Positions 1 through 64,000 of a stretch of 64,000 bases of DNA are shown piece after piece. The first letter of the stretch is position 1, and each line of letters begins with the position of its first letter. The position numbers were made by a program, and so were the translations under genes. The DNA comes from Bosea sp. 124 (GTDB lineage Bacteria; Pseudomonadota; Alphaproteobacteria; Rhizobiales; Beijerinckiaceae). The notes beneath the pieces were generated by a model. It was not told where the DNA came from and made no database searches. It saw nothing but the letters and a program-made list of their open reading frames with translations. The stretch is from positions 3,737,001-3,801,000 of the forward strand of contig NZ_PZZM01000001.1 of assembly GCF_003046175.1 (NCBI RefSeq). The letters are read 5' to 3'.

Positions 1-168
1 GAGCGTCATCGCGGTGAAGTCGCCCAATGCCACGCCGGCGGCGGTCGGCAGCGCCGTACGCCAGCCCTGGCCGAGCGCATAGGAGATGACCAGCAGGATG
101 GTCGGGCCAGGGATCACGAGCAGGACGGCGGTGGCGGCGGCGAAGGCGGCCCAGGTTTCGAAGGTCAT
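1..168 (-). CDS. LysE/RhtB-family amino-acid exporter, N-terminal part
   Basis: Only the first 56 codons lie in the window; the gene continues past the left edge. The start reads MTFETWAAFAAATAVLLVIP, followed by GPTILLVISYALGQG. The early hydrophobic helix with a conserved PGP motif is typical of the LysE/RhtB exporters, inner-membrane proteins that pump amino acids or their analogues out of the cell. The substrate cannot be told from this fragment. The start is the first ATG of the open frame. The gene is divergent from nothing visible; a CAP lipoprotein gene on the same strand lies downstream of 253. Confidence 0.75.
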   Translation of the reverse strand, partial: MTFETWAAFAAATAVLLVIPGPTILLVISYALGQGWRTALPTAAGVALGDFTAMTL

Positions 169-252
169 GGCGGACTCCGGGGTATCGAATGCCGCCGAGC
201 CATCCCCAGGCGCGGACGTTTGTAAAGGGGGCGTCCCTACCCTGGCCGGGCG

Positions 253-825
253 CTAACGCGGCTGCGCCCGGTTCGAGCCGAAATAGCCCGCTGGGCCAGC
301 CGACATTTCGATACGCTTTTCCGGCTCGCCTGCTACGACGAGCGCCCACCACGCGCGGTATTGCGTCTGCGGGTCCTTGGCGAGGGCAATGCCGAAGCGC
401 GTCGCCTCCTTCATCCGCAGATTGGCGTCGTGGCCGCCGGAGGCACGCCAGCCGGCGAAGGCTTCCTGCGTCGAATAATAGCCGCCTCCGAGGTTCTCGG
501 CTGCGCGGGCGGCGTCGAGCCCCGCCGCGTGCACGCGCGAGGCGAAATTGCCTGCGGCATCATGCGAGAGCGCGTTCGCTTTCGCCATCGCGTCGGCCTG
601 GCGCTGGGCCATCGCCGTCAGGACGGGATCGAGCCGGACCGGGCCGAGCCCATGACTGGCGCGATAAGCGTTGAAGATGCGGCCGGCCTCGGCAGGATCG
701 AGCGTGACGGCGGCCAGCCGCTCGATAGCACGCGGATCGAGCGGCGTGGTGCGACGCGGCTCGCCGGCGCAGCCTGCGAGCATGGCGACGAGCGTGCAGG
801 TCAGGGCGATCGCAGGTCCGTTCAT
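253..825 (-). CDS. CAP-domain (SCP/PR-1-like) lipoprotein
   Basis: A 190-residue exported protein. The N-terminus is a lipoprotein signal peptide with a lipobox L16-A-G-C19, so the mature protein should be lipidated at Cys19 and held in an envelope membrane. The rest has the features of a bacterial CAP domain: a run FNAYRASHGLGPVRLDP near residue 50, an ALSHDAAGNFASRV segment, AAENLGGGY, and a W-x-x-SGGHDANL motif. Secreted bacterial CAP proteins have no single agreed activity. The frame stays open upstream to 876, but the ATG at 825 directly precedes the signal peptide and is preferred. No operon partner is evident. Confidence 0.8.
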   Translation of the reverse strand: MNGPAIALTCTLVAMLAGCAGEPRRTTPLDPRAIERLAAVTLDPAEAGRIFNAYRASHGLGPVRLDPVLTAMAQRQADAMAKANALSHDAAGNFASRVHAAGLDAARAAENLGGGYYSTQEAFAGWRASGGHDANLRMKEATRFGIALAKDPQTQYRAWWALVVAGEPEKRIEMSAGPAGYFGSNRAQPR

Positions 826-993
826 CGCGTTGCTGCCCTCTTGTCCACGCCACGTCGCGCCGAGCACGCAAACCACCGAAACATGGCGGGACTATCGCGA
901 ATCCGTGGAGGTGGCTGGCATATGCATTGTTAAGGCGCGATATGCCAGATTTTCAGTAACGCTCTGCCGAGCTGACAGCGAATCTGGGCCACG

Positions 994-2343
994 ATGGCGC
1001 TTGAGATACGACTAGCGGAGATTCTCGGCTCGCTGAGCCGGGCGCTCGACCTCACGGAAGGCCAGCCGCCGGGCCACTGCGTCCGCTGTTGCTGGATCGG
1101 CGTCAATATTGGTCACACGCTTGGGTTGTCCGATGTCGATCTTCGTGATTTGTACTATATGCTTCTGCTGAAAGATCTGGGTTGCAGCAGCAATGCGGCG
1201 CGCATCTGCGACCTCTATCTCGCCGACGATCTCGCCTTCAAGAAAGACTTCAAGCTGCTCGACGGCAGCCTGCCGCAGGTGCTGCGCTTCGTCTTGTCCC
1301 ATACAGGTGCCCATGCCGGACTGGCCGAGCGCTTCCGCAGCGTGATCAACATCCTCCGCAATGGCGGCGAGATTGCGCGCGAGCTGATCGAGACGCGCTG
1401 CCAGCGCGGTGCGGACATTGCCCGCCAGATGCGATTCTCGGACGGCGTCGCGTCCGGCATCCTCGATCTCGACGAGCATTGGGACGGTGGCGGCAAGCCG
1501 CTCGGACGGGCCGGCGAATCCATCTCGCTCTCTGCGCGGATCGCTCTGCTGGCGCAGGTCGTCGACGTCTTTCATTCTGCCAGCGGGCCGGACGCCGCGC
1601 TGGCCGAGGCCAGCAACCGCTCGGGTCAGTGGTTCGATCCGGCCGTCGTGGCGGCGTTCGTCACGGTCGCGCAGAGCAAGCGCTTCTGGACGATGCTCGG
1701 CCGCGACGATCTTGAAGCGCATGTGCTGGCGATGGAGCCAGGGCAGGAAAAGGCGCTGGCGGACGAGGATTATCTCGACGACATCGCCCAGGCTTTCGCG
1801 CGCGTGATCGACGCGAAGAGCCCGTTCACGTCCGGGCATAGCGAGCGGGTCGCGGTGTTCAGCGACATGATCGCGGAGGAAATGGGGTTCGACGGCCGGC
1901 GCCGGCGCTGGCTCCGGCGAGCGGCGCTGCTGCACGATGTCGGTAAGCTCGGCGTCAGCAACAGCGTGCTCGACAAGAACGGTAAGCTCGACGAGGCCGA
2001 ATGGCAGGCCATGCGCGGCCATGCCGGGTTGTCGGAGGCGATCCTGTCGCGCATTTCGGCCTTCGCCGATCTGTCGAAGGTCGCCGGCGCCCATCACGAG
2101 CGCCTCGACGGCAAGGGCTATCCGCGCGGGCTGACGGGCGAGCAGATCGAGATCGAAACGCGGATCGTCTCTACCGCCGATGTCTTCGATGCATTGACGG
2201 CGGACCGGCCCTATCGCGCGGCGATGCCGATCTCGAAGGCCCTGGCGATCCTTCGCGAGGGGATCGGCTCCTCGCATGATCCTCTCTGCATCGAGGCGCT
2301 GGAACGCGCCCTCGACCGGGCCGCGATGGCCGAGGCAGCGTGA
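994..2343 (+). CDS. HD-GYP domain protein, probable cyclic-di-GMP phosphodiesterase
   Basis: 449 residues, no signal peptide or membrane segment. The C-terminal half is a full HD-GYP domain: SGHSERV near residue 280, the HD pair H314-D315 in LLHDVGKLGV, HHERLDGKGYP with G375-Y376-P377, and a following TADVFDALTADRPYR segment. Proteins of this class hydrolyse cyclic di-GMP. The N-terminal half looks like a second, degenerate HD domain: at the HD position it reads LLLKDLGCSSN, so the metal-binding His is Lys and it is probably non-catalytic. The gene stands alone, with an unrelated minus-strand gene 17 nt downstream. Confidence 0.85.
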   Translation: MALEIRLAEILGSLSRALDLTEGQPPGHCVRCCWIGVNIGHTLGLSDVDLRDLYYMLLLKDLGCSSNAARICDLYLADDLAFKKDFKLLDGSLPQVLRFVLSHTGAHAGLAERFRSVINILRNGGEIARELIETRCQRGADIARQMRFSDGVASGILDLDEHWDGGGKPLGRAGESISLSARIALLAQVVDVFHSASGPDAALAEASNRSGQWFDPAVVAAFVTVAQSKRFWTMLGRDDLEAHVLAMEPGQEKALADEDYLDDIAQAFARVIDAKSPFTSGHSERVAVFSDMIAEEMGFDGRRRRWLRRAALLHDVGKLGVSNSVLDKNGKLDEAEWQAMRGHAGLSEAILSRISAFADLSKVAGAHHERLDGKGYPRGLTGEQIEIETRIVSTADVFDALTADRPYRAAMPISKALAILREGIGSSHDPLCIEALERALDRAAMAEAA

Positions 2344-2359
2344 TGCGCGCCCCGCCTGT

Positions 2360-2788
2360 TCAGCCGCGGCCGCCGGCGATAACGCGGCAGAGCGCATCCC
2401 GGACATAGCCTTCAGGGGCGACCTGCCCGGCCTGCACGACGAAGACGGCATCGACGCGCGTCGCCGGTCCGCTCTGGCGGGCGGTGACGCGCAGATGCTG
2501 CGGCCGGCCCGAGCCGCTGGTCTCCTGGATCGCAACGACGGAGCTCGTGGCGTTGTCGACACGGATGCCGGCGAAGCCTTCGGCCGCGACGGCTGCCGCC
2601 AGATTCTTCAGGACGGCGGCGGGAGCCTTGCCCTTGATCAGGTCCCAGCTGCGATAGGTGATCCCTGTCACCATCGGCACGCCGTCGGCCTTGAAATTGC
2701 CCGGGCAGGCCTGCGCCATCGCGGGCGCGGCGCCCAGCACGGCTGCGGCAATTCCGAACAAGCAGTTCTTGACGGCTTTGGTAGTCAT
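2360..2788 (-). CDS. Small secreted protein of unknown function
   Basis: 142 residues. Residues 1 to about 25 (MTTKAVKNCLFGIAAAVLGA then APAMAQA) form a Sec signal peptide with an AMA-type cleavage site, so the protein is periplasmic. The mature part has two cysteines, one near each end, that could form a disulfide, and no domain that I recognise. The ATG at 2788 is chosen over an upstream one at 2809 because a GGAG Shine-Dalgarno sequence lies 8 nt before it and it starts the signal peptide. Confidence 0.6.
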   Translation of the reverse strand: MTTKAVKNCLFGIAAAVLGAAPAMAQACPGNFKADGVPMVTGITYRSWDLIKGKAPAAVLKNLAAAVAAEGFAGIRVDNATSSVVAIQETSGSGRPQHLRVTARQSGPATRVDAVFVVQAGQVAPEGYVRDALCRVIAGGRG

Positions 2789-2893
2789 CGTCGATCTCCG
2801 GCTGGACAAGGGGCGTCGTGTATAGCGTAGCTGCGAGAGTGCTCAAGTCTTGGGCATCTCGCGAGCGGCCGGGCAGCCTTGCCGGCTGCAATC

Positions 2894-2922
2894 TTGACTT
2901 TCGCCACATTCTCCGGCTTTAA
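2894..2922 (+). promoter_or_regulatory. Candidate sigma-70 promoter for ffh
   Basis: In the 308-base gap between the secreted-protein gene and ffh there is TTGACT (2894-2899), a 17-nt spacer and CTTTAA (2917-2922). The -35 hexamer is close to consensus; the -10 is only a partial match to the alphaproteobacterial CTATAT. The transcript would have a leader of about 170 nt before ffh. I see nothing else definite in the gap. Confidence 0.35.
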
Positions 2923-3096
2923 CCCGGCCATCCGTTTCGCCGACATCGTCGAGACCGCATCCGCCGACCGGGCCGCTTCACGCTTCATGAGCCCGGAGGT
3001 CAACGCCCGACAGCGCGTCCGCGCCCTCGGGCGCGAAACCGTTTGGCGGCAAGGTCGAGAGGGTGGCGGCTTCCTGAGGCAAGCAAGCAGGTCCGC

Positions 3097-4680
3097 ATGT
3101 TCGGCACTCTGAGCGACAGGCTATCAGGCATCCTCTCGGGCCTGACCCGCAGGGGTTCGCTGACCGAGGAGGACGTCAACGCCGCGCTGCGCGAGGTGCG
3201 CAAGGCGCTGCTCGAGGCCGACGTCGCGCTCGAGGTCGTGCGCTCCTTCACCGACAAGGTCCGCGAGCGGGCCGTCGGCTCGGAAGTCCTCAAGTCGATC
3301 ACGCCCGGCCAGCAGGTCATCAAGATCGTCAACGACGCGCTGATCGACATGCTCGGCGGCGATGGCGAGGGCATCACCTTCGATGCGGTGCCGCCGGTGC
3401 CGATCCTGATGGTGGGTCTGCAGGGTTCGGGCAAGACGACCTCGACCGCCAAGATCGCCAAGCGCCTGACCGACCGCAACAAGAAGCGCGTCCTGATGGC
3501 CTCGCTAGATACGCGCCGCCCGGCCGCGATGGAGCAGCTCGCCATCCTCGGCAAGCAGGTCGGCGTCGAGACGCTGCCGATCGTCGCCGGCCAGTCGGCC
3601 GTCCAGATCGCCCGCCGCGCGATCGAGGCCGCCAGGCTCGGCGGCTATGACGTCGTCATGCTCGACACCGCCGGCCGCGTCACGCTCGACGACGCGTTGA
3701 TGGCCGAAGTCGCCGAGGTGAAGGCGGCGACGAACCCGCATGAAGTCCTGCTGGTCGCCGACGCGCTGACAGGCCAGGACGCGGTCAACACGGCCCGCGC
3801 CTTCGACGCCCGCGTCGGCCTGACCGGCATCGTCTTGACCCGCATGGACGGCGACGGGCGCGGCGGCGCCGCGCTCTCGATGCGTGCGGTCACCGGCAAG
3901 CCGATCAAGCTCGTCGGCACGGGCGAAAAGATCGACGCGCTCGAGGATTTCCATCCCTCGCGTGTCGCCAACCGCATCCTCGGCATGGGCGACATCGTCG
4001 GCCTCGTCGAGCGCGCGGCCGAGACGATCGACGCCGAGCAGGCGCAGGCCGCGGCCCAGCGCATGGCCAAGGGTCAGTTCGATCTCGCCGACATGCGCAT
4101 GCAGTTGATGCAGATGGAGAAGATGGGCGGGCTCGGCGGCGTGATGGGCATGCTGCCCGGCATGAAGCAGATGCAGGGCCAGCTCGCCAGCTCCGGCGTC
4201 GGCGACAAGATGTTCAAGCGCATGATCGCCGCGATCGACTCGATGACGGCAGCCGAGCGCAAGAACCCCGATCTGCTCAAGAACAGCCGGAAGAAGCGCA
4301 TCGCGGCCGGTTCGGGCACTTCGGCGGAGAACATCAACAAGCTGCTCAAGATGCATCGCGGCATGGCCGACATGATGAAGACGATGGCCAAGCAGAAGGG
4401 CGGTATGCTCGGCAAGCTCGGCAGCATGTTCGGACTCGGCGGCGGAGGACTCCCCGCCGGCATGCCGGACCCGTCGAAGATGGATCCAGGCCAGCTCGCC
4501 GAACTGCAGAAGCAGCTCGGTGCGGGCGGCGGCATGCCGCCCGGAGGTTTTCCGGGGCTGCCCAAGGGCGTCACTCCGCCTGCCGGGATGATGCCGAAAC
4601 TACCTGGGTTCGGCGGGATGCCGGGCAGGGGATTGCCGGGGCTTGGGGGCTCCAATCCCTTCGGAGGCAAGAAGAAGTGA
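3097..4680 (+). CDS. ffh: Signal recognition particle protein Ffh
   Basis: 527 residues. Ffh binds signal sequences of nascent membrane proteins and, with 4.5S RNA and FtsY, delivers ribosomes to the Sec translocon. Visible are the N-domain (MFGTLSDRLSG onward), the G-domain P-loop G107-LQGSGKTT, D190-TAGR and T248-RMD, and then the methionine-rich M domain with the RMRKKRIAAGSG-type helix (here NSRKKRIAAGSG). The C-terminal tail is long and rich in Gly, Pro and Met, which explains the extra length over the usual 450-500. The frame is open upstream to 3043 but the ATG at 3097 begins the conserved N-domain. The stop overlaps the next gene. Confidence 0.97.
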   Translation: MFGTLSDRLSGILSGLTRRGSLTEEDVNAALREVRKALLEADVALEVVRSFTDKVRERAVGSEVLKSITPGQQVIKIVNDALIDMLGGDGEGITFDAVPPVPILMVGLQGSGKTTSTAKIAKRLTDRNKKRVLMASLDTRRPAAMEQLAILGKQVGVETLPIVAGQSAVQIARRAIEAARLGGYDVVMLDTAGRVTLDDALMAEVAEVKAATNPHEVLLVADALTGQDAVNTARAFDARVGLTGIVLTRMDGDGRGGAALSMRAVTGKPIKLVGTGEKIDALEDFHPSRVANRILGMGDIVGLVERAAETIDAEQAQAAAQRMAKGQFDLADMRMQLMQMEKMGGLGGVMGMLPGMKQMQGQLASSGVGDKMFKRMIAAIDSMTAAERKNPDLLKNSRKKRIAAGSGTSAENINKLLKMHRGMADMMKTMAKQKGGMLGKLGSMFGLGGGGLPAGMPDPSKMDPGQLAELQKQLGAGGGMPPGGFPGLPKGVTPPAGMMPKLPGFGGMPGRGLPGLGGSNPFGGKKK

Positions 4681-4940
4681 CCAAGCCTACAGAAATGCGC
4701 GTCGGCATGTTCGACGTGTTCAAGCAGGTCAAGGCGCGTCTCGACGACGCCAACCTGTCCTATGAGACGTCGTCCTATCGCGACGACGCCTTCTCCTTCT
4801 TCGTGCATGCGCCGGGAGAATACTGGGAGATCGATGTTCTCGAAGATGGATCCATCGATCTCGAGATCTTCACCTCGACCGGCATGAAGGATGATCCCTG
4901 GGCCGCCATCGACCAGTTGGTCGACGACAACAAGCCCTGA
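4677..4940 (+). CDS. Small conserved acidic protein of unknown function
   Basis: 87 residues, acidic and cytosolic, with no domain I can name. The GTG at 4677 overlaps the ffh stop by 4 nt, and a GGAGG sequence at 4663-4667 inside the ffh tail lies 9 nt before it, which supports this start and coupled translation. An in-frame ATG at 4695 is the alternative. The position between ffh and rpsP suggests it is co-transcribed with them, but this does not show what it does. Confidence 0.65.
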
Positions 4941-4999
4941 TTTTTCACCCAAACAGACACTGCAACCAAGCACATCTGCCAACCCAAGGAAGAACCAGA

Positions 5000-5359
5000 A
5001 TGTCCCTCAAGATCCGCCTGACCCGTGGCGGCGCCAAGAAGCGCCCGTATTACCGCATCGTCGTCGCCGATGCCCGCTCGCCGCGCGATGGCCGCTTCAT
5101 CGAGAAGATCGGCTCCTATGATCCGATGAAGGCGAAGGATTCGGCCGAGCGCGTCGTGCTCGACCTCGAGAAGGCCAAGGACTGGCTCGCCAAGGGCGCC
5201 CAGCCGACCGACCGCGTGCTGCGCTTCCTCGATGCCGCCGGCCTGACCAAGCGCCCGGCGCGCAACAACCCGAACAAGGCCGTTCCGGGCGAGAAGGCCA
5301 AGGAGCGCGCCGAGAAGAAGGCCGCCAAGAGCGCTGCCCCGGCCGAAGCCGAGGCGTGA
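5000..5359 (+). CDS. rpsP: 30S ribosomal protein S16
   Basis: 119 residues. The first 80 match bacterial S16 closely, starting [20 protein letters not shown] and continuing [23 protein letters not shown]16 binds 16S rRNA during assembly of the small subunit. The C-terminal third is a charged Ala/Lys/Glu tail. GGAAG precedes the ATG by about 8 nt. It lies in the expected rpsP-rimM-trmD order, but a 156-nt gap with a repeat element separates it from rimM. Confidence 0.98.
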
Positions 5360-5385
5360 TGCCGGTCGAGACCCGCGATATTCGT

Positions 5386-5478
5386 CGTCATTGTCGGGCT
5401 TGTCCCGACCGTCCACGCCTTCGCTGGTCGCGACCTCTGTTCAAGACATGGATGCTCGCCACAAGGGCGGGCATGACG
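5386..5478. repeat. Dispersed inverted-repeat element, CGTCAT-ended
   Basis: An element of about 93 nt with ends CGTCAT and ATGACG. The outer 17 nt of each end are imperfect inverted copies (about 12 of 17 match). A similar end pair bounds elements at 7420, 37319 and 48565. It fills the rpsP-rimM gap and could form a large hairpin in the transcript. Confidence 0.55.
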
Positions 5479-5515
5479 GGGGCGGCTGCCGTCGCGAACC
5501 CGAGGGCCTTGCGCC

Positions 5516-6043
5516 ATGGCTGCTGACGACACGCTCGTCCTGCTCGGCGTCATCGGCGCTGCGCATGGCATCAAGGGTGAGGTCCGCATCAAGGCCTTCA
5601 CCGGCGATCCGCTGGCGATCGCGGATTACGGCCCCTTGTCCGACGACAAGGGGCGGTCTTTCGAGATCGCCGAGATCCGCCCCGCCAAGGAGGTGGTGGT
5701 CGCCCGGCTGAAGGGCATCACCAGCCGAGAGGCGGCCGAAAGCCTGAACGGCGTGCAACTCTTCGTGGCGCGCGACAGGATTCCCGCCCCCGACGACGAG
5801 GACGAGTTCCTGCAGGCCGATCTGATCGGTTGTGCCGTCATCGGCCCCGACGGCGAGACGCTGGGCACGGTCACCACGGTTGCCAATTACGGGGCGGGGG
5901 ACCTGCTCGACATCGCCCTGCCGGACGGACGCTCTGTCCTGATGCCCTTCACCAAGGCCTTCGCGCCGCGCATCGATATCGCCGCAAGGCGGATCGAGGC
6001 CGTTCCGCCCGAGGGCCTGTTCGAGGCTGACGATGACGAATGA
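5516..6043 (+). CDS. rimM: Ribosome maturation factor RimM
   Basis: 175 residues. RimM binds S19 and helps the 30S head mature. The RimM N-domain is clear (LLGVIGAAHGIKGEVRIKAF, then GLP-type acceptor segments) and the PRC-barrel C-domain follows (EFLQADLIGCAVI through VLMPFTKAFAPRIDI). It ends with an acidic tail. The last 11 nt overlap the start of the HAD gene in another frame, which points to translational coupling. Confidence 0.96.
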   Translation: MAADDTLVLLGVIGAAHGIKGEVRIKAFTGDPLAIADYGPLSDDKGRSFEIAEIRPAKEVVVARLKGITSREAAESLNGVQLFVARDRIPAPDDEDEFLQADLIGCAVIGPDGETLGTVTTVANYGAGDLLDIALPDGRSVLMPFTKAFAPRIDIAARRIEAVPPEGLFEADDDE

Positions 6044-6725
6044 GCTGCCCGCGCGCGAGGCACCCGTCCGCGCCCTGATCTTCGACATGGACGGCACCAT
6101 CGTCGACAATATGCGCTTTCATGACGACGCTTGGGAAAGCTGGCATGCCGGTCACGGCCTGCCGTTCGACCGCGCGATCTTCTTCACCAACACGGCCGGC
6201 ATGGCCGTCGGGGAGGTCGTCGGCCCGCATTTCCCCAACGCCGACGCGGACGAGGTTGCGCGCCTCGCCGAGGCCAAGGAAGCGCTCTATCGCGAGACCT
6301 ACCGTGCGCATGTCACGCCACTCGCCGGCCTGCTCGCGCTGATGGACCGGGCCGATGCGGCGGGAATCCCGATGGCGGTGGCCTCCGCCGCGCCGCCGGC
6401 CAATATCGATGTCGTTCTGGACACGCTCGGGCTGCGCTCGCGCTTCGCCACGATCATCGCGCCGAGCCAGGGCTTTCGCGGCAAGCCGCATCCCGATCTG
6501 TTCCTTGGCGCGGCCGAGCGCATGAAGGTCGAGCCCGCGAGTTGCCTCGTCTTCGAGGATGCGCCGCTCGGTGTCGAGGCGGCGCGGCGCGCCGGCATGC
6601 GCGCGGTCGCGATGCTGACCATGCTCGGTGCGGATGCTTTCGCCGCCTATGACAACATCATCGCCAGCGCGGCCGATTTCGTCGCGCTGGACGGGCTGCC
6701 GGCGCTGCGCTTCTCTGCGGCATGA
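6033..6725 (+). CDS. HAD-superfamily phosphatase (beta-phosphoglucomutase-like)
   Basis: 230 residues, cytosolic. HAD motif I is D18-x-D20-GT in [11 protein letters not shown], motif II is VASAAPP, the lysine motif is [11 protein letters not shown], and motif III is [11 protein letters not shown]. These mark a subfamily IA hydrolase of the phosphoglycolate phosphatase / beta-phosphoglucomutase type; the substrate is not predictable. The start overlaps rimM by 11 nt and the end overlaps trmD by 4 nt, so the three genes are very probably one translationally coupled unit. A phosphatase at this place is not part of the classical rpsP-rimM-trmD-rplS operon. Confidence 0.88.
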
Positions 6726-7408
6726 GCTTCCGCGCCAGCGTCCTCACGCTTTACCCCGAGATGTTTCCCGGTCCGCTTGGCGTCTCGCTGGCGGGGGAGG
6801 CGTTGCGCCGGGGACTGTGGTCGCTGGAGACGCACCAGATTCGTGATCACGGCATCGGCCGGCATCGCAATGTCGACGACAATCCGGCCGGCGGCGGCGC
6901 CGGGATGGTGCTGCGTTGCGACGTGCTGGGCGCTGCCATCGACGCCGCCGTTCCGCCCGACGATATGCGCCCGCGCCTGCTGATGTCGCCGCGCGGACGC
7001 CCGCTCATGCAGGCGCAGGTGCGCGAATGGGTGGCGGGCGAGGGCGTCGTGATCGTCTGCGGCCGGTTCGAGGGCGTCGATGAGCGCGTGATCGAGGGGC
7101 GCGGGCTGACAGAGGTCTCGATCGGCGATTACATCCTGTCGGGTGGCGAGATGGCGGCCATGGTGCTGCTCGACGCCTGCGTCCGGCTGATCCCCGGCGT
7201 GATGGGCAAGGAGCTTTCGGGCCAGGACGAGAGTTTCGAGAACGGCCTGCTCGAATATCCGCATTACACGCGGCCGCGCGAATGGGAGGGCCGTGGCCTG
7301 CCCGAGGCGCTGCTGTCCGGCGACCATGCCCGCATCGCGAAATGGCGGCGGTCCGAGGCCGAGCGCATCACGCGCGAGCGGCGGCCAGATCTGCTGAAAG
7401 AGTCCTGA
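6722..7408 (+). CDS. trmD: tRNA (guanine37-N1)-methyltransferase TrmD
   Basis: 228 residues. TrmD methylates G37 next to the anticodon of several tRNAs using S-adenosylmethionine, which prevents frameshifting. The SPOUT-fold features are present: [41 protein letters not shown] and the knot region [14 protein letters not shown]. The ATG overlaps the HAD stop (ATGA). rplS, often the next gene, is not downstream; a repeat element and a convergent rhodanese gene are. Confidence 0.96.
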
Positions 7409-7419
7409 GCTCTGTCGGT

Positions 7420-7497
7420 GCGTCATGCTCGGGCTAGACCCGAGCATCTCCTGCCTGCGATTCTCGGTCTGCGCTTCGCTTCGCCCGAAAATGACGC
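7420..7497. repeat. Dispersed inverted-repeat element between convergent genes
   Basis: Ends are GCGTCAT and ATGACGC, with outer 15-nt arms matching at about 12 positions. Inside is a perfect 7-bp stem GCTCGGG (7427-7433), loop CTAGA, CCCGAGC (7439-7445). It lies between the trmD and rhodanese 3' ends, so it could serve as a two-way transcript end. Confidence 0.55.
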
Positions 7498-7501
7498 AGT
7501 G

Positions 7502-7924
7502 TCACGGATGGGCCGTCACGGGCAGCCTCTCTGCCAACCAGCCGCCCGGCCCGAGCATGCCGCCGCGCACCGCCACGATCTCGCGCCAGCCGCGTCCCGC
7601 GAGCTTGTCGCGTAGTGACGAACTCAGCCCGCCGCTGCGGTCGATCAGGGCGATGCGCTTTCCCGGATGGTCGAGCCGCAGGCCCGCCAGCCTGACCTCT
7701 AAGCCCGACGTCTCGGCATCGAGCGCGATTGCGCCCTGTGGCAGGCCGGTGTCGCGCCATTCCTCGGGCGTGCGGAGGTCGAGAAGGAGGACGGTGCCGG
7801 TTCGCACGGCATCATGGGCCTCGCGAGCCGACAGAGAGGGCGCGCCCTGTCCTGAAACGAAAGTGGCCGGGAGCGTGAAGCTCCCGGCCAGAAACAACCG
7901 TCGCGGCAGGCCGCGCGCGCTCAT
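7502..7924 (-). CDS. Exported rhodanese-like protein lacking the catalytic cysteine
   Basis: 140 residues. The N-terminus MSARGLPRRLFLAGS has an RRxFL twin-arginine-like motif before a hydrophobic stretch, so export is likely. The rest is one rhodanese domain: LLLDLRTPEEW, then the active-site loop LIDRSGGLSSS, then a C-terminal GWREIVAVRGGM. Active rhodaneses have Cys at the loop position where this protein has Asp95, so sulfur transfer by the usual mechanism is not expected. The ATG at 7924 is 7 nt after the aminotransferase stop, which suggests one transcript. An upstream open frame extends into the aminotransferase gene and is ignored. Confidence 0.75.
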   Translation of the reverse strand: MSARGLPRRLFLAGSFTLPATFVSGQGAPSLSAREAHDAVRTGTVLLLDLRTPEEWRDTGLPQGAIALDAETSGLEVRLAGLRLDHPGKRIALIDRSGGLSSSLRDKLAGRGWREIVAVRGGMLGPGGWLAERLPVTAHP

Positions 7925-7931
7925 GCGTCTG

Positions 7932-9188
<1,257 letters not shown>

Positions 9189-9292
9189 TTAGGGCGCATG
9201 GCGCCCCATCGCAAGCAAGAGTGCTTGATCGGTGGCAGAAGCGATGTGAATTTGAACCGGAGCGAGGGGGCAACCGGCGAGAGCGAGAGGCG

Positions 9293-9784
9293 ATGTCGGA
9301 GGGCTGGATCCGCAAGCACTGGTTCCAGCTCTGCGTCGCAGGCTTCATCGGGCTGTGCTTCCTCTATGGCCTCGGCCGGGCAGGCTGGTACCGCTTCGTC
9401 ACAGCGAAATCCGTCCAGCCGGCGCAGACCGATACCTGCGCGATGGGGTCGATCGATGTCGCGGGGTTCCGCAATCTGGTCGCCCGCATCGACGGCGAGG
9501 GCGAGAGTGGGGGTGGCGGTTGCGGCGGGGCGGACTCGCCGGCCTCCTGCCTCGAAGCGCTGCTGAAAGCGCGCATCGACAGCTATATGAGCGTCGCCGG
9601 CCCCGACATGGTCGGGCGGATGATGGCGCTGCATGCCGTGATGCGCGCCAACAAGGCGGTGCTGCTGTCGCAGACGACCGTCCCGCCACGCCCGACGCCG
9701 CGCTGGCAGATGTCCGAATCGTATCGGAAGGCATTTCCCGAGCGTGTCGAGGCCCCGCTGGTGCGGCGCCTGGAGCTACGATAG
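9293..9784 (+). CDS. Membrane-anchored protein of unknown function, upstream part of a possibly frameshifted gene
   Basis: 163 residues. A single transmembrane helix lies near residues 10-30 (FQLCVAGFIGLCFLYGLG), followed by a presumably periplasmic region with Cys and Gly-rich stretches. No known domain is visible. The ATG at 9293 is chosen as the first Met before the anchor. The frame ends at 9784 inside a stretch where another frame (9744-10136) carries on in the same direction, so this may be the first half of a gene broken by a one-base shift. Confidence 0.5.
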   Translation: MSEGWIRKHWFQLCVAGFIGLCFLYGLGRAGWYRFVTAKSVQPAQTDTCAMGSIDVAGFRNLVARIDGEGESGGGGCGGADSPASCLEALLKARIDSYMSVAGPDMVGRMMALHAVMRANKAVLLSQTTVPPRPTPRWQMSESYRKAFPERVEAPLVRRLELR

Positions 9785-10136
9785 CGGCCGAACCGGCCTT
9801 CCGACCGGGCTCTACGGCATCGCCGAGGTGGCGATCACGCTGTCGGACCCGGCCCTGCGTTACCCGCAGGATTCCGATGCCGGCGCCGTGGCCGAGGAAA
9901 TCGACTATACCGAAGCGGCGTGGAGTTCCCGCCGGCCCCGTGAAGGGCTGATACCGCGTGCGGGGCCGTCGCTCAGCGCGGATTCGGTCTATGAGCTGAC
10001 CTCGCTATGCCCGAAGCGGCCGGCCTGGCTCGATGTGCCCGCGCAGCGCACGAGCCCGCCAGCCGGCGGCAACGTGGCGCCGCGAAGTGCGCTCGAGCTG
10101 CTACGGGAGGTCGAGCGGATGCGAACGAAACCATGA
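9744..10136 (+). CDS. Continuation frame of the 9293 protein, or an overlapping unknown gene
   Basis: 130 codons from a GTG at 9744, with 41 nt of overlap with the preceding frame and no good Shine-Dalgarno sequence. The protein-like part starts around YDSGRTGLPTGLYGIAEVAI and ends LELLREVERMRTKP. It has no signal peptide and no known domain. The lack of a proper start and the direct succession suggest it is the C-terminal half of the gene beginning at 9293, but two independent genes cannot be ruled out. Confidence 0.45.
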   Translation: MSRPRWCGAWSYDSGRTGLPTGLYGIAEVAITLSDPALRYPQDSDAGAVAEEIDYTEAAWSSRRPREGLIPRAGPSLSADSVYELTSLCPKRPAWLDVPAQRTSPPAGGNVAPRSALELLREVERMRTKP

Positions 10137-10226
10137 TGCGCGCCAGACTGGCCGGAAACGTGCATGGTGCTTCGCCAGGCTGAGGGGCCCTCCATCAACC
10201 GCGCTTCGACGCGCAGAAGGCACCGC

Positions 10227-11039
10227 GTGAAACTCAGGATCGGCTACGAGCTCGACTATGACTTTCCGCAACCGACACCGCTGATCTTGATGCTTAACGT
10301 GCATTTCAGCCGGGTCTCGGACCTCGAAACGCCCGACCATATGCGCATCCGGCCCTCCGTGCCGGTCAGCGCCTATCGCGACGGTTTCGGCAACTGGTGC
10401 ACCAGGCTGCTCGCGCCGCAGGGGGCGATGCGGATCACGGCCGATGCGATCATCTCCGACAGCGGCCTGCCGGAGGCCTTCGATCGGAGCGCCGGTCAGG
10501 TCCCCGTCGAGCGCCTGCCAGAGGAGTGCATCGTCTTCCTACTGGCGAGCCGATTCTGCGATTCCGACCGGCTGCTCGATCTTGCCTGGCAGTTGTTCGG
10601 GCATACGCCGCCCGGCGCCGCGCGCGTTCAGGCGATCTGCGATTTCGTCAACCAGCGCATCACCTTCAATTATAACGATGCCAGCGTGACGCGCACCGCC
10701 TCCGACGCCTATCGCGAGGGCCGGGGCGTCTGCCGCGACTATGCGCATCTCGCCATCGCCTTTTGCCGGGCGATGAACATCCCGGCGCGCTACTGCACCT
10801 GTTATCTCGGAGATGTCGGCACGCCGCCGCCCTGGCCGCCGGGCGATTTCGCGGCGTCCTTCGAGGCCTATCTCGATGGCGGCTGGCAGATGTTCGACCC
10901 GCGCAACAACGTGCCCCGCATCGGCCGCGTGCTGATCGCGCAGGGACGCGATGCGGCCGATGTCGCCATCGCCACGACCTTCGGGCCGAACACGCTGACG
11001 GGGTTCAGGGTCTGGACCGACGAGGTGGTCGAGGGGTGA
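10227..11039 (+). CDS. Transglutaminase-like cysteine-peptidase-fold protein
   Basis: 270 residues, cytosolic. An N-terminal beta-rich transglutaminase-associated domain (residues 1 to about 130) is followed by a transglutaminase-like core with the nucleophile C169 in GRGVCRDYAHLAIAF. The triad His would normally stand in a DFHAWFE-type motif; here the equivalent stretch is DFAASFEAYL, with Ala209 at the His position. The Asp motif MFDPRNN is kept. Members of this bacterial family are usually of unknown function; activity is uncertain here. The GTG at 10227 follows AGAAGG by 7 nt and starts the conserved KLRIGYELDY segment. Confidence 0.8.
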   Translation: MKLRIGYELDYDFPQPTPLILMLNVHFSRVSDLETPDHMRIRPSVPVSAYRDGFGNWCTRLLAPQGAMRITADAIISDSGLPEAFDRSAGQVPVERLPEECIVFLLASRFCDSDRLLDLAWQLFGHTPPGAARVQAICDFVNQRITFNYNDASVTRTASDAYREGRGVCRDYAHLAIAFCRAMNIPARYCTCYLGDVGTPPPWPPGDFAASFEAYLDGGWQMFDPRNNVPRIGRVLIAQGRDAADVAIATTFGPNTLTGFRVWTDEVVEG

Positions 11040-11058
11040 CGGCGCATTGGGGCATTCC

Positions 11059-11104
11059 GCCCTCATCCTGATGAGCGCGCAGCGGCGTCTCGAAGGATGA
11101 GGGC
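11059..11104. repeat. Short inverted repeat, possible transcript end
   Basis: Perfect 11-nt arms GCCCTCATCCT (11059-11069) and AGGATGAGGGC (11094-11104) around a 24-nt spacer. It sits between the convergent transglutaminase and small-protein genes. There is no T-run, so it is not a classical intrinsic terminator. Confidence 0.6.
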
Positions 11105-11126
11105 TCGGGAAGTCTCGAATCGCCTG

Positions 11127-11321
11127 TCAGCCCCTGAAAGGCCTCCCGGCATCCGGTTTCTTCGTTCGCAGCGGGGTCTTGCGCTTCAGGCCCTTGCTGG
11201 TGGCATCTGGCCCCGGATCGGCCGCGAGTTCCGCATCCGGCGGCAGTGTTGCGACAGGCGCCGTCCTGGCGGGCTTTGGCGCTGCGGTCTCAGCGGGGTC
11301 GAGCGTCCTGAAGCGGATCAT
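11127..11321 (-). CDS. Small basic protein of unknown function
   Basis: 64 residues, rich in Pro, Ala, Arg and Lys, probably largely disordered; it ends GLKRKTPLRTKKPDAGRPF. The start ATG overlaps the stop of the 43-residue gene at 11318-11449 (ATGA), so the two are translationally coupled. I recognise no domain. Its existence rests on this overlap and a plausible length. Confidence 0.55.
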   Translation of the reverse strand: MIRFRTLDPAETAAPKPARTAPVATLPPDAELAADPGPDATSKGLKRKTPLRTKKPDAGRPFRG

Positions 11322-11449
11322 TTCTTCTTGGGGCCTGCCGCCTTGGCGACCACGGCGGCGAAGCTCGCAGGTGCCGCGGCGGTTGCCTTCGGCTTGTCCT
11401 TCTTGGGCTTCTTGGCTTCGCGATTGCTGCGTTGTTCGCCTTTTGCCAT
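11318..11449 (-). CDS. Very small lysine-rich protein
   Basis: 43 residues: MAKGEQRSNREAKKPKKDKP, then an Ala-rich segment and a GPKKK end. Short proteins with the same beginning (basic, M-x-KGEQRSNRE-K) recur in Rhizobiales genomes in my experience; none has a known role. The ATG at 11449 is preceded by a GGGAG-like stretch (GGGAGCCCGACA). It is followed by a coupled 64-residue gene. Confidence 0.65.
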   Translation of the reverse strand: MAKGEQRSNREAKKPKKDKPKATAAAPASFAAVVAKAAGPKKK

Positions 11450-11609
11450 TGTCGGGCTCCCTGGGTTGAGCGGCGCGTCATCGCGTCGCCTGGTGATCAT
11501 CGGCTATGCGTCGGGCCGAGCCCGGATCGTGCTCGGCGCGCTATCGCTGAAGGTCGATCATGGGGCGGCTTTCGCCTGCCGCGGCCGGCCCGGCGGAGGC
11601 CGAGTCTCA

Positions 11610-11906
11610 TCATGTCGAAGCAGAAGGTGAGCCTAGGACAGAGCCAAGGCGGGCGCACGTGCTTTCTTGCGGTTGGCTGTGCATGGCACCGTAGCTTCGA
11701 TTGCGCCTTCGCCTGATGTTTCTGACCGCGGCCGCCGTCCAGCGGCTGCGACCGTGACAGGGGAAGCCGCGCCGGTTGAGCCGGCGCGCGAGATCGGCGT
11801 CATCCTCGATCCCGGCCGACTGCAACTGGTCGATCAGGGCCCAGGCCGCGTCCTGGAGGATGGCGGCGAGATCGCGGTCGAGCTGCCGTGGGATGCGTGG
11901 CGCCAT
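11610..11906 (-). CDS. Small protein resembling part of a recombinase
   Basis: 98 residues. The segment LARRLNRRGFPCHGRSRWTAAAVRNI looks like the helix-turn-helix stretch of serine recombinases (LN-x-RG-x-x-x-x-x-x-x-W-x-x-x-x-V-R-x-I), but there is no catalytic domain; it may be a small stand-alone DNA-binding protein or a relic. A GGCGGA sequence lies 9 nt before the ATG at 11906; another in-frame ATG at 11915 is possible. The next minus-strand gene upstream ends at 11922. Confidence 0.5.
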   Translation of the reverse strand: MAPRIPRQLDRDLAAILQDAAWALIDQLQSAGIEDDADLARRLNRRGFPCHGRSRWTAAAVRNIRRRRNRSYGAMHSQPQESTCARLGSVLGSPSAST

Positions 11907-11921
11907 TGCGTGCATTCCGCC

Positions 11922-12155
11922 CTAGTGCACGCCCTTGCCGAAGCTCGGCTCGACCGCGTTGGGCGAGAGCATCACGACATTGGCGTGGCCGCCCTCGAAC
12001 AGGGCGAAGCGCATGGCGGTCTTCTTGTCGCGGAAGATGCCTTCCGCCTGGCCTTCGAGATCACGGGCGACCCAGAAACCGCCCTGCGAGCGGCCGACCA
12101 GGAAGAGATGGCTCGTGCCGTCGGGCCCGGGCTGGAAAGAGCGGGATTGGCCCAT
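11922..12155 (-). CDS. Small conserved protein of unknown function
   Basis: 77 residues. A compact globular pattern is visible: SHLFLVGRSQGGFWVARD, then a GQAEGIFRDKKTAMRFALFE motif and GGHANVVML. This resembles small single-domain proteins common in Rhizobiales whose role I do not know. The ATG at 12155 is chosen because upstream residues lose this character and overlap the preceding membrane-protein gene. It forms a same-strand run with neighbours on both sides (gaps of about 15 nt). Confidence 0.6.
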   Translation of the reverse strand: MGQSRSFQPGPDGTSHLFLVGRSQGGFWVARDLEGQAEGIFRDKKTAMRFALFEGGHANVVMLSPNAVEPSFGKGVH

Positions 12156-12169
12156 GTCGCGTCGCGCGC

Positions 12170-12370
12170 TCAGAGCTGGGGCAGATGCAGCCAGGCGCGC
12201 AGCGCGATCACGCCGGCGGCAACGCACAGGAAGACGGCGAGCATCGCCAGTTCGGCGCGCAGCGAGCCGGACTTGTCCGTGCTCGCGCTGCGTGGGGCCC
12301 GCAGGGTGCAGTAGACGGCGCGGGCGCGCCGGAGCTGACGGTTATGGGCGGGGTCGGCAAGCATGGTCAT
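12170..12370 (-). CDS. Small single-span membrane protein
   Basis: 66 residues with a basic N-terminal half and one hydrophobic segment near residues 41-58 (LAMLAVFLCVAAGVIALRAW), so it should be a small inner-membrane protein. A perfect GGAGG lies 5 nt before the ATG at 12370, which is strong support for translation even though the reading frame is short. No domain is recognised. It is the first gene of a minus-strand run reaching to 11610. Confidence 0.65.
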   Translation of the reverse strand: MTMLADPAHNRQLRRARAVYCTLRAPRSASTDKSGSLRAELAMLAVFLCVAAGVIALRAWLHLPQL

Positions 12371-12511
12371 GAAAACCTCCATCGTTGCGGAGGGTGTAGG
12401 TCCGGTCGCCGTAAGCGCGCGATGTGGAAGAAGCCGCCAAGCGTAAAGCGGCCATAAAACGGCAGGCTTGCCTGCGCCGGGCGCGCCTGTCATGGCTCGA
12501 CGGAGATGGAA

Positions 12512-12997
12512 ATGCTCGGCGCCAGCCCCACGCAGATCGCGATCTATGTCGATGCCGACGCCTGCCCGGTGAAGCCGGAGATCTTCAAGGTCGCCGAGCG
12601 CCACGGACTGCGCGTCTTCGTCGTCGCCAACAGCTACATGATGCTGCCGCGCGAGCCCTGGATCGAACGCGTGGTCGTCACGGGCAGCTTCGATGCGGCC
12701 GATGACTGGATCGCGGAGCGGGTCTCGCGCGGTGCGATCGTCGTCACAGCCGACATTCCGCTCGCCGATCGCTGCATCAAGGCCGGCGCCGAGGTCATCG
12801 GCCCGACGGGCAAGCCCTTCACCGAGGCCTCTATCGGCATGGCGCTGGCGACGCGTGACATGATGGAGGATCTGCGCGCGATGGGGACCGCGACCGGCGG
12901 CCCGAAGCCGTTCTCGGCCAGGGACCGCTCGGCCTTCCTGCAGGCGCTCGACCTTGCGATCCAGAGATTGAAGCGGGCGGGCTTCGTCGCGCGCTGA
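12512..12997 (+). CDS. YaiI/YqxD family (DUF188) protein
   Basis: 161 residues, cytosolic. The family signature is clear: [20 protein letters not shown] at the start, [17 protein letters not shown] in the middle, and [12 protein letters not shown]. The fold is related to PIN/NYN nucleases with conserved acidic residues (here D-A-D near the start and TADIPLAD), so a metal-dependent nuclease activity is plausible but unproven. GGAG at 12502-12505 lies 6 nt before the ATG at 12512; the ATG at 12506 is the alternative. Confidence 0.85.
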
Positions 12998-13155
12998 ACG
13001 CGACACGCTCCGCCAAGCGCCTTTCGGAGAATGCTTCTCTGTAGGCCTTTGATTCCGCATCGGCTTTCTGCCGAAAACTGCATTCCACTTTTCAGGCCGA
13101 TGTTCTAAAGCTCGCGCCAAGCCTGTCGCAGATCGGGCCGCCCGGGAGGAATTTC

Positions 13156-14130
13156 ATGTCGTTGACCCGCCGCTCCACGCTCGGCCTGATGGCCGGTGCC
13201 GTCCTCGCTCCGTCGCTTGTCGCGGCGCAGAGCTTCCCTGCCAAGCCGATCACCATCGTCGTGCCGTATCCGGCGGGCGGGCCGACCGATGCCATCGCAC
13301 GTTTCGTCGCGCAGGATCTTTCGGGCTCGATCGGCCAGAACGTGCTGGTCGACAACCGGGCCGGTGCCTCGGGTGCGGTCGGCACGCGTGCCGTGGCGCA
13401 TGGCACGGCCGATGGCTACACGATCATCTTCGGCAACAACCAGACGCATGGAAACAACATGTTCCTGCTGAAGGAGCCGGGCTACGACGCGGTCAAGGAT
13501 TTCGCGCCGCTCGCCGGGGTCGGTGCCTTCGAGCACGCCTTCGTCGTGCGCAACGACCTCCCGGCCAAGAACATCAAGGAACTGATCGCGCTCGCAAAGG
13601 CCGATCCCGACAAGCTCAATTACGGCTCGACCGGCGTCGGCTCGGGCTCGCATCTCGCCATGGAGCTGTTCATGGCCCGCACCGGCATCAAGATGACGCA
13701 TGTGCCCTTCCGCGGTGCGGCGCCGCTGGTGCAGGAGATCATCGGCGGGCGCATCGACATCGCCAATTCAACGTTGCCGAGCGTGCTCGAGCAGATCAAT
13801 GCCGGGACCCTGCGCGCGCTCGCCCTGGCAAGCCCGGAGCGCAATCCGCGCGCCAAGGACATCCCGACCCTGCGAGAGCAGGGCGTGAGCAATGCTGACG
13901 CGGATTCCTGGGCTGCCTTCTTCGCGCCGGCCGCTACGCCCGCGCCGGTGCTGGAGACGCTGTCGAAGGCGATCCTGGCCTCGCTCGCCAAGCCCACCGT
14001 CACCGAGCAGATCCTGAAGCTCGGCTTCACGATGAAACTGCGCGACCCGGCCGCGTTCCGCCCCTATCACCTCCAGGAAATCGCGATCTGGGAAAACATC
14101 ATCAAGGCGGCCGGGGTGAAGCCGGAATAG
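13156..14130 (+). CDS. Bug/TctC-type tripartite tricarboxylate transporter receptor
   Basis: 324 residues. A signal peptide (MSLTRRSTLGLMAGAVLAPS, AAQ cleavage) is followed by the Bug-family solute-binding fold: ITIVVPYPAGGPTDAIAR, NRAGASGAVGT, YGSTGVGSGSHL and a PFRGAAPLVQEIIGGRID segment. These periplasmic receptors bind carboxylates or similar small acids. No TctA/TctB membrane partners are adjacent, which is usual for expanded Bug families, so the ligand cannot be inferred. GGGAGGAA lies just upstream of the start. Confidence 0.88.
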   Translation: MSLTRRSTLGLMAGAVLAPSLVAAQSFPAKPITIVVPYPAGGPTDAIARFVAQDLSGSIGQNVLVDNRAGASGAVGTRAVAHGTADGYTIIFGNNQTHGNNMFLLKEPGYDAVKDFAPLAGVGAFEHAFVVRNDLPAKNIKELIALAKADPDKLNYGSTGVGSGSHLAMELFMARTGIKMTHVPFRGAAPLVQEIIGGRIDIANSTLPSVLEQINAGTLRALALASPERNPRAKDIPTLREQGVSNADADSWAAFFAPAATPAPVLETLSKAILASLAKPTVTEQILKLGFTMKLRDPAAFRPYHLQEIAIWENIIKAAGVKPE

Positions 14131-14233
14131 TGCAGGGCCGGCACGGCCTGCACGCGCGCGGCGGGATGGCCATCTTTAACCAATCGCGTTGATCCGGCTT
14201 AAAGGCTTGGTGGCTAGATAAAGTCCTGCAACG

Positions 14234-15217
14234 ATGCGGGACAGCGGCATGCTCGAGCAAGCGGATGGCGTTGAAGTTGGGCGTGCGAACCGGGTGGCCT
14301 GGACGGCGATCCTTGGGCTGCTCGCGCTGGATCTCTTGTGGCTGCCCTTGACGCGCGTCACGGTCGCGCCGCTCTCGTTGATCGTGCCACTGGCTGTCGG
14401 TGGGGTGCTCGCCGGGCTTGGTCGTTACTATGCCGTGTGCAGGGCAGAGCCGAAGCTGAGCGCGGCGCTGGACTGCATGGGCCAGATCGTCGCCTTCTCT
14501 CCCGTCGGTGCGCTGTTTTCCTATCTCGTGGTCACGCCTGGTCTCCCGCTACAGGATGCCCTGCTGCACCGGCTCGATCTCGCGCTCGGCCTGGACTGGG
14601 CGGTCTGGCTCGGCTGGATGGACCGTCATGCCTGGTTCTCGGTGCCGCTGACGCTCGCCTATAACAGCTTCATGTTCCAGCTTGTCGCGCTGATCCTGGT
14701 GTTGTCCTTCACCGGGCGCGGCCTTGCCGCACGGACCATGATCGTCGGAATGATCCTGTCGGGGATCGCGGTGATTGCGGTGTCGGGGCTGCTCCCTGCG
14801 CTCTCGACCTTCGCCTTCCTCGATCTATCCCCGGCCGACTATCCCAATTTGCGGCCTGCAGCAGCTTTCATCCATCTGGGCGATCTGACCGCGCTCCATG
14901 TGGGTGAGGCGGTGCATATCGACCTGACGCGCGCCCATGGCATCATTACCTTTCCCTCCTACCACGCTGCGCTCGGGCTCATCATACTGTTCGCTGGCTG
15001 GAACCATCCCTGGCTGCGCTGGCCGTGCACGTTGCTGAACGTGGCGATGATCGTGGCGACGCCGATCGACGGGGGACACTACTTCGTCGATGTGCTGGCA
15101 GGGCTGGCCATCGCCCTCGCTGCTCATGCTCTGGCGTGCCGCATCGTTGCGTCCGGATCTGCTGCCCGGCAGGATATCGGCTTCGTCGGCCGGCCGGAGA
15201 TCTTCGCAAAGCCGTGA
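14234..15217 (+). CDS. PAP2-superfamily integral membrane protein (AUR1/IPC-synthase-like)
   Basis: 327 residues with about six hydrophobic segments. Motifs near the C-terminus fit the PAP2 phosphatase/transferase active site of the inositolphosphorylceramide-synthase-like branch: ITFPSYHAALGLI (serine-His) followed by TPIDGGHYFVDVLAG (His-Asp). Such enzymes cleave or transfer phospho-head groups at the membrane. The substrate here is unknown. The start at 14234 is the first ATG; 14249 is a second possibility. Confidence 0.75.
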   Translation: MRDSGMLEQADGVEVGRANRVAWTAILGLLALDLLWLPLTRVTVAPLSLIVPLAVGGVLAGLGRYYAVCRAEPKLSAALDCMGQIVAFSPVGALFSYLVVTPGLPLQDALLHRLDLALGLDWAVWLGWMDRHAWFSVPLTLAYNSFMFQLVALILVLSFTGRGLAARTMIVGMILSGIAVIAVSGLLPALSTFAFLDLSPADYPNLRPAAAFIHLGDLTALHVGEAVHIDLTRAHGIITFPSYHAALGLIILFAGWNHPWLRWPCTLLNVAMIVATPIDGGHYFVDVLAGLAIALAAHALACRIVASGSAARQDIGFVGRPEIFAKP

Positions 15218-15297
15218 TCCGGCGAGCTTTGCGGTTGGTGAGGCCCGGCGGACTGCCTATCTCCGTCGGAGCGATCTCAGCCGACGGGAGCCCGACG

Positions 15298-16422
15298 ATG
15301 CGGATATTCACCTCGACCCTGATGGTGGCAGCCATTCTTGTGGCGGCCGGGCCGGCTGCGGCCCAGCAACGCTTCCCGTCGAGCGCCGGTGACCTCATCG
15401 TCGAGACTGTGGCGGGCGGGCTGGAGAATCCCTGGGGGCTCGCCTTCCTGCCCGATGGGCGCATGCTGGTGACCGAGCGGCCCGGACGGCTCCGGCTGGT
15501 CGGGGCCGATGGCAAGCTGTCGCCGCCGATCGCAGGCGTTCCCAATGTCGCGGCGCGGGGGCAGGGCGGGCTGCTCGACGTGGTGCTCGATCCGGCCTTT
15601 GCGCAGAACCGCCTGATCTACCTCTCCTTCGCCGAGCCGCGGGCCGGCGGGAATGGCACCAGCGTTGCCCGAGCGAGGCTGAGCGAGCGCGGCACGGCGC
15701 TGGAGGGCACAAAGGTGATCTTCCAGCAGATGCCGACGATCAACAGCGCCATGCATTTCGGCTCGCGGCTGGTCTTCGACCGCACGGGTGCGCTTTTCGT
15801 CACGGTCGGCGACCGCTACAGCCAGCGCGACCAGGCGCAGAATCCAGGCAACCATATCGGCAAGGTCATGCGCATCCGCCCCGAAGGCGTCGCGCCGGCC
15901 GACAACCCGAAACTCGAGGGCTGGCAGCCGGAGATCTGGTCGATCGGCCATCGCAATGTGCAGGGCGCTGCGCTCCATCCCGAGACCGGCCAACTCTGGA
16001 CCGCCGAACACGGTGCGCGCGGTGGGGACGAGGTCAACACGCCGAAGTCCGGTCGCAACTATGGCTGGCCGGTGATCACCTACGGCATCGATTATTCCGG
16101 CGCGAAGATCGGCGAGGGGACTGCCAAGGCCGGCATGGAGCAGCCGCTGTTCTACTGGGACCCGTCGATCGCGCCGTCTGGCGCGGCCTTCTATACCGGG
16201 GCTGCCTGGCCGGCCTGGAAGAACTCGCTCTTCGTCGGGGCGCTCGCCGGGCAGATGCTGGTCAGGCTGTCGACGCAAGGCGAGAGCGTCACCGGGCAGG
16301 AGCGGCTTCTCGCCGATCTCGGTTTGCGCATCCGCGATGTCCGGCAGGGCCCGGACGGCTTGCTGTATCTGCTCAGCGATGCTGCCGATGGCCGGGTGAT
16401 GCGGGTCAGGCCCGCGCGCTAA
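15298..16422 (+). CDS. PQQ-dependent sugar dehydrogenase family protein (soluble, YliI-like)
   Basis: 374 residues. A signal peptide (MRIFTSTLMVAAILVAAGPA, AQQ end) targets it to the periplasm. The six-bladed beta-propeller of the soluble aldose dehydrogenase family follows: ENPWGLAFLPDGRMLVTERP, SIGHRNVQGAALHPETGQLW, EHGARGGDEVN and GRNYGWPVITYG. Family members oxidise aldose sugars with pyrroloquinoline quinone as cofactor. GGAG (15287-15290) lies 7 nt before the ATG. The gene stands alone between a PAP2 gene and a convergent methyltransferase gene 6 nt away. Confidence 0.88.
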   Translation: MRIFTSTLMVAAILVAAGPAAAQQRFPSSAGDLIVETVAGGLENPWGLAFLPDGRMLVTERPGRLRLVGADGKLSPPIAGVPNVAARGQGGLLDVVLDPAFAQNRLIYLSFAEPRAGGNGTSVARARLSERGTALEGTKVIFQQMPTINSAMHFGSRLVFDRTGALFVTVGDRYSQRDQAQNPGNHIGKVMRIRPEGVAPADNPKLEGWQPEIWSIGHRNVQGAALHPETGQLWTAEHGARGGDEVNTPKSGRNYGWPVITYGIDYSGAKIGEGTAKAGMEQPLFYWDPSIAPSGAAFYTGAAWPAWKNSLFVGALAGQMLVRLSTQGESVTGQERLLADLGLRIRDVRQGPDGLLYLLSDAADGRVMRVRPAR

Positions 16423-16428
16423 GTCTGC

Positions 16429-17205
16429 TCAGACGATCTCCGCCAGCCTCGTGTCCTGCGACAGCACCAGGCACCAATGCGGCTCGAAATCAGCGCCGAG
16501 CGGCCAGATCCAGTCCTGGAAGATCTCCAGCAGGCGCGTCTGGTAGCGCTCGAACCAGGCACGCTGGCAGAGCACGAACTTGGTCGCGCCGACGATCGTC
16601 TCGCGGTCGATGACGCAGAGCGGAACGATGTCGGGATTGGCTTCGAGATGGGCCTGAACCGTGACCATCAGCGTCGGATAACCGGGGTGGAGCATGTCGT
16701 CGAGAACGATCAGCCCGCCTTCGCCCAGGCAGGCGGTGGCGAGCGTCAGGTCCCTGGCGAGAGCGTTGCGGGAATGCTCGCCGTCGATATGGATCAGGCG
16801 CAGCCTCTCGCCGCCGGCATGGGCGAGAAGGTCGGCTTGCGTCATGGCGCCAGCGTCGCCCTTGATCGTCCGGCGGCGTTCCGGGCCGATGCCATGCTTC
16901 AGGCAATTGGCCTCGAAGCGGTCCTTCACCTGCGCGTCCGGCCAGGAGAAGATATCGATGCCGAGCGCGATTTCGCCTGGCTCCAGCGCATGCGCCAGGG
17001 CGATGAAGAAGCGGCCCTCGAAGGCGCCGATCTCGGCGATCGGGCCGGTCACGCCTTCTTCCGTCTGCAGGCGCAGCAGCCTCGTGCAGATCGCGGCGGC
17101 GAAGCGCGACGACATGCCGACGACGCTGTCATAGCCATTGGCGAGATAGGCCTCGACCGCCGGGTGGCCGGGGGAGGGGATGTTCGCTGGCATGTGTCCG
17201 TCCAT
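16429..17205 (-). CDS. Class I SAM-dependent methyltransferase
   Basis: 258 residues, cytosolic. A glycine-containing SAM-binding segment IAEIGAFEGRFFIALAHAL (about residue 75) is followed by an acidic strand GIDIFSW, and further motifs LIHIDGEH and LIVLDDMLHPG. The layout matches the Methyltransf_24 group. The substrate is unknown. Two starts are possible, ATG at 17205 and ATG at 17193; neither has a strong Shine-Dalgarno sequence. It follows the DUF486 gene by 11 nt and is likely co-transcribed with it. Confidence 0.78.
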   Translation of the reverse strand: MDGHMPANIPSPGHPAVEAYLANGYDSVVGMSSRFAAAICTRLLRLQTEEGVTGPIAEIGAFEGRFFIALAHALEPGEIALGIDIFSWPDAQVKDRFEANCLKHGIGPERRRTIKGDAGAMTQADLLAHAGGERLRLIHIDGEHSRNALARDLTLATACLGEGGLIVLDDMLHPGYPTLMVTVQAHLEANPDIVPLCVIDRETIVGATKFVLCQRAWFERYQTRLLEIFQDWIWPLGADFEPHWCLVLSQDTRLAEIV

Positions 17206-17216
17206 CCCGCTGAGGT

Positions 17217-17573
17217 TCAGGCTTTCGCCTGAAAAATGAAGAAGGCGCCGGCCGCGATCAGCGCGAACCCGATGGCATGGTTCCAGGTCAGCGATTCCTT
17301 CAGCCAGAACACCGAGAATCCGGCGAAGACCGTCAGGGTGATGACCTCCTGCATGGTCTTCAGTTCGGCGGTCGAATAGACGGCCGAGCCGAGGCGGTTG
17401 GCCGGCACGGCGAGCATGTATTCCGGCAGCGCGATCATCCAGCTTGCGAGGATGGCGAGCCAGATCGCCGTGCTCCTGTAGCTGAGATGGCCGTACCAGG
17501 CGAAGGTCATGAAGATGTTCGAGCCGACCAGCATGGCGACGGGCAGGACATGGGCGAGGGTGATGAAAGGCAT
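17217..17573 (-). CDS. DUF486 small membrane protein (DMT-like)
   Basis: 118 residues with four hydrophobic helices and a sequence typical of DUF486: NIFMTFAWYGHL at about 20-31, PEYMLAVPANRLG, TMQEVITLTVFAGFSVFWL and a C-terminal GFALIAAGAFFIF. DUF486 proteins look like half-size drug/metabolite transporters; no substrate is established. It precedes the methyltransferase gene on the same strand. Confidence 0.88.
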   Translation of the reverse strand: MPFITLAHVLPVAMLVGSNIFMTFAWYGHLSYRSTAIWLAILASWMIALPEYMLAVPANRLGSAVYSTAELKTMQEVITLTVFAGFSVFWLKESLTWNHAIGFALIAAGAFFIFQAKA

Positions 17574-17639
17574 GCCACGACTTCCTTCGACGAGCGCCGA
17601 CCGCGCCGCTGGGTTCCTTGGGTTTCGACCGATGCCGCG

Positions 17640-17900
17640 TCAGCCGAAGCGCAGCTTCATCATGACGATCATCAGCACCAGAAGCAGGGTCAGCGCATTG
17701 GCGAAGACGACGGGCCAGGAGCCGATCTGCAAGCCATAGGTCAACCAGAGCGCGGTGCCGGCGGCGAAAAGCGACTGGGTCCAGAGGGAGATCGCGCGGG
17801 TGTCGCGGGTGCGGATGGTGCGCCAGGCCTGTGGCAGCCAGCACAGGCTGGTCAGGGCGGCGGCGGCGAAACCGAGGGTCTCGATGGAGGCTGGCGACAT
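17640..17900 (-). CDS. SemiSWEET-type sugar transporter
   Basis: 86 residues with three membrane segments, the size of a bacterial SemiSWEET. The PQ motif is LCWLPQAWRTIRTRDTRAIS, followed by LTYGLQIGSWPVVFANALTL with the conserved Asn in the third helix. SemiSWEETs work as dimers that move sugars across the inner membrane. It lies 66 nt upstream of the DUF486 gene on the same strand. Confidence 0.88.
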   Translation of the reverse strand: MSPASIETLGFAAAALTSLCWLPQAWRTIRTRDTRAISLWTQSLFAAGTALWLTYGLQIGSWPVVFANALTLLLVLMIVMMKLRFG

Positions 17901-17970
17901 GGATCGTTCCGACGTGAGGCTAACCCGTCTTAATCGGATTCGCCTCCTTTGCGCGGCAAATCTGCGATGG

Positions 17971-17986
17971 TTAACCTCCCTTAACC
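17971..17986. promoter_or_regulatory. Direct repeat TTAACC-N4-TTAACC upstream of mltB
   Basis: Two TTAACC hexamers (17971-17976 and 17981-17986) lie 45 nt before the transglycosylase start. The TTAA cores are separated by 6 nt, one short of the 7-nt spacing of CtrA boxes, so it is only a weak candidate regulatory site. Confidence 0.3.
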
Positions 17987-18030
17987 GCTGCGCCCTAGTT
18001 TCGCGTCATTCCTGCGATTCGGTGGAGACC

Positions 18031-19215
18031 ATGCGCGCAATCACCTTGGCCCTGCCCCTCGTCCTGCTTGCCTCGGCCGCTTCGGCGCAGGGCAGCTTCC
18101 AATCCTGCCTGTCCGGCCTGCGCTCCGAGGCCGCCGCGAAGGGCGTCTCGACGGCTACCTTCGATCGCGCCATGGCCGGCGTCGAGCCCGACATGAAGGT
18201 GATCGAGGCGATGAACAACCAGCCGGAGTTCAAGACTCCGATCTGGGATTATCTCGGTACGCTGGTCGATGACGAGAAGGTCGCCGAAGGGCGCGCGATG
18301 ATGCGCCAGCACGCCGCGACGCTTGCCGCGGCCGAGCAACGCTTCGGCGTCGATCGGCACACCATCGCCGCCGTCTGGGGCGTCGAGAGCGATTTCGGCA
18401 AGGCGCGGGGCAAGATGCCGCTGGTGCAGGCGCTCTCGACCGGCGCCTGCCTGGCGCCGCGTCGCAATGCCTTCTTCAAGGGCGAGTTGATCGCGACGCT
18501 GCAGATCATCCAGCGTGGCGATGTCCGGCCGGAGCGCCTGTTCGGCTCCTGGGCCGGAGCCTTCGGCCACACCCAGTTCATCCCCTCGACCTATCTCAGG
18601 CTCGCTGTCGACGGCGATGGTGACGGGCGGCGCGATCTCGTCGATTCGATTCCCGACGCGCTGCATTCGACCGCGAACTTCATGGACAAGGCCGGCTGGG
18701 TCACCGGGGCTGGCTGGGGCTACGAGGTGCGCGTGCCCGGCGGCTATTCCGGCGGGACGGGGCGCAATCCCAAGCAGCCAGTCTCGTCCTGGGCGGCGCG
18801 CGGCATCGTCAAGTTCGACGGCTCGGCGCTGACCGGCTCCAGCAATGCCGGGCTGCTGATGCCGGCGGGGCGCAACGGCCCGGCCTTCCTCGTCTTCAAG
18901 AACTACGATGCCGCCTACAGCTACAATGGCGCCGACTCGTATGCTCTGGCGATCTCGCTCCTGTCCGACCGGCTGCGCGGGCGGCCGGGCGTGCAAGGGG
19001 AATGGCCGACCGACGACCTGCCGCTCTCGCGCGAGCAGCGCCGCGAACTGCAGCGCCTGCTGATTGCGCGCGGCTTCGATGTCGGCGAGCCGGACGGGGC
19101 GGTCGGCGCGCTGACGCGCGGCGCAATCAAGCAGATCGAGGCCAAGATCGGCATGCCGCAGACCGGGCGGCCCGGCGAGAAGGTGCTGCGGGCGCTGAAA
19201 GGCGGGCGGGTGTGA
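18031..19215 (+). CDS. mltB: Membrane-bound/periplasmic lytic murein transglycosylase B
   Basis: 394 residues. The signal peptide MRAITLALPLVLLASAASA ends with AQG. The SLT-like catalytic domain carries the Glu nucleophile E119 in VWGVESDFGK, with GAFGHTQFIPSTYL and VDGDGDGRRDLVDSIPDALHS following. A peptidoglycan-binding (PGB_1) domain forms the last 70 residues (LLIARGFDVGEPDGAVG). It cleaves the glycan strands of peptidoglycan with formation of 1,6-anhydro ends. Lipobox Cys is absent, so it is soluble periplasmic rather than a lipoprotein. The last base is shared with the next gene. Confidence 0.92.
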   Translation: MRAITLALPLVLLASAASAQGSFQSCLSGLRSEAAAKGVSTATFDRAMAGVEPDMKVIEAMNNQPEFKTPIWDYLGTLVDDEKVAEGRAMMRQHAATLAAAEQRFGVDRHTIAAVWGVESDFGKARGKMPLVQALSTGACLAPRRNAFFKGELIATLQIIQRGDVRPERLFGSWAGAFGHTQFIPSTYLRLAVDGDGDGRRDLVDSIPDALHSTANFMDKAGWVTGAGWGYEVRVPGGYSGGTGRNPKQPVSSWAARGIVKFDGSALTGSSNAGLLMPAGRNGPAFLVFKNYDAAYSYNGADSYALAISLLSDRLRGRPGVQGEWPTDDLPLSREQRRELQRLLIARGFDVGEPDGAVGALTRGAIKQIEAKIGMPQTGRPGEKVLRALKGGRV

Positions 19216-19616
19216 TGGCGCATTCCACGCGCCGCCTGATTTCCACCGGCTCTCCGTTCGAGACCGCCTTCGGCTATTCGCGAGCAGTGGTCGACGGCGA
19301 TCTCGTCTTCGTCTCCGGTACGACCGGCTACGACTATGTCACCATGACGTTGCCGGAGGATGCCGCCGAGCAGGCGCGCAACATCTTCCGCACGCTCGAG
19401 GCGGTGCTGACCGAGGCCGGCTCTTCGCTGGCGCGGGTGGTGCGGGCGCAGTATTTCGTCATCGACCGGAGCTATTGCGAGCCGGTGCTGGGCGTCTGCG
19501 GCGAGGTCTTCGGCGAGATCCGCCCCGCGGCGGGGATCTATGTCGTGAGCGGCCTGCTTAAGCCCGAGATGAAGGTCGAGATCGAGGTCACTGCGCGGTT
19601 GCTCGCTGCCTGCTGA
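19215..19616 (+). CDS. RidA family protein (YjgF/YER057c/UK114)
   Basis: 133 residues, cytosolic. RidA-family proteins hydrolyse reactive enamine or imine intermediates such as 2-aminoacrylate. Family features are VFVSGTTGYDY, a QARNIFRTLEAVLTEAGSSL helix, VVRAQYFVID, and a C-terminal LLKPEMKVEIEVTA with the conserved Glu. The Arg that canonical RidA uses at RVEIEA-type positions is Lys/Glu shifted here, so it may belong to a different Rid subgroup. The ATG overlaps the mltB stop (TGATG), so the two are coupled. Confidence 0.85.
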   Translation: MAHSTRRLISTGSPFETAFGYSRAVVDGDLVFVSGTTGYDYVTMTLPEDAAEQARNIFRTLEAVLTEAGSSLARVVRAQYFVIDRSYCEPVLGVCGEVFGEIRPAAGIYVVSGLLKPEMKVEIEVTARLLAAC

Positions 19617-19625
19617 TCGCTTTCG

Positions 19626-21002
19626 TCACTGTTGTTCGAACAGCCCTCCAGCCTGTTCGTGCTGGCGAAGGTTGTCCGGGCGGTATGGGCGTTCGACGTC
19701 GTAGTGTAGCACCCGGCCGGCTTTTATGCGCTCGTAGACGCTGTCATGCAGCCTTGCCTGCGGCTTGATCTCGCGGGTCACCGTCGCCGCGAAGCGAAAA
19801 GCCAGGGACCGCATCTCGTCGTGTTGCATGCCGCGTGGATCGGGATAAAGCCGGAGCACGCTCCAGTCGATCTTCAAGCCGTCGGGCAGTTTCGCGGCCT
19901 CATGCGCCATCCAGCCCAGGCTGATGTCGGAGAGACGCGACTCGCTGTCAGGGTAGCTGCCGCCAACGTCGGAATGGTTTCCGGAGAACCAAATCTGCTC
20001 GAACCAGTCGGGATTCCCGGCCCCGGTATCGCGCCAAACGTCCGGTTTGCCCCACGGCACGCGTTCGAAGTCCTTGCGCCGTTCGTCGATCGAGAGGGCA
20101 TGGCGGGCATAGCCGATATTGGAGTTCAACTGCGTATTGTAGAACTTCATCCGGAAACTGGTGAGATGCACGGTCTTCCACCAGGCAATGCCGGGAAGCC
20201 CGACCGCGAATTTGACATGACTTCGCAGATAGAAGCCGAGGGCGATCAAGCCCGATGCGCCGAGGATCGCCGAGGCAGACGTCCAGAAGCCGTAGCCGAG
20301 CGCCAGGCCGATTGCCGAAAGCGCCAAGAGCAGCACGCCGCCAATCAGACCCGTGACGATGAGCGAGCCGGTATTCGAAAGTGCCGCCACAGTATCGAAC
20401 ACGCCGATGAAATAGGGGCATGTGTTCGGTCCCGCTGCATCGCCTGAGCCGTAGGCGGTGCGGAAGCGAGCGGCCAGCGCGTCGCGCTGCCCGCGATAGG
20501 CGGCATCTTTCTCCGAACTGACGTGCTGATAGACCTTCGTGACGGCTTCCTTCGCGATGACACGGGCCGACGCCTCGTCCCGCCTGAGCGGTGTGCCGTC
20601 CTTCATCCGGGTCGGTATGCCGCAATGAGCCAGCACTGCTGCGATGCAGCGTGCTGTATAGGCGCCGCGGCTGAAGCCGATAAGAAAGATTTGGTCGCCC
20701 GGCACGGCATTGCGAATGATCGCGGTGTAGCCGTCGATGATGTTCTTGGTCAGACCGAGCCCGGTCGCCTGCGAGACGAGATTGTAGAGCCATTGCCCGA
20801 TCGTGCCGAAAAGCCCGATACCCTTGGGCAGGGTGCCGATGCCGGGATCGTAGAAAGCAATCTGCTCGGCCGGGTTGATGCCCGAATCCGGCGCCGTGCG
20901 TGTCGCGCGATAGAGCTTGTAGATGTTGCTGCGGCACTCGTCGAAAAGCACGCCGCCGCGCTGCCCAGTGCCGTCCGCGAAGATGACGATGTTACGCGCC
21001 AT
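19626..21002 (-). CDS. DUF2235 alpha/beta-hydrolase (Tle1-like phospholipase fold) with membrane segment
   Basis: 458 residues. The beginning reads ARNIVIFADGTGQRGG, and the active-site parts of the DUF2235 family are present: nucleophile elbow GFSRGAY, GVFDTVAA with the Asp, and the His in GNHSDVGGSYP. DUF2235 includes type VI secretion effectors of the Tle1 phospholipase family, but also many lone cytosolic or membrane members. Two or three hydrophobic segments lie near residues 220-270 (GLIGGVLLLALSAIGLALG and following). No T6SS, VgrG or immunity gene is adjacent. AGGAGG lies 6 nt before the ATG at 21002, so the longer open frame to 21095 is not used. Confidence 0.82.
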   Translation of the reverse strand: MARNIVIFADGTGQRGGVLFDECRSNIYKLYRATRTAPDSGINPAEQIAFYDPGIGTLPKGIGLFGTIGQWLYNLVSQATGLGLTKNIIDGYTAIIRNAVPGDQIFLIGFSRGAYTARCIAAVLAHCGIPTRMKDGTPLRRDEASARVIAKEAVTKVYQHVSSEKDAAYRGQRDALAARFRTAYGSGDAAGPNTCPYFIGVFDTVAALSNTGSLIVTGLIGGVLLLALSAIGLALGYGFWTSASAILGASGLIALGFYLRSHVKFAVGLPGIAWWKTVHLTSFRMKFYNTQLNSNIGYARHALSIDERRKDFERVPWGKPDVWRDTGAGNPDWFEQIWFSGNHSDVGGSYPDSESRLSDISLGWMAHEAAKLPDGLKIDWSVLRLYPDPRGMQHDEMRSLAFRFAATVTREIKPQARLHDSVYERIKAGRVLHYDVERPYRPDNLRQHEQAGGLFEQQ

Positions 21003-21206
21003 GCCGATCCTCCTACGTTCGCTGATATAGCAACCTTTGGTTGCAAGAACAATAGTGGAACGCCGAGAATCGTCCTCGGCTGGCAGCTTGCCCATGCGGG
21101 GCAGGATTGCGGCGACGCGCTTGCCTCGCTTCGCTTCCGCCCGTAATCAGCCGCGCAAGGCCGCAACGGCCGGATCGACCCAAAAACAATGCGCGAGGCG
21201 ACGACC

Positions 21207-22316
<1,110 letters not shown>

Positions 22317-22377
22317 TCGTCTGCGGCGTGATGCTCGCGCCTTGGTCCGAGCCTCGCCGGCAGAGGATGCGGGAAGG

Positions 22378-22402
22378 CATGGCCGGGGCAAGCCCGACCA
22401 TG
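22378..22402. repeat. Inverted repeat downstream of leuB
   Basis: Arms CATGGCCGGG (22378-22387) and CCCGACCATG (22393-22402) around GCAAG, with one mismatch. The same core (CATGGTCG/CGACCATG) recurs at 30241-30265. It lies in the 178-nt gap between leuB and msrP and may end the leuB transcript, but no T-run follows. Confidence 0.5.
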
Positions 22403-22494
22403 CGGCGGCCGCTCCACCTCTCCCCCTCGTGAATTGCGCGTGACGCTCGGCCATGCGCTACAGTTGCGGCATCCGAAACGGAGTCTGTCCGTCG

Positions 22495-23451
22495 ATGCTG
22501 ATCAAGAACCGTCCTGGCTGGGAGATGCCCGAAAGCCAGGCCACGCCCGAATCCGTCTTCCTGAACCGCCGCAGCTTCATGGCGGGTGGTGCCGGCCTCA
22601 TCGCCGGTTCCACCCTGCCGCAGGTCGCTGCCGCCCAGGGTGCCGACCCGACGCTCGACCTCTATCCGGCGAAGAAGAACGCGGCCTACACGCTCGACCG
22701 GCCGGTGACGGAAGAGGACCTAGCGGCCAACTACAATAATTTCTATGAATTCGGGACCTCCAAGGACGTCGCGGCGGCCTCGAAGAAGCTGGTGTCGCGG
22801 CCCTGGACGGTCACGATTGACGGCATGGTCGAGAAGCCGCTCGAGATCGGCTTCGACGATCTCGTCCGCAAGCTGCCGCTGGAAGAGCGGCTCTACCGAT
22901 TCCGTTGTGTCGAGGCCTGGTCGATGGCGGTGCCGTGGACCGGAATCCCGCTGAAGGCCTTCGTCGCGTTCGCGAAGCCGCTCTCGGGCGCGAAATACAT
23001 CCGCTTCGAGACCTTCCTGAATCCGCGCATGGCGTCCGGCCAGTCGCAGCGCTGGTATCCCTGGCCCTATACAGAGGGGCTGACCATCGCCGAGGCGACG
23101 AACGAATTGCCGCTGCTGGTGACGGGCATCTACGGCAAGCCGATCCCGGCGCAGCATGGCGCGCCGCTCCGGCTGATCACGCCGTGGAAATACGGCTTCA
23201 AATCGGTCAAATCGATCACCAAGATCAGCTTCGTGGCCGAGCGGCCCAAGACCTTCTGGGAGGGGCTGCAGGCGAGCGAATACGGCTTCTGGGCCAATGT
23301 GAACCCGGAGGTGCCGCATCCGCGCTGGAGCCAGGCGAGCGAGCAGGTTCTGGGCACGCGCGACCGCAAGCCGACGCTGCTGTTCAACGGCTATGGCGAG
23401 CAGGTCGCCGGGCTCTACAAGGGGCTGGAGAGCGAGAGGCTCTATATGTAG
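22495..23451 (+). CDS. msrP: Protein-methionine-sulfoxide reductase catalytic subunit MsrP
   Basis: 318 residues. MsrP (YedY) is a periplasmic molybdopterin enzyme that reduces oxidised methionines in envelope proteins. The Tat signal is LNRRSFMAGGAGLIAGS. The molybdenum-binding Cys is C138 in FRCVEAWSMAVPWTG, and the fold is complete to the end (KPTLLFNGYGEQVAGLYKG). Its usual membrane partner MsrQ, a heme protein, is not next to it. GGAG (22480-22483) lies 11 nt upstream of the ATG. Confidence 0.94.
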   Translation: MLIKNRPGWEMPESQATPESVFLNRRSFMAGGAGLIAGSTLPQVAAAQGADPTLDLYPAKKNAAYTLDRPVTEEDLAANYNNFYEFGTSKDVAAASKKLVSRPWTVTIDGMVEKPLEIGFDDLVRKLPLEERLYRFRCVEAWSMAVPWTGIPLKAFVAFAKPLSGAKYIRFETFLNPRMASGQSQRWYPWPYTEGLTIAEATNELPLLVTGIYGKPIPAQHGAPLRLITPWKYGFKSVKSITKISFVAERPKTFWEGLQASEYGFWANVNPEVPHPRWSQASEQVLGTRDRKPTLLFNGYGEQVAGLYKGLESERLYM

Positions 23452-23460
23452 CTTCACGTT

Positions 23461-23533
23461 CATTGCGAGCGTCAGCGAAGCAATCCGGCTCCCTAGCGAG
23501 CCCTTCTGGATTGCTTCGCTGACGCTCGCAATG
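23461..23533. repeat. Perfect 26-bp inverted repeat
   Basis: Left arm 23461-23486 and right arm 23508-23533 are perfect 26-nt inverted copies (left arm starts CATTGCGAGCGTCAGCGAAG, ends CAATCC) around a 21-nt spacer. The flanking T/A pair extends it to 27 bp. It lies between msrP and ogt, both on the plus strand. A degenerate relative lies at 24786-24870. Confidence 0.8.
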
Positions 23534-23574
23534 ATGCAGGTGACTGCACCTCAAGCAATCGCCTATGTTGAGGC

Positions 23575-24138
23575 ATGCAGCACTTTCGTCTCTTCGACAC
23601 CGCGATCGGCACCTGTGTGCTGGTCTGGCAGGCCGGGCGCATCATCGGTGCGCAACTCCCCGAGAGGGATGAGGAGGTCGCGCGGCAGCGGCTGTCGCGG
23701 CGCTTTCCGCAGGCGAGCGATGCATCACCTCCCGACTTCGCGCAGGCTGCCATCGCCGACATCATCGCGCTGCTGACGGGCGAGCCGCGTGACCTCTCGC
23801 ATCTGCCGATCGACCTCGCCAGCGTGCCGGAGTTCAACCGCAGGGTCTACGAGGTGGCGCTCGCCATCCCGCCGGGCGAGACGCTGACCTATGGTGAGGT
23901 GGCGGCGCGGATCGGCGAGCCGGGCGCGGCGCGGGCGGTCGGCGTGGCGCTGGGCCAGAACCCGTTCGCGCCGATCGTGCCGTGCCATCGCGTGCTCGCG
24001 GCGGGCGGCAAGACGGGCGGCTTCTCCGCCGATGGCGGCGTCGAGACCAAGCTCCGGATGCTGACGATCGAGAAGGCGCGTACCAGCCCGCTTCCGGGGC
24101 TGTTCGATGCCCTGCCGCTGGTGGCGCGGCCGCGCTGA
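23575..24138 (+). CDS. ogt: Methylated-DNA--[protein]-cysteine S-methyltransferase
   Basis: 187 residues. The protein takes the methyl group from O6-methylguanine onto its own cysteine and is consumed in the reaction. The C-terminal domain carries the motif IVPCHRVLA with acceptor C137, preceded by GETLTYGEVAARIG and ARAVGVALGQNPF. The N-terminal ribonuclease-like domain is weakly conserved. No ada-type regulatory domain is fused. Start ATG at 23575 is the first in the frame. Confidence 0.93.
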   Translation: MQHFRLFDTAIGTCVLVWQAGRIIGAQLPERDEEVARQRLSRRFPQASDASPPDFAQAAIADIIALLTGEPRDLSHLPIDLASVPEFNRRVYEVALAIPPGETLTYGEVAARIGEPGAARAVGVALGQNPFAPIVPCHRVLAAGGKTGGFSADGGVETKLRMLTIEKARTSPLPGLFDALPLVARPR

Positions 24139-24221
24139 GCCTGACGGGTTGAACCCAAAAGCCGCTCTCAGGCGTTTCGCTTTCCGACCCTTCCCCAATC
24201 CCTTCAATCGAGGTGCGTTTC

Positions 24222-24776
24222 ATGGCTCCGTTCAAGCTCGCCATCATCGTCGGCAGCAACCGCAAGGCGTCGATCAACCGCAAGCTGGCGCAGGCGCTCG
24301 CCAAACTGGGCAGCGCGTCCTTCACGCCGCATTTCGTCCAGATCGATGATCTGCCGATGTACAATCAGGATTTGGAGGCGGCTGCCTGGCCGCAGGCGGC
24401 GACGCGGCTGAAAAGCGAGATCGAGGGCGCCGATGCGGTTCTGGTGGTGACGCCCGAGCACAACCGTTCGATCCCCGCCGTGCTCAAGAACGCGATCGAC
24501 TGGGCGGCGCGGCCGTCCGGCAAAGGCGTCTGGGGCGGCAAGGCTGCCGCGATCATCGGAACCAGCCCCGGCGGCGTCGGTACCGCCTGCGCCCAGCAGC
24601 ATCTGCGCGACATCCTCGGCAATCAGGGTGCGCTGGTGATGGGCGGGCAGATGTTCATCACATGGAAGGACGGGCTGGTCGACGACACCGATGCCATTCC
24701 CAATGACGCCACGCGCGCGTTCCTGCAGACATTCATGGAGAAGTTCGCGGGGCTGGTCGGGAAGCTCGCCGCGTAA
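24222..24776 (+). CDS. NADPH-dependent FMN reductase family protein
   Basis: 184 residues, flavodoxin-like fold. IIVGSNRKASINRKLAQAL is the phosphate-binding loop of the family, followed by DDLPMYNQD, VLVVTPEHNRSIPAVLKNAIDW and a GGKAAAIIGTSPGGVGTACA segment. Such enzymes reduce quinones, azo compounds or other acceptors with NADPH and bound FMN. The ATG at 24222 has a GAGG 7-10 nt upstream; a GTG at 24213 is possible but less likely. Confidence 0.88.
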   Translation: MAPFKLAIIVGSNRKASINRKLAQALAKLGSASFTPHFVQIDDLPMYNQDLEAAAWPQAATRLKSEIEGADAVLVVTPEHNRSIPAVLKNAIDWAARPSGKGVWGGKAAAIIGTSPGGVGTACAQQHLRDILGNQGALVMGGQMFITWKDGLVDDTDAIPNDATRAFLQTFMEKFAGLVGKLAA

Positions 24777-24785
24777 GGGCAGCCG

Positions 24786-24870
24786 CCATTGCGGGTTGCG
24801 CAGCGAGGGAGCCATCCAGGAGCGGCCGTGCCAACCCGTCTGGACTGCTTCACTTCGCTCGCAATGACGG
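24786..24870. repeat. Degenerate copy of the 23461 inverted-repeat element
   Basis: The ends CCATTGCG and CGCAATGACGG, and an inner CTTCACTTCGCTCGCAATG, match the arms of the element at 23461-23533 but the left arm is diverged, so the hairpin is imperfect. It lies just after the FMN-reductase gene. Confidence 0.45.
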
Positions 24871-24922
24871 CGGTGCAGTTCCCTGGCGTATGCCCCCTGT
24901 GCATTCTCTCTTGGCAAAAGCC

Positions 24923-24957
24923 AAAAAAAGGGCCGGCGTCCCGCGAGGGAGCCGGCC
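24923..24957 (-). terminator. Strong intrinsic terminator of the sRNA (minus strand)
   Basis: On the minus strand: stem GGCCGGC (24957-24951) and GCCGGCC (24937-24931) with an inner TCCC/GGGA pairing, one C spacer, and a run of seven T (24929-24923). On the plus strand only TTT follows the hairpin, so the direction is minus. Confidence 0.8.
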
Positions 24958-25063
24958 TTTAAAGTTTGAAACATCTGGCGCAAATGCCAAACATCTCAGA
25001 GGGGAACGGCTGAAACGAACTCGATGCCGGGAGGAGATAGCAGAGCCCGTTCCGAACAACCGT
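24923..25063 (-). ncRNA. abcR: Candidate AbcR-like (alpha-r15-type) trans-acting small RNA
   Basis: A predicted minus-strand transcript of about 141 nt with no convincing reading frame. Reading 5' to 3': a 7-bp stem GGAACGG (25053-25047) with CCGTTCC (25009-25003) enclosing a large loop that exposes CTCCTCCC (25036-25029), a perfect anti-Shine-Dalgarno motif; then a small TGGC/GCCA hairpin; then the terminator hairpin with seven T. It has its own promoter (25070-25098). It lies downstream of, and on the same strand as, the LysR gene next to trxB. In Sinorhizobium and Brucella, AbcR sRNAs (alpha-r15 family), which repress many transporter mRNAs, are encoded near or controlled by the LsrB/VtlR regulator. 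The family assignment is inference from structure, motif and context; no covariance search was possible. The exact start is estimated from the -10 box. Confidence 0.72.
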
Positions 25064-25069
25064 GATTGC

Positions 25070-25098
25070 TATATCGGGCAGCAGGTGCCTTTTTGCAA
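25070..25098 (-). promoter_or_regulatory. Promoter of the candidate sRNA
   Basis: On the minus strand TTGCAA (25098-25093), a 17-nt spacer and GATATA (25075-25070). Both boxes agree reasonably with alphaproteobacterial sigma-70 promoters, and transcription would start near 25063, immediately before the sRNA stem. Confidence 0.6.
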
Positions 25099-25122
25099 TG
25101 CAGCATAGCTTGGGTCCGCCAT

Positions 25123-25155
25123 GCGCCAATTGCATGCATTGCAATCAATTGGCGC
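25123..25155. promoter_or_regulatory. Perfect 10-bp palindrome upstream of the sRNA promoter, candidate LsrB/VtlR site
   Basis: GCGCCAATTG (25123-25132), 13 nt, CAATTGGCGC (25146-25155). Its centre is about 76 nt upstream of the predicted sRNA start, the usual place for a LysR activator's binding site. No other gene begins nearby on either strand, so the sRNA is the obvious target. Confidence 0.55.
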
Positions 25156-25339
25156 GATTTCAGCCTAAATCATTGATAAATATGCGCACAGCGCAGCCGC
25201 CTGGCTCGCGGGTGCCGCAATTTCGTTAAGACATGCCGCATCGTCGAGCGGTTCTCGCCCGGCACTGCCGTTGTATCATGCAAATGGAGGATGCGGCCGG
25301 CGCGAAGGCGTCGGCAGCCGGGCCGATTCGGCCGGCTGG

Positions 25340-26260
25340 TCAATAGGTCCAGCGCTGCGCCTTCTGGATCAGGAAGTCGCGGAAGACCTGCACACGGGCA
25401 ACGGACTTCATCTCTTCCGGATAGACCAGATAACTCTCGAGCTGTGGCATCTCGGTCTCGCGCATCAACTGCACCAGAGGCGATCCGGTCTCGATCAGGT
25501 AGTCCGGCAGCACGGCGATGCCGGCCCCCGAATCGACGGCGCGCTTCATCGCGGTGATGTTGTTGACCGTCAGATGAATCGGACGGGGGTTGCGCGGGTC
25601 GCGCCCGAGCGTGCCCAGCCAGTGGACGGCGGTCAGGTAGGAGGGCGACGTCCCGCCGAAGCTGAGCAGGCGGTGGTTGTCGAGATCCTCATAGGTCTTC
25701 GGCTCGCCGAAGCGCTTCACATAGGCCGGCGATCCGTAGACGTGGAAGTGGACCGTGAAGAGCTTGCGCTGGATCAGGTCCGGCTGCTGCGGCTGGCGCA
25801 GACGGATCGCGATGTCGGCCTCGCGCATCGAGAGGTCGAGTTCCTCGTCGGTGAGGATCAGGTCGACCTTGATGTCTGGGTAGAGGTCGAGGAATTCGGC
25901 CAAGCGTGGCGTCAGCCAGTGCCCGCCGAGACCGCGGGTCGCGGTGACCTTGAGCTCGCCCGAAGGGTGCTCGCGCGTCTCCGAGAGCTGCGAGCGCGTC
26001 CGTTCGAGGCGCTGCGTCATCTCGCGTGCGGCACGCCACAGCAGTTCACCCTGCTCGGTCAGGATCAGACCGCGCGTATGGCGATGAAACAGCGGTGCAC
26101 GCAATTCGCGCTCCAGCGCACCGATCTGGCGGCTGACGGCGGATTGACTGAGGCCGAGAACATCGCCAGCTTTGGTGAAGCTGCCGGACTCGGCGACCGT
26201 ATAAAAGATCCTGATGCGGTCCCAATCCACCGCGCTTCCCCCGTTATGCGTTTGACGCAT
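25340..26260 (-). CDS. lsrB: LysR-family regulator, LsrB/VtlR-like
   Basis: 306 residues. The winged helix-turn-helix is near the N-terminus (VDWDRIRIFYTVAESGSFTK then LGLSQSAVSRQIGALERELR) and a substrate-binding domain follows. The start WDRIRIF and the placement downstream of trxB on the same strand are as in rhizobial lsrB and Brucella vtlR, which control envelope, redox and sRNA genes. The ATG at 26260 is used; a GTG at 26230 just before DWDRIR is the alternative. The intergenic region downstream holds the candidate AbcR-like sRNA. Confidence 0.85.
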   Translation of the reverse strand: MRQTHNGGSAVDWDRIRIFYTVAESGSFTKAGDVLGLSQSAVSRQIGALERELRAPLFHRHTRGLILTEQGELLWRAAREMTQRLERTRSQLSETREHPSGELKVTATRGLGGHWLTPRLAEFLDLYPDIKVDLILTDEELDLSMREADIAIRLRQPQQPDLIQRKLFTVHFHVYGSPAYVKRFGEPKTYEDLDNHRLLSFGGTSPSYLTAVHWLGTLGRDPRNPRPIHLTVNNITAMKRAVDSGAGIAVLPDYLIETGSPLVQLMRETEMPQLESYLVYPEEMKSVARVQVFRDFLIQKAQRWTY

Positions 26261-26373
26261 GTTGGGGACTAAAATCGTTGAACGTCAACGCCTGCGTAGC
26301 AAGTCTGCGCTGTTTTCACACTGAATCTGGTTACGAAAGCAATCAATTTCTGTGATGAATTGCAGCCTGGCCC

Positions 26374-27369
<996 letters not shown>

Positions 27370-27416
27370 TCACATACGATGCCGCCCGGCTGATGCAAGC
27401 GGTCCCGGCCTCGCGA

Positions 27417-28400
27417 TCAGGCTAAGGCGAGTTGCTGCCTGTGCATAAGCCAGCGCTGTCGCAGTGCGTCGGCGATTGCCTGCGTCGAATCGACGGGCTG
27501 GTAGTGCGCGCCTTCGAGTCGCCCCTCGAAGTGATGCACGGCACCCTCGCGCTTCAGCGCCTCGAGGAATTTCGCCAGCTTGCCATGGCCGCCATGTGGT
27601 TCGAAGACGAGGATCGGGACGCCTGTCGCGGTCGCCTCGCCGATCATATTGGTCGAATCGGCCGTGACGATGACCGCATCGGCATTGGCGAGCAGGGCGA
27701 CATAGGGATTCTCGCCCGTCCCGTCCCACCACCAGCCGCCATGGCGGGCGAAGACCGCGCCGACCGCCTCGTCGAGCTCGGGCGTGGTGCGCCGCGAGCG
27801 CGAGCCCATCAGCGAGACGCCCGAGCGGGCGAGCGCATCGAGTGCCTCGACGAAGCGGGCGATGTCGTCTTGCCGGAAACGGTGATGGCGGCTGTCGCCG
27901 CCGACCAGCACGGCAGCGCGGGGCGAGGGCAAGGCGGCGATGGCGGCCGGCGGCCGGCTTTTCGCCAACGCCAGCCGTTCGGGCGCGAGCCGGTGCGGCG
28001 AGGTCGTGGTGACCAGCACGTTCTCGCCGCGCAGGCGGTCATGGCGTGCGACCCAGATCAGATCGGCCGCGCCCGGGCCGGTGCGCGGATCCTTCAGGAT
28101 CACCGTGAAGGTGGCGCCGTTCGAAGCTTTCTTCACGGCTCGGACATAGGGGATCGCGCGTCGTCCCGAGGCGATCAGGATGTCGGGAAAGGGTGGGCGG
28201 ATCGGGCTGCCTGGACGCTCCGGCCCCTCGCGCGGATCGATCAGGCCGCGCGGCATCAGCCAGGCGAAAGGCTTGCGCGGCGCGATCCGCCGGATCTCGG
28301 GCGTGACGCCCAGCCGGTCGGCGACGCCCAGGCACTGCACCTCGTCGCCGGCCTTGCCGTCGGTCAGGACCCAGATGGTCGGCGTGGGTTCGGCGTGCAC
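27417..28400 (-). CDS. ELM1/GtrOC1-like (DUF1022) protein
   Basis: 327 residues, no clear membrane helix. The beginning IWVLTDGKAGDEVQCLGVAD, the middle SGRRAIPYVRAVKK and VILKDPR, and the end ADAVIVTADSTNMIGEATATGVPI are those of the ELM1 family (mitochondrial fission ELM1 in plants; bacterial members often near lipid A or LPS genes). The fold is glycosyltransferase-like and the function in bacteria is not known to me. The GTG at 28400 is chosen; the frame continues upstream without a good start. It is divergent from the Lrp gene. Confidence 0.75.
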   Translation of the reverse strand: MHAEPTPTIWVLTDGKAGDEVQCLGVADRLGVTPEIRRIAPRKPFAWLMPRGLIDPREGPERPGSPIRPPFPDILIASGRRAIPYVRAVKKASNGATFTVILKDPRTGPGAADLIWVARHDRLRGENVLVTTTSPHRLAPERLALAKSRPPAAIAALPSPRAAVLVGGDSRHHRFRQDDIARFVEALDALARSGVSLMGSRSRRTTPELDEAVGAVFARHGGWWWDGTGENPYVALLANADAVIVTADSTNMIGEATATGVPILVFEPHGGHGKLAKFLEALKREGAVHHFEGRLEGAHYQPVDSTQAIADALRQRWLMHRQQLALA

Positions 28401-28513
28401 CTTGGGGTCCCTTCGCTGGGCGCTGTCCTGCAGCGTCCGGCCTGGCACGCTCAGTGCCTTGTATCGCCCCGGCGCTGCGTTTACACCAGCGCAACCTTGC
28501 CCCGGGGCCTTTC

Positions 28514-28978
28514 GTGCGTTCAAAACTCGACGATATCGACCTGCGCATCCTGCGCGAGCTGCAGGGCGATGGGCGCATGACCAATGTCGAGCTGGCGAGC
28601 CGCGTCGGCATCTCGCCACCGCCCTGCCTGCGGCGGGTGCGGGCACTGGAGGAGGCCGGGCTGATCACCGGCTACCGCGCCCAGCTCGACGAGCGCAAGC
28701 TCGGGCTGGATGTCGTCTGCTTCGCCTTCGTGCATCTCGCCAGCCAGGCCGAGGCCGATCTCGAGGCGTTCCAGGCCCGCATTCGCGCCTGGCCTGCCGT
28801 GCGCGAATGCTGGAAGCTCTCGGGCGACATCGACTTCGTGCTCAAATGCGTCGCGCCCGATCTCAAGGCCTTCCAGGACTTCGTCGGCGAACTGACCGGG
28901 TTGCCGAACGTGCGCAACGTCCGCACCGCGCTGGCGCTCGACCGGGTCAAGGACGAGCCGATCGTGCCTTTCGGCTGA
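28514..28978 (+). CDS. Lrp/AsnC-family transcriptional regulator
   Basis: 154 residues. An N-terminal helix-turn-helix (KLDDIDLRILRELQGDGRMT, ELASRVGISPPPCLRRVRAL) and a C-terminal RAM effector domain (WKLSGDIDFVLKCVA) are clear. Lrp-type proteins bind amino acids and form octamers on DNA. The GTG at 28514 begins the conserved HTH; the frame extends upstream to 28454. It is divergent from the ELM1-like gene, which it may control. Confidence 0.88.
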   Translation: MRSKLDDIDLRILRELQGDGRMTNVELASRVGISPPPCLRRVRALEEAGLITGYRAQLDERKLGLDVVCFAFVHLASQAEADLEAFQARIRAWPAVRECWKLSGDIDFVLKCVAPDLKAFQDFVGELTGLPNVRNVRTALALDRVKDEPIVPFG

Positions 28979-28987
28979 CGGTTTTCC

Positions 28988-29497
28988 TCAGCCGCCGAGA
29001 TAGCGTTTGATCCAGAGCGCGTTGTTCTCGATGAGGGCGGCGACGCGGCGCTGGTCGACATCGGGCAGATACCAGGCGCCACCGGATCCCGAATCGAGCA
29101 CGGAGAGGACCGGGAAGGTCTGGAGCACCTCGCCACGCGGGCCGAAGACGGCGATCTCGCTGTCGAAATTATCGTTGCTGCCGCCGCCGCCCGTGGGCTT
29201 GCCACCGCCGCTGCCGCCCGCGAAGCTCGACAGCCAGACGCCCTTAACCGTGACCTGCAGGGTCGTGCCGGCGCCGCGCCGGTACATCGGCCCCAGGGTC
29301 GCTGCGAGCTGTCGCTCCATCCCGACGCGGATGCGGTCGGCGTTCTCACCCCAGCCCTGCCGGGCGATCCGGGAGGTATCGACGCGAATCGCGCCGATGG
29401 TGCGGGACTGGGCCTCGGCCGAGGCGATCCACTGCGGCGAGAGAACGAGAGCGGCGCCCGTCAATCCGAGCGAGAGAAGATTTCGACGCGTCGTCAT
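28988..29497 (-). CDS. Exported protein of unknown function
   Basis: 169 residues. The signal MTTRRNLLSLGLTGAALVLS is Tat- or Sec-like with cleavage near AEAQS. The mature protein has an IGAIRVDTSRIARQGWG beginning, a Gly/Ser-rich insert (GSGGGKPTGGGGS) and ends YLPDVDQRRVAALIENNALW. No domain I recognise. GGAG lies about 8 nt before the ATG at 29497. Convergent with the Lrp gene, divergent from marC. Confidence 0.65.
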   Translation of the reverse strand: MTTRRNLLSLGLTGAALVLSPQWIASAEAQSRTIGAIRVDTSRIARQGWGENADRIRVGMERQLAATLGPMYRRGAGTTLQVTVKGVWLSSFAGGSGGGKPTGGGGSNDNFDSEIAVFGPRGEVLQTFPVLSVLDSGSGGAWYLPDVDQRRVAALIENNALWIKRYLGG

Positions 29498-29618
29498 CGG
29501 CTTGCTCCAGCGATCCTGTTGGAAATGTAGTCCTCGGCCGGCCTTTGTCCAAGATGTGGGCGAGCGCTGCTTTGGCTGCCGCCAACGGGCATGCTTAATG
29601 GGCGCGCAGGGGGGAAGC

Positions 29619-30221
29619 ATGTTCACTGAAATCGTCAAGCTCTGGGTCGTGATCGATCCGATCGGCACGCTGCCGGTGTTCCTCGCCGTCACGGCTGGTC
29701 TGAGCGCGGCGGCAGCCCGCGCCGTGGCCGTCCGCGGGACGCTGGTCGCCTTCGGCGTGCTGGTGTTCTTCGTCGTCGGTGGGCAGGTGCTGCTGACCGC
29801 GATGGAGATCGCACTGACCTCCTTCGAGATCGCCGGCAACATCGTGCTCTTCCTGTTCGCGCTGACGATGATCTTCGGCGAATCCAAACTCGAAGAGGAC
29901 CAGAAGCTGCTGCGGACCTCGGATCTGGAACGCGCGGTCTATCCGCTGGCGATTCCCAGCATCGCCAGCCCCGGCGCGATGCTGACCGTGATGACCGTGA
30001 CCGACAATTCGCGCTTCAGCATCCGCGAGCAGGCCGAGACGGTGCTCCAGGTCGCGGGGATCCTGGCGATCACGCTCGTCCTGATGCTCGGCGCCTCCCG
30101 CATCATCGCGCTGATCGGCAATGCCGGCGCCAGCGTGATCAGCCGGGTGATGGGGCTGGTCCTGGCGAGCGTCGCGGTCGACGGCATCATCAAGGCGATC
30201 AGGACCGTGCTGGCAGGCTAG
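29619..30221 (+). CDS. MarC-family integral membrane protein
   Basis: 200 residues with about six hydrophobic helices. The start FTEIVKLWVVIDPIGTLPVF and the repeated IAIPSIASPGAML-type motif (here LAIPSIASPGAML) identify the MarC/UPF0056 family, inner-membrane proteins of unknown function despite the historical antibiotic-resistance name. GGGGAAG lies just before the ATG. Its end faces greA across an inverted repeat. Confidence 0.88.
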   Translation: MFTEIVKLWVVIDPIGTLPVFLAVTAGLSAAAARAVAVRGTLVAFGVLVFFVVGGQVLLTAMEIALTSFEIAGNIVLFLFALTMIFGESKLEEDQKLLRTSDLERAVYPLAIPSIASPGAMLTVMTVTDNSRFSIREQAETVLQVAGILAITLVLMLGASRIIALIGNAGASVISRVMGLVLASVAVDGIIKAIRTVLAG

Positions 30222-30240
30222 GGCAGGCGGCCTCGTCAGT

Positions 30241-30265
30241 CATGGTCGAGGCAAACCCGACCATG
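30241..30265. repeat. Inverted repeat between convergent marC and greA
   Basis: Arms CATGGTCG (30241-30248) and CGACCATG (30258-30265) around AGGCAAACC. It resembles the element at 22378-22402 and lies 20 nt after marC, so it may act as a shared transcript end. Confidence 0.5.
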
Positions 30266-30278
30266 ACGCGCCTCGCGA

Positions 30279-30755
30279 TCAGCGGAAGACGACGCTGACG
30301 ACCTCGTAGGACTTGCCGCCGCCGGGCGTGCTGACCTGCACCGAATCGCCGACCTTCTTGCCGATCAGGGCACGCGCGATCGGCGAGCCGATCGAGACCT
30401 TGCCGGATTTCACATCTGATTCCGGCTCGCCGACGATCTGATAGTTCTTCTCTTCCTCGGTGTCGTCGTCGATCAGCTTGACGGTGGCGCCGAACTTGAT
30501 CGTGTCGCTGCCGGCGAGCTTGGAGATGTCGATGATATCGGCCCGGCCGATCAGCGATTCGAGCTCCTGGATGCGGCCTTCATTGAGAGCCTGCGCTTCC
30601 TTGGCGGCGTGATATTCGGCGTTCTCCGAGAGATCGCCATGGGCGCGCGCTTCCGAGATCGCATGGATGATGCGCTGGCGCTGCACCTGCTGGCGATCCT
30701 TGAGCTCGGCCTCCAGGGCAGCGAAGCCGCCGGCGGTCATCGGAACCTTTTCCAT
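30279..30755 (-). CDS. greA: Transcription elongation factor GreA
   Basis: 158 residues, exactly the usual length. GreA enters the RNA polymerase secondary channel and stimulates transcript cleavage in backtracked complexes. The coiled coil with the acidic tip ([21 protein letters not shown] and E residues) and the C-terminal globular domain ([18 protein letters not shown] to [10 protein letters not shown]) are complete. It follows carB by 102 nt on the same strand. Confidence 0.97.
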
Positions 30756-30856
30756 CGTCTCATCCCGTGGTCCGAAAGCGAGTGCCCGCCGGCGGCTGCT
30801 TTGCCGCCCGCGCGCCACTTCCGTTCGTTTTTGTAAACTGCTCCGGCGCGTCGCTT

Positions 30857-34219
<3,363 letters not shown>

Positions 34220-34369
34220 GGGGCTCGGCTTTTGTCTCTGGCAGGGGCGCGCACCACCTGCCGTCCGATCGTGCGAGCGGGCCGGTGCGAGCGCCTGAAA
34301 CTGAATGCTAGGCGCTCGCTATAGAGGGGAGGAGCGGCGGGGGGAAGCGGAAAGCGCTGCCCACCCGTC

Positions 34370-35584
34370 TCAGCGCACAGGCTGAGCGGCCTGGTCGAGC
34401 GGCTCGATCTCGAGCTTGCGGCGGGCCGGGCGGCGCCGGCGCATGGCCAGGAACAGCACCGCGAGGGCCAAGATCTCGCAGGCCGCGCCGACGAAGCCGA
34501 GGGGCCAGGTGCCGCCGTTGCGCAAGACCTGCTGGCCGAGTGCTGCGCCGGCTGCGATGCCGAGATAGAGCGCGGAGGCGTTGAGCGAGAGCGCCACGAC
34601 GGCCGCGTCGGGCGCCATCGCGGCCAGCCTCGACATCTGCGAGGGGTGGCCGGCCCAGCCGGCCCCGCTCCAGACCAGCATGATGGCGGGGATGACGAAG
34701 ATCGCGGTCGCTGGCGGCAGGGCGACGGCGGCGAGCGAGGCGCCGAACAAGGCAAGCGCGAGCACGCTCAAGACGACGACGAGAGTCCGCTCCGGGCCGA
34801 AGCGGTCGCTGGCGATGCCGCCGATCTGGTTGCCGAGCGCCGAGCCGATGCCGGAGACGACCAGCGCAGCCCCCAGCCAGGGCCCGGCGATGTCGGCATG
34901 GGCGGACAGGAAAGGCGCGATATAGGTGTAGAGCGTGAAGGCGCCGGTGGTCCACAGCATGGTCGTGGCGAGCGCCAGCAGGATGTCGCCGCGACGCGCA
35001 ACCGCCAGCCGCTCGCGCAGCGAACTGGCGCCGTGCGGCAGGCCGGAAGGCAGCTTCGCCAGCAGACCCACCAGCGACAAGGCGCTGAACAGCGCGACCA
35101 GCAGGAAGGCGAGGTGCCAGCCGCCGAAGCCGACCACCGCCGTCCCGAAGGGTACGCCGAGAATCAGCGCGACCGTCATGCCGCCGGTGACGAGGGCGAT
35201 GGCGCGGCCGCGCCGCGCGGCCGGAACCAAGGCGACCGCGACCGCATTGGCGGCGGGCATGTAGACGCCGGCGGCCAAGGCCATGACGACGCGCGCCGCC
35301 ATCACGAGTGTGAAGTCGGTGGCGAATGCGGCGCCGAGATTGGCGAGACCGAAGACCGTCATCGCTCCCGCCAGGACCATCTTCCGATCGATGTTGCCGA
35401 ACACGGTGGAGAGCACGGGCGAGCCGATCGCATAGGACAGTGCGAAGATTGTGATCAGCAGGCCTGCCGTATCGACCGAGACGCGCAGGCCGGCCGAGAG
35501 ATCGGGCAGGATGCCGGTGATGATCAGCGTGCCGGTGCCGATCGCGAAGGCGCCTCCGGCAAGCCAGAGGAGACGGGTATCCAT
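34370..35584 (-). CDS. MFS transporter (DHA1-like)
   Basis: 404 residues with about 12 membrane helices. Motif A appears as GNIDRKMVLAGA after helix 2, and a second, IASDRFGPERTLV, after helix 8, which marks the major facilitator superfamily; the overall length and PxxVP-type motif fit drug/H+ antiporters or sugar effluxers. Substrate unknown. It is divergent from an arsR-family gene whose two probable operators lie in the shared gap, so it is likely repressed by that regulator. Confidence 0.88.
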   Translation of the reverse strand: MDTRLLWLAGGAFAIGTGTLIITGILPDLSAGLRVSVDTAGLLITIFALSYAIGSPVLSTVFGNIDRKMVLAGAMTVFGLANLGAAFATDFTLVMAARVVMALAAGVYMPAANAVAVALVPAARRGRAIALVTGGMTVALILGVPFGTAVVGFGGWHLAFLLVALFSALSLVGLLAKLPSGLPHGASSLRERLAVARRGDILLALATTMLWTTGAFTLYTYIAPFLSAHADIAGPWLGAALVVSGIGSALGNQIGGIASDRFGPERTLVVVLSVLALALFGASLAAVALPPATAIFVIPAIMLVWSGAGWAGHPSQMSRLAAMAPDAAVVALSLNASALYLGIAAGAALGQQVLRNGGTWPLGFVGAACEILALAVLFLAMRRRRPARRKLEIEPLDQAAQPVR

Positions 35585-35637
35585 GGCAGCGTCCTTGCTT
35601 CGGAGAGGGGCGCGGAATGCGGCGCCGCCCCATGAAT

Positions 35638-35653
35638 TTCAATGATTGTTGAA
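35638..35653. promoter_or_regulatory. Operator 1, TTCAA-N6-TTGAA
   Basis: A perfect inverted repeat TTCAA, TGATTG, TTGAA. It lies 54 nt upstream of the MFS start, on the MFS side of the gap. The identical half-sites recur at 35687-35702, so both are probably bound by the neighbouring ArsR-type repressor. Confidence 0.6.
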
Positions 35654-35686
35654 TTTAGGACGACACGGGCCTGCGTCAAGGCTAAC

Positions 35687-35702
35687 TTCAACGAATGTTG
35701 AA
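35687..35702. promoter_or_regulatory. Operator 2, TTCAA-N6-TTGAA
   Basis: Inverted repeat TTCAA, CGAATG, TTGAA, 39 nt before the regulator start and 49 nt from operator 1 (centre to centre). Same half-sites and spacer length as operator 1. Confidence 0.6.
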
Positions 35703-35740
35703 TATTGTCAGAGGCGCGGCGATCTCCTATCTGGAGAGCC

Positions 35741-36097
35741 ATGAAGGCGGTCTTCCACCCTGATATGGACGCTGTCGAGCCGGCGGCGGTCTTTGCTGCG
35801 CTCGCCGACCCGATTCGGCTCGGCATCATCCTGGCGCTGGCCGATGGTGCCGAGGTCGAGGCCCGCTGCGGCAGCTTCAACGATCTCGCCTCGCCCTCGC
35901 TGCTGACCTACCATTTCACCAAGCTGCGCGAGGCCGGCGTGACACGGGCGCGGGTGGAGGGCACCTCGCGCCTGATCAGCCTGCGCCGCGAGGAGTTCGA
36001 CCGGCGCTTCCCGGGCCTGCTCGACAGTGTGATCGAGGCCGCAAGGCGCGATCCGAACCTGCCACGCGTTCCCGAAGGCCATCTCTGCCGGGCGTGA
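35741..36097 (+). CDS. ArsR-family winged-helix repressor
   Basis: 118 residues. AALADPIRLGIILALADG is the ArsR N-terminal helix pair, followed by the recognition region SLLTYHFTKLREAGVTRARV and a wing ending SRLISLRREEF. Two cysteines (one near residue 40, one near the end) exist but the ELCVCDL metal box is absent, so the signal is probably not a metal bound in that way. GGAG (35733-35736) precedes the ATG. Divergent from the MFS gene, with two matching operators between. Confidence 0.85.
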   Translation: MKAVFHPDMDAVEPAAVFAALADPIRLGIILALADGAEVEARCGSFNDLASPSLLTYHFTKLREAGVTRARVEGTSRLISLRREEFDRRFPGLLDSVIEAARRDPNLPRVPEGHLCRA

Positions 36098-36239
36098 CGG
36101 GGCGCTTTCGACCGGCCCGTACGGCCTGATTTCAGCGCGTTGACTCGCCTCTCGCAGGGTATATCGTCGCGGCTTCCGCGATGGCGTCGAGCCGGTTCGC
36201 GTCAGACCCGGCCGCGCCCCGAACCCGAGGAGCATGGTC

Positions 36240-37301
36240 ATGCGCGCAGCCGATCCTCAGAAACTCGATGCACTGGTCGGACGTCTCGTCGGAGATGTCG
36301 GCGCCTCGATCACGGGCGCGCTGATCGTCCTGGGAGACCAGCTCGGCCTCTACAAGGCGATGGCCGACGGCAAGCCCGTGACGTCGCAGGACCTCGCCGC
36401 GAAAACCGGCTTCAAGGAGCGCTACATCCGCGAGTGGCTCGCCGGCCAGGCCGCTGCCGACTATGTCCAGTACGACGATGCGAGCGATAGCTTCAGCCTC
36501 ACGCCCGAGCAGGCGATGGCGTTTGCTGAGGAGGACAGCCCGGCCTTTTTTGCCGGCGCCTTCGAGATCGTCCAGTCGATGTGGCTCGACGAGCCGAAGG
36601 TCGAGACTGCGTTCCGGGACGGCTCGGGGCTCGGCTGGCACGAACACAGCAAATGCCTGTTCCGTGGCACGGAGCGGTTCTTCCGGCCCGGCTACAACGC
36701 CAATCTCAAGGACAGCTGGATTCCGGCGCTGGACGGGGTCGAGGCCAAGCTCCAGCAGGGCGCGACCGTCGCCGATGTCGGCTGCGGGCATGGCGCCTCG
36801 ACGATCCTGATGGCGAAGGCCTATCCGAAGACGCGGTTCTTCGGCTTCGACTACCACGGCGCTTCGATCGACCGGGCGCGCGAGGGGGCGCAGAAGGTGG
36901 GGGTGGGCGATCGCATCGTCTTCGAGCGGGCGTCGGCCAAGGATTTTCCGGCGCAGCAATACGATCTCGTCACGATGTTCGACTGCCTGCACGATATGGG
37001 CGACCCGGTCGGTGCCGGCCGCCATGTCCGCGAGACGCTCGCCGGGGACGGCACCTGGATGATCGTCGAGCCCTTCGCGCATGACAGGCTGCAGGACAAT
37101 CTCAACCCGGTCGGGCGGATCTTCTACGGAGCCTCGACCATGATCTGCACGCCGGCCTCGCTGTCGCAGGAGGTCGGCCTCGGCCTCGGCGCCCAGGCCG
37201 GCGAGATGCGACTGCGCAAGGTGGCGCTCGATGCCGGCTTCTCGCATTTCCGTCGCGCGACCGAGACGCCGTTCAACATGGTCTTCGAGGCACGTGCCTG
37301 A
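36240..37301 (+). CDS. SAM-dependent methyltransferase with winged-helix N-domain
   Basis: 353 residues. The N-terminal 80 residues look like a winged-helix dimerisation domain (LAAKTGFKERYIREWLAGQA), followed by a class I methyltransferase core with motif I VADVGCGHGASTILMAKAYP near residue 178 and FFGFDYHG for the acidic residue. It resembles mycobacterial Rv2258c-type enzymes; the substrate is not known. GAGGAG lies 7-8 nt before the ATG at 36240; the ATG at 36234 is too close to it. Confidence 0.85.
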   Translation: MRAADPQKLDALVGRLVGDVGASITGALIVLGDQLGLYKAMADGKPVTSQDLAAKTGFKERYIREWLAGQAAADYVQYDDASDSFSLTPEQAMAFAEEDSPAFFAGAFEIVQSMWLDEPKVETAFRDGSGLGWHEHSKCLFRGTERFFRPGYNANLKDSWIPALDGVEAKLQQGATVADVGCGHGASTILMAKAYPKTRFFGFDYHGASIDRAREGAQKVGVGDRIVFERASAKDFPAQQYDLVTMFDCLHDMGDPVGAGRHVRETLAGDGTWMIVEPFAHDRLQDNLNPVGRIFYGASTMICTPASLSQEVGLGLGAQAGEMRLRKVALDAGFSHFRRATETPFNMVFEARA

Positions 37302-37318
37302 GCCGTCGAGGGCGTGCG

Positions 37319-37415
37319 GTCACTCCGGCGACCGGAGAAAGACCCGGGATCCATCCCTGAACCGATCCGGAATGGCTCCCGGATCGGCGCGGCTTCGTCG
37401 CCGGGCCGGAATGAC
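37319..37415. repeat. Inverted-repeat element between methyltransferase and gtrA genes
   Basis: Outer arms GTCACTCCGGC (37319-37329) and GCCGGAATGAC (37405-37415) match at 10 of 11 positions, with an inner GATCCGG...CCGGATC stem. The GTCA/TGAC ends resemble the CGTCAT-ended elements elsewhere in the window. Confidence 0.5.
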
Positions 37416-37460
37416 ACCGACATGGTTCCGGACGGACGCTGCATGCTCTAGAGAGCGCGG

Positions 37461-37865
37461 ATGCCCTTTCGCCGCTATCCGCGTCAGTTCCGCCAGCTCG
37501 CAACCTACGTCTTCGCCGGCGGGCTGACGGCCGTCGCGCATTACGGCGTGCTGATCGGACTGGTCGAGCTTGGTCATGTCGATCCGGTCCCGGCGACGCT
37601 GGCCGGTTTCGTCGTGGGCGCGGTCGTGTCCTACACGCTCAACCGCTGGCTGACCTTCGAGGCGACGCACAGCCATGCCCAGGCGACCTGGCGCTTCGCC
37701 CTGATCGCGGCCGGCGGCTTCGTACTGACAGGCATCCTGATGCATCTGTTCGTGGCGCGGGCGGGGCTGCCCTATCTGCCGATGCAACTCGTCACCACCG
37801 GCATCGTGATGGTGTTCTCGTTCCTGGGGCACAAGTTCTTCAGTTTCGCGGATCGGGCAGCGTAG
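37461..37865 (+). CDS. GtrA-family membrane protein
   Basis: 134 residues with four predicted membrane helices. FRQLATYVFAGGLTAVAHYG, SYTLNRWLTFEA and a C-terminal GHKFFSFA are hallmarks of the GtrA/DPMS family, thought to help move undecaprenyl-linked sugars across the inner membrane. No glycosyltransferase partner is adjacent. Start ATG at 37461 follows GAGAG by a few nucleotides. Confidence 0.88.
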   Translation: MPFRRYPRQFRQLATYVFAGGLTAVAHYGVLIGLVELGHVDPVPATLAGFVVGAVVSYTLNRWLTFEATHSHAQATWRFALIAAGGFVLTGILMHLFVARAGLPYLPMQLVTTGIVMVFSFLGHKFFSFADRAA

Positions 37866-37955
37866 CCGTTCAGCCGGCGTTGGCGCGGACCGGAACCGGT
37901 CGCCCTCGGGGGGCGGCGGTGCGTTCCGCACGCCTTGCGCCTGCGCCGGCCATGA

Positions 37956-38846
37956 TCAGGCATGGGACCTGACGTGATCGAGAAACGCGCGCATCGCTGC
38001 GCTGGGATGTCGGCGATGGGGATAGTAAAGATACCAGTTCGGGAGCGTGCGGCTCCAGTCCGGCATCAGTTCGATCAGCCGTCCGCCTTCGAGGTGAGGC
38101 TTGGCATAATCGTCGAAAACGTGGGCGATGCCCTGGCTTGCCAAGGCGGCCTGAACCTCCTGATGCGCCGAGCCCAGCGTCAGGCGCGCTTCGGGCACGA
38201 TCTCCAAAGCCTCACCCTCCTTCGCAAATTCCCAGGAGGCAATCGTTCCGCCGGGAAACCGGCGGCCGATACAGTCGTGGCCGATCAGGTCATGGGGGCT
38301 GCAAGGCCGTTCCCGCGTTTCCAGATAGGCCGGCGAGCAGACGATCACATAGCGCAACGGTGGCCCCAAGGCCGTGGCGATCATGTCCTGCGCCAATTGC
38401 CGGCCGAAGCGCACGCCGGCGTCGAAGCCCTCCTGGACGATATCGACCAATGCTCCTTCGCTGACGAGTTCGACCTTCACGTCCGGATAGAGGCGCATGA
38501 AGTCGAACACCAGCGGGCACAGTACATGATCCACCGCCGGGGCTGGCGCGTTGATTCGGATCAGGCCCGAGGGTGTCTCGCGAAGCTGATCGAGGTCGTC
38601 CAGCGCAGCGTGAATATCCTGAAGGGCCGGTCCAAGCCGCTTGAGCAGACGCGTGCCCGCTTCGGTCGTCGCAACGCTTCGCGTGGTTCGGTTGAGAAGC
38701 CGGATGCCGAGGGCCTCTTCGAGCGCACTGACGGTCTGGCTCAGCGCCGATGAAGAAACCCGTCTCTCCCTGGCTGCCGCGCGAAACCCTCCACAGCGAA
38801 TGATCGCAGCGAAGACCTCTAGGCTGTCCAGGCGGAGCGCACTCAT
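37956..38846 (-). CDS. LysR-family regulator of the MBL-hydrolase/tautomerase pair
   Basis: 296 residues. An N-terminal HTH (SLEVFAAIIRCGGFRAAARE, SSSALSQTVSALEEALGIRL) is followed by the substrate-binding domain. It is divergent from the MBL-fold hydrolase gene and shares a 106-nt intergenic region with it, the usual sign of a LysR activator of the neighbouring gene. The ATG at 38846 is used. A 9-nt direct repeat TTGCAAAGC (38846-38854 and 38878-38886) lies in the gap. Confidence 0.85.
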   Translation of the reverse strand: MSALRLDSLEVFAAIIRCGGFRAAARERRVSSSALSQTVSALEEALGIRLLNRTTRSVATTEAGTRLLKRLGPALQDIHAALDDLDQLRETPSGLIRINAPAPAVDHVLCPLVFDFMRLYPDVKVELVSEGALVDIVQEGFDAGVRFGRQLAQDMIATALGPPLRYVIVCSPAYLETRERPCSPHDLIGHDCIGRRFPGGTIASWEFAKEGEALEIVPEARLTLGSAHQEVQAALASQGIAHVFDDYAKPHLEGGRLIELMPDWSRTLPNWYLYYPHRRHPSAAMRAFLDHVRSHA

Positions 38847-38952
38847 TGCAAAGCAGACCTTATCAAGCTGATCGGATTTGCAAAGCTTATCCGTGCGCTG
38901 AAGTGGTGTCATCTTTGCCGAACGAGACCGAACCAGCCAGCGAAACGAGACG

Positions 38953-39945
38953 ATGATGAGCCGCATCACGCTGAACCGCCGCACGATCATGCTCTCTGCC
39001 GCAACCGCGGGAGCGGGTCTCGTGCTGGGCCAGCCCGGCCCCGGCGGCGCCGGTGCACAGGCCCAGGCGCTGCCCCCGGGCAACGCCGGCTTCTATCACT
39101 TTCGTGTCGGCGACATCCGCGCGACGGTTCTCAGCGACGGCGTCATCGGAGGGCCGCCTCGGATATACGCGGGTGACGCCCCGGAGGCGGATCTGCAGAC
39201 CGCATTGAGGCGGGCCTTCCTGCCGACCGATTATCTGACCCTGAACCTGAACACGCTTCTGGTCGAGATCGGGGGCAGGCGCGTCCTTCTCGAAGCCGGC
39301 GCGGGCGCCACGATGGGACCGGATGCGGGGCGGGTCTTCTCCAATCTCACCGCGATCGGCCTTGTCCCGAGCGACATCGATATCGTCGTGATCTCGCATA
39401 CCCATCCTGATCACGTCGGCAATCTGCGCGCGGCCGATGGCGGCAAGGCCTTTCCTCGCGCGATGGTCTTCGCCCCGAAGGCCGACTGGGATTTCTTCGT
39501 CCGGGGCGATCCCGACCTGTCCTACATGCCGGTGCCGGAGGATTTCCGGCGCCGTTTCGGCGCGGCCATCAAGCGGAGCGTGGAACCTATCGCCGGAACC
39601 GTTGAACTCTACGAGCCGGGCAGGGAGATCCTGCCCGGGCTGACCACGATCGCGGCCTCGGGACATACCCCCGGCATGGTCGCATTTCTGGTCCATTCGG
39701 GGGCAGATCAACTGCTGCTGACGACCGACCTCGCCTATCACCCGGTCGTCAACATCGACAGCCCGTGGCGGCCAGGGCCTGACCGGGACAAGGACGCTGC
39801 CCTGCGGGCCCGCCGCCGCATCTTCGACCGTGCGGCTGCGGAGAAAATGCCGGTTCTCGGCTTCCACTACCCGTTCCCCGGGCTCGGCCACATGCTGAAG
39901 ATCGACAGCGGCTATGCCTGGGTTCCAGCCGGCTGGCGGTTCTAG
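38953..39945 (+). CDS. Exported MBL-fold metallo-hydrolase
   Basis: 330 residues. The start has an LNRRTIMLSAATAGAGL Tat-like signal, so it is probably periplasmic. The metal site is H149-x-H151-x-D153-H154 (SHTHPDHVG), with a further GHTPGM and TTDLAYHP and a terminal His region. The family contains lactonases, phosphotriesterases and arylsulfatases; the substrate is unknown. Downstream, after 109 nt, lies a 4-oxalocrotonate-tautomerase-type gene, which suggests a small catabolic operon controlled by the divergent LysR. Start at 38953 or 38956 (ATGATG). Confidence 0.88.
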   Translation: MMSRITLNRRTIMLSAATAGAGLVLGQPGPGGAGAQAQALPPGNAGFYHFRVGDIRATVLSDGVIGGPPRIYAGDAPEADLQTALRRAFLPTDYLTLNLNTLLVEIGGRRVLLEAGAGATMGPDAGRVFSNLTAIGLVPSDIDIVVISHTHPDHVGNLRAADGGKAFPRAMVFAPKADWDFFVRGDPDLSYMPVPEDFRRRFGAAIKRSVEPIAGTVELYEPGREILPGLTTIAASGHTPGMVAFLVHSGADQLLLTTDLAYHPVVNIDSPWRPGPDRDKDAALRARRRIFDRAAAEKMPVLGFHYPFPGLGHMLKIDSGYAWVPAGWRF

Positions 39946-40054
39946 CCGACGCGCCACGGTCGCCGCAGCGGCGCGCCTCGGACGTCCTCACAGGCAGGGC
40001 GACAGCCATTCTCCGTTGCGCGCCAACCGATCCCAAGCTGAAAGGATAAGCAGG

Positions 40055-40294
40055 ATGCCATTCGTCAACATCAAGACTCCGGAAGCCGCGCTCAGCCGGG
40101 CCCAGAAGGAGCAGATCGTCCATCGTGTCACGGACCTGCTCGTCGAGTATTTCTCCGAGGCGGCCCGGCCGCATACGATGGTGCTGATCGAGGAGGTGAA
40201 GGACGGCGGCTATGCCCGGGCCGATGAGGTTTTCGTCGTCCCGCAGGCCTATCGTGCCGAGCAAAGCGCGGTGCCAGCCGAGGTCGCGAAATGA
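40055..40294 (+). CDS. 4-oxalocrotonate tautomerase family enzyme
   Basis: 79 residues. After removal of Met, the N-terminal Pro (PFVNIKTPEAALSRAQ) would be the catalytic base, as in 4-oxalocrotonate tautomerase and macrophage-inhibitory-factor relatives. The next helix and RPHTMVLIEEVKDGGYARAD complete the fold. It isomerises unsaturated keto-acids in the family; the actual substrate is unknown. AAAGGA lies 8 nt before the ATG. It follows the MBL-hydrolase gene. Confidence 0.85.
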   Translation: MPFVNIKTPEAALSRAQKEQIVHRVTDLLVEYFSEAARPHTMVLIEEVKDGGYARADEVFVVPQAYRAEQSAVPAEVAK

Positions 40295-40381
40295 CCTGCC
40301 CGCTTTCGTTTCCTGTGCCCCCGCGGCACCTCCTGGCGGATTCCCCAGACGCCTTGAACCGCAGCCAATCCTCATCGGGTA

Positions 40382-41074
40382 TCAAGCTGGTCTGCGCGCC
40401 TTGAAGGTCATCCGGTGGGGGTTGTGGCCGAAGTTCGGCTGCGGCCGGATGTCCTCGTAGCCGGCGCCGGCGATCAGCGCGACGATCTCCTCCCGCGCAT
40501 AGGTCGAAAGCCCATATTGCGCCCTGAGCTTGCGGTAATCGGAGAAGGCCGTGCGCACGAGGCCGGCCAGGGCAGCGCCGAAGAAGCCACCGCGCCAGGC
40601 GAAAGCAAGCAGCTGCGAGGCGTCCGTCAGCGGGCTGACATCGGGGGGGATGACATCGGCCAGGACGAGGTGGCCGCCGGGCTTGAGCTTGCTCAGCCAC
40701 AGCGCCAGCAGCGCCTGGAGTTCGCTGCGCGTCAGATACTGGATCAGTGAATTGGCGACGATGAGATCGAAGGTCTCCTCGGGCAGTGCCTCGACCTCTT
40801 CCGGCGAAACGACGGAGACGTTGGCCTTGGCGCCGAGCATGGCGCGCAGCTTCTCCCTGACGCTGGGGGCGGCCTCGCAGAGATAGAGCCGGCCGCAGGC
40901 GGTCGCGACGCGCGCGGCGTCGAGCGCTTCGCCGCAGCCATGGTCGAGCACGACGGCGTCGGGCGCGGGGATATGGCCGATCAGGTCGGTCGCGACCCCG
41001 CGGTAATGCAGGGCTTTATGGCGCGGCGAGACATAGATCGCGTGCTCGCCGTTCCAGAAATCGCGCCAGGACAT
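40382..41074 (-). CDS. Class I SAM-dependent methyltransferase
   Basis: 230 residues, cytosolic. The start SWRDFWNGEHAIYVSPRHKA is followed by motif I VVLDHGCGEALDAARVA, motif II LYLCEAAP, and LIVANSLIQYL and GGHLVLADVIPP. The type is similar to small-molecule methyltransferases; I cannot name the substrate. The ATG at 41074 is chosen because the residues before it (to 41194) do not look conserved. It is convergent with the tautomerase gene. Confidence 0.78.
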   Translation of the reverse strand: MSWRDFWNGEHAIYVSPRHKALHYRGVATDLIGHIPAPDAVVLDHGCGEALDAARVATACGRLYLCEAAPSVREKLRAMLGAKANVSVVSPEEVEALPEETFDLIVANSLIQYLTRSELQALLALWLSKLKPGGHLVLADVIPPDVSPLTDASQLLAFAWRGGFFGAALAGLVRTAFSDYRKLRAQYGLSTYAREEIVALIAGAGYEDIRPQPNFGHNPHRMTFKARRPA

Positions 41075-41165
41075 TGTCTCGCCATTCCGCAGGATGCGCG
41101 CCCGAACAGCCGGCGCAGCGCCGAGCACTACGCCTTGGGCGATCCCCTTAGCAAGGTCGGGCTGT

Positions 41166-41387
41166 CTAGAGGGGAGATACCACCCGCTCGTCATGGCTGT
41201 GGATGAAAGTCAGCGCCGCGCCGCGGAACATCGTCCAGGCCGGAACGGCTTCGTCGCTCGATTTTCGCTGCTGGCGGGTTGCGACGGGCTCGATAGCGGG
41301 CTGGTCATCCGCGAGGATGCTGTCGGGATCGATCCTCGCCGAGCGGCAAAGCGCGCGGGCAATACGGGTAATTCTGTCGTCTTCCAT
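41166..41387 (-). CDS. Small protein of unknown function
   Basis: 73 residues: MEDDRITRIARALCRSARID, then DPDSILADDQPAIEP and a polar C-terminal part. A short helix with RIARALCR at the N-terminus is the only visible feature. CGGAG lies 7 nt before the ATG at 41387; upstream in-frame ATGs extend to 41504. It is on the same strand as the methyltransferase gene, 91 nt before it. Confidence 0.55.
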   Translation of the reverse strand: MEDDRITRIARALCRSARIDPDSILADDQPAIEPVATRQQRKSSDEAVPAWTMFRGAALTFIHSHDERVVSPL

Positions 41388-41508
41388 CGCAGGCTCCGGC
41401 ATGGTCCAGCGCCTCAACGCAGACCGCGGGCGCCGGTTCCCCGCCTGTGCGTTTTCCCTGCCGCGATCCGGCTGGTGCATGGCTGCCGTCTGCATGGCCG
41501 TCATCCCT

Positions 41509-41775
41509 TCATGAGGTCGGGTCGGGCTCGGCTGTGAAGCGGATCCCGATCTCGCCCTTGCCGATCCAGACGATCGTGGCGGGCGCCGAGAAATCCATGT
41601 CCTCGTCGTGGAGACGCAGATCGAGCGGCAGCGGACGATCGCTTTGCGGCTTCAACCGCGCGCCGGTCGCGGACAGGTCGAGAATGCGACATTCGACCAG
41701 GAAACGCTTGGAGCGGTCCAGCAGCTTCGCTGTCCGCAGATGCGACCGCCAGCGGTTCGATGCTCGCTTTTCCAT
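41509..41775 (-). CDS. PilZ-domain protein (c-di-GMP binding candidate)
   Basis: 88 residues, one PilZ domain and nothing else. The N-terminal basic motif is R-x-x-x-R (RSHLR near residue 10), and the second signature is DLSATGARLK, which corresponds to the (D/N)-x-S-x-x-G motif that contacts c-di-GMP. The domain ends with IVWIGKGEIGIRF. It may relay c-di-GMP made or broken by proteins such as the HD-GYP protein at 994-2343. Partner unknown. Confidence 0.82.
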   Translation of the reverse strand: MEKRASNRWRSHLRTAKLLDRSKRFLVECRILDLSATGARLKPQSDRPLPLDLRLHDEDMDFSAPATIVWIGKGEIGIRFTAEPDPTS

Positions 41776-41904
41776 CCTGTCGCCGATCTCGCCACGGTCT
41801 TCCGATCGTGCACCTTAGGGGGCGAGGATGGTGCGGGGCTGGCGTCGGCGGTTCCCAGCGCGGCGTGACATGCTCTAAGGTAAGCCTGAATCCAGAGGGC
41901 TGCG

Positions 41905-43158
41905 ATGTTCCTGCTACCGCGTTTGCTGAAGAACTTCGTCAGGCAGGGGCACCTGACGGTGATCACGCCGGACGACAGGCGCCATGTCTTCGGACCGGGG
42001 CCAAGCGAGATGATGTTCTCCGGGGTCGTCAAGACTGCTCCGTCCGTCACGGTGCGCTTCCATGACGAGCGGATCGAGCGCGAACTCTTCCTCAATCCGG
42101 AACTTGCGCTCGCCGAAGGCTATATGGACGGTCGGATCGATTTCGAGGAGGGCTCGATCCACGATCTGCTGAGCCTGTTCTGGCTGCAGCGCAAGGAGCT
42201 GCGCAAGCACCCGATCCAGAAGATCATCCGCAAGGTGCGCTTCCGCATCCGGCGCTTCCGGATGCACAACCCGCTTGGCGTCGCGGGCAAGAAGGTCAAG
42301 CACCACTACGACATCCCGACCGAGTTCTACCGGCTCTGGCTCGACGAGACGATGACCTATTCCTGCGCCTATTGGCACAGTCCCGAGGTCGGGCTGGAGG
42401 CCGCGCAGAAGGCGAAACTCCGGCATATCGCGGCCAAGCTGAAGATCGAGCCGGGCATGACGGTCCTCGATATCGGCTCAGGCTGGGGCGAGCTTGCAAT
42501 CTATCTGGCCAAGGCCTGCGGGGCCAAGGTCACGGGCCTCAATGTCTCGCCGGACCAGATGGCGGCGGCGCAACAGCGGGCCGAAGCCGCCGGTGTGGGT
42601 GGCAGCGTCAGCTTCATCAACAAGGATTATCGCGAGCTGACCGGCCGCTTCGACCGTGTCGTCTCGGTCGGCATGATGGAGCATGTCGGCGTCGCGCATT
42701 ACCTCGACTATTTCGAGACGATTCGCGACCTGCTGACGCCCGACGGGATCGCGCTGGTGCATTGCATCGGCCGCGTTGGCCCGCCGGGCTTCACCGGACC
42801 GTTCTTCGACAAATACATCTTCCCGGGCGGCTATGCGCCGGCGCTGTCGGAGGTGTTCGCGGCGGTCGAGCAGACCGGGCTGTGGTCGTCCGATTGCGAG
42901 TTCTGGCGCCGGCATTATCACTGGACGCTGGAGGCCTGGCGCGAGCGCTTCGTGGCGCATCGTGCCGAGGTCGTCGCGATGATGGGCGAGCGCTTCGCGC
43001 GGATGTGGGAGTTCTATCTCTGCGCCTGCTCGATCTCCTTCGACATCGGCGGCGACATGGTCTTTCAGCTCCTGCTCGGCCCGCACAAGAGCGCGGTGCC
43101 GATCATCCGCGACTACATCAGCGATGCCGAGAAGGGTCTGGAGGCGCGGGGTTTCTGA
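41905..43158 (+). CDS. cfa: Cyclopropane-fatty-acyl-phospholipid synthase
   Basis: 417 residues. Cfa transfers a methylene group from SAM to the double bond of membrane phospholipid acyl chains. HHYDIPTEFYRLWLDETMTY starts the core; then motif I VLDIGSGWGELAIYLA, VVSVGMMEHVG and CIGRVG; the C-terminal WELYLC-type segment (WEFYLCACSISFDIGG) is present. The N-terminal lipid-binding extension is intact. Stands before a small unknown gene (17-nt gap). Confidence 0.95.
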   Translation: MFLLPRLLKNFVRQGHLTVITPDDRRHVFGPGPSEMMFSGVVKTAPSVTVRFHDERIERELFLNPELALAEGYMDGRIDFEEGSIHDLLSLFWLQRKELRKHPIQKIIRKVRFRIRRFRMHNPLGVAGKKVKHHYDIPTEFYRLWLDETMTYSCAYWHSPEVGLEAAQKAKLRHIAAKLKIEPGMTVLDIGSGWGELAIYLAKACGAKVTGLNVSPDQMAAAQQRAEAAGVGGSVSFINKDYRELTGRFDRVVSVGMMEHVGVAHYLDYFETIRDLLTPDGIALVHCIGRVGPPGFTGPFFDKYIFPGGYAPALSEVFAAVEQTGLWSSDCEFWRRHYHWTLEAWRERFVAHRAEVVAMMGERFARMWEFYLCACSISFDIGGDMVFQLLLGPHKSAVPIIRDYISDAEKGLEARGF

Positions 43159-43175
43159 CCCCGCGATGTCCAACG

Positions 43176-43436
43176 ATGGCGAGGCGCCTCGACAAGAGTT
43201 GGCTGGTCTTCGACAGCATCGAGGATGACGGGCATGACCGCTGCGTCGACCTGTTCTCGCGGCCCGATGGCAGCTTCGGCTTCGAGGAATTCCGACGCGA
43301 TGTCGAGGATCGCGGCGGCTGGACTCCGGTGCAGTATTATTCCGATCTGCGCTACCCCACCGCGGCTCAGGCCTTGAAAGCGGCCTCGGGAGCGGTCGGC
43401 TGGCTCCCGGAGGCCGTCGCGCGCCGTGGCTTGTGA
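43176..43436 (+). CDS. Small protein of unknown function downstream of cfa
   Basis: 86 residues: LDKSWLVFDSIEDDGHDRCV, then DLFSRPDGSFGFEEFRRDVED and a helix ALKAASGAVGWLPEAV. It looks like a compact cytosolic protein and recurs as a hypothetical in related genomes in my experience, without a known role. The ATG at 43176 follows cfa by 17 nt. It ends 6 nt before the stop of the convergent EamA gene. Confidence 0.6.
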   Translation: MARRLDKSWLVFDSIEDDGHDRCVDLFSRPDGSFGFEEFRRDVEDRGGWTPVQYYSDLRYPTAAQALKAASGAVGWLPEAVARRGL

Positions 43437-43442
43437 GCGGCC

Positions 43443-44351
43443 TCAACGCTTCAGGTTGACCACCACGACGCCTCCCAGCGCCATGGCGCCGCCGATGATG
43501 CCGAACAGGGTCGGCACTTCGCCGAGCCAGAGGAAACCCATCAGCGTCGCCATCGGTGGCACGCAATACTGGAAGTTGGCGGCGCGTCCGGCTGGCAGGC
43601 GCGACAGCGTGATCGCCCAGGTGCCATAGGCGATAAGGCTCGGCACGACGGCGAGATAGACCACCGACCAGAGCGAGACGCTTGGCGCAATCTGCGCCTG
43701 CGCGATGGCGGCCGGCAGGAAGGGCAGCAGCACGAGCCCGCCGATCGTCTGGTTCCAGGCCGCGACCGAGAGCGGCTTGTAGCGGGCGAAGAGCGGCTTC
43801 TGTACGACCGTGGTGATGGCGTTGCAGAAGGCCGCGCCGAGGATCAGCAGCACGGACAGCCCGATCTCGACGTCGAGGCCCTTGCCCAGAGCGATCAGCC
43901 CGATGCCGGCGAAGGACAAGGCCGTGCCGAGCCAGGCCGTCAGGCTGAAGCGCTCGCCCAGCAGCATCATCGCGAGCACTGCCGTCATGATCGGGTTGGT
44001 GTTGATGATGAAGCTCGCGGGCCCAGCCGGGACGATGCGCTGGCCGAAATTCAGCAGCACGGCATAGGCCGCGATGAAGACGACGCCGCCGGTGAGGAAG
44101 CGCCAGATGTCGCTGCGCTCCGGCAGCTTGGCGCGCGTCGCGACGAGGAAGAGCGCCGCGACACCCCCAGCGAGAGCAAAGCGCAGCGAGGCCATCTCGG
44201 CCGGGCCGAAGCCCGCGAGGCCGGCGCGGATCGCGGGGAAGGACGAGGCCCAGGCGATGACCGTGAAGGTAATGGTGAAGAGCAGCGTGCCGTCGAACCG
44301 CGTGGCGGGAGGCGTGGCGGGAGAGGCTGTGCAGGTTGAAGCGGTCGACAT
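43443..44351 (-). CDS. EamA/DMT-family exporter
   Basis: 302 residues with ten predicted membrane helices and two EamA repeats. The beginning FTITFTVIAWASSFPAIRAG and the second-half ACNAITTVVQKPL-like segment (here FCNAITTVVQKPL) are typical. Such proteins export amino acids or other metabolites; substrate unknown. The ATG at 44351 is chosen over an upstream one; the residues before it are not hydrophobic. Divergent from a LysR gene that starts at 44441. Confidence 0.88.
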   Translation of the reverse strand: MSTASTCTASPATPPATRFDGTLLFTITFTVIAWASSFPAIRAGLAGFGPAEMASLRFALAGGVAALFLVATRAKLPERSDIWRFLTGGVVFIAAYAVLLNFGQRIVPAGPASFIINTNPIMTAVLAMMLLGERFSLTAWLGTALSFAGIGLIALGKGLDVEIGLSVLLILGAAFCNAITTVVQKPLFARYKPLSVAAWNQTIGGLVLLPFLPAAIAQAQIAPSVSLWSVVYLAVVPSLIAYGTWAITLSRLPAGRAANFQYCVPPMATLMGFLWLGEVPTLFGIIGGAMALGGVVVVNLKR

Positions 44352-44440
44352 GGCTTGTTCCCGTCGGGAGCGGCGATCACGTCGATAGACACCCGGCCGA
44401 GATGATTGACAAACGACCAATTCGCGCATGAGCTGTGAGT

Positions 44441-45373
44441 ATGGATCACAGCTCGACCCTGCCGCCGCTTGAATCCCTGCGCGCCTTCGAGGCTGCCGCC
44501 CGCACCGGCAGCTTCTCGGCCGCGGCGGTCTCGCTGAACCTGACCCATGGCGCGGTCAGCCGGCAGGTGGCGCGGCTGGAGCATTGGCTGGGCCTGCGTG
44601 TCTTCCAGCGCCAGGCGCGGGGCGTCGTTCTGACCTCGGAGGGGCAGCATCTGCTCCAGCGCACGCAGGAGGCCTTCGCGCTGATCGCCGACACCTCGGA
44701 TCGCTGGCGCGAGCAACGCGGCGCGGCCGTGGTGCGGGTCAGCGCGCCGCCCTCGATCTGCTCGCTGTGGCTGATGCCGCGTCTAGCGGCGCTGGAAGGG
44801 CAGGAGCCGGTCTTGCGCCTCGTCCTGCAGGCCGAGCATCGCAGGGTCGATTTCGAGGAAGAGGGTGTCGATCTCGGCATCCGCTGCGGGCGCGGCGGCG
44901 CGCCCGGCCGGGTGTCCCTGAAGCTGTTCGAGGAATGGTGCTTTCCGATCGCTTCTCCGAGGCTGGCGGCGACGATTGGGGAGGGGGAACCGCAGCGGCT
45001 GCTGGCGCACCCGCTGATCCATGATTCGGATGCCGCCGGCTGGCGGGCCTGGTTCGCAGCTTGCGGCCTCGACTATCGCCCGCGTCCTCAGGACCGCCGT
45101 TTCGACGACTACAACATCGTGCTGGACGCGGCGGCGCATGGGCTCGGCATCGCGCTCGCCCGGCCGCCCCTGGCCCAGGAACAGGTGGCGAGCGGCCGGC
45201 TCGTGCAGGTCGATGCGCGCACGGCGCTCAATCCGGTGGCGTACTGGCTCGACAGGCCGGTTGGCGCACCGCGACCTGCCGCGGAGACGCTGTCGAGGCG
45301 GATCGCCAGCGAGGCGGGCGTGACGCCCGAGGCGATTGCCGCCTTCCTCGACCCGCAGGCGCGGGTGAGCTGA
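44441..45373 (+). CDS. LysR/GcvA-type regulator
   Basis: 310 residues. HTH at the N-terminus: PPLESLRAFEAAARTGSFSA, LTHGAVSRQVARLEHWLGL. This N-terminal signature is that of the GcvA-like branch. The substrate-binding domain ends near residue 290. It is divergent from the EamA exporter, which it probably controls. The ATG at 44441 is used; a GTG at 44435 is the alternative. Confidence 0.88.
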   Translation: MDHSSTLPPLESLRAFEAAARTGSFSAAAVSLNLTHGAVSRQVARLEHWLGLRVFQRQARGVVLTSEGQHLLQRTQEAFALIADTSDRWREQRGAAVVRVSAPPSICSLWLMPRLAALEGQEPVLRLVLQAEHRRVDFEEEGVDLGIRCGRGGAPGRVSLKLFEEWCFPIASPRLAATIGEGEPQRLLAHPLIHDSDAAGWRAWFAACGLDYRPRPQDRRFDDYNIVLDAAAHGLGIALARPPLAQEQVASGRLVQVDARTALNPVAYWLDRPVGAPRPAAETLSRRIASEAGVTPEAIAAFLDPQARVS

Positions 45374-45376
45374 CGA

Positions 45377-45805
45377 TCAGTTCAGGCTGTGGCGCGGGCG
45401 GGCGATCTCGCCGCGCTGGCCGGCGCGGGCCATCTCGAAGCTGTCGGCGATGCGCCTTGCCCTGACGATGAAGGTCTCCGCGATGTCGGGCGCGCCGCAG
45501 ACCTCCGCGGCCGTCGCCTCGAACAGGCTGAGCCAGCGGTCGAAATGATGCGGCTCCAGCGGCAGGATGAGATGTGGGCGCATCGGCCTGCCCTGATAGC
45601 GCCCGGTGCGCAGCATCACCGAACTCCAGAAGTCGGTTATGTTGGCGATGTGCTCGTCCCAGTCATGCACGGCGGCCATGAAGACGGGCCCGATCACCGC
45701 ATCCTCGCGCGCCCGTTCATAGAAGCGGCGCACCAGCGTCGCGATCATCGCGTCGGTGATGGCAGGGTGGGCGGCGCCCGGCTGGGTGAGGGGATTGCCG
45801 GTCAT
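45377..45805 (-). CDS. Group III truncated hemoglobin
   Basis: 142 residues. The globin helices are recognisable: LVRRFYERAREDAVIGPVF, HIANITDFWSSVMLRTGRYQ, and RPHLILPLEPHHFDRWLSLF with the likely proximal His near the first HH. Group III truncated hemoglobins bind oxygen or other small ligands at a heme; physiological roles differ between species. It is convergent with the LysR gene (stop-to-stop about 3 nt) and has 91 nt before the ABC-F gene. Confidence 0.82.
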   Translation of the reverse strand: MTGNPLTQPGAAHPAITDAMIATLVRRFYERAREDAVIGPVFMAAVHDWDEHIANITDFWSSVMLRTGRYQGRPMRPHLILPLEPHHFDRWLSLFEATAAEVCGAPDIAETFIVRARRIADSFEMARAGQRGEIARPRHSLN

Positions 45806-45896
45806 GGGTGGTTCGCTCGCGGCTGGATCATCGGACCGGACCCCTTATCCGGTCGTGCGCCCCGGTTCCTTGATCTGCATCGGGTCCCGCGAAGGA

Positions 45897-47515
<1,619 letters not shown>

Positions 47516-47519
<4 letters not shown>

Positions 47520-48385
47520 GGTTCTGTGTGAAGCTCGGGGAGGATGCTGCGCTGCAATAGGGCAGGAATGCCCGGTACGGAAGGGCCGGGTGCGGGTTCG
47601 ACGGCCGCCCCGGCCGCCTGCACAGGCTGATGGTCCTGCTCCAGCGCATCGGTGAGCGCCTGCGCATGGGCGAAGAAGCGCTCACGGACGGCGCGCGCAT
47701 GCGGGTTTGCCCGCTCGATCGCGAGGAACACGCCCGGCGCGTCATGCCGGACCATCTCGGTCGCCTGCATCAGCAATTCGAAGCTACGCGTCGTCATCCG
47801 GCGCGGCACCGGCTCCATGCGGACCAGGATCTTGGCGACGAGATGGGTCAGGCCCTGAACGAGGGCCATGTCGCGGTCATGCGCGTCCGGCGTCGTCAGG
47901 ATGACGTCGAGCGCGAGCGATCGCCGCAGGAAGGCTGCGATCCGCCGGACGCTGTCGCCGCGGATCGGGCAAAGCGCGATCTTCAGGCTCTTGAGCCCGT
48001 CGCGCGCACTCTGCGGCCCGAACAGGGGATGCGTGCCGATGATCTCGACATCCTCCGGCAGTTCGGCCAGCAGCAGACGCGCCGGCTCGATCTTCACCGA
48101 GCCGACATCGAGCACGATCGTCCCCCGGCGCAGATGCGGGCGCAGGCCGGCTATGGCCTCGGCCAGTGCGTCGACCGGAACGGCGATGACGACGATATCG
48201 CAGGCCGCGACCTCGGCGATGCTGCCGGGCACGAGGCCCCAGCCTGTGGCGTCGGGCAAGGCCGGTCGCGCCGGATCGCAGACGACGAGCGGCAGATGCG
48301 GCTGGAGATGGCGCGCCATCAATTGGCCGAAAGCGCCGAAGCCGAGCAGGCCGAGGGAGGAGAAGGATTTTCGTATGGTCGACAT
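47516..48385 (-). CDS. tyrA: Prephenate/arogenate dehydrogenase
   Basis: 289 residues. TyrA oxidises and decarboxylates prephenate (or arogenate) towards tyrosine. The NAD-binding LLGFGAFGQLMARHL is at residues 13-27, and the substrate-binding region includes VIIGTHPLFGP-like IIGTHPLFGPQSA and a helix with QGLTHLVAKIL. It lacks a fused chorismate mutase. It is co-oriented and overlaps the ABC-F gene by 4 nt. Confidence 0.88.
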
Positions 48386-48564
48386 CGTCTTGGTCCCTGA
48401 GAGGGCCGCGATGTCGGGTGAGTGCCAAATTTCAACCGCCAGCGCGGCGGTTGAGCATGATAATGCGACCCGCCTTATGAGGACGGGGCGTAATAGTTCC
48501 GGGCGAGGCAGATCACTTGGCTCATAGCCTGCTTGAAGCGCAGCCGAGGCGCGCTGTCAACGCG

Positions 48565-48595
48565 CCGTCATCCCGGGTGAACCCAGGGATGACGG
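48565..48595. repeat. Compact palindromic element
   Basis: Arms CCGTCATCCC (48565-48574) and GGGATGACGG (48586-48595) are perfect; GGG/CCC in the loop extends the pairing. It ends in the same CGTCAT/ATGACG as other elements. It lies between tyrA and carA (both minus), 45 nt past the carA stop. Confidence 0.6.
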
Positions 48596-48639
48596 TCGAG
48601 GTTCAGAACCGGGACGCGGGGCCTGCAGAGAACGCCGCC

Positions 48640-49848
48640 TCAGGCTGCGGCCTTCGCCTTTTCCTTGTCCATCATCTCGACGAAGCGCTGGAAGAGGTAG
48701 TGGCTGTCCTGCGGACCGGGCGAGGCTTCCGGGTGGTGCTGGACGCTGAAGGCCGGGCGGTCGGTCAGGGCGAAGCCGCTGTTGCTGCCATCGAAGAGCG
48801 AGACATGGGTCTCGACCGCATGGCTCGGCAGTGAGGTCGGGTCGACCGCGAAGCCGTGGTTCATCGAGACGATCTCGACCTTGCCGGTGGTCTTGTCCTG
48901 CACCGGATGGTTGGCGCCGTGATGGCCCTGCTTCATCTTCAGGGTCTGGCCGCCGACGGCAAGTGCCAGCATCTGGTGGCCGAGGCAGATGCCGAAGGTC
49001 GGGATCTTGCGGTCGAGCAGGTTCCTGATCACCGGCACGGCGTATTCGCCGGTCGCGGCCGGGTCGCCCGGGCCGTTGGACAGGAAGATGCCGTCGGGCT
49101 TCAGCGCCATGATCTCGTCGGCGCTGGCGGTCGAGGGCACGACGGTGACGTCGCAGCCGGCCTTCGAGAGCAGGCGCAGGATGTTGCGTTTCACGCCGTA
49201 GTCGATGGCGACGACCTTATGGGCGGCGCTCTCGCGCTTGCCGTAGCCGACCGGCCACTGCCACGGGGTCTCGTCCCAGTCGTAGCGCTGGGCCGAAGTG
49301 ACCAGCGGCACGAGGTCGAGGCCGGCCATGTCGGGCAGTTCCGCCGCCATCCGCTTGAGCCGCGGAATGTCGAAAACGCCGTCGGGCGCATGGGCCAGAA
49401 TGGCATTCGGCATGCCGTTGTCGCGGATCAGCGCGGTCAGGGCGCGCGTGTCGATGCCGCAGATGCCGACGATGTTGCGGGCCTTCAGCCAGGCGTCGAA
49501 GTGCCGGTTGGCGCGCCAGTTCGAGGGCTCGGTGATGGCGGCATGCAGGACGACGCCGCGCACGCCCGAGGAGGAGGCGGCGTTGACCGTCTCGGTGTCC
49601 TCTTCGTTCACGCCGACATTGCCGACATGGGGGAAGGTGAAGGTGATGATCTGCCCGGCATAGGACGGGTCGGTCAGGATTTCCTGATAGCCCGTCATCG
49701 CCGTGTTGAAGCAGACCTCGCCCGGGGCCTCGCCGGTGGCCCCGAGGCCGAAGCCCTCCAGCACCGTGCCGTCGGCCAGCACGAGAAGCGCGGTCGCGCG
49801 CGGTTCGCTCCAGCCGCCCGCGGCGGGGTTTCCTTCGTGTGCGGTCAT
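48640..49848 (-). CDS. carA: Carbamoyl-phosphate synthase small subunit (glutaminase)
   Basis: 402 residues. CarA frees ammonia from glutamine and passes it through a tunnel to CarB. The class I amidotransferase domain carries GICLGHQML with the nucleophilic Cys and HHPEASPGPQDSHYLF with His and Glu. The N-terminal domain (GEAPGEVCFNTAMTGYQEIL) is complete. The ATG at 49848 is the first Met before conserved residues; one at 49884 is possible. carB is at 30857-34219; the two are not in one operon. Confidence 0.97.
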   Translation of the reverse strand: MTAHEGNPAAGGWSEPRATALLVLADGTVLEGFGLGATGEAPGEVCFNTAMTGYQEILTDPSYAGQIITFTFPHVGNVGVNEEDTETVNAASSSGVRGVVLHAAITEPSNWRANRHFDAWLKARNIVGICGIDTRALTALIRDNGMPNAILAHAPDGVFDIPRLKRMAAELPDMAGLDLVPLVTSAQRYDWDETPWQWPVGYGKRESAAHKVVAIDYGVKRNILRLLSKAGCDVTVVPSTASADEIMALKPDGIFLSNGPGDPAATGEYAVPVIRNLLDRKIPTFGICLGHQMLALAVGGQTLKMKQGHHGANHPVQDKTTGKVEIVSMNHGFAVDPTSLPSHAVETHVSLFDGSNSGFALTDRPAFSVQHHPEASPGPQDSHYLFQRFVEMMDKEKAKAAA

Positions 49849-50015
49849 GTCTATGTCTCGGTCCAGGCCGCGAGAGCGCGGCAATGCATGGGCGGCAGCG
49901 GGTTTCGCTGTCCGCGTCTGGAGCGCGAGCCTTAAAGACGCGCCTCCATGCCGTCAATCGATGCGGGCGCAGAGTCTCTGTGTGAAACCTCCGCGGCACA
50001 AAAAGGAAGACCGAC

Positions 50016-50477
50016 ATGACCAGCCTGCGCGAGCGCTTCACGGCCGATCTCAAGGACGCGATGAAAGCCGGCGAGAAGGGCAAGGTCTCGACCATCCGTA
50101 TGATCACCTCGGCGCTGAAGGACAAGGACATCGAGGCGCGCGGCCTCGGCAAGGGCGAGACGACGCCCGATGAACTGCTCGCCCTGCTGCAGAAGATGAT
50201 CAAGCAGCGCCAGGAATCGATCGCGATCTACGAGGCCAATGGCCGCCCGGAACTCGCCGCCGGCGAGCAGGCCGAGATCGAGGTGATCGCCGGCTACATG
50301 CCCAAGCAGATGTCGGATGACGAGGTGAAGGCCGCGATCACCGCCGCCGTCGCCGAGAGTGGCGCGGCCTCGGTCAAGGACATGGGCAAGGTCATCGCGA
50401 TCCTGCGCGCCAACCATGCCGGCCAGATGGATTTCGGCAAGGCGAGCGGGTTGGTGAAGGCAGCGCTGGCGGGGTGA
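50016..50477 (+). CDS. GatB/YqeY domain-containing protein
   Basis: 153 residues. TSLRERFTADLKDAMKAGEK and a C-terminal KDMGKVIAILRANHAGQMDF helix are characteristic of the YqeY family, which resembles the tail domain of the amidotransferase GatB and is thought to bind tRNA. AAGGAAG lies about 9 nt before the ATG. It is divergent from carA and upstream of dnaG; in Rhizobiales this yqeY-dnaG-rpoD context is usual. Confidence 0.9.
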   Translation: MTSLRERFTADLKDAMKAGEKGKVSTIRMITSALKDKDIEARGLGKGETTPDELLALLQKMIKQRQESIAIYEANGRPELAAGEQAEIEVIAGYMPKQMSDDEVKAAITAAVAESGAASVKDMGKVIAILRANHAGQMDFGKASGLVKAALAG

Positions 50478-50498
50478 CTTTGATCGGATCGAGCGGGG

Positions 50499-50603
50499 TC
50501 AGGCCCGCTCGACATCCGTCTGCGCGAAGTCGTCGCCCTTGTAGAGAAGCGGCCAGCCTCGAACCTGCGCCAGCGCATAGGCTGCGCAATCGCCCATGTT
50601 GCG
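50499..50603 (-). pseudogene. C-terminal remnant of a VapC-type PIN toxin
   Basis: Read on the minus strand this short stretch gives [20 protein letters not shown] and then [14 protein letters not shown] before a stop. This is the usual ending of a VapC ribonuclease (GDCxAYALA...LLxKGDDFxxTD). An in-frame TGA stands immediately before it and I find no readable upstream part in this frame, no other half of the protein, and no VapB gene. So it looks like a decayed toxin-antitoxin remnant in the 335-nt gap between yqeY and dnaG. Confidence 0.65.
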
Positions 50604-50812
50604 TCAGGTAGGCTCGATCGCGGTCCAGGCCGGCGGACCGAGTGTCGCCTTCCCACACAAGGGGCGGCCAAGGCGCTGGCGGATGATCCCTTGGCCTGCA
50701 AATAGGGCAGCGACGCGCGGGCTTTCGCGAGGCCTGTGGATTACACGGGTAAGCCCGCCGGAATCACGATCCGTTCTTGGCTTCGGTGCGTGCGAGGTCC
50801 ACATAGACGGGA

Positions 50813-52717
50813 ATGAAGTTCCCGCCCTCCATCCTGGAAGAAATCAAGGCGCGGCTGCCGGTCTCGGCCGTCGTGGGCAAGCGCGTGCGCCTCGCCAAGG
50901 CAGGCCGGGAATGGAAGGGCTTGTCGCCCTTCAACGCCGAGAAGACGCCGTCTTTCTTCGTCAACGACCAGAAGGCCTCCTTCTTCGATTTCTCCTCGGG
51001 CAAGAACGGCGACATCTTCAAGTTCGTGATGGAGACGGAGGGGCTGTCCTTCCCGGAAGCGGTCGAGAAGCTCGCCGCCGAGGCTGGCGTCGCGCTGCCG
51101 AAGATTACCCATGAGGCGCAGGTCCAGGAGGAGAGGCGCAAGGGGCTGCACGAGGTTGTCGAACTGGCCGCGCGCTTCTTCGAAGCCGAGCTGATGGGCG
51201 ACCGTGGCGGCTCGGCGCGGCGCTATCTCGCCTCGCGCGGGCTCGATGGCGAGGCGCGCACGCGCTTCCGGCTGGGCTATGGCCCGGCCGATCGCTTCGC
51301 GCTGCGCGACCATCTGGCAGGCAAGGGCGTCGGCGCCGAGCTGATGATGGAGGCAGGCCTCCTGGTGCATGGCGAGGAGATCGCCGTGCCCTATGACCGC
51401 TTCCGCGACCGCATCATGTTTCCGATCCACGATTCGCGCGGGCGTGTCGTCGCCTTCGGCGGGCGGGCGATGAGTTCGGAGGTCTCGGCCAAGTACCTGA
51501 ACTCGCCGGAGACGCCGCTCTTCCACAAGGGCTCGCTGCTGTTCAATCACCACAATGCTCGCAAGGCGGCGCACGACACCGGGCAGGCCATCGTGGTCGA
51601 GGGCTATGTCGATGTCATCGCCATGTCGCTCGCGGGTTTCCCACAGACGGTGGCGCCGCTCGGCACGGCGCTGACCGAGGATCAACTGACGCTGCTCTGG
51701 CGCATGGCGGACGAGCCGGTGATCTGCCTCGATGGCGACAAGGCGGGCCGCAAGGCCGCGAGCCGTGCCATCGACATCGCCCTGCCGCTGCTGGAGCCGG
51801 GCAAGTCCCTGTCCTTCGCGCTGCTGCCGGACGGGCAGGACCCTGACGATCTGGCGCGCTCCGGCGGCAAGGCCGCCATCGCCGAGGTCCTGGGCGCGGC
51901 GCGGCCGCTGGTCGACATGCTGTGGACGCGGGAGGTCGAGGCCGGGCCGCTCGACACGCCCGAGCGGCGGGCCGCCTTCGAGCGCCGGCTGAAGGAACCG
52001 CTCGGCCAGATTCGCGACGAGACCACCCGCAAGCATTATCGCCGCGAGATGGAGGAGCGGCTGGCGCAGCTTTTCGCCAGCGCCGGCCCGGTGCGGGCCG
52101 AGCGTGGCCGCGATGGCGCTTATCCGCGCGGACGCGGGCAGGGCGGTGGCAATGGCCGGGGCGGCTTCCGGTCCAATGTCGCGCCTTGGGCGGTGGGCCC
52201 ACTGAAGGCATCGAGCCAGCTCACCCGCTCCAGGATCATGGCGCAGGGACGTGGCGAGGATGTCCGCGAGGCCTTCATCCTGCTGGCGCTGGCCAGCCAT
52301 CCCGGCCTGATCCTGCGCTGTGCCGACGAGATTTCCGAATTGTCGCTCGACGGTGCGGCTGCTGAACGCTTCCGGCAGGCGCTGCTCGATGCCGCGGATG
52401 ACGGCGTTCTCGACGAGGAAGCGCTGGCGAGCCGGCTAGAGCAGCCGCGCGTGCGCGAGGCACAATCTCATTTGATGGCGGTCACGGGGCCGGCCGAGCG
52501 GCTGAAGCTCGCGCAAGCGGCTGATCCTGAATCGGTTTTCGACTCAATTCGGCAGGCTATTGTCTTGCATCATCGCGCGCGGACGCTACATAGCGAGTTG
52601 AAGGCAGCCGAGCGCGCATTGGCTGACGAAGCGACCGAAGCCAATTTCGCCTGGATCAAGGACGTCAAGGCCCGCCTCGAGACCATCGAGGGTACGGAGG
52701 CCATGTCCGGTGATTGA
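50813..52717 (+). CDS. dnaG: DNA primase with substituted zinc ligands
   Basis: 634 residues. DnaG makes the RNA primers of replication. The TOPRIM catalytic core is intact (VVEGYVDVIAMSLAGF, CLDGDKAGRKAA). The N-terminal domain keeps the shape of the zinc-binding domain but not its ligands: S38, N41, D59 and S62 replace the C-H-C-C set at the same spacing. I recall similar substitutions in other alphaproteobacterial primases, so the protein is probably functional. The C-terminal helicase-binding part is divergent. The ATG at 50813 begins KFPPSILEEIKARL. rpoD follows, 202 nt downstream. Confidence 0.95.
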   Translation: MKFPPSILEEIKARLPVSAVVGKRVRLAKAGREWKGLSPFNAEKTPSFFVNDQKASFFDFSSGKNGDIFKFVMETEGLSFPEAVEKLAAEAGVALPKITHEAQVQEERRKGLHEVVELAARFFEAELMGDRGGSARRYLASRGLDGEARTRFRLGYGPADRFALRDHLAGKGVGAELMMEAGLLVHGEEIAVPYDRFRDRIMFPIHDSRGRVVAFGGRAMSSEVSAKYLNSPETPLFHKGSLLFNHHNARKAAHDTGQAIVVEGYVDVIAMSLAGFPQTVAPLGTALTEDQLTLLWRMADEPVICLDGDKAGRKAASRAIDIALPLLEPGKSLSFALLPDGQDPDDLARSGGKAAIAEVLGAARPLVDMLWTREVEAGPLDTPERRAAFERRLKEPLGQIRDETTRKHYRREMEERLAQLFASAGPVRAERGRDGAYPRGRGQGGGNGRGGFRSNVAPWAVGPLKASSQLTRSRIMAQGRGEDVREAFILLALASHPGLILRCADEISELSLDGAAAERFRQALLDAADDGVLDEEALASRLEQPRVREAQSHLMAVTGPAERLKLAQAADPESVFDSIRQAIVLHHRARTLHSELKAAERALADEATEANFAWIKDVKARLETIEGTEAMSGD

Positions 52718-52827
52718 TAGCCAGCGTATGGTGATCGCCGTCCGAATGATGCGCATTGGTGTCGGGTGGTTCACGATTCGTCAACGATGACGGGTGCCAT
52801 CTGCCGAACGTGATTTGGGTGGGGTGA

Positions 52828-52859
52828 GCGCGCCGGACATGCGGCCGCGCCGCCCTTTT
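52828..52859 (+). terminator. Possible terminator after dnaG
   Basis: Stem GCGCGCCG (52828-52835), loop GACATG, CGG-C-CGCGC (52842-52850, one bulge), then a short run of four T (52856-52859). It is about 110 nt after dnaG and 60 nt before rpoD. The T-run is short, so the call is tentative. Confidence 0.4.
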
Positions 52860-52919
52860 ATGCGTCTGCGTATGGCTTCTCCCGAGCCGTGGCGACGCGA
52901 GAGTGCGGAGCGCTGATTG

Positions 52920-54962
<2,043 letters not shown>

Positions 54963-55368
54963 GGAACTTGAACAACAATGCGTCGGGCGGGATGTGATCT
55001 CCGGCCCGGCGCCTGCATCTTTGCAGCGCCCTGACGGCAAGGCTCCGTCTCGAAACAGCAGATACTGACACGCTGCAAATCAGGGCGGCTCGGTCTCAGA
55101 CGGTGCTGGCGCAGCCTCGGCCGCCAGAGGCGCGACAACCGGCGCAGCCCGTGCTTAATGAATCCAACTTTAACGATCTCATGGTTTCCTGTTGCTCGCA
55201 GGGGCGGATTCAATGCCGCCTGCGGCTCAAACGGTACCGGGGAGCGGCCACCGATGAGTGGGCTCAACGGCATGCCGGGACGGAACTTTGTAGCGGTCGG
55301 ATCGTAGATTCTGAGTTGAGCTAATGCCTCGTAAGAGGGCGGGCAGGGGGCAAGGAAATGAGCACACG
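54963..55368 (+). other. Intergenic region after rpoD
   Basis: 406 bases without a recognisable gene. A hairpin GGCG-C-CTGCA / TGCAG-CGCC at 55008-55030 has no T-run. Nothing resembling a tRNA fits by eye, and the stretch from 55150 is slightly AT-richer (GCTTAATGAATCCAACTTTA) and may carry the promoter of the next gene. An in-frame ATG at 55324 lies in this stretch. Confidence 0.4.
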
Positions 55369-56031
55369 ATGGACGACAGAGCGACCAAGCTAACCAATGC
55401 TCTGCTGTGGCTGCTCGAGACCCGCAACTGGGCGCGGGTAAAGCTGAGCATGGCGCCGCGCGACAGCCATCAGCTGGACGCTAAGCTCTATCACTACCTG
55501 TATTTTTCCAACGCGCTAGACGCCATCGATCTGGTCAGGGACTATCTCGACGACGCCAAGTTCCTCGATCAGGTGCGAGGCTACCTCGCGACCTCAGGCG
55601 ATTTCGACTACGCAAGGGAGCTGCGCGGCGCGATCATTTATCGCGGCATCGATCCAGTCGCTGGAGGCCAATCCGACGGCGCGCATCTGCGCTTCCTCTG
55701 CCCAGCTGAGATCTTCAGCTTCGACGGGCGCAGGCGGCATATCTGCTCCTTTACCCATACGGCCGATCTGGCGCAGGCGCTGGATGCCGCCGCCAATGCG
55801 GCGATGACCGATGCGCTGCGAGAGAACGGGCTGCTCGACCCCGGAGTGCACGCGCCCGACCGGGAAGAGACCCTGGCCGCCATCGGCACCGTCAAGCAGT
55901 TGCCGGAATTCGCCAAGGCCTGGGTCGCTACGACGCTGCAGGGGCCGGACTGGACCCGCATCGCCACCGAGGTGGCCGAGGGGCGCGTCCGTAACCTCAA
56001 GGGCCTCCTCTCCAGCCCGATGCCGGGTTGA
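55369..56031 (+). CDS. Protein of unknown function downstream of rpoD
   Basis: 220 residues from the ATG at 55369 (235 from the ATG at 55324). No signal peptide or membrane segment. Visible blocks are [74 protein letters not shown] and a C-terminal [21 protein letters not shown] recognise no family. It is not part of the rpoD transcript by position (over 360 nt away) and has no same-strand partner. Confidence 0.6.
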
Positions 56032-56047
56032 TCGGCGCTGTGACGCT

Positions 56048-56569
56048 TTAGAACCCGGCGTCCTTTGTCCGCCGGGCCCGATTGAATCGAAGCCCCTTCG
56101 CCAGCGCGACCAACTGCTCCAGCGCCGTGCCCCAGCCCTGGTGGAAGCCCATCTCCTCGTGCTGCTTGCGGGTGGCGTCGTCCTTGTGGAAGGCGCGGGC
56201 GATGTAGCGGGTGCCCGAGCCCTGCGGCTGGAACTCGACTGCCGCGGTCATGAAGGCCGAGCCGGTCGGGCGCCAGCCGGGGCCGAGCGCATCGGTGGTG
56301 ACCAGCAGCTTTTCCGGCACCACGGCGAGGAAGCAGCCTGTGTTGTCGTGACGCTCGCCATTGGGGCCCTGCATCACCGTGCGGAACTTGCCGCCGGGCC
56401 GGACATCCATCTCGCATTCCGTCGTCTTCCAGGGCAGGGGGCAGAACCACTGCATCAGCAATTTGGGCTCGGTCCAGGCGCGCCAGAGCAGGCGCGGCGA
56501 GACATCGACGACGCGGTCGAGTTCGAGGTCGAGCGCAGGGTCGAAGCTGAAAGCCGGCAGGTCGGTCAT
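56048..56569 (-). CDS. SRPBCC (START/AHSA1-like) protein
   Basis: 173 residues, cytosolic. LELDRVVDVSPRLLWRAWTE, LMQWFCPLPWKTTECEMDVR and GGKFRTVMQGPNGE followed by a C-terminal HEEMGFHQGWGTALEQLVAL helix are the pattern of AHSA1-type SRPBCC proteins that hold hydrophobic ligands. It overlaps the arsR-type gene by 4 nt (ATGA). Such arsR-SRPBCC pairs are common and usually co-regulated. Confidence 0.88.
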   Translation of the reverse strand: MTDLPAFSFDPALDLELDRVVDVSPRLLWRAWTEPKLLMQWFCPLPWKTTECEMDVRPGGKFRTVMQGPNGERHDNTGCFLAVVPEKLLVTTDALGPGWRPTGSAFMTAAVEFQPQGSGTRYIARAFHKDDATRKQHEEMGFHQGWGTALEQLVALAKGLRFNRARRTKDAGF

Positions 56570-56910
56570 GAGGCGTCTTCCTGATCCTTGAGGTGAAGGA
56601 CGAAGGCATCGAGCTGGTCGAGGCGCCTTGTCCAGAGGGAGCGCTGGGCGTCCAGCCAATGCTCGGCGGCGGCCAGCGGTTCGGTGCGGAGCGTGCAGGT
56701 GCGCACCCGCCCGGTCTTGGCTGTGGTGACGAGCCCCGACTCCTCCAGCACCCTGAGGTGCTGGAGGAAGCTTGGCAGGGCCATTTCGAAAGGCCTCGCC
56801 AACTCGCTCACCGAAGCGGGGCCACGACCCAGAGCCTGGACCACCGCGCGCCGGGTCGGGTCGGCCAAAGCACGGAAGGTCTCGTCGAGGGCGGGCTGGG
56901 CAGCGGACAT
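56566..56910 (-). CDS. ArsR-family repressor of the SRPBCC operon
   Basis: 114 residues. The HTH core is ETFRALADPTRRAVVQALGR then ELARPFEMALPSFLQHLRVL, and the wing GLVTTAKTGRVRTCTL. No metal-binding Cys pair is seen. It starts at ATG 56910 and is followed by SRPBCC with a 4-nt overlap. A perfect palindrome at 56935-56954, 25 nt upstream, is its likely operator. Confidence 0.88.
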   Translation of the reverse strand: MSAAQPALDETFRALADPTRRAVVQALGRGPASVSELARPFEMALPSFLQHLRVLEESGLVTTAKTGRVRTCTLRTEPLAAAEHWLDAQRSLWTRRLDQLDAFVLHLKDQEDAS

Positions 56911-56934
56911 GAGGCGATCCTGCTGCGTCAAATT

Positions 56935-56954
56935 ACTTAGGTCAATACCTAAGT
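56935..56954. promoter_or_regulatory. Perfect palindrome, likely ArsR operator
   Basis: Arms ACTTAGGT (56935-56942) and ACCTAAGT (56947-56954) around CAAT. It lies 25 nt upstream of the arsR-type start codon and immediately before the divergent yjbQ region, so it may repress both. Confidence 0.55.
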
Positions 56955-57037
56955 GTCTGATGGAGGTCAGCAGCCGCCTTGATCTTGCCGCGGGACTGCG
57001 GCCTGCTCGGTGCGTCCTCTCCCGAGTGAACGGCACC

Positions 57038-57463
57038 GTGACCACGCAAACGATCCTGACCATCGAGACGCGCGGACCGGGTCTCCACGAATTCACCGCC
57101 CGGGCCGAAGGCTTTGTCGCCGAGACCGGCGTGGTGGCCGGGCTGCTGACGGTCTTCGTGCGCCACACCTCCTGTTCGCTGCTGATCCAGGAGAATGCCG
57201 ATCCGGATGTGAGGCGCGATCTCGACGCCTTTTTCCGCAGGCTGGTGCCTTCCGCGGATGATCCGGCGATGGCGTATCTCGTCCATCGCGACGAGGGGCC
57301 GGACGATATGCCGGCGCATATCAAGGCCGCGCTGACGCCGGTCTCGCTGTCGATCCCGGTGATGGACGGACGCCTCGCGCTCGGCACCTGGCAAGGCCTC
57401 TATCTGTTCGAGCACAGGCAGAGGCCGCACCGGCGCGAGGTCGTGCTGCATCTCGCGCGGTGA
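57038..57463 (+). CDS. YjbQ/UPF0047 family protein
   Basis: 141 residues from the GTG at 57038, which matches the family length of about 140. TTQTILTIETRGPGLHEFTA, VFVRHTSCSLLIQENADPDV, and DDMPAHIKAALTPVSLSIPV with the terminal WQGLYLFEHR are characteristic. YjbQ has been linked to weak thiamine-phosphate-synthase activity; its true role is unclear. Alternative starts are GTG 57026 and ATG 56960. Divergent from the arsR-type gene. Confidence 0.85.
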   Translation: MTTQTILTIETRGPGLHEFTARAEGFVAETGVVAGLLTVFVRHTSCSLLIQENADPDVRRDLDAFFRRLVPSADDPAMAYLVHRDEGPDDMPAHIKAALTPVSLSIPVMDGRLALGTWQGLYLFEHRQRPHRREVVLHLAR

Positions 57464-57593
57464 ATGCGGGCGGCGCGGCATGCTCCCGCTCGGTCGCCCC
57501 GGCCCGGCGCCCGGCTGGGCGTCCGACTTGGCATCCCGAGCGCAGCCGGCTACTTCTCCCTCCGCCCTCGCATCCGCGCCGGAGGAAAGCCCG

Positions 57594-57881
57594 ATGTCCT
57601 TCCTGAAATCCCTGTTCGGCGGCCGCAAGGTGGCGGTCGACACGCCGGCCGGCCCGCTCAAGAGCATCGAGCACAACGGCTTCACCATCCATGCGATGCC
57701 CTATCAGGAGGGCGGCCAGTGGCAACTCTGCGGCGTCGTCGAGAAGACGATCGACGGTGAGCTCAAAAGCCATCGCTTCGTCCGGGCGGACCGCTTTCCC
57801 GGCATCGCCGAGGCGACCGACTTCACGCTGGTCAAGGGCCAGCAGCTCGTCGACCAGCAAGGCGAGGCAGTCTTCCGCTAG
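57594..57881 (+). CDS. HlyU-family protein
   Basis: 95 residues: SFLKSLFGGRKVAVDTPAGP, IEHNGFTIHAMPYQEGGQWQ and a helix ending LVDQQGEAVF. The sequence matches the HlyU family (small proteins named for a Vibrio hemolysin activator, although the alphaproteobacterial ones have no proven regulatory role). GGAGG at 57581-57585 lies 8 nt before the ATG. No partner is adjacent. Confidence 0.78.
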   Translation: MSFLKSLFGGRKVAVDTPAGPLKSIEHNGFTIHAMPYQEGGQWQLCGVVEKTIDGELKSHRFVRADRFPGIAEATDFTLVKGQQLVDQQGEAVFR

Positions 57882-58187
57882 CGGCGGCCTGCCGCGAGGC
57901 GTGGGTGTCGTAAGCTCGCGCAATCTTGACGATCCGCCAGCGCTCGTCGCCAGGATCATCGCGGAAACCGGCGAAGCACGCATCGTCGTCAGGTGGCTTG
58001 AGAGGTCGAAACGCAAATGCGTGAGCCCTCTCCTTGGGAACGGGACCTTCGCGCCCTTCATGTCGGCACATGCGAGGCCGCATCGACGCCGCATCGCTCT
58101 GCTTCGGACGCGCTTGCCGGCTCCGGCCGCGCTGCCTAATCCTCGTGCAGAGAACGCCGTTCCGTGAACCGGCGCGCCGAGGAAACA
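57882..58187 (+). other. Intergenic region before the MFS gene
   Basis: About 306 bases with no gene I can support. The minus strand has an open frame through it with a PDDDACFAGFRDDPGD-like stretch, but no start signal or recognisable family, so it may be a remnant or chance. GAGGAAACA at the right end is the ribosome-binding site of the MFS gene. Confidence 0.35.
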
Positions 58188-59429
58188 ATGACGCCCGAGG
58201 ACCAGCGCTTCGCGCCCGATTCATCCTATGCCTGGCTTCGGCTGGCCGTATCGCTGCTGGTCGGCACCGCGGCCTGCGTCGGCACCTGGTCGGTCGTCGT
58301 GGTGCTGCCCTCGGTGCAGGCCGAGTTCGGCACGCTGCGGGCAGGCGCCGCACTGCCCTATACCTGCGTGATGATTGGCTTCGGCTTCGGCAACATCGCC
58401 ATGGGCCGGGTCGCCGACCGCTATGGTATCGTGGTGCCGATCGTGCTCGGCGCGCTGCTGCTCGGCGCCGGCTACATGCTGGCCGGCGTGGCGCAGTCGC
58501 TCTGGCAGTTTGCGCTGGTGCATCTGCTGCTGATCGGTATCGGCGGCGGGGCCGGCTTCTCGCCGCTGATCGCCGATCTCTCGCACTGGTTCCGCCGACA
58601 TCGCGGGCTCGCCGTCGTGTTCGGCGCCTCTGGCAGCTATCTCGCGGGGGTGATCTGGCCGCAGGTCATCACCTGGGGCCTGGCGACCCATGGCTGGCGG
58701 GCGACGCATGTCGGCATCGGGGTGACGGTGCTTCTCGTGATGCTGCCCCTGGCTGCCTTCTTCCGCCGGCGGCCTTCGGCCGAGAGCATCGCGGCCGACG
58801 AGGCCGCGAGCGCCGGCGCGCGCGGCGATCTCGGCCTCTCGGCCAATCAGTTGCAATGGCTGCTCGCGGCGGCAGGCTTCGCCTGCTGCGTCGCGATGGC
58901 GATGCCGCAGGTCCATATCGTCGCCTATTGCGGCGATCTCGGCTACGGCGTGGCGCGCGGCGCCGAGATGCTTTCGCTAATGCTGGGCTTGGGCATCATC
59001 AGCCGGATCGGCTCGGGCTTCGTCGCCGACCGGATCGGCGGGGCGGCGACGCTGGCGCTGGGCTCGCTGATGCAGGGGCTCGCGCTGTTCCTCTATCTCT
59101 GGTTCGACGGGCTGACCTCGCTGTTCATCGTCACCGGCATCTTCGGACTGTTCCAGGGCGGCATCGTGCCGATGTATGCGGTCATCATCCGCGAATACCT
59201 GCCGGCACGGGAAGCGGGCATGCGCATCGGCATCGTGATGTCGGCGACGATCCTCGGCATGGCCTTCGGCGGCTATGTCTCGGGCGCGATCTTCGACGCC
59301 TTCGCCTCCTACCGCGCGGCCTTCCTCAACGGGCTCGCCTGGAACCTCGTCAACCTCACCGTGGTGTGCTGGCTCATGACGCGGGCGCGGCGGAAGACGC
59401 CCGGACATTCTGCTCCGGCGGCCGTCTGA
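58188..59429 (+). CDS. MFS transporter (MCT/OFA-like)
   Basis: 413 residues with 12 predicted membrane helices. Loop 2-3 motif MGRVADRYG and the corresponding VADRIGGAATLALG in the second half mark the major facilitator superfamily; overall it is like monocarboxylate or oxalate/formate-type transporters. Substrate unknown. GAGG lies 5-6 nt before the ATG at 58188; a GTG at 58164 is possible. Convergent with the VOC gene. Confidence 0.88.
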   Translation: MTPEDQRFAPDSSYAWLRLAVSLLVGTAACVGTWSVVVVLPSVQAEFGTLRAGAALPYTCVMIGFGFGNIAMGRVADRYGIVVPIVLGALLLGAGYMLAGVAQSLWQFALVHLLLIGIGGGAGFSPLIADLSHWFRRHRGLAVVFGASGSYLAGVIWPQVITWGLATHGWRATHVGIGVTVLLVMLPLAAFFRRRPSAESIAADEAASAGARGDLGLSANQLQWLLAAAGFACCVAMAMPQVHIVAYCGDLGYGVARGAEMLSLMLGLGIISRIGSGFVADRIGGAATLALGSLMQGLALFLYLWFDGLTSLFIVTGIFGLFQGGIVPMYAVIIREYLPAREAGMRIGIVMSATILGMAFGGYVSGAIFDAFASYRAAFLNGLAWNLVNLTVVCWLMTRARRKTPGHSAPAAV

Positions 59430-59457
59430 GTCGGCAGCGGCTCATGCTGTCAAATCC

Positions 59458-59883
59458 CTACCCGGTCGCTGTTTCGCCCGGTCGATACGTGCCGAAGCAC
59501 CAGACATGCCCCTCCGGGTCCTTCGCGATGAAATCGCGGCTGCCATAGGGCTGGTCGGTCGGCTCCATGCAGATTTCGGCTCCCGCTGCACGGGCGCGCT
59601 CGCACAGCGCATCGATGCCGTCGGTCGCGACATAGGGCGAGGCGGCGGTACCGCCCAGTTCGGCCGGGCGGGAGACGCGTTTGCCGAAGGCGTTGCCATC
59701 AGCCGAGCCGAGCATGACGAAGCTCGTGCCCATGCGCCGTTCCCCGTGCAGAAGGGTCCTGCCGTCCCCGGAATAATAGGCCGCGTGCTTCTCGAAGCCG
59801 AAGGCCTCGATCAGCCAGTCATACATCCTCACCGCATCGGCATAGCGCAGTGAGATGCAGATCTGGGGCGGTGTCGCGGTCAT
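59458..59883 (-). CDS. VOC-family (glyoxalase/bleomycin-resistance-like) protein
   Basis: 141 residues. PPQICISLRYADAVRMYDWL, AFGFEKHAAYYSGDGRT and a terminal GSRDFIAKDPEGHVWCFGTY follow the paired beta-alpha-beta-beta-beta modules of the VOC fold, of the PhnB-like kind. Function is not predictable. It is divergent from the MetE-like gene. Confidence 0.85.
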   Translation of the reverse strand: MTATPPQICISLRYADAVRMYDWLIEAFGFEKHAAYYSGDGRTLLHGERRMGTSFVMLGSADGNAFGKRVSRPAELGGTAASPYVATDGIDALCERARAAGAEICMEPTDQPYGSRDFIAKDPEGHVWCFGTYRPGETATG

Positions 59884-59969
59884 CGACGTCTCCTTGCGCC
59901 GCCGGGCTTGACGCCAGCCTGCGGCACGTCAGAACTCGCTGCAAGCCAGAAGACTCCAGAGGACACGCC

Positions 59970-60998
59970 ATGCTTCTCACCACCATCGCCGGCAGCCTGC
60001 CCAAGCCGACCTGGCTCGCCGAGCCCGAGCGGCTCTGGGCGCCCTGGAAACTCGAGGGCACGGCGCTCGAGGAGGGGCGGCGCGATGCCACAATCCTCTC
60101 CGTGAAGCTGCAGGAGGATGCCGGGATCGACATCGTCGGCGATGGCGAGCAGGCGCGCGTGCATTTCGTCCACGGCTTCCTCGCCAATCTCGACGGCATC
60201 GACTTTGACAAGAAGACGATCATGGGCATCCGCAACAACCGCTACGAGGCGGAGGTTCCGACCGTCACCGGCCCGATTCGCCGCAAGGGCCCGGTGCATC
60301 GCATGGAGGCCCAGGCGGCCCGGGCCCATACCCGCCACAAGCTGAAGTTCACGCTGCCCGGCCCGATGACGATCGTCGATACCATCGCCGACGCGCATTA
60401 CGGCCGCCGCGAGGACCTCGCCATGGCCTTCGCCGCGGTACTGAACGAGGAGGCTAGGGAGCTGGAGGCGCTGGGCGTCGACGTGATCCAGTTCGATGAG
60501 CCCGCCTTCAATGTCTACATGAAGGAGGTCTCGGACTGGGGCATCGCCTGCCTGGAGCGGGCGGCGCAGGGCCTGACCGCGACCACCGCCGTCCACATCT
60601 GCTACGGCTACGGCATCAAGGCCAATATCGACTGGAAGGCCACGCTCGGCGAACAGTGGCGCCATTACGAGCAGACCTTTCCGGTGATCGCGAAAAGCTC
60701 GATCGACCAGGTCTCGCTGGAGTGCCGCAACTCCAAGGTGCCGCTCGACCTGATCAGGCTGCTCGACGGCAAGGACGTGCTGGCCGGCGCGATCGACGTC
60801 GCGACCAATGCGATCGAGACCCCCGAGGAGGTTGCCGCCACGATCCGTGCGGTGCTGGCCTATGTCGCGCCCGAGAAGCTCTTCCCCTGCACCAATTGCG
60901 GGCTGGCGCCGATGACCTCAGAGGTCGCCTATGGCAAGCTTGCGGCGCTGGCGGCCGGTGCCGCTCTGGTGCGCAGGGAACTGGGCCTGGCGGGCTGA
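59970..60998 (+). CDS. MetE-like cobalamin-independent methionine synthase family protein (C-terminal-domain type)
   Basis: 342 residues, which corresponds to the catalytic C-terminal half of MetE without the N-terminal half. IAGSLPKPTWLAEPERLWAP begins it; the zinc ligands are present in VHICYGYG and PCTNCGLAP (conserved His and two Cys). Short MetE-like enzymes may use methylated substrates other than methyl-tetrahydrofolate. I cannot decide its substrate. AGAGGA lies 6-7 nt before the ATG at 59970. The next gene begins 1 nt after its stop. Confidence 0.85.
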   Translation: MLLTTIAGSLPKPTWLAEPERLWAPWKLEGTALEEGRRDATILSVKLQEDAGIDIVGDGEQARVHFVHGFLANLDGIDFDKKTIMGIRNNRYEAEVPTVTGPIRRKGPVHRMEAQAARAHTRHKLKFTLPGPMTIVDTIADAHYGRREDLAMAFAAVLNEEARELEALGVDVIQFDEPAFNVYMKEVSDWGIACLERAAQGLTATTAVHICYGYGIKANIDWKATLGEQWRHYEQTFPVIAKSSIDQVSLECRNSKVPLDLIRLLDGKDVLAGAIDVATNAIETPEEVAATIRAVLAYVAPEKLFPCTNCGLAPMTSEVAYGKLAALAAGAALVRRELGLAG

Positions 60999-60999
60999 T

Positions 61000-61383
61000 A
61001 TGGGGCGCGGCATGACTGGCCTCACCCGCTTCGAGCATCGCAAAGAGCGGGTGATCCCGGCGCGGCGGTTCGCGGCGCGGCTGGGGCGGGCGGTGCTGCT
61101 CTATCTCGGGCTGGCTGTGGTCGGGCTCGTCATCGGCATGGTCGGCTATGGCTGGACCGAGGGCATGAGCACGGTCGACGCCTTCGCCAACGCGGCGATG
61201 ATCCTTTCGGGCATGGGACCGGTCTCGGAACTCAAGACGACGGGCGGCAAGCTCTTCGCCGGGTTCTATGCGCTATTCTCGGGGTTGTTCGTGGTCATCG
61301 CATCCGGTTTCGTGCTGGCTCCGGTGTTGCACCGCGTGCTGCATTCCTTCCATGTCGAACAGGGAAAGACCGACGATGATTGA
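61000..61383 (+). CDS. Two-helix channel-like membrane protein with degenerate pore loop
   Basis: 127 residues. Helix 1 near residues 35-55 (AVLLYLGLAVVGLVIGMVGY) is followed by a loop DAFANAAMILSGMGPVSELK, then a GGKLFAGFYALFSGLFVVIA helix. The spacing and the GKLFAxxYALxxGxxxxxxxG second helix match the two-helix potassium-channel module (Ion_trans_2), but the selectivity filter TVGYG is replaced by SGMGP, so it is not an ordinary K+ channel. It overlaps the thioesterase gene by 8 nt. The start at 61000 or 61012 is uncertain. Confidence 0.65.
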   Translation: MGRGMTGLTRFEHRKERVIPARRFAARLGRAVLLYLGLAVVGLVIGMVGYGWTEGMSTVDAFANAAMILSGMGPVSELKTTGGKLFAGFYALFSGLFVVIASGFVLAPVLHRVLHSFHVEQGKTDDD

Positions 61384-61786
61384 ACCCGGCCTCACCTCCG
61401 AAGAAGAGCCCCGCGGCGATCTGACGGTGCGCATCAACGCGATGCCAGCCGACACCAACGCCAATGGCGATATCTTCGGCGGCTGGGTGATGTCGCGAAT
61501 GGACGCGGCCGGCGGCATCGCGGGAGTGGATCGCGCGCAGGGGCGGGTGGTCACGATCGCGGTCGATGCGATGACGTTCATCCGGCCGGTGAAAGTCGGC
61601 GACGTGCTCAGCGTCTATACGGAGGTCGAGGCAGTGGGGCGGACCTCGATGAAGATTCATGTTGAGGCCTGGGCCCGGCGCTTCCGCACCACGATCCATG
61701 AGAAGGTCACGGACGCGACTTTCACCTTCGTCGCGATCGACGAGGAGGGGCGGCCGCGGCCCGTGCCGAAGCCGCCGGAGGTCTGA
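61376..61786 (+). CDS. Acyl-CoA thioesterase (YciA-like hot-dog fold)
   Basis: 136 residues. PADTNANGDIFGGWVMSRMD, AVDAMTFIRPVKVGDVLSVY and GRTSMKIHVEAWAR are the hot-dog-fold acyl-CoA thioesterase pattern of YciA, with the active-site N-x-x-G-D/E-type region at the front. It hydrolyses acyl-CoA of medium or long chain. The ATG overlaps the preceding membrane-protein stop by 8 nt, so the two are coupled. Confidence 0.88.
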   Translation: MIEPGLTSEEEPRGDLTVRINAMPADTNANGDIFGGWVMSRMDAAGGIAGVDRAQGRVVTIAVDAMTFIRPVKVGDVLSVYTEVEAVGRTSMKIHVEAWARRFRTTIHEKVTDATFTFVAIDEEGRPRPVPKPPEV

Positions 61787-61862
61787 GGGGCACCGGCTGC
61801 CTTATTCCCTAACGGAAGCTGAATCCGCCTGCCGGGGCGCTGATTCAAAAGAATCCGCAAGC

Positions 61863-61877
61863 TTAAACGTTCTTTAA
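61863..61877. promoter_or_regulatory. CtrA-type box, TTAA-N7-TTAA
   Basis: TTAA (61863-61866), ACGTTCT, TTAA (61874-61877): exact 7-nt spacing of the CtrA consensus. It is 203 nt upstream of the chemotaxis-receptor start in the 293-nt gap after the thioesterase gene. CtrA commonly controls motility and chemotaxis genes in Alphaproteobacteria. One box is weak evidence on its own. Confidence 0.4.
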
Positions 61878-62079
61878 GCGCATTCGGTCGATTCTCCACA
61901 AGAACAAGGATCCCGCCCAACGACAGTTGAGGCGCGGGGCGGTTCGGGGGCTCGCCTGTCGGTTGCCGCATTCGGCGGCTCCGGCGGCGCGTCGTGCTGT
62001 GGCGGGCGCTTCGGGCCTGCCGCATGCCTCGCACCAGCTTCGTCGTCCATCATGTCGCGTTGCATTCGGAGAGCGATCG

Positions 62080-64000
62080 ATGACGAAGGCCAGCAAGCCC
62101 GCCCGCCAGCGCAAATCCTCGCGCATCGGCATCGCCGCGCGTATCTATGCTGCGCTCGGGCTGATGACGGCGCTGACGATCGTGGCCTCCGGGGTGGCAT
62201 GGTTCTCCTATGGGCGGGTCGATGTGACGGTCGACGATCTCGTCTCCCGGAAGATGCCGGTCGTCGAACTCGCACTCGAACTGTCGCAGGTCGCGACGCA
62301 GTCGACCGCGCTCGCGCCGCGCTTCATGGATGTCGAGAGCGTGCAGCAGCGCGCCGGGCTGACCAATGAGCTCGACCGGATCGAGGCCCGCCAGTTCGAC
62401 CTGATCCGCCGCATCGCCGCGCTCGGCAACATCGACATGAAGCAGACCCAGAGCGCCGTCGACGACCTGTCCCGCGCGATCAACGAGATCAACGACCTGA
62501 CCGGGGCCCGGATGCGCAATGCCGCGGCCATGGTCACGGCGCTCGAGAACCTCTCCAAGGTCGGCAGGGTGTTCGGCGGCGTGGTCGGCTCCGAAGCCGA
62601 CGAGGCGCGCTTCAACGTTACCATGGGGATCGAGAGCATCAAGGGCCTCTCCGGCGATCAGCTCGACGCCGCCATGAAGACCCTGAACGACCGCGACTTT
62701 CCGGTCTTCGATTTCGCGCGCAAGCTCGAGGCGCAGGTCAACGAACTCATGGGCATGCTGCGCGAGATCGCCCAGGCATCCGATCCGACTCGCCTCGACT
62801 TGGCGCGGGAGCGCTTCAAGGCGACCGTCATGCGGATTCGCATGGAGCTGACCTCGGCCGAGAACGCCTCCCCGAATCCGTTCCGCAACCAGGTCGTCGA
62901 GGCCGTCATCGCCGTCGGCGAGGGGCGCGTGGGCGTCGTCGAGATGCGCGCGCGCGATCTCGCCACGCTCGCGGAGATCACGAAGGGCCTGAAGGAGGTC
63001 GATCGTGCCGCCGTGACACTGCGCGCCCAGGTCGAGAAACTGGTCGAGGGCGCGCGCGGCGAGGCCGTGGCTGCCAGCCGCTCGACCAGCGCGCTGATCG
63101 AGCAGAGCAAGATGTGGCTCGGCGGCATCGGCATCGGCTCGCTCCTGGTCGCGCTGTCGCTCTCGCTGTTTTATGTCCGGCCCATGATCATCGGACGCCT
63201 GAACCGGCTCTGGACCGCAACGCGGGCGATCGCCGACGGGGCGCTCGAGACCGTCGTCGACACCAAGGGCAATGACGAGATCTCCGACATCTCGAAGAGC
63301 GTGCTGCTCTTCCGCGACAACGCCGTGGCCCTGCGTGCCGCCGAAGCTGCCAAGGTCGAGGACGATGCGCGCGCCCAGGAGCAGCGCCGCGAGATGATGC
63401 AGGAGCTGGGAGCGGCCTTCGGCGAGGTCGTGGCGGCGGCTGCCGCCGGCGATTTCAGCCGGCGCGTCCAGGCGAATTTCGCCGATGCCGAGCTGAATGC
63501 GCTCGCCGGCTCGGTCAATTCGCTGCTGGAGACCGTGCAGGGCGGCCTGTCGGAGACCTGCGACGTGCTGGCGGAACTTTCCGCCGGCCATCTCTCGACC
63601 CGTATCGAGGGGCTCTACCAGGGCGCCTTCGCCGAGCTCAAGAATGGCACGAACGCGCTCGCCGACGAATTCGAGAGTACGCTCGCCAAGCTTTCCGAGA
63701 CGGTCGCGGCGGTGCGCAGCGCGACGACCGAGATCCTCGACGGCGTCACCGATCTGGCCGAGCGCACCAGCGAGGAGAGCAACGCGGTCTCGATGGCGAC
63801 GAACCAGCTCGGCGCCTTCGCCGGCACGGTCAAGAAGACCGCGTCGGAAGCCGCCCAGGCGACCGGTATGGCCGAGGGCGCCGAGAGCCAGGCCCAGCAG
63901 GGCGAAAAGGTCGTCGCCTCCGCGCTTGAGGCGATGCAGCGCATCCGGACCTCCTCGAACAAGATCTCCGAGGTCATTGCGATGATCGACGAGATCGCCT
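62080..64000 (+). CDS. Methyl-accepting chemotaxis protein, C-terminally cut by the window edge
   Basis: At least 640 codons, open to the right edge. After a short basic N-terminus a first membrane helix lies near residues 22-42 (IYAALGLMTALTIVASGVAW), followed by a long periplasmic helical sensor region, a second helix near 345-366, a HAMP domain (RPMIIGRLNRLWTATRAIAD), apparently a second HAMP-like module (about 444-500), and then the signalling coiled coil (ALADEFESTLAKLSETVAAV onward). The sensor ligand is unknown. GGAG (62068-62071) lies 8 nt before the ATG. A CtrA-type box is upstream. Confidence 0.92.
   Translation, partial: MTKASKPARQRKSSRIGIAARIYAALGLMTALTIVASGVAWFSYGRVDVTVDDLVSRKMPVVELALELSQVATQSTALAPRFMDVESVQQRAGLTNELDRIEARQFDLIRRIAALGNIDMKQTQSAVDDLSRAINEINDLTGARMRNAAAMVTALENLSKVGRVFGGVVGSEADEARFNVTMGIESIKGLSGDQLDAAMKTLNDRDFPVFDFARKLEAQVNELMGMLREIAQASDPTRLDLARERFKATVMRIRMELTSAENASPNPFRNQVVEAVIAVGEGRVGVVEMRARDLATLAEITKGLKEVDRAAVTLRAQVEKLVEGARGEAVAASRSTSALIEQSKMWLGGIGIGSLLVALSLSLFYVRPMIIGRLNRLWTATRAIADGALETVVDTKGNDEISDISKSVLLFRDNAVALRAAEAAKVEDDARAQEQRREMMQELGAAFGEVVAAAAAGDFSRRVQANFADAELNALAGSVNSLLETVQGGLSETCDVLAELSAGHLSTRIEGLYQGAFAELKNGTNALADEFESTLAKLSETVAAVRSATTEILDGVTDLAERTSEESNAVSMATNQLGAFAGTVKKTASEAAQATGMAEGAESQAQQGEKVVASALEAMQRIRTSSNKISEVIAMIDEIA

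Follow-up and report, generated by a model that had tools for sequence, protein, structure and literature searches.

The window, that is, the whole 64,000-nt stretch of Bosea sp. 124 DNA that we analysed, carries on its minus strand trxB, a regulator gene of the vtlR/lsrB type and, after a gap of 276 nt, a short unit that very probably makes an AbcR-type small RNA (sRNA). The loci are as follows.

24923..25063, minus strand: AbcR-like sRNA gene, with a predicted transcript of about 141 nt (fold, sub-threshold match to RF02345, conservation in Bosea with covariation)
25340..26260, minus strand: LysR regulator of the vtlR/lsrB type (LysR-family models match, none above its curated cut-off)
26374..27339, minus strand: trxB, thioredoxin reductase (TIGR01292 above its cut-off)

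The coordinates and strand of the unit had been proposed in a first-pass annotation made from the letters alone, and the sequence bears them out; its placement beyond the 3' end of the LysR gene adjoining trxB, in the same orientation, was confirmed by the reading frames and profile matches. As to the accompanying statement that no acceptable reading frame covers the unit, several mechanically called frames overlap 24923-25063, on both strands, but the Bosea sRNA alignment contains indels of 1-2 nt, which argue against a protein-coding role. The next frame that we take as a gene (24213-24776, plus strand) is convergent to the unit. At the gathering threshold, the Rfam search of the whole window gave a single match, to ffh RNA (RF01793; 2989-3041, plus strand, 58.3 bits), and not the sRNA unit.

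Folded as the minus strand, the unit reaches -61.9 kcal/mol, far more stable than chance (z -5.03), with none of 200 shuffled sequences folding as well. Its parts are listed below.

25006..25063, minus strand: SL1, the 5' hairpin presenting anti-Shine-Dalgarno (anti-SD) motif 1 (minimum-free-energy structure; helices 1-2 of the Bosea alignment)
25029..25036, minus strand: aSD1 CUCCUCCC in the SL1 loop (same 8-mer as aSD1 of Sinorhizobium meliloti AbcR1/2)
24999..25006, minus strand: aSD2 UUCCCCUC, open between SL1 and SL2 (same 8-mer as aSD2 of S. meliloti AbcR1/2)
24967..24998, minus strand: SL2, the second hairpin (minimum-free-energy structure; helix 3 of the Bosea alignment)
24923..24957, minus strand: Rho-independent terminator, a hairpin followed by seven T (sequence; helix 4 of the Bosea alignment)

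aSD1 is unpaired with a probability of 1.0, and aSD2 is unpaired at 0.97 or above at every base except the first. Presentation of the anti-SD sequence CTCCTCCC in a loop (25036-25029) and a short second hairpin, both part of the original description, are found in this fold. The GC-rich terminator with seven T is likewise present at 24957-24923, although our terminator scan did not report it. The description erred in the 5' stem, given as GGAACGG/CCGTTCC: forcing that stem costs about 7 kcal/mol (-54.8 versus -61.9 kcal/mol), and one of its seven pairs is broken in 10 of the 21 aligned Bosea copies. The supported partner of the GGAACGG arm is CGTTTC, which covaries with it (column pair 14-53: AU 7, GC 6, GU 6, CG 2, broken 0), and in the favoured fold one part of CCGTTCC belongs to the base of SL1 and the other to the open aSD2. 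The correction matters because the rejected stem would hide part of aSD2.

Conservation of the interval in related genomes, named in the first-pass annotation as a check, was confirmed: at the DNA level, 33 of the 36 other genomes of the genus conserve the sRNA block, the remaining three harbouring a diverged copy (42-46 bits, two genomes) or a weak 22-bit match. This genome has a single copy; two or three are found in 3 of those 36. The vtlR loci nearest to that of the window belong to Bosea, at 94-99% identity, and GTTCCCCTCTG (at most one mismatch) lies downstream of vtlR in all 40 Bosea-clade vtlR loci. Among 80 vtlR loci, a set that overlaps with the 36 genomes, the RNA was detected by motif or model in 54, and 26 have nothing above 17 bits. 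Within an alignment of 21 Bosea copies (A2, which includes two extra copies, L033 and L034), standard pairs occupy 98.1% of the pair cells and 6 of 45 pairs show changes on both sides, a number reached by 0 of 500 shuffles. Compensatory changes affect SL1 (column pairs 14-53 and 24-41) and the terminator (three pairs of helix 4 changed on both sides), and the cells of SL2 are 100% paired. A wider alignment of 32 copies from several genera (A1), including Chelatococcus, Camelimonas and an Alsobacter-like genome, shows both-sided change in 13 of 29 predicted pairs; SL2 was not recovered in its consensus because it is not alignable between genera.

AbcR1 and AbcR2 target substrate-binding-protein (SBP) genes, and a similar action is predicted for the Bosea RNA from complementarity. 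Four Pfam families gave 108 domain matches, from which we took 80 SBP genes (all of PF13458 and PF00497, the best 24 of 41 for PF00496 and the best 20 of 31 for PF13416) and analysed 79, one gene (at L163) being dropped as its start ran off the retrieved stretch. The controls were 370 genes from 20 hand-picked stretches and the window, and gene starts came from a home-made routine. At least six contiguous nucleotides complementary to aSD2 were found in the start regions of 39/79 SBP genes versus 44/370 controls (p 1.5e-12), a difference reached by 0 of 300 shuffled motifs (2 of 300 for 7-mers). With no prior motif, AGGGGA, which is complementary to aSD2, came out as the most enriched of 269 six-mers before SBP genes (23/79 versus 6/370, p 4.7e-14). 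These contiguous-match and k-mer tests were chosen after a weak result with duplex energies over the whole start region: those of aSD2 separate SBP genes from controls weakly (p 0.018) and show no difference after adjustment for SD strength (0.01 kcal/mol; shuffled motifs as good in 2 of 60), and those of aSD1 do not separate the two sets. The aSD1 complement is not clearly enriched before SBP genes as 6-mers (27/79 versus 97/370); its 7-mers occur in 12/79 versus 25/370 (p 0.017, or 0.1 when SD-matched). Other parts of the RNA show mild 5-mer enrichment, namely the 5' stem (p 0.0067) and SL2 (p 0.035, SD-matched).

The AGGGGA signature might instead reflect the way Bosea translates its exported binding proteins, with no part played by RNA pairing. 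SBP genes do have stronger SDs than controls (-8.5 versus -6.6 kcal/mol), and the SBP_bac_5 genes of RNA-bearing genomes outside Bosea are richer in ordinary AGGAG/GGAGG sites (12/30 versus 3/30 in genomes without the RNA). However, the aSD2 6-mer matches persist among genes with SD energies of -6.5 or lower (36/67 SBP versus 25/184 control), sequences complementary to the 16S tail show no enrichment before SBP genes (6-mers in 7/79 versus 49/370), and control genes with a predicted signal peptide, as called by a crude filter that accepts 58/79 SBPs, have a match in 8/62 cases. The signature is also scarce where the RNA is not detected. In SBP_bac_5 genes outside Bosea, target matches were found in 15/30 for five genomes with the RNA (30 of the 64 matches listed) and in 1/30 for five without a detectable copy (30 of 33). 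After removal of weak SDs the figures are 14/25 versus 1/18 (SD energy of -6 or lower) and 12/23 versus 1/13 (-7 or lower). In this comparison, 'without' means no match at E 0.001 to R1, a model that we built from the Bosea copies and their neighbours, with weak matches of up to 23 bits present; the five genomes concerned represent one genus and several of their gene starts look miscalled, and one of the five RNA-bearing genomes, G097, has 0/6 target matches. Taken with the matched counts, we regard an explanation by translation habits as rather unlikely. In the literature searched, no report of AbcR1 with AGGGG-type SDs was found.

Upstream of the unit, we identified the following elements.

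25070..25099, minus strand: promoter core TTGCAA-N17-GATATA (sequence; consensus of 39 distinct Bosea promoters)
25121..25135, minus strand: candidate VtlR operator ATGC-N7-GCAT (conservation of Bosea promoters)
25098..25106, minus strand: ATGC-T-GCAT, which extends into the -35 region and may supply further half-sites (sequence; largely kept in the Bosea consensus)

The promoter with a 17-nt spacer proposed earlier is present, with its -35 TTGCAA at 25098-25093 and its -10 GATATA at 25075-25070, and it is conserved in Bosea, but a strict sigma-70 scan did not report it. In the alphaproteobacterial register (after PMC8844928) it reads ATTGCA-N17-CGATAT. The ATGC-N7-GCAT pair occurs in 32 of the 39 distinct Bosea promoters (shuffled mean 0.08), in 5/5 extra copies (their five places are spread over three named plasmids and a contig that bears a RepA-like gene) and in 12/35 other promoters. 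The LsrB/VtlR box published for the region upstream of abcR1, GCAT-N3-TG-N3-T (PMC8844928), was found in 14/35 non-Bosea promoters, at -58 to -60 in 13 of them, and in 0/39 distinct Bosea promoters. The looser arrangement of GCAT followed by TGC 7-8 bases on is present in 32/35 distinct non-Bosea promoters, nearly all at -58 to -60, and in 2/39 Bosea promoters, both at other positions. This promoter set left out L077-L082, L086-L089, L091, L152 and one of each L084/L085 tandem pair. The GCAT of the Bosea pair roughly coincides in position with the beginning of the LsrB box of other families, and we read the half-site pattern as a candidate rewired operator, to which VtlR would bind; ATGC-T-GCAT may provide further half-sites. 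A 10-bp inverted repeat upstream of the promoter (25123-25155, GCGCCAATTG...CAATTGGCGC) was dropped as an operator because relatives do not keep its outer arms.

The RNA could also be a processing product of the 3' part of the trxB-vtlR transcript, with no promoter of its own and the same terminator. It lies on the same strand 276 nt downstream of vtlR, and the sole intervening terminator-like site that the scan reported (25195-25183) is short and at shuffle level (1 found, mean 1.0). Nevertheless, the -35 and -10 elements and the upstream half-sites all stand in the consensus of the 39 distinct Bosea promoters, and copies exist on plasmids and far from vtlR, so the unit can stand alone. We consider processing improbable, and infer transcription from the unit's own promoter.

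The search with the Rfam alpha-r15 (ar15, RF02345) covariance model, another of the checks named at the outset, gave a full-length match in register at 24927-25061, though at 25.7 bits (E 0.0044), both locally and genome-wide, it falls below the gathering score of 40 bits. No other match at E 0.1 or lower was found in this genome. The match alone is weak because sub-threshold ar15 matches also occur in 3 of 14 well-known control genomes. Both anti-SD 8-mers are identical to those of S. meliloti AbcR1/2, where these motifs were shown to act (PMC8844928). With R1, relatives were detected in 98 Hyphomicrobiales genomes, counting this one, out of 297 searched, and in 44 of 123 genera. The ar15 threshold is passed by L031 (both copies), L126, L133 and L137, and failed by the other 16 of 20 loci tested. 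VtlR relatives, present in 276 of the 297 genomes, precede the sRNA in the same orientation at 31 of the 33 loci tested (L035 and L146 are the same place). Considering the 74 of 98 R1 genomes with both positions among the matches listed, the sRNA follows vtlR in the same orientation, at a distance of at most 800 nt, in 53, with a median gap of 258 nt (for G086, the vtlR-adjacent copy was chosen among three); in the other 21, the two are split over contigs (nine) or placed elsewhere (twelve). In Agrobacterium, the gene order is trxB-vtlR-abcR1-abcR2 (PMC7486931).

A different anti-SD sRNA might have come to resemble AbcR by convergence on CU-rich loops. The missed ar15 threshold is consistent with this, as are the anti-SD loops of other rhizobial sRNAs (PMC3927594; NfeR1, PMC8844928). 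Against it, the two motifs keep both their order and their structural context, the RNA gene is often linked to vtlR, and intermediate copies fit the Bosea-based model and pass the ar15 threshold as well, making convergence very improbable. Still less likely is that the unit acts in cis, as a leader or attenuator, or is a conserved terminator with no function of its own: the terminator is strong, but the next gene frame is convergent, so the unit leads nothing on its strand, and SL1, SL2 and both anti-SD motifs are no less conserved than the terminator.

Given the shared 8-mers, the R1 relatives, the loci that pass the ar15 threshold, the vtlR linkage and the order known from Agrobacterium, the unit is, on sequence grounds, AbcR-type by descent and forms a divergent branch outside the curated ar15 boundary; it is not ar15 as Rfam defines it. 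The AbcR-like interpretation given in the first-pass annotation is thus supported by the ar15 match in register, the identical 8-mers and the trxB-vtlR-sRNA order, as well as by the family copies that pass the ar15 threshold and the target signature of SBP genes. Our preferred reading, to which we attach a probability of roughly 0.86, is that of a trans-acting sRNA of the AbcR (alpha-r15) type, of a divergent branch, that would be activated by VtlR and repress SBP translation through aSD2. VtlR, encoded just upstream, probably activates the sRNA promoter, and the RNA probably binds Hfq, the gene for which is present in the genome. The open UUCCCCUC would pair with AGGGGA-type ribosome-binding sites of SBP genes of ABC importers, perhaps together with CUCCUCCC of the SL1 loop, and block their translation; the complementarity is observed, and repression would follow from it. 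Active VtlR would hence lower nutrient uptake, the AbcR-type RNA probably turning import down.

This reading can be set against known systems. Like AbcR1/AbcR2 of Sinorhizobium, Agrobacterium and Brucella, the Bosea RNA has three hairpins, the last being the terminator; as in S. meliloti, aSD1 is in the 5' loop and aSD2 is single-stranded between hairpins 1 and 2, and as in Agrobacterium and S. meliloti, the gene adjoins vtlR/lsrB. It differs by its score below the Rfam threshold, by its greater length (135 nt matched by ar15, versus 112-113 in L031) and by the 6-mer of motif 1, CUCCCG in Bosea versus CUCCCA or CUCCCC in AbcR (PMC5461406). Whereas alpha-r15 is said to be always multi-copy in Rhizobiaceae and Brucellaceae (PMC3712013), the Bosea genome has one copy. 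With the VtlR/LsrB-AbcR1 circuit of Agrobacterium and S. meliloti, the unit shares a GCAT half-site some 60 nt before the transcript start and, in the case of Agrobacterium, the trxB-vtlR-sRNA order; the Bosea promoter lacks the GCAT-N3-TG-N3-T box, its half-site being paired upstream instead, and Bosea VtlR lacks the redox cysteines. NfeR1 of S. meliloti is also an anti-SD sRNA acting on transporter messages, as predicted for the Bosea RNA, but it has three identical anti-SD motifs in 115 nt and is contrasted with the Hfq-binding AbcR1/2 (PMC8844928). No report of AbcR in Bosea was found in the literature searched, to which most subscription papers did not belong, and AbcR1 in other families is not named among the literature matches listed.

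The VtlR protein of the window shares 54.7% identity over 300 aligned residues with the LysR protein beside the ar15 copies of L031, a Rhizobiaceae-like locus. Three cysteines are found in the latter protein, occupying positions 144, 244 and 273 of its matched stretch. For LsrB, a role as thiol redox sensor has been described, with C144/C273 as a conserved pair and C273 needed for peroxide resistance in Agrobacterium tumefaciens (PMC11975290). Both of these switch cysteines are absent from Bosea VtlR. Counted on tblastn-matched stretches (25343-26260 in the window and 111 relatives), from which terminal residues can be missed, no cysteine is present in 41/41 Bosea-clade proteins, including that of the window, and in 54/71 others. 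Judging from these stretches, the LsrB thiol switch therefore cannot operate in Bosea, whose VtlR is devoid of cysteine.

Searches of PLSDB revealed the sRNA sequence on three Bosea plasmids, in four places, with no feature annotated under each best place.

L154, 6001-6202: plasmid copy
L155, 6001-6207: plasmid copy
L156, 6001-6172: plasmid copy
L157, NZ_CP126308.1 near 181,200: plasmid copy

Two of the three plasmids are typed as conjugative, and the copies keep the ATGC-N7-GCAT half-sites. Two copies are flanked on one side by repABC and a gene for acyl-homoserine-lactone synthase and on the other by a type IV secretion cluster; one adjoins a MucR-type gene. A 207-base query from L031 (ar15 copy and promoter) matched 385 of 72,556 plasmid records; in 90 of these the match covers 80% or more of the query. 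The 385 records are mostly from Rhizobium, Agrobacterium and Sinorhizobium, some being chromosome-sized, indicating that plasmid-borne relatives are common among the Rhizobiaceae-like group.

In the sources consulted, AbcR has been studied in a few symbionts and pathogens and tied to host interaction and, via LsrB, to redox sensing. Its occurrence in soil bacteria outside those families, together with the regulator and the target signature, suggests that its basic job is the control of nutrient uptake. We tentatively propose, at somewhat less than even odds, that trxB-vtlR-abcR is an old, order-wide nutrient switch with an SBP regulon written in AGGGGA (versus AGGAGG), that redox sensing came later, in Rhizobiaceae and Brucellaceae, that the operator was rewired in Bosea and that plasmids carry spares. 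If so, spare RNA copies could retune nutrient import in a new host. The Bosea RNA thus stands as a divergent form, present once in this genome, whose target signature can be read and whose regulator arm is rewired and free of cysteine: the AGGGGA signature lets an AbcR regulon be read from sequence, the present ar15 boundary in Rfam misses many relatives, and a VtlR devoid of cysteines questions the generality of the LsrB thiol switch.

Other arrangements were observed across the order. In two Chelatococcus loci (L084, L085), tandem copies about 249 nt apart lie downstream of vtlR, as in S. meliloti and Agrobacterium. In seven genomes of one genus, the RNA is in every case 21.8-26.8 kb from vtlR, which suggests one old rearrangement; G263 and G282, which belong to the same genus, have RNA and vtlR on separate contigs. 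Ten non-Bosea members of the family to which Bosea belongs keep a VtlR relative and have no clear RNA. Five of these RNA-less genomes were looked at for SBP_bac_5 genes: four have 3-6 and the fifth 16, and this genome has 41. Lastly, our start routine points to a possible GTG start of vtlR near 26230, preceded by GGGGGAA, a six-base match to aSD2, so the RNA could conceivably feed back on its own regulator.
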